Shown here: positions 1 to 12,536 of the stretch, piece by piece
How positions within the stretch are numbered: the stretch's first letter is position 1
Layout: every line of letters begins with the position of its first letter
Assembly: GCA_028679405.1 (NCBI GenBank)
Contig: JAJRBP010000289.1
Coordinates: 1 to 12,536 of the forward strand
Source: Methanoregulaceae archaeon
GTDB lineage: Archaea > Halobacteriota > Methanomicrobia > Methanomicrobiales > Methanospirillaceae
Length of the DNA stretch: 12,536 bases
Direction: 5' to 3'
Program-made: the position numbers and the translations under genes
The notes under the pieces: generated by a model
Seen by the model: the letters and a program-made list of their open reading frames with translations, nothing else
The model's database searches: none
Told to the model about the DNA's origin: nothing

Positions 1-544
1 TCTGGAACCAGAGGTAGGTCGGACCCATTGCAGACAGTATCGCATAGGCCTCCAGTGTCTCCTCTTTCACCTCCGGGCATCGGCCCAGGGGGGCGAGAAT
101 GGAAAGCACGCACGCTCTCCCGGACTTCCCGAGTGCCGGTGCAAATGCGAGAGGATTGTAGCCCTCCTGCACGATCGCGGGTGCGTTCGGTATCACCCTG
201 GCAATCCGGTTGAATCCGCCAAGCAATCCCTCGATAGATTTTATCGTCACTTTCGGCATGAGGGAGACGAGGATCGCGTCCTTCCTGATCGCGGTTTTCA
301 CCGTACCGAGAACGTCGCCTGCTGCCGGTGGGTGCACTGCAACGAAGACGAAATCCTGGCGGGCTGCTTCAGCGTTCTCATTCAGGAGAGTCGTGATCCC
401 CGGATACGCATTGTGCAGTTTCTCCAGTGTCACTGCGTTCGTGTCGCTGACCACCACCTTATCCGGAAGTGTCCCGTTCTTTTTCCATGCTTCGATAATG
501 ATACGGGAGACCCGCCCCCCGCCGATGAATCCAACCGATTGCAT
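1..544 (-). CDS. Pyrroline-5-carboxylate reductase-like NAD(P)-dependent dehydrogenase, N-terminal part (partial)
   Basis: Reading the minus strand from ATG at 544 gives 181 codons that stay open to the window edge, so the C-terminus is missing. The protein starts with a dinucleotide-binding fold: GFIGGG at residues 5-10 fits the glycine-rich loop, and SDTN near residue 33 ends the second strand. VIPNAPAIVQEGYNP (117-131) matches the MPNTPA..GEG block of ProC-type reductases, and ILSAMGPTY (169-177) matches the start of the dimerisation domain (usually SGSGPAY). ProC reduces pyrroline-5-carboxylate to proline in the cytosol, but SAMGPT and GGGRV differ from the classical enzyme, so this may be a paralogue with another imine or F420/NADP-type substrate. 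AAGGAG lies a few bases before the start. It has its own promoter and an ArsR-type palindrome, which is odd for a housekeeping proline gene. Family call fairly sure; substrate unsure. Confidence 0.82.
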   Translation of the reverse strand, partial: MQSVGFIGGGRVSRIIIEAWKKNGTLPDKVVVSDTNAVTLEKLHNAYPGITTLLNENAEAARQDFVFVAVHPPAAGDVLGTVKTAIRKDAILVSLMPKVTIKSIEGLLGGFNRIARVIPNAPAIVQEGYNPLAFAPALGKSGRACVLSILAPLGRCPEVKEETLEAYAILSAMGPTYLWFQ

Positions 545-565
545 CAACTGATTCTCCTTTTCCGT

Positions 566-585
566 ATTTCAACATTTATTGAAAT
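566..585. promoter_or_regulatory. Candidate ArsR operator upstream of the dehydrogenase
   Basis: ATTTCA (566-571), eight bases, TGAAAT (580-585): a perfect two-arm inverted repeat. It lies between the putative TATA box (611-621, minus direction) and the start codon at 544, about where transcription should begin. The same arms and spacing recur at 1127-1146 in front of arsR. Binding here would block the start site. The repeat is seen directly; the regulator is inferred. Confidence 0.6.
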
Positions 586-610
586 TTCATTCTCATGTGG
601 AATCTCGTAC

Positions 611-621
611 TATTTAAAATA
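611..621 (-). promoter_or_regulatory. Putative archaeal TATA box for the dehydrogenase gene
   Basis: On the minus strand this reads ATATTTTAAATA, a good match to the archaeal TATA box. A start site about 25 bases downstream would fall near position 590, leaving a leader of roughly 45 bases that contains the ATTTCA-N8-TGAAAT palindrome. Confidence 0.5.
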
Positions 622-683
622 TGTCAGGACATGATTGTTTCAGGAAAACTTTAGATCTTTTCGTCGAGATTCAGAACAAGGAT

Positions 684-1109
684 TTATTTTGCAGGAGACC
701 CGGGTTCACAACATTCCAGGCCGGGTTTTCTCTTCACTGACTTTTTCCGACGCTTCATTGTTTCAGGCAGATGCTGTGTCCCTTGTTCCGTGAGGGAGTA
801 GATAATCCAGTTTTTCTGCTGGGCTCCCTCGATCAGGCCGTTCTCCTTGAGGACGTTGAGGTGATAGGAGAGTTTCGAGTCGGCAATCCCGATTACCTCC
901 TTGATGATACAGACGCAGAGCGGCTGGACGCCGAGCAGCTGGATGATCTTGAGGCGGATGGGATCGGAGAGCGCCTGGTGAATCCGGCTCTCGGATTTGC
1001 GCTCCTCATCCCCGGGGATCCGGCTGACGAGACCGTGTATCCCTCCGCTTTTCTCCAGATCTTCCTGGATCGCGTCAGGGATCGAACCGGGAATCGTATT
1101 TTTTGCCAT
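684..1109 (-). CDS. arsR: ArsR/SmtB-family arsenic-responsive repressor
   Basis: A 141-residue winged-helix repressor. A core typical of ArsR (about residues 40-115) includes ALSDPIRLKIIQLL and the DNA-recognition helix in DSKLSYHLNVLKENGLI (77-93), followed by the wing strands NWIIYSLTEQG. PLCVC places Cys65 and Cys67 at the start of the helix that carries the ELCVCDL arsenite site in classical ArsR. The family binds operator DNA when metal-free and releases it on As(III)/Sb(III) binding. A second cysteine pair, Cys133-Cys134 in a basic tail, could supply further ligands. The N-terminal 35-40 residues are longer than usual. The gene is divergent from the thioredoxin/ACR3 operon, and palindromes flank both promoters, so it probably represses itself and that operon. 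No strong ribosome-binding site precedes the ATG, so a short leader or leaderless message is possible. Confidence 0.93.
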   Translation of the reverse strand: MAKNTIPGSIPDAIQEDLEKSGGIHGLVSRIPGDEERKSESRIHQALSDPIRLKIIQLLGVQPLCVCIIKEVIGIADSKLSYHLNVLKENGLIEGAQQKNWIIYSLTEQGTQHLPETMKRRKKSVKRKPGLECCEPGSPAK

Positions 1110-1126
1110 TTATGCCAACGCCTGAA

Positions 1127-1146
1127 ATTTCAAGTAATTGTGAAAT
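1127..1146. promoter_or_regulatory. Candidate ArsR operator at the arsR start site
   Basis: ATTTCA (1127-1132), eight bases, TGAAAT (1141-1146). The site lies 18-37 bases before the arsR start codon and overlaps the start site expected from the TATA box at about 1153-1162. This fits autorepression. Arms and spacing are identical to the site at 566-585. Confidence 0.65.
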
Positions 1147-1152
1147 GGAAAA

Positions 1153-1162
1153 GTATTTATTG
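1153..1162 (-). promoter_or_regulatory. Putative TATA box of arsR
   Basis: On the minus strand this reads CAATAAATAC, an A/T-rich box about 50 bases before the arsR start codon. The expected start site, near 1133, lies inside the palindrome at 1127-1146. Moderate match to the archaeal consensus. Confidence 0.4.
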
Positions 1163-1180
1163 ATACCGTGAAAAAAAAAT

Positions 1181-1200
1181 ATTTCAATTTAAATTGAATT
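1181..1200. promoter_or_regulatory. Candidate ArsR operator and promoter of the thioredoxin/ACR3 operon
   Basis: ATTTCA, eight bases, TGAATT; the inner 16 bases (1183-1198, TTCAATTTAAATTGAA) form a perfect palindrome. The centre, TTTAAATT, and the adjacent AAATATTT both resemble archaeal TATA elements for the plus-strand genes, so binding would cover the promoter. It shares the TTCA-N8-TGAA core with sites 566-585 and 1127-1146. Confidence 0.65.
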
Positions 1201-1217
1201 TGTCTGTGTGAGTGATA

Positions 1218-1478
1218 ATGCCAATGGATGACCGGATTCCCAGCTGCTCTGCCGATGCGGTCAGGAAGATACGTAGGATTGATGTGGCGGGTTGTGCAGT
1301 CGGAATTTCAAATCTCGATGATATCCTCGCGAGTGTGAGAGAGCTTGGACTCTCCGATCCCGTCCAGGTGCAAAGGGAGCTGATCGCACGGGTAAAGGTG
1401 TATAATTACGTTCCTCCTCCTGCAGAGGAGGCATATTCCGTGGCACTGATGAAAGAATATTCAGGGTTATTTTCATGA
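1218..1478 (+). CDS. Small conserved archaeal protein, first gene of the ars operon (function unknown)
   Basis: An 86-residue protein from ATG at 1218; GTG at 1212 and ATG at 1224 are other possible starts, and no ribosome-binding site clearly decides. There is a short Cys-containing N-terminus, a strand pair around IDVAGCAVGISNLDDIL, helices with VRELGLSDPVQVQRELIARVK, then NYVPPPAEEAY. This resembles a family of small methanogen proteins found next to MTH895-type thioredoxins, sometimes labelled NAC family transcription factor in databases; I recall that resemblance but cannot verify it here. The stop overlaps the thioredoxin start as ATGA, so the two are co-translated. A role as a partner or regulator of the thioredoxin is a guess from position. 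Confidence 0.78.
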   Translation: MPMDDRIPSCSADAVRKIRRIDVAGCAVGISNLDDILASVRELGLSDPVQVQRELIARVKVYNYVPPPAEEAYSVALMKEYSGLFS

Positions 1479-1717
1479 AGATTGAGGTGCTCGGGATCGG
1501 GTGCCCGAACTGCAGGAAATTGTCCGGGAACGTGCAGAAGGCGGTAGAGGACCTCGGCATCAGGGCCGAGATCGTGAAGGTCGATGATATGGCCGATATC
1601 ATGGGGAAAGGTGTCATGATCCTCCCGGCTCTCTTCGTGAACGGGGAGGCAAAGGTGGTGGGGAGGGTTGCCCCGGTCGACGAGATCAAACGTGTCCTGA
1701 AGGAGGCCGGCTCCTGA
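1475..1717 (+). CDS. Small CPNC thioredoxin (MTH895 type, ArsE-like)
   Basis: An 80-residue single-domain thioredoxin. Strand MKIEVLGIG leads into the active site CPNC (Cys10, Cys13); MILPALFVNG carries the expected cis-proline loop and a terminal strand, and a short helix closes the fold. At this size it is a minimal thioredoxin of the MTH895/thioredoxin_3 group, which occurs beside arsR and metalloid transporters. The ArsE component of described arsEFG clusters is, to my knowledge, of this type. It likely acts in the cytosol as a dithiol donor. The ferredoxin:thioredoxin reductase subunit two genes downstream is the natural electron source. It starts with an ATGA overlap with the preceding gene and is followed by an 85-base gap. 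Confidence 0.88.
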   Translation: MKIEVLGIGCPNCRKLSGNVQKAVEDLGIRAEIVKVDDMADIMGKGVMILPALFVNGEAKVVGRVAPVDEIKRVLKEAGS

Positions 1718-1802
1718 CCGGAAGATTTTTCGAACGCTTCCCTGGTCCGGATGCCAGTGTGTCCGGGTACAGGACCTCGGTATCAACACAGATGCAGGAT
1801 GT

Positions 1803-2504
1803 ATGGCCATGAAAATTGGAATTGTGAGCGACGGGAAGTTCGGTGACCGGGCTTTCGAGGTTATAAAGTCCGGGTTTCCTGAGACCATCTGGATAGATGT
1901 CCCTTTCCCGGCTTCCCAGATCGTGGACGACCTTGTCCTCGATGTCCCGGATTGCGACCTCTACATCTCGTATGCACGCCATCCGGACGTGGTACTGGCC
2001 CTTCTGGAGAAGCGGAAACCGACGATCCTCGGGATCAGTTTCGGACCCGGCTTTCTCCGGGATGCAAAAAGAGTCAACGAGGACCTCGTTGCGCCGGTGA
2101 CGATGTGCTCGCTTGAAGACACCACCTGGTCGGAAGAGATCAATGCATTCGCACGGGTATTTGGCAGGCCTGGATTTAAAATTGACCAGAAGGACGGGAT
2201 AATTACCACAGTTCAGGTCATCCGCGGGGCCCCCTGCGGTTCTACCTGGGGGGCCGCCGAAGAGATGGGCGGCCGGCCTGTCTCCCGGGAGGAGCTCCAG
2301 CACTTCGGGCTCCGGATCTGCCACTTCTGCCGCGCCCCGAGGTTCGGCCGGACCTGCGACAAGGAGTTCTCGGGGGTTCATCATATTCGCGAGTTCATAA
2401 GGGCGTTACGGAAGACCGGGCCTCTCAGTCCGGATGTCGAAAAATTTGCAGAGGAGATTGAAGGCCTCCATGAGACGAATATGAAAGCAATAGGGAATTT
2501 ATGA
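1803..2504 (+). CDS. DUF166 family cysteine-rich protein
   Basis: A 233-residue protein of the archaeal DUF166 family, so far without a proven role. Residues 3-80 look like an alpha/beta nucleotide- or substrate-binding fold (KIGIVSDGKFGDRAFEVI; ISYARHPDVVLALLEK). The C-terminal half holds a cysteine cluster: GAPCGSTWG (Cys145) and ICHFC..RTCD (Cys173, Cys176, Cys185), suited to a metal or Fe-S centre. ATG at 1803 or 1809 could start it; the second gives the usual MKIGIVS terminus, while AGG at 1796 is only 4 bases from the first, so the second may be correct. It overlaps the FTR gene as ATGA. Position between thioredoxin and FTR suggests a redox or arsenic-handling role here; that is inference. 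Confidence 0.85.
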   Translation: MAMKIGIVSDGKFGDRAFEVIKSGFPETIWIDVPFPASQIVDDLVLDVPDCDLYISYARHPDVVLALLEKRKPTILGISFGPGFLRDAKRVNEDLVAPVTMCSLEDTTWSEEINAFARVFGRPGFKIDQKDGIITTVQVIRGAPCGSTWGAAEEMGGRPVSREELQHFGLRICHFCRAPRFGRTCDKEFSGVHHIREFIRALRKTGPLSPDVEKFAEEIEGLHETNMKAIGNL

Positions 2505-2860
2505 CCGGCCCGGTGGAAAAGGACGATCGTCTCATCCAGGAAACAGTTGAGGAGGAGATCCTGGCCTGGGCGAAAGACTTTGCAGAAAAAAACGGGTATA
2601 TCCTGAATCCGGACGAGAAGAGGCTTCGGACCGTGATCAGGGGGCTCGCACGGAACCAGGTTAAGCATGGGGAACGGTATTGCCCGTGCCGGATCCGGTC
2701 CGGCGACCAGGAGAAGGACCGGCATATCATCTGCCCATGCGTCTACCACGGGAAGGAGATCGAAGAGGAGGGAATGTGCCATTGTAACCTCTTCTTTAGA
2801 AGAATGAAGGATGGGCTCGTTCCAGTCGAGAGCAAGTCGGTGAGCGGAAAAGAAAAATGA
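2501..2860 (+). CDS. Ferredoxin:thioredoxin reductase, catalytic (beta) subunit-like
   Basis: A 119-residue protein with the full FTR signature: CPC at 61-63, CPC at 78-80 and CHC at 93-95. In the family these cysteines hold a [4Fe-4S] cluster and an active-site disulfide, which takes electrons one at a time from ferredoxin and reduces a thioredoxin disulfide. Length matches the catalytic subunit. No variable (alpha) subunit lies beside it, as is common for archaeal relatives. It overlaps the DUF166 gene upstream and the DGC gene downstream, each by ATGA, so strict co-expression is expected. The CPNC thioredoxin encoded upstream is its likely partner. Ferredoxin is abundant in methanogens, which makes it a plausible electron source for the whole island. 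Confidence 0.9.
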   Translation: MTGPVEKDDRLIQETVEEEILAWAKDFAEKNGYILNPDEKRLRTVIRGLARNQVKHGERYCPCRIRSGDQEKDRHIICPCVYHGKEIEEEGMCHCNLFFRRMKDGLVPVESKSVSGKEK

Positions 2861-3234
2861 AAGTGCTCGTGACCTGTTCGGGGATCTCCAATACGGGAAA
2901 ACTCACCACCCAGGCAGCCGTTGCTCTCATGCGCCGTACACCCGGGGAGTACGAATGGGTGAAAGCGAAGGCCGTGGAAGATCTCCAAATCCCCTGTTCA
3001 GATGAAAACGATTCGATCATCGTGATCGAGGGCTGTACAGACCATTGCGCCTCGAAGAAACTCGATGCAGCGGGAATCGTCCCCACGGTACAGATCGTTG
3101 CAACCGAAATGGGAATCAGGAAGGACGGGATGGCCGATGTCAGGTTCGAAGAGATCGAACAGGTGGTGGGGGCAGTCAATGCGGCGATATCCGGGGTTGA
3201 CCAGGCGAAACCGGAAGACCGGGGAGACTTTTAA
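2857..3234 (+). CDS. DGC-domain putative zinc-binding protein, variant 1
   Basis: A 125-residue protein of the DGC family (named for its Asp-Gly-Cys motif). VTCSGISNTGKLT (Cys7) at the N-terminus and EGCTDHC (Cys60, Cys64) in the middle align with CCSGASNVGAL and DGCPTGC of the second copy at 4484-4867. Here the motif is EGC rather than DGC, and the following GRR is replaced by ASKK. An extra Cys47 lies in IPCSDE. The family has four or so cysteines and is predicted to bind zinc; location in arsenic operons suggests metalloid binding or transfer instead, which is untested. It starts by ATGA overlap with FTR, and its stop overlaps the start of a 59-codon frame as TAATG. Confidence 0.85.
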   Translation: MKVLVTCSGISNTGKLTTQAAVALMRRTPGEYEWVKAKAVEDLQIPCSDENDSIIVIEGCTDHCASKKLDAAGIVPTVQIVATEMGIRKDGMADVRFEEIEQVVGAVNAAISGVDQAKPEDRGDF

Positions 3235-3413
3235 TGATCCCGGATATCGATGAGACACAACTGTCATACCCTGCCCCGGGTTCTTCCGGGATGAAGCGGA
3301 TATCCTTGAACGGATTCCCTGACGGCTATGACGGGTTAACCGTTATGAAGAACGGGTTGTTGATTCCCGGGTCTCCGGCAGGGTTCCGGATGCGGGAGAA
3401 GATGAAACTATGA
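3234..3413 (+). CDS. Unrecognised 59-residue protein between DGC and ACR3 genes
   Basis: An open frame of 59 codons from ATG at 3234 to TGA at 3411-3413. The ATG shares its A with the DGC stop codon (TAATG), and the TGA overlaps the ACR3 start (ATGA), so it exactly fills the space between two real genes. GGGGAG sits about 7 bases before the ATG, inside the DGC gene. About two thirds of third codon positions are G or C, like the neighbours. The protein is soluble-looking, without cysteine, rich in Gly, Pro and Met, and ends in a basic FRMREKMKL. I recognise no family. It could be a real small partner of ACR3 or a frame kept open only for translational coupling. Confidence 0.62.
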   Translation: MIPDIDETQLSYPAPGSSGMKRISLNGFPDGYDGLTVMKNGLLIPGSPAGFRMREKMKL

Positions 3414-4465
3414 CGAACGGATCCGCCGGACTTGGCTGGGTTGAAAAACTTCTGGCCCTCTGGATATTCCTCTGTATCGTCATCGGTCTCGGTCTTGGCA
3501 GATACCTCCCTGAATTCAGCCAGAATCTTGGGATCGGGATCCCAATCGGGCTTTTCCTGATGATCTACCCGGCGATGACAAAGATCGAGCTCGGGGAACT
3601 CAGGGAAGCCCTGAAAAGCAGGAGACAGGTCGGGGTAATTGTCTTCTTCAATTATGCAGTCAACCCCTTCCTGCTCTACGCACTCGGCTGGATTTTTTTT
3701 GAGAATATCCTGCCCGCCCTCGGTTTGATCGCACCTGATACAGCCAGGTACCTCTGGACAGGGCTGATTCTTCTCGGAGTTGCGCCATGCATCGCGATGG
3801 TGCTTGTGTGGACCGATCTCGCCAGGGGAAACGGTCCGCTCGGGATCGTGCTCATGGCCTGGAACTCGATCATCCAGGTCTTTACCACGCCGTTCTACAT
3901 CGCATTGCTCGTCGGGACGTACATTGCGATCGACATCGTCCAGATCGGCCAGAGCGTCTTTCTCTATCTCGGTCTGCCGTTGCTTTTCGGAATCATCACG
4001 CGCAGGGAAGTTATCAGGCGAAAGGGCAGGGAGTGGCTGAACACGAAGCTGATCCCGCGGTTCAATACCCTCCAGCTCCTCGCGCTGCTCTTCACAATGG
4101 TCGTGATGTTCTCGCTCCGGGGAGGTGTAATCCTCGATGATCCGAACCTCATCTGGCAGATGGCGATCCCGGTTGTCCTGTTCTTCTTCCTGCTCTACAA
4201 CCTCGTCTACTTCACGACCCGGCGGATGGGCTACAACTACGAAGATTCGGCCACGATGGGGTTCCACTGCACGGGCAGGAACTTCGAGCTTGCGATCGCA
4301 ATTGCCTTAACCGCATTCGCATCCATCCCGATGGTCGCAGTCTCCACGGTTGTCGGGCCTCTGATTGAGATACCGGTGATGCTTGCGCTTGTGTGGCTCT
4401 CCCTCCGGAGAAGGGACCGTATTCTGCAGAAGGAAAGGGCAGGAAAGAATGCACAGGAAACCTGA
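3410..4465 (+). CDS. acr3: ACR3-type arsenite efflux permease
   Basis: A 351-residue, roughly ten-span membrane protein of the ACR3 (BASS superfamily) arsenite exporters. Key blocks are seen: MIYPAMTKIE (51-60), GVAPCIAMVLVWTDLARGN with Cys127, NFELAIAIAL with Glu293, and GPLIEIPV with Glu320. Cys127 and Glu320 are separated by the same 193 residues as Cys129 and Glu322, reported as essential in the Alkaliphilus metalliredigens protein. The family exports As(III) from the cytosol using the proton gradient. The loop before NFEL reads HCTGR, whereas I expect roughly TAASN in most members, so this belongs to a divergent branch. GGGAGAAG precedes the start, which overlaps the small upstream frame by ATGA. 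A second DGC gene follows after 18 bases. Confidence 0.95.
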   Translation: MTNGSAGLGWVEKLLALWIFLCIVIGLGLGRYLPEFSQNLGIGIPIGLFLMIYPAMTKIELGELREALKSRRQVGVIVFFNYAVNPFLLYALGWIFFENILPALGLIAPDTARYLWTGLILLGVAPCIAMVLVWTDLARGNGPLGIVLMAWNSIIQVFTTPFYIALLVGTYIAIDIVQIGQSVFLYLGLPLLFGIITRREVIRRKGREWLNTKLIPRFNTLQLLALLFTMVVMFSLRGGVILDDPNLIWQMAIPVVLFFFLLYNLVYFTTRRMGYNYEDSATMGFHCTGRNFELAIAIALTAFASIPMVAVSTVVGPLIEIPVMLALVWLSLRRRDRILQKERAGKNAQET

Positions 4466-4483
4466 TCCGAGGTACTGGTAGTT

Positions 4484-4867
4484 ATGACGAAAAAATCTCG
4501 GGAGAGTCAGGACATACCGAAAAAACCCACGAGGCTGATCTTCTGCTGTTCGGGCGCCTCGAACGTCGGGGCACTCTCCTACCTGGCATCGATGCGCCTT
4601 TCGCAGGAAGAATTCGGAAACTTTTCCTGTATCGCCGGGATCGCCGGAAATATCACTCCCATGGTCGAAGGCGCCAAGAAGGCACAGGAGCGGATCCTTA
4701 TCGACGGGTGCCCCACCGGATGCGGGCGGCGGATTATGGAGATCGCCCGGGTCCCGGTCGACCGTTATATCGTCGTCACGGAACTGGGGATTAAGAAGAC
4801 CCACGATTACGACGTAGACGACCTGGATATCGAAACGATCGTCAGGAAGGCGCGGCATCCCGGCTGA
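4484..4867 (+). CDS. DGC-domain putative zinc-binding protein, variant 2
   Basis: A 127-residue DGC-family protein with the canonical motif: CCSGASNVG (Cys21, Cys22) and IDGCPTGCGRR (Cys76, Cys80), plus Cys49 and the typical tail YIVVTELGIKKTHDYD. The first 16 residues are polar and basic. It is the last gene of the arsE/acr3 operon, 18 bases after acr3, with GAGGT about 11 bases before its ATG. It keeps every usual family residue, unlike the first copy, so the two probably differ in metal or partner. A cytosolic metal(loid)-binding or donor role to ACR3 is inferred from the linkage only. Confidence 0.88.
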   Translation: MTKKSRESQDIPKKPTRLIFCCSGASNVGALSYLASMRLSQEEFGNFSCIAGIAGNITPMVEGAKKAQERILIDGCPTGCGRRIMEIARVPVDRYIVVTELGIKKTHDYDVDDLDIETIVRKARHPG

Positions 4868-4965
4868 TATATACGCCGCTTTCATCGACAGAATTGTCCG
4901 GTAGTTGGACCTGGTATTCGGGGACCGGGAGATCCCAAATCTATTTATTCACAGGATGCCGTATT

Positions 4966-4986
4966 GTTTCAATTAAATTTTAAATA
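4966..4986 (+). promoter_or_regulatory. Promoter of the Cys-rich/ATPase unit with degenerate operator
   Basis: TTTTAAATA (4978-4986) is a strong archaeal TATA element; a start about 25 bases on (near 5007) would leave a leader of about 16 bases containing the GAGGTG ribosome-binding site. Overlapping it is TTCA (4968-4971), eight bases, TTAA (4980-4983), a weakened copy of the TTCA-N8-TGAA element. The TATA call is moderately sure; operator function is tentative because TTAA is expected in TATA boxes. Confidence 0.45.
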
Positions 4987-5022
4987 CCGGTATATCCCGG
5001 AAAAATTGAAGAGGTGCAAAAA

Positions 5023-5178
5023 ATGGCTGAAGAAAAGAAAAAGAAAGGATTCTTATCGGCGATCAAGGAATCGATGAACAAGTCCGGTGGCTGTTGCGGA
5101 GCGGGAGAGACCTGCGACTGCTCGGTACCCGCACCGGAACCGGAAAAGTCAAAGAAGAAGACCCCGCCCGGGAAGTGA
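5023..5178 (+). CDS. 51-residue cysteine-rich protein, possible metallochaperone
   Basis: ATG at 5023 is preceded by GAGGTG about 7 bases upstream, a good ribosome-binding site. The product has three parts: a lysine-rich start with a short helix (KKGFLSAIKESMNK), a tight cysteine cluster GGCCGAGETCDCS (Cys24, Cys25, Cys31, Cys33), and a Pro/Lys-rich tail. Four thiols in ten residues can bind one As(III), Cu(I) or Zn(II). It is the first gene of a unit with the P-type ATPase, 73 bases downstream. By analogy with ArsD or copper chaperones it may deliver metal to the ATPase, which lacks a metal-binding domain of its own; this is inference. I do not recognise a named family with certainty. Confidence 0.75.
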   Translation: MAEEKKKKGFLSAIKESMNKSGGCCGAGETCDCSVPAPEPEKSKKKTPPGK

Positions 5179-5251
5179 GCTGCCCGGGCCGGGAGCCCTG
5201 GTTGTATATTCACAAGGACTCGATCTTTCATGAAAAGAGGTAACCCTGTCT

Positions 5252-7156
5252 ATGGACGATGATCAAACGGAAACGGGAGGATATCGTGAATTCCTGGTGT
5301 TCGCTTTTGTGCCTCTTATCGTCGGGGTTCTCATCATCGTCAGCTGGATGATCTCATTCTTCCAGCTCGTTCCATTTTATGTGAGCGGAGGCGTTGCCCT
5401 TGCCGCGACACTCTTCGGGGGATACACCAGATTTGTCTCTGGTTTCCGGGATATATACCGGCGGAAGATTACCGTCAACGTGTTCGTGACCGTCGCCCTG
5501 ATCGCGACTATCCTGGTCGGGCAGTTCCTTTCGGCCGCCCTCATCGTGTTCATCATGGCGACCGTGGGGGCGTTCGAATCGTATACCCTCGACAAGACCA
5601 GGAAGAATATCCGGGGGCTCCTTGACTTTGCTCCGAAGATGGCAACAGTCCGTCGCGGCACAGAAGAAGTGACCATACCTGCCGCCGATGTCCGGATAAA
5701 TGACACTGTCGTGATCAGGCCGGGGGAACGTATTCCGGTGGATGGCGTTGTGGTATCCGGAGCGAGCAGCGTGAACCAGGCCCCGATCACCGGAGAATCG
5801 ATACCGGTCGAAAAGATGCAAGGCAGCGAGGTGTTCAGCGCAACGATGAACGAGACCGGCCACCTCGAGGTCCGGACAACCCGGGTTGGTGAAGACACGA
5901 CCCTCGCCCGGATCGTCCACCTCGTCGAAGGGGCTCAAGGTACACGGGCACCTATCCAGGGCATCGCTGACCGGTTCACGACCTGGTTTCTCCCGGCCGT
6001 CATCGTTATCGGCATTATCGGGTATCTTCTCTCCGGGCAGGTCCTTGTCTTTGTCTCTGTCCTGCTTGTCGCCTGCCCCTGTGCCTTCGCGATCGCCACA
6101 CCGACTGCGGTCACCGCCGGGATATCCAACCTTGCACGCCGGGGTGTTCTCATCAAGGGCGGGAGTTTCCTCGAGAATGCAGGAAAACTCGACACCCTCC
6201 TCGTAGACAAGACCGGGACGTTCACCCTTGGTATGCCGAAGGTTGTTGCCGTAGTCCCGGTCGCAGGGCAACGGGAGGAGGAAGTGGTCCTCTTCGCCGC
6301 GACCGGAGAAAAGTTCTCCGAGCATCCCCTCGCCGGGGCGATCCTCACCGCAGCCCGTGAATGGAATCTTTCTGTCCCTGATCCCGATGAATTTAAGAGT
6401 GAAACAGGAATGGGAATTACCGCACGGTCAGGTGACCACACCCTCATCGTTGGAAAACCGGAACTGGTCGCTGCAAAAGGTATCGTTCTGGACGAGCGCA
6501 TGCAAACCCTCATCGCAGAGCAGACGGATCTTGGGAGGACCGCGATCCTTGTCGCCCGGGATTCATCTGTCGTGGGCCTGGTTGCCATTGCAGACGAGAT
6601 CCGCCCGGGGACAAGGGAGGCCGTCGCAGCGCTGAAGCAGATGGGCGTGAAGAACATCACCATGCTCACCGGGGATAACCCGACGGTCGCAAAGGCAGTC
6701 AGCACGGCGATCGGGATCGACGGGTTCCAGGCAAACCTCCTCCCCGAGCAGAAACTCGGTATCGTGGGGAAACTGCAGGATGAAGGTCAGCTCGTGGGGA
6801 TGATCGGGGACGGCATCAACGACGCTCCCGCCCTTGCGAAGGCAGATGTCGGTATTGCGATGGGGGCGTCCGGCACCGATGTCGCGATCGAGACCGCGGA
6901 CGTGACCCTGATGAAGGATGACCTCTGGCAGTTCGTTGACTTCCTGTGGATGTCGAAGAAGGTCATCCGCCGGATCAAGATCAACATCGGGCTTTCCATG
7001 GTGTACAATGTGATCGGGCTCCTGCTCGGGGTCCAGGCGCTGCTTTCGCCCATTACGGCGACGATCTACCAGGAAGCGGGCTGTATCTCGGTCGTGTTCA
7101 GCTCGACTCTCCTCCTGTGGGCAAACCCGGGGTACAGCCACCCGGCAACAAAATAA
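5252..7156 (+). CDS. P1B-type heavy-metal-transporting ATPase without N-terminal metal-binding domain
   Basis: A 634-residue membrane ATPase. In order: two N-terminal membrane hairpins (about 13-105), actuator domain with TGES (180-183), CPC in transmembrane helix 6 (Cys275, Cys277), phosphorylation site DKTGT (Asp319), SEHPL in the nucleotide domain (His358), MLTGDNP, hinge GDGINDAPAL (520-529), and two final helices with YN (585-586) and QEAGCISVVFSS (607-618). CPC marks transition-metal pumps of the Cu(I)/Zn(II) groups. The last helix has neither the MSxSS of Cu(I) pumps nor the usual Zn(II) pattern, and it carries an extra Cys611, so the cargo cannot be called. No heavy-metal-associated domain or His-rich tail is present. 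AAGAGGT lies 10 bases before the ATG. It probably works with the 51-residue cysteine protein encoded just upstream. Confidence 0.93.
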   Translation: MDDDQTETGGYREFLVFAFVPLIVGVLIIVSWMISFFQLVPFYVSGGVALAATLFGGYTRFVSGFRDIYRRKITVNVFVTVALIATILVGQFLSAALIVFIMATVGAFESYTLDKTRKNIRGLLDFAPKMATVRRGTEEVTIPAADVRINDTVVIRPGERIPVDGVVVSGASSVNQAPITGESIPVEKMQGSEVFSATMNETGHLEVRTTRVGEDTTLARIVHLVEGAQGTRAPIQGIADRFTTWFLPAVIVIGIIGYLLSGQVLVFVSVLLVACPCAFAIATPTAVTAGISNLARRGVLIKGGSFLENAGKLDTLLVDKTGTFTLGMPKVVAVVPVAGQREEEVVLFAATGEKFSEHPLAGAILTAAREWNLSVPDPDEFKSETGMGITARSGDHTLIVGKPELVAAKGIVLDERMQTLIAEQTDLGRTAILVARDSSVVGLVAIADEIRPGTREAVAALKQMGVKNITMLTGDNPTVAKAVSTAIGIDGFQANLLPEQKLGIVGKLQDEGQLVGMIGDGINDAPALAKADVGIAMGASGTDVAIETADVTLMKDDLWQFVDFLWMSKKVIRRIKINIGLSMVYNVIGLLLGVQALLSPITATIYQEAGCISVVFSSTLLLWANPGYSHPATK

Positions 7157-7162
7157 TTTTTT
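7157..7162 (+). terminator. Oligo-T terminator after the ATPase gene
   Basis: Six T residues follow the TAA stop codon directly. Archaeal RNA polymerase commonly ends at such T-runs without a hairpin. The next gene has its own A/T-rich promoter, which supports a transcript end here. Confidence 0.45.
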
Positions 7163-7244
7163 GGAATTGGAAACAAATGAGATCACCGGAAGATTTCAGG
7201 TCTGCGAAGAATACCTGGTAACTTCTGCACCGGAGTAACGGATC

Positions 7245-7256
7245 CTTCATATTTAC
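7245..7256 (+). promoter_or_regulatory. Putative promoter of the C39-like peptidase gene
   Basis: CTTCATATTTAC resembles an archaeal TATA region about 30 bases before the ATG at 7280. The predicted start site is close to the AGGGGC ribosome-binding site (7268-7273), so the leader would be very short. No TTCA-N8-TGAA palindrome is present, so this gene seems to be outside the candidate ArsR regulon. Confidence 0.35.
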
Positions 7257-7279
7257 ACCAAAAAAACAGGGGCAGAATT

Positions 7280-7906
7280 ATGCAACCTGAGTACGGATCG
7301 TCAATCCATCTGGATATTCCCTTTTACCGGCAGCATTTTAACTTCACGTGCGGCCCGGCCTGCCTGATGATGGCGATGAAGTACTTCGATCCCGGCATCC
7401 CGCTCGGAAAGGAGGTGGAGATCGACCTCTGGAGGGAAGGAAACCTTGTTGCAGTCCTCGGAACAAGCAGGTACGGTCTGGCGTATTCCGGGGCTGTCCG
7501 TGGGTTTTCTACCGGAGTCACCAGTAATACCGGCGGAGTGGACTTTGTTGACAGGATTGTTCCGCCGCTCAGCGGACCTGATATGCAGATGCTCATGAAC
7601 CATTTTTACGAAAGGAGGACCAGATGCAGAAAACTGGGTGTCCGGGAAAAACAGGAAACGATCACCGGAAACACTATCCTGAAATCTCTTTCCCTGGGAC
7701 ATGTGCCCCTGCTGGTGACAAATTCCTCGTTTTTCTGCAAAGAAGACCTGCCTCACTGGGTTACGGTGACCGGCATCGATGACAAATTTTTACATTTTTT
7801 TGATCCACTCGATACAAGACCACGAAAAAGGAAGATCGGGTTGCCGGCCCTCCGGGAGTTCGTCGGGTTCCATGGCGCTCAATCCATGGTGGAGGTCTGG
7901 AAATGA
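7280..7906 (+). CDS. Stand-alone C39-like cysteine peptidase
   Basis: A 208-residue protein with a papain-like C39 fold: FTCGPACLMMAM with the presumed catalytic Cys24, LPHWVTVTGID with His159, and FFDPLD with Asp175. C39 peptidases usually remove double-glycine leaders from secreted peptides as a domain of an ABC exporter; this one is free-standing, with no membrane segment or signal peptide, and may instead be a peptidase or transferase of the C39-like group. Four further cysteines or so occur (for example Cys28 and the Cys in RTRCRK). It is convergent with a two-gene ABC-2 exporter, but no small double-glycine peptide gene is evident nearby. Whether it belongs to the arsenic island or is just a neighbour cannot be told. 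Confidence 0.8.
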   Translation: MQPEYGSSIHLDIPFYRQHFNFTCGPACLMMAMKYFDPGIPLGKEVEIDLWREGNLVAVLGTSRYGLAYSGAVRGFSTGVTSNTGGVDFVDRIVPPLSGPDMQMLMNHFYERRTRCRKLGVREKQETITGNTILKSLSLGHVPLLVTNSSFFCKEDLPHWVTVTGIDDKFLHFFDPLDTRPRKRKIGLPALREFVGFHGAQSMVEVWK

Positions 7907-7987
7907 CAATTCTTTATCGCAATAACTTATGAGGGGCAACGACCCGCGAAAAAATGATCGCCAAAGTCTTCCGTCGGGTTACCCATC

Positions 7988-8030
7988 AAATCTCCAGCAG
8001 CAGTCCTTTCTGTTACATCTTCTTCGGCAT
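7988..8030. repeat. Duplicated 43-base segment, outer copy
   Basis: This stretch matches 8057-8099 in 35 of 43 positions by my count. On the minus strand it would encode the ending MPKKM-stop, parallel to the MPKRM-stop of the ABC permease. It looks like an old tandem duplication of the gene end or a remnant of a second permease copy. Confidence 0.6.
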
Positions 8031-8056
8031 GAGCCTTACGACAAGGTGCTTTCCCC

Positions 8057-8099
8057 GGATGTCCAGGAGCAATCCTTTGTGTCACATCCTCTTCGGCAT
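8057..8099. repeat. Duplicated 43-base segment, copy at the permease 3' end
   Basis: The partner of 7988-8030, with the copies offset by 69 bases. It covers the last six codons of the ABC permease (MPKRM and stop) and about 25 bases beyond. Mismatches are spread evenly, so the duplication is not recent. Confidence 0.6.
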
Positions 8100-8837
8100 A
8101 GTCCTCTTATGCAGGTACATCGTCACTGCCGTGAACGCTGCCGTGAAAACCGCAAGTGCACTGATATCGACAGGCACAGGGAAAAAGTGGGCATCGGTGA
8201 ACGAGTACCGCACGAGATCGGTGAAATAGGTGAGCGGGGAGCATGCCGCGAGGCCCAGCCCCCATGGCGGCATCTGATCGAGCGGGATGAAGATGCCGGA
8301 AATGAAGACGAGCGGGAACTTGATCAGCGAGGAGAGCATCATTATGTTCGACGGCACATTCGTCGGCGGCACCGCAAGCAGCATCCCGATCGCAGAGAAG
8401 CAGCATGCGGCAAGGAATATCGCAACAAGGAGCGTGATGCCGTGGAGGAGTGGGAGGCCGAGCGCCAGCCCGATAACGACGGTCACCAGCGTGATCCCGA
8501 TGCCAAAGAGGATCGATGCGGTCATGTCGCCAAAGACGATTGCCTCGATCGTAATGGGGCAGGAGGCAAGCCGCTCGAGGGTCTTTGCCTGCCCTTCCCA
8601 CGGGAAGATGGCGGGCGAAACTGCGGTCGCTGTGAAAAAGAGGGTCATCCCGACCAGTCCGGAAACAAGAAACGCAAGCGGGAGCTGCCTGCTCCCCATG
8701 AGGAAGGCAAGGAAAAGAAAGACCGGCATGAAGATCCCGAAGATGAGCACTGGTCCCTTGAAGTAGTAGATGCGGATATCTTTCTTCGCGATCGCCCATG
8801 ACCGCCGCACCTGTTCGATAAAGGATGCCGGGTTCAT
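8082..8837 (-). CDS. ABC-2 type transporter permease
   Basis: A 251-residue permease with about six membrane helices and the ABC-2 layout: a cytosolic N-terminal helix (IEQVRRSWAIAKKDIRIYY), a first span, the loop FPWEGQAKTLERLASCPI that contacts the ATPase, and a C-terminal block around FISGIFIPLDQMPPWGLGLAACSPLTYFTDLVRY. This is the DrrB/NodJ-like pattern of drug, lipid or polysaccharide exporters. Its ATG overlaps the ATPase stop (ATGA), so the pair forms one exporter. The final residues HKRTMPKRM lie in a segment duplicated just downstream. Cargo is unknown; multidrug or antimicrobial peptide export is the default inference. Confidence 0.92.
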   Translation of the reverse strand: MNPASFIEQVRRSWAIAKKDIRIYYFKGPVLIFGIFMPVFLFLAFLMGSRQLPLAFLVSGLVGMTLFFTATAVSPAIFPWEGQAKTLERLASCPITIEAIVFGDMTASILFGIGITLVTVVIGLALGLPLLHGITLLVAIFLAACCFSAIGMLLAVPPTNVPSNIMMLSSLIKFPLVFISGIFIPLDQMPPWGLGLAACSPLTYFTDLVRYSFTDAHFFPVPVDISALAVFTAAFTAVTMYLHKRTMPKRM

Positions 8838-9763
8838 GGTCCTGTCACCTCGGTAAGCCTCAGGAATGCATCGTCAAGCGATGGGGCGAGCGTGTTCAGT
8901 GTGACAATCGAGGCGGCGTTCTGCTGGCTGAAGGCGACCAGGGACCGGATCACTTCGTACTGGTTATCAGCGGTTAACTGCCATTTGTCCCCGGTCCGGT
9001 TCACGCCGGTAACCCCGGGAATTCCTTCAAGCGCATCCCCCGGCACCTCACGGTCGAAGCTTACTTCTATACGATGCACCCGTTCGATCGCCATCTTGAG
9101 CTTCTCGGGGGCATCGATTGCGACGATACTTCCGCCCCGGATAATACCAACCCGATGGCAAAGCCGGTTCGCCTCCTCCATATTGTGCGTGGTGAGAAAG
9201 ATAGTCGTCCCCTGCCGGTTCAGGTCCCGGAGCAGGGCAAGGATCATCTGGGTGCTCTGCACGTCGAGACCGCTCGTGGGTTCGTCCAGGAAGAGGAGTT
9301 TTGGTTCATGGAGCAGCGACATGGCGAGGATGAGCCGCTGCTTCATGCCCTTCGAATATGCCTGCACTTTCTGGTCTTTGCGTTCGAAAAGACCCAGCAT
9401 CCCGAGCAGGTCGGATGAGCGTTGCATCGCCCGGGTGCGTTCAAGCCCGTACAGTTCGCCCATCAGCATCAGGTTCTGCCATGCGGTGAGATCGGTATAG
9501 GCGTTCGAAGTCTCCGGCACCACCCCGAATCCCTGCTTTGCCAGAACCGGGTCGGACCTGATGTCGTGCCCGAGGACCGTTGCTGTACCGGCATCGGGAA
9601 GGATGACGCCGGTCAGCATCCGGGTGGTAGTGGTCTTGCCTGCACCATTCGGACCGAGGAAGCCAAAGATCTCTCCCTCATCGACATCGAATGAAACATG
9701 GTCAACCGCGGTATTGCTGCCAAATACCTTCGTCAGGTCTGAAGCGCGGATCATGACGGTCAT
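8834..9763 (-). CDS. ABC transporter ATP-binding protein
   Basis: A 309-residue ATPase of the DrrA/CcmA group. Walker A GPNGAGKT (37-44), the signature YSKGMKQR (a KG variant of the usual SGGQ), Walker B LLFLDEPTSGLD and the switch histidine in TTHNMEEA are all present. The last 80-90 residues (from about VHRIEVSFDREV) form the accessory domain common in this group. ATG at 9763 is preceded by AGGAG about 7 bases upstream; the internal Met4 is less likely. It is the first gene of a two-gene unit with the permease and energises it from the cytosol. No clear TATA box or TTCA-N8-TGAA element was found upstream. Confidence 0.95.
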   Translation of the reverse strand: MTVMIRASDLTKVFGSNTAVDHVSFDVDEGEIFGFLGPNGAGKTTTTRMLTGVILPDAGTATVLGHDIRSDPVLAKQGFGVVPETSNAYTDLTAWQNLMLMGELYGLERTRAMQRSSDLLGMLGLFERKDQKVQAYSKGMKQRLILAMSLLHEPKLLFLDEPTSGLDVQSTQMILALLRDLNRQGTTIFLTTHNMEEANRLCHRVGIIRGGSIVAIDAPEKLKMAIERVHRIEVSFDREVPGDALEGIPGVTGVNRTGDKWQLTADNQYEVIRSLVAFSQQNAASIVTLNTLAPSLDDAFLRLTEVTGP

Positions 9764-9936
9764 ATTTTTCTCCTGTTTCTAGATATCATCCTGATCCCTG
9801 AAGGACCATCCTCAGTGTGCATCGGATTCCCCGTATCCTATCCTTCCCGACCCGGGACAAGACACAGGAGATTACACGTGATGCACTGTCGTCCCCGAGT
9901 TGATCATCCCCTCGCTTTTTCCCGGAAATCAGCTGC

Positions 9937-9953
9937 TTCAAAAAATCTTTAAC
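9937..9953 (+). promoter_or_regulatory. Putative promoter of arsFG with degenerate operator
   Basis: TTCA (9937-9940), eight A/T-rich bases, TTAA (9949-9952). TCTTTAA may serve as TATA element with a start near 9975, giving a leader of about 40 bases. The spacing equals that of the operators at the left end, but one arm is TTAA as at 4968-4983. The rest of the 250-base interval 9764-10016 shows no gene I can support. Tentative. Confidence 0.35.
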
Positions 9954-10016
9954 CACTCGTGCCCTATCACCATTCACGGATATTCGACAGATCAAGTACT
10001 ATCAGGGACGTTTTCG

Positions 10017-10490
10017 ATGAGATCCTGGCTACTCCTGTCAGTCGCGATCGTCGCGATCGCCATCATGTTGACGGCCGGCTGCGTGAATGAACAGACCTCC
10101 GGGCAGAATTCAACTGTTCCAGAGAGCGCGGTCCAGGCATCAGGCCAGGTTACGAAGGTCGAGGTGTTCCACTTCCACCCGACCAGGCAGTGCGTTTCCT
10201 GTAAGGCCGTCGGAGACCTTGCAGGGGAGACCGTGAATACTTCGTTTGTCCCGGAACTTGCATCAGGGAAACTGGTATTCAGGCATATCAACTACCAGCT
10301 CCCTGAAAATGCAGCCCTTGTCAAAATTTACGGGGTGACCGGATCTTCGCTCATGATCGGGGTGTACACTCCGGAAGGGTTCCACAAAGAGGAGAACCTG
10401 AAGGTCTGGTATAAGATCGGAAATAAAGAAGAATACATGAGTTACCTGAAAGGAGTAATCGAACGGAGGCTTGCGGGAGACCTCTCGTAG
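10017..10490 (+). CDS. arsF: ArsF-family thioredoxin-like lipoprotein
   Basis: A 157-residue protein from ATG at 10017, chosen because it gives a clean lipoprotein signal: a positive start, a hydrophobic stretch, and LTAGC with Cys22 as lipid anchor; AGGGACG lies upstream. A longer frame from 9900 lacks this logic. After a Ser/Thr-rich linker (24-44) comes a thioredoxin-like domain: VEVFHFHPTRQCVSCKAV with the redox pair Cys59-Cys62. This matches the family named nitrophenyl compound nitroreductase subunit ArsF. Described arsEFG clusters reduce aromatic nitro-arsenicals such as roxarsone and export the product. The protein should face the outside of the cell membrane, beside ArsG, whose gene starts at the very next base after this stop. 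Confidence 0.85.
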   Translation: MRSWLLLSVAIVAIAIMLTAGCVNEQTSGQNSTVPESAVQASGQVTKVEVFHFHPTRQCVSCKAVGDLAGETVNTSFVPELASGKLVFRHINYQLPENAALVKIYGVTGSSLMIGVYTPEGFHKEENLKVWYKIGNKEEYMSYLKGVIERRLAGDLS

Positions 10491-11207
10491 ATGGACCTTT
10501 TTTCCTTCATGGAGGCGATGGGCGGGAGCGAGCTTGCTCTTATCGCGGCTTTTTTCATCGGCCTCATGATGGCGTTCTCCCCCTGTACCCTGGCAAACAA
10601 CATCGCCGCCGTCGCATTCATCGCGAAGAAGATGGGGAGCGGGCGTTACACCGTCCTGGTGGGGACGGTCTATACCATCGGCCGGATGTGCACGTATGTC
10701 GCGGTTGCTTCGATCATCGTGCTCCTTGGCCTGAATATCCAGGATATGGCGCTTGGTCTCCAGCAGTACGGGGCGCTGCTGATCGGCCCCGTCTGTATCA
10801 TTATCGGGGTCCTCCTCCTCGGGATCCTTCCGCTCGACCGTTTCGTCCCGAAAAATCCGCTGCAGGGACTGTCCGGGCGTCTGGCTGAAAAAGGGTATCT
10901 TGGCAGCTTCCTGATCGGTGTAATTTTTGCCCTCACCTTCTGCCCGTTTTCAGCAGTGCTGTATTTCGGGATGCTCATCCCGCTCGCCCTCCGGGAAGGA
11001 GACGCTCTCGTGATACCGGCAGTTTTCGCCATTGCGACCGGGCTTCCGGTGATCGTGTTCTCGTTCCTCCTTGTCTCCGGGATGTCAAGGCTCGGGCAGG
11101 CCATGAAGCGCATCGGGTCAATCGAGAAGTGGATGCGATGGGGTGTCGCAGTCCTTTTCATCGCGATAGGGGTTTATTATGTAGTCCTTGCTCTGGCACC
11201 GGCATAA
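10491..11207 (+). CDS. arsG: ArsG-family / CcdA-like membrane protein
   Basis: A 238-residue, six-span membrane protein with the CcdA/DsbD core: FSPCTLANN (Cys32) in the first helix and TFCPFSAVLYFG (Cys151) in the fourth. In CcdA these two cysteines carry thiol electrons across the membrane. The closest named family is the ArsG aromatic arsenical efflux permease, and the gene follows arsF without a gap (TAG then ATG), as in arsEFG clusters. Two further cysteines (Cys67, Cys102) lie in membrane helices. The retained CcdA pair leaves two readings: an exporter of trivalent aromatic arsenicals, or an electron conduit from cytosolic thioredoxin to the lipoprotein ArsF. The sequence alone does not decide. 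Confidence 0.88.
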   Translation: MDLFSFMEAMGGSELALIAAFFIGLMMAFSPCTLANNIAAVAFIAKKMGSGRYTVLVGTVYTIGRMCTYVAVASIIVLLGLNIQDMALGLQQYGALLIGPVCIIIGVLLLGILPLDRFVPKNPLQGLSGRLAEKGYLGSFLIGVIFALTFCPFSAVLYFGMLIPLALREGDALVIPAVFAIATGLPVIVFSFLLVSGMSRLGQAMKRIGSIEKWMRWGVAVLFIAIGVYYVVLALAPA

Positions 11208-11373
11208 CCGTCACCGGCGGGACAGATCTTTTGATGTTTCCGGGCTGATCCGGGCTCCTGAATCCTGAAAGGTCCGGATTCACCCGCACAGTGGCCCTGA
11301 ACGTTCCCTGATCCAGGTTCGCATACTGCACGTTCAGACCGGATTCATTGAAAATGGATATCAATTAAAAACG

Positions 11374-11387
11374 AAAATTATAAGTAG
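11374..11387 (+). promoter_or_regulatory. Archaeal promoter of the structured RNA region
   Basis: GAAAATTATAAGTA matches a BRE/TATA arrangement well. A start about 25 bases past the box would lie near 11400-11408, exactly where the closing stem of the predicted RNA begins. The interval 11208-11373 before it holds nothing I can support. Confidence 0.55.
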
Positions 11388-11399
11388 AATAAACGCTAT

Positions 11400-11763
11400 G
11401 CAGGGTACGCCTCAAGAGGAAGGGGCTCGAGGGATGCACTACCGGGTGCGATGAGTCTGCGAGGTCCGGACGGCGAAGGATCTTCAGGCGACCAGGAAAC
11501 CGCATCAGGGTAGCCGACCAGGTGCCGCAGGTACTATCCTGCCGTACCCGGGTGAGGCCGCAGGTCCAAACGGCGAAAGACCTGTGACCGGAAAAGACGC
11601 CGGGAATACGGGGCCGGACAGATAAACCGGGGTAAACCTGCCGTTGCCAGGGTGATCTGCGGGCATAAACAGCGGAATGCCTGCGGATGCGACAAAGTAT
11701 ACGCCTGGCACCGGGGCTGATTCGTGTCCCGCGATACGGGTCTCTCCTTTGGGGCACCCTTGC
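11400..11763 (+). ncRNA. Candidate structured non-coding RNA of about 365 nucleotides, no known family
   Basis: The 650 bases between arsG and the next gene hold no convincing protein gene but many strong stems. The ends pair: GCAGGGT (11400-11406) and GCC (11409-11411) with GGC and ACCCTTGC (11753-11763). Inside are TGCACT/GGTGCG (11435-11450), GAGGTCC/GGATCTTC (11461-11485), an 11-position stem with one mismatch (11521-11531 with 11538-11548), CAGGTC/GACCTG (11561-11584), GCCAGG/CCTGGC (11646-11651 with 11704-11709) enclosing a ten-pair stem (11657-11666 with 11677-11686), and CCCG/CGGG (11728-11740). Two hairpins share the loop ACGGCGAA. A promoter precedes it and a hairpin follows. I looked for RNase P, SRP and cobalamin-riboswitch motifs and did not find them. 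Strand is inferred from the promoter. Confidence 0.5.
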
Positions 11764-11781
11764 TTTTGGGATTTCCCAAAA
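11764..11781. terminator. Hairpin at the end of the structured RNA region
   Basis: TTTTGGG (11764-11770), ATTT loop, CCCAAAA (11775-11781): a perfect seven-pair stem that begins one base after the closing helix of the RNA candidate. It may end or protect the transcript. No long T-run follows on the plus strand. Confidence 0.4.
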
Positions 11782-11820
11782 ACCGCCTGACTTTTCTGGT
11801 TCGCGTGCACCGGATACCTG

Positions 11821-11842
11821 TTTAATGCATCAGCAGGCTGAT
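11821..11842 (+). promoter_or_regulatory. Putative promoter and inverted repeat before the C_GCAxxG gene
   Basis: TTTAATGC (11821-11828) may be a TATA box. It is followed at once by ATCAGC-AG-GCTGAT (11829-11842), a perfect inverted repeat between the box and the expected start site near 11849. That position suits an operator, but the sequence differs from the TTCA-N8-TGAA element, so another regulator would be involved. Confidence 0.35.
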
Positions 11843-11857
11843 ATATGAGGGAAGATC

Positions 11858-12292
11858 ATGAAGAAATCCGAAGAGGCATGTCAGTGTTTCATGGACCGGT
11901 TCACCTGCTCGGCCGCGGTCTTTTCTTCGTTTTCGGATGAACTCGGCCTCGACCCGGAAACGGCGAAAAAGATCGCGTGTGGCTTTGGTGCAGGCATTTC
12001 AAAAACCGGGAATATCTGTGGTGCGGTAACGGGAGGTATTATGGCAATCGGGCTGAAGTACGGGAAAACACGGGCCGATGACGAAGCCTCGACAGAAAAG
12101 ACCAGGGCGCTGGTTCGGCAGTTCATCACAGAGTTTACCGCCCGGAACGGCTCGATCAACTGCACGGATCTGCTCGGGTACGACCTGAGTGACCCCTCGG
12201 ACTATTCGGCGGCGAGTGCGAGCGGGCTTTTTGTGACGAAGTGCCCCCTGCTGGTGAAGGATGCCGCAGATATCCTTGAAAAGATCCTCTAG
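11858..12292 (+). CDS. C_GCAxxG_C_C family cysteine protein
   Basis: A 144-residue protein of the C_GCAxxG_C_C family (PF09719 type). CSAAVFSSFSDELGLD (Cys17) and GNICGAVTGGIMAIGLKYG (Cys54) form the signature, with KIACGFGAG (Cys41), Cys102 and Cys129 completing the conserved cysteine set; Cys8 and Cys10 form an extra pair at the start. The family is thought to bind a redox-active or metal centre, and its biochemical role is not settled to my knowledge. GAGGG lies about 10 bases before the ATG. Its placement at the end of an arsenic island fits a metal- or thiol-linked role, which is inference. It has its own promoter. Confidence 0.88.
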   Translation: MKKSEEACQCFMDRFTCSAAVFSSFSDELGLDPETAKKIACGFGAGISKTGNICGAVTGGIMAIGLKYGKTRADDEASTEKTRALVRQFITEFTARNGSINCTDLLGYDLSDPSDYSAASASGLFVTKCPLLVKDAADILEKIL

Positions 12293-12479
12293 AGGTTGCC
12301 AGGAGGAGTTTCCAGTACGTTGATTCATTTCCTGCCGCCCCCCGTGAGTTGATCTCCCCGGATGCACGGTTTTTCTCTCATGTCCTGAAGGTGGGCATGA
12401 AATCCGCGTAACCAGAACGTGGGGATCTCCCGTTTTCTGACGGGTCCTGTCGGATTTACCCGGGTGTATGGGGCAAAAA

Positions 12480-12536
12480 TTACTGCCTGAGCTCGACCGG
12501 ACGGGTCATATTCGAGACAGGTATTCCGTTCCTGAG
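12480..12536 (-). CDS. Possible C-terminal end of an unidentified protein (partial)
   Basis: On the minus strand the last 57 bases encode 18 open codons ending in NMTRPVELRQ and a TAA stop, with GC-rich third positions like the other genes. A competing plus-strand frame starts at ATG 12468 (23 codons to the edge) but has no ribosome-binding site and a less typical codon pattern. The interval 12293-12479 holds only a small hairpin (CCCGT/ACGGG, 12429-12444). Low confidence; no family recognised. Confidence 0.3.
   Translation of the reverse strand, partial: LRNGIPVSNMTRPVELRQ

Follow-up and report, generated by a model that had tools for sequence, protein, structure and literature searches.

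A Modular Pseudoknotted RNA Family with Three-Module and One-Module Forms in an Archaeal Order

Introduction

To our knowledge, large structured RNA classes from archaea are few. RNAs of the CsrB/CsrC type titrate a protein through tandem arms with conserved GGA loops, the number of which varies; the RNAs of type III toxin–antitoxin systems are made of short tandem pseudoknots with repeats of 34–46 nt and are cotranscribed from just upstream of a toxin gene of the ToxN/CptN/TenpN type; and tmRNA contains several pseudoknots closed by a terminal helix, at a size similar to that of the RNA reported here. OLE, ROOL and GOLLD are presented as large ornate RNAs (PMC12286853). The available literature, which lay mostly outside subscription papers and preprints, held no description of the present RNA, and the accessible text of PMC2864571 contains neither the stem of the name of the order concerned nor any of four genus names.

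The window, i.e., the whole stretch of DNA that was analysed (12,536 nt), is a contig of an incomplete archaeal genome (73% complete), in which an initial annotation had proposed a strong candidate for a new structured archaeal RNA. The candidate exceeds that description, being a member of a family that is spread across one order, in many related methanogens, and occurs in one-module and three-module forms.

Results

Locus and Architecture of the Window RNA

The three-module RNA is located on the forward strand of the window at 11401–11768, with predicted ends, and 11401–11759 is matched by the covariance model R1 described below. Its upstream neighbour is an ArsG-type permease gene (10491–11207), and a C_GCAxxG_C_C gene (11858–12292) starts on the same strand 90 nt past 11768; a G/A-rich stretch with an AT skew of up to 0.47 lies between the two genes. 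Farther upstream, positions 684–7156 hold an arsenic/metal resistance cluster encoding an ArsR-type regulator, an ArsE-type thioredoxin, a DUF166 protein, a DGC protein, an Acr3-type exporter and a heavy-metal P-type ATPase. A TATA-type promoter box was observed at 11375–11386 (forward strand), in agreement with the promoter claimed by the initial annotation, and the A/T share at −26 to −15 across 48 three-module loci (window included) ranges from 0.81 to 1.00, reaching at least 0.90 at ten of the twelve positions; transcription probably starts at about 11401–11408. At the other end, a T-run (11764–11767) and a small flanking hairpin form a terminator-like element on the same strand (11764–11781), the hairpin being present as annotated, and across the family T is enriched just past the end of the RNA, with one position reaching 0.96 in the one-module RNAs.

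The architecture consists of a closing helix and three tandem arms of ~100 nt, which are copies of one module, and each module is an arm of two parts with an apical loop, CGGC, that is able to pair with GCCG immediately 3' of the arm. All parts given here are on the forward strand. The closing helix P1, placed by covariation and model alignment, joins a 5' strand (GCCTC..., 11409–11420) to a 3' strand (...GGGGC, 11743–11755), and the paired ends of the initial annotation are found here, where GCCTC from 11409 pairs with GGGGC up to 11755 and TTTT follows at 11764–11767. Helix P2 (5' strand 11431–11439, 3' strand 11724–11730) is placed by model alignment, while its pairing in the window, GGGA..CAC with GTG..TCCC, was read by eye and has partial support among the homologues (helices 2–3 of alignment A4). 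The arm of module 1 (11439–11513) comprises an outer helix, an internal loop, an inner helix and a loop (covariation of helices 4–6), and is followed by the arms of module 2 (11544–11609; helices 9–11 in the covariation test) and module 3 (11641–11714; helices 13–15). The ten-base loops GGACGGCGAA (11468–11477), AAACGGCGAA (11568–11577) and AAACAGCGGA (11667–11676) sit on three hairpins with differing stems. The pseudoknot strands are GCCG at 11513–11516 with its partner CGGC at 11471–11474 in module 1, GCCG at 11613–11616 with CGGC at 11571–11574 in module 2, and GCTG at 11716–11719 with CAGC at 11670–11673 in module 3, where both sides are changed relative to CGGC/GCCG. Counted on the sequence, the inner stem of the third arm has twelve consecutive pairs including wobbles (11655–11666/11677–11688) and its outer stem has 10 of 11 pairs (11641–11651/11704–11714), and the other two arms follow the same plan, so that the internal stems previously proposed are borne out.

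The repetition itself was missing from the initial annotation. The window RNA aligns to itself over 173 nt at an offset of about 101 nt, with an off-diagonal score of 31 against a mean of 11.2 (sd 1.6, maximum 16) in 200 dinucleotide shuffles under simple scoring; module identities were computed from 12 three-module and 10 one-module RNAs together with the window. Folding gave z = −2.99 on the forward strand (0 of 100 shuffles as good) and −0.94 on the reverse strand (18 of 100). Among eight homologues the z-scores vary, e.g., −0.6 in L214, −1.6 in L137, and −4.7 and −4.5 on the two strands in L121, so the strand is not proven by single-sequence folding.

Homologues, Covariation and the Covariance Model

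Nucleotide BLAST with the window RNA found only the RNA itself among 41 relatives, and at E ≤ 1 in 232 genomes of the order it returned short words in 191 genomes, which were read as chance; plasmids and phages gave no match. Under relaxed scoring the strongest match (L003, G167) runs into the last part of a protein-coding frame, and it was likewise taken as chance. A synteny search by way of the C_GCAxxG_C_C gene gave no similar RNA by BLAST at 29 other loci, where a much diverged RNA could escape. The pattern ACGGCGAA-85..115-ACGGCGAA has matches in 31 of the 232 genomes, and a backwards-read pattern also matches many genomes, so the count by itself proves nothing; decisive for opening the family was that five of the matches, in genus g8, share one non-coding-looking sequence. 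BLAST from the homologue in G161 then reached 28 of the 232 genomes, in five genera. Common to these homologues and the window are the 5' end GCCTCA, three ACGGC-type loops, GGGGCCG-like strands after each arm and a 3' GGGGC.

The RNAalifold structure on alignment A4 (28 homologues, excluding the window) has 77 pairs, 51 of which are changed on both sides. For the final structure of 83 pairs, pairs judged to be artefacts were dropped and three 4-bp pseudoknots were added; pairs 113–116/327–330 had been removed before model building as an artefact of two GGCC palindromes. Pairing is maintained in 93.6% of cells against 78.5% in shuffled alignments, both-side changes occur in 52 of the 83 pairs against a shuffled mean of 37.8, and covariation is 0.472 against 0.201 (sd 0.007), in shuffles that ignore the relatedness of the sequences. 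Slid structures reached at most 0.113, a control that leans toward the structure since the latter was derived from A4 itself. In P2 and the outer arms, some pairs fail in as many as 8 of the 28 sequences.

Alignments A3 and A4 used 28 of 29 pieces, leaving out L149, the second piece of G229, a place that later scored 249.5 bits with R1. Alignment A5 comprises 33 sources, namely the window, 20 divergent loci and 12 of 29 Methanolinea-type loci. R1, a covariance model of 348 positions built from the 28 homologues without the window, recovers the window RNA in full length (11401–11759; 109.1 bits, E = 8e-28), no other match in the window exceeding 10.6 bits, and the window forms 63 of the 71 nested pairs of the model as standard pairs, with one gapped. 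In A3, made with MAFFT, the third module of the window is misaligned, with 66 of 83 pairs formed and the third pseudoknot seemingly broken; in the model alignment 63 of 71 nested pairs form and this pseudoknot is intact. Homologous intergenic regions with many compensatory changes exist, and the proposal of a new structured archaeal RNA is supported by a model built without the window; the family is almost certainly real and trans-acting.

Known RNA Families

The initial annotation had stated that the RNA matches none of the families that could be tested by eye, and Rfam 15, SRP RNA included, gave no match to the window at gathering score. Five and eight homologous loci likewise had none at gathering score, so that the search is negative at curated thresholds for window and homologues, and one three-module and one one-module homologue had none at E ≤ 3. 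At E ≤ 10, six matches fall within 11150–11900, all of them far below the thresholds, and archaeal RNase P RNA (RF00373) is not among them. RNase P identity, which would have contradicted the annotation, does not apply, as the RNase P RNA of related genomes is a different RNA that scores 178–214 bits in 36 of 41 genomes; none was found in the genome of the window itself, most likely owing to its 73% completeness. ARAGORN reported no tmRNA in the window, the T-arm motif GTTCNANTC is absent, and 11401–11768 contains no exact C box RUGAUGA and a single CTGA (D box CUGA). For H/ACA sRNAs, pseudouridine guides that have pocketed hairpins and a 3' ANA box, the comparison covered motif positions.

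Conservation of the Pseudoknots

Pseudoknot counts were taken over 31 of the 33 A5 sources, two one-module rows being set aside, and only sequences with letters at the positions concerned were counted. Among the three-module RNAs, the first pseudoknot has four standard pairs in 28 of 28, the second in 23 of 27 and the third in 29 of 29. The exceptions in the second are L208, L211 and L217, which carry an A–C mismatch, and L222; these form three of the four pairs. Both sides have changed together in the third pseudoknot of the window, L142 and L147 (CAGC/GCTG), while L148, a close relative of L147, retains CGGC/GCCG, and in the first pseudoknot of L215 (CGGU/ACCG). Among the one-module RNAs, 24 of 27 form the four pairs, 18 of these as CGGU/ACCG, and 3 of 27 fail. 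In L207 and L209 (family f2, genus g27), the hairpin end of module 2 seems swapped for a longer insert without CGGC, with ACCG kept. A first idea, in which the loops would pair with GCCGT farther downstream, was dropped when the homologues showed GCCG directly after each arm.

Distribution of the Three-Module and One-Module Forms

Searching with R1 at E ≤ 0.001 gave matches in 50 of the 232 genomes of the order, distributed over the families f1 (33), f4 (10), f2 (4), f5 (2) and f3 (1). Full-length matches of at least 82 bits were obtained in 45 genomes, and the five others (G113, G129, G031, G128 and G080) score 28 to 36 bits, although G129 reached 53 bits over full length when a smaller search was run. 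In genus g4, R1 matched no more than 4 of the 39 genomes, and it matched none in several genera of the same family; scoring covered 6 of about 300 first-look candidates in each genome, so absence from this search is weak evidence. Two of the weak matches are complete one-module RNAs of 151–153 nt, which share the closing helix and have a single arm. BLAST from one such RNA reached 25 of 40 genomes of f5, and its 26 loci together with L224 form alignment A6, from which 27 one-module RNAs the second model, R2 (~150 nt), was built; R2 matches 32 of the 232 genomes, of which 31 belong to f5 and one to f3.

The genomes G080, G112 and G113 each have the one-module gene in two or three separate copies. 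In L252 (894–1046 and 1373–1523) and in G112 (C1:249319 and 249730), separate one-module genes lie about 410–480 nt apart, and such closely spaced pairs may possibly represent an intermediate of module duplication. Detection between the two forms is partial: R1 finds the one-module RNAs L226 (29.6 bits) and L228, scarcely finds L246 and does not find L249, L121 reaches 29.4 bits across the sets, and R2 misses the RNA of the window, where its best match (11.3 bits) lies elsewhere. The link between the one-module and three-module RNAs therefore rests on weak cross-matches and the shared plan.

Among 294 genomes sampled from the phylum, R1 matches 18 and R2 10, all within the same order. An exact two-motif pattern, a motif pair absent from the window itself, was found on 26 contigs in 84,980 GTDB species, 24 of which are titled Methanolinea, Methanoregulaceae or Methanomicrobiales and two 'Euryarchaeota archaeon', the RNAs of the latter two being loci of the window's family; the family pattern had no match in viral contigs. 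The unpaired stretches GAACAAATGTTC and GGAACATGATGC, conserved in the Methanolinea-type RNAs, are not retained by the window RNA. Another conserved element that looks non-coding (GGAGGC..ATGGATTGGAACGTTCAGTCGGTGA..) occurs roughly 100–150 nt past the RNA in L112 (about 1800–1905) and also in L111 and L115, and in these three Methanolinea-type genomes it has no Rfam match at gathering score.

Gene Neighbourhood and Coding Potential

Different neighbours were observed among 26 named loci, the upstream genes, as judged by eye, encoding a symporter, an aminotransferase, a substrate-binding protein or an aldehyde dehydrogenase, and the nearest downstream ORF, picked mechanically, being on the opposite strand in 16 of the 24 named loci with an ORF listed. 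Neighbour genes and strands thus vary among loci, unlike those of a cis-acting leader or riboswitch. Stop-free runs of at least 100 aa occur in 10 of 29 RNAs in differing frames, no conserved reading frame was found across the family, and in the window the 130-aa minus-strand ORF has no Pfam match and the 101-aa ORF no NCBIfam match; the initial annotation had likewise regarded no reading frame as genuine, and the locus is very probably an RNA gene that makes no protein. It is a conserved structured RNA with a promoter box at a fixed distance and a module number of three or one. Because the promoter box holds a fixed place and the neighbours vary, we infer that the RNA is transcribed as a discrete molecule of ~360 nt and acts in trans.

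The RNase III-Domain Neighbour in Two Families

An RNase III-domain gene adjoins the RNA in divergent orientation at all 14 R1 loci of f4 (10) and f2 (4), its start lying 51–153 nt from the 5' end of the RNA in 13 loci and 405 nt in one. The domain (PF00636) was recognised at E = 1e-11 in the one protein tested. The gene at L222 (615–1328, minus strand) and those at the 13 other loci encode an RNase III-domain protein family of the order with a long N-terminal part, and relatives were found in Methanofollis liminatans, M. fontis, M. formosanus, Methanoculleus and others, and in one Thorarchaeota. When 45 relatives were aligned with the solved ribonuclease III 1o0w, two of the four positions that we take to be catalytic were found replaced, by A in 44 of 45 sequences (the 45th row being mis-located by the search pattern) and by T in 43 of the 43 readable ones; the other two retain D and E. 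Active Mini-III enzymes also carry A and T at those two positions, so the replacements are not decisive for the activity of the protein.

The gene was not found in any of 20 regions of about 20 kb around the RNAs of f1 (10) and f5 (10), nor in the window. In the f1 genome G172, a relative with about 28% identity is encoded next to the C_GCAxxG_C_C gene, on the contig that bears the RNA and roughly 65 kb away from it. A diverged RNase III-domain relative in L080 (557–1288) lies beside a C_GCAxxG_C_C gene, the same kind of gene as follows the RNA in the window, possibly by coincidence. PADLOC gave no match for six neighbour proteins, three of them from the window.

Discussion

Repeats with conserved loops, differing stems and a variable number suit the needs of a titrating or multivalent RNA, and the RNA is tentatively read as a putative multivalent protein-binding scaffold or sponge, to which we assign a probability of roughly 0.4. 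Each pseudoknotted arm would serve as the binding site for one protein, and the number of modules would set the capacity of the RNA, either with three in one molecule or with one to three separate one-module genes. The first candidate partner would be the RNase III-domain protein whose gene adjoins the RNA in divergent orientation in two families; that this gene was not found in the 20 regions around f1 and f5 RNAs or in the window counts against this reading. The stretches GAACAAATGTTC and GGAACATGATGC, not being kept in the window, cannot be a general binding site.

Retention within a single order, mostly in single copy, is also compatible with a housekeeping particle, and the RNA might belong to a housekeeping or regulatory particle on a large machine such as RNA polymerase, the ribosome or the membrane-targeting apparatus, with modules that are structural arms and not titration sites. 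The single locus in most genomes, the presence in several families of one order and the conserved promoter box agree with this, but the module number shifts from three to one, the RNA was not found outside the order among the 294 sampled genomes and no particle RNA of Rfam matches, so that this explanation is considered unlikely. A regulatory RNA that base-pairs with mRNAs in antisense from a stable scaffold would likewise have its own promoter box and a T-enriched end; its possible seeds, however, would be GGAACATGATGC and GAACAAATGTTC, which the window has not kept and which are inconspicuous in the one-module alignment, and the conserved loops may be tied up in the pseudoknots, which makes it quite unlikely. 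Improbable too, if somewhat less so than the explanations that follow, is a specific version in which the modular RNA would bind a dedicated RNase III-fold protein whose catalytic centre is altered, one subunit per pseudoknotted arm; the RNA would act as assembly scaffold and inhibitor of this protein, and the three-arm RNA would be a covalent version of a one-arm trimer.

Tandem pseudoknots and the adjacent RNase III-domain gene at 14 of 14 loci of two families recall a type III toxin–antitoxin RNA that restrains an endonuclease, here one with an RNase III domain. Such a system is very unlikely, as the gene is divergent and was not found in the 20 other regions, the modules measure ~100 nt against 34–46 nt, the RNA is kept in several families of one order and searches of plasmids and viral contigs did not find it, the six neighbour proteins have no PADLOC match and two presumed catalytic positions are replaced in the protein. 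An RNA-only homo-oligomer of the kind reported for GOLLD, ROOL and OLE, in which three modules per chain would replace three one-module chains, would account for a modular, loop-rich RNA with one-module and three-module forms, yet Rfam relates the RNA to none of them, and its chances appear just as slim. That the RNA is a leader, i.e., a riboswitch-like element, of the C_GCAxxG_C_C gene at 11858 can be practically dismissed despite the same-strand start of this gene 90 nt downstream in the window, given the T-run and hairpin that intervene at 11764–11781, the differing and often opposite-strand downstream genes of other species and the lack of a BLAST-detectable RNA, a much diverged one aside, at 29 other loci of its relatives.

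The family combines strong covariation with a simple modular plan whose copy number differs between relatives, and it offers a natural experiment in the growth of a large RNA by duplication of a pseudoknot module. Members occur in the cultured species Methanofollis liminatans, M. formosanus and M. fontis, and presumably also in Methanoculleus, so its function is directly testable. The RNA family and its architecture appear to be new, and this claim stands apart from the mechanism, which may prove to be of a known kind.

Several known systems share single features with the RNA. Archaeal RNase P RNA (RF00373) is of similar length, but its model does not match, and in several genomes a true RNase P RNA exists alongside the new one. 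The likeness to tmRNA lies in a similar size and in several pseudoknots with a terminal closing helix, whereas the new RNA is without a tRNA-like end or a tag frame. With OLE, ROOL and GOLLD it shares a large, ornate and stand-alone character, but no Rfam model matches and the new RNA is modular, with one or three units. ToxI is similar in its tandem pseudoknot repeats and, in two families, in the endonuclease-fold gene next door, and differs in repeat length, the closing helix, the divergent gene order and the failure to find such a gene near most copies of the RNA. CsrB/CsrC-type RNAs resemble it in their tandem arms with a conserved loop, freely differing stems and variable number, whereas the new RNA is without GGA loops, is built from pseudoknotted modules of ~100 nt and is archaeal.
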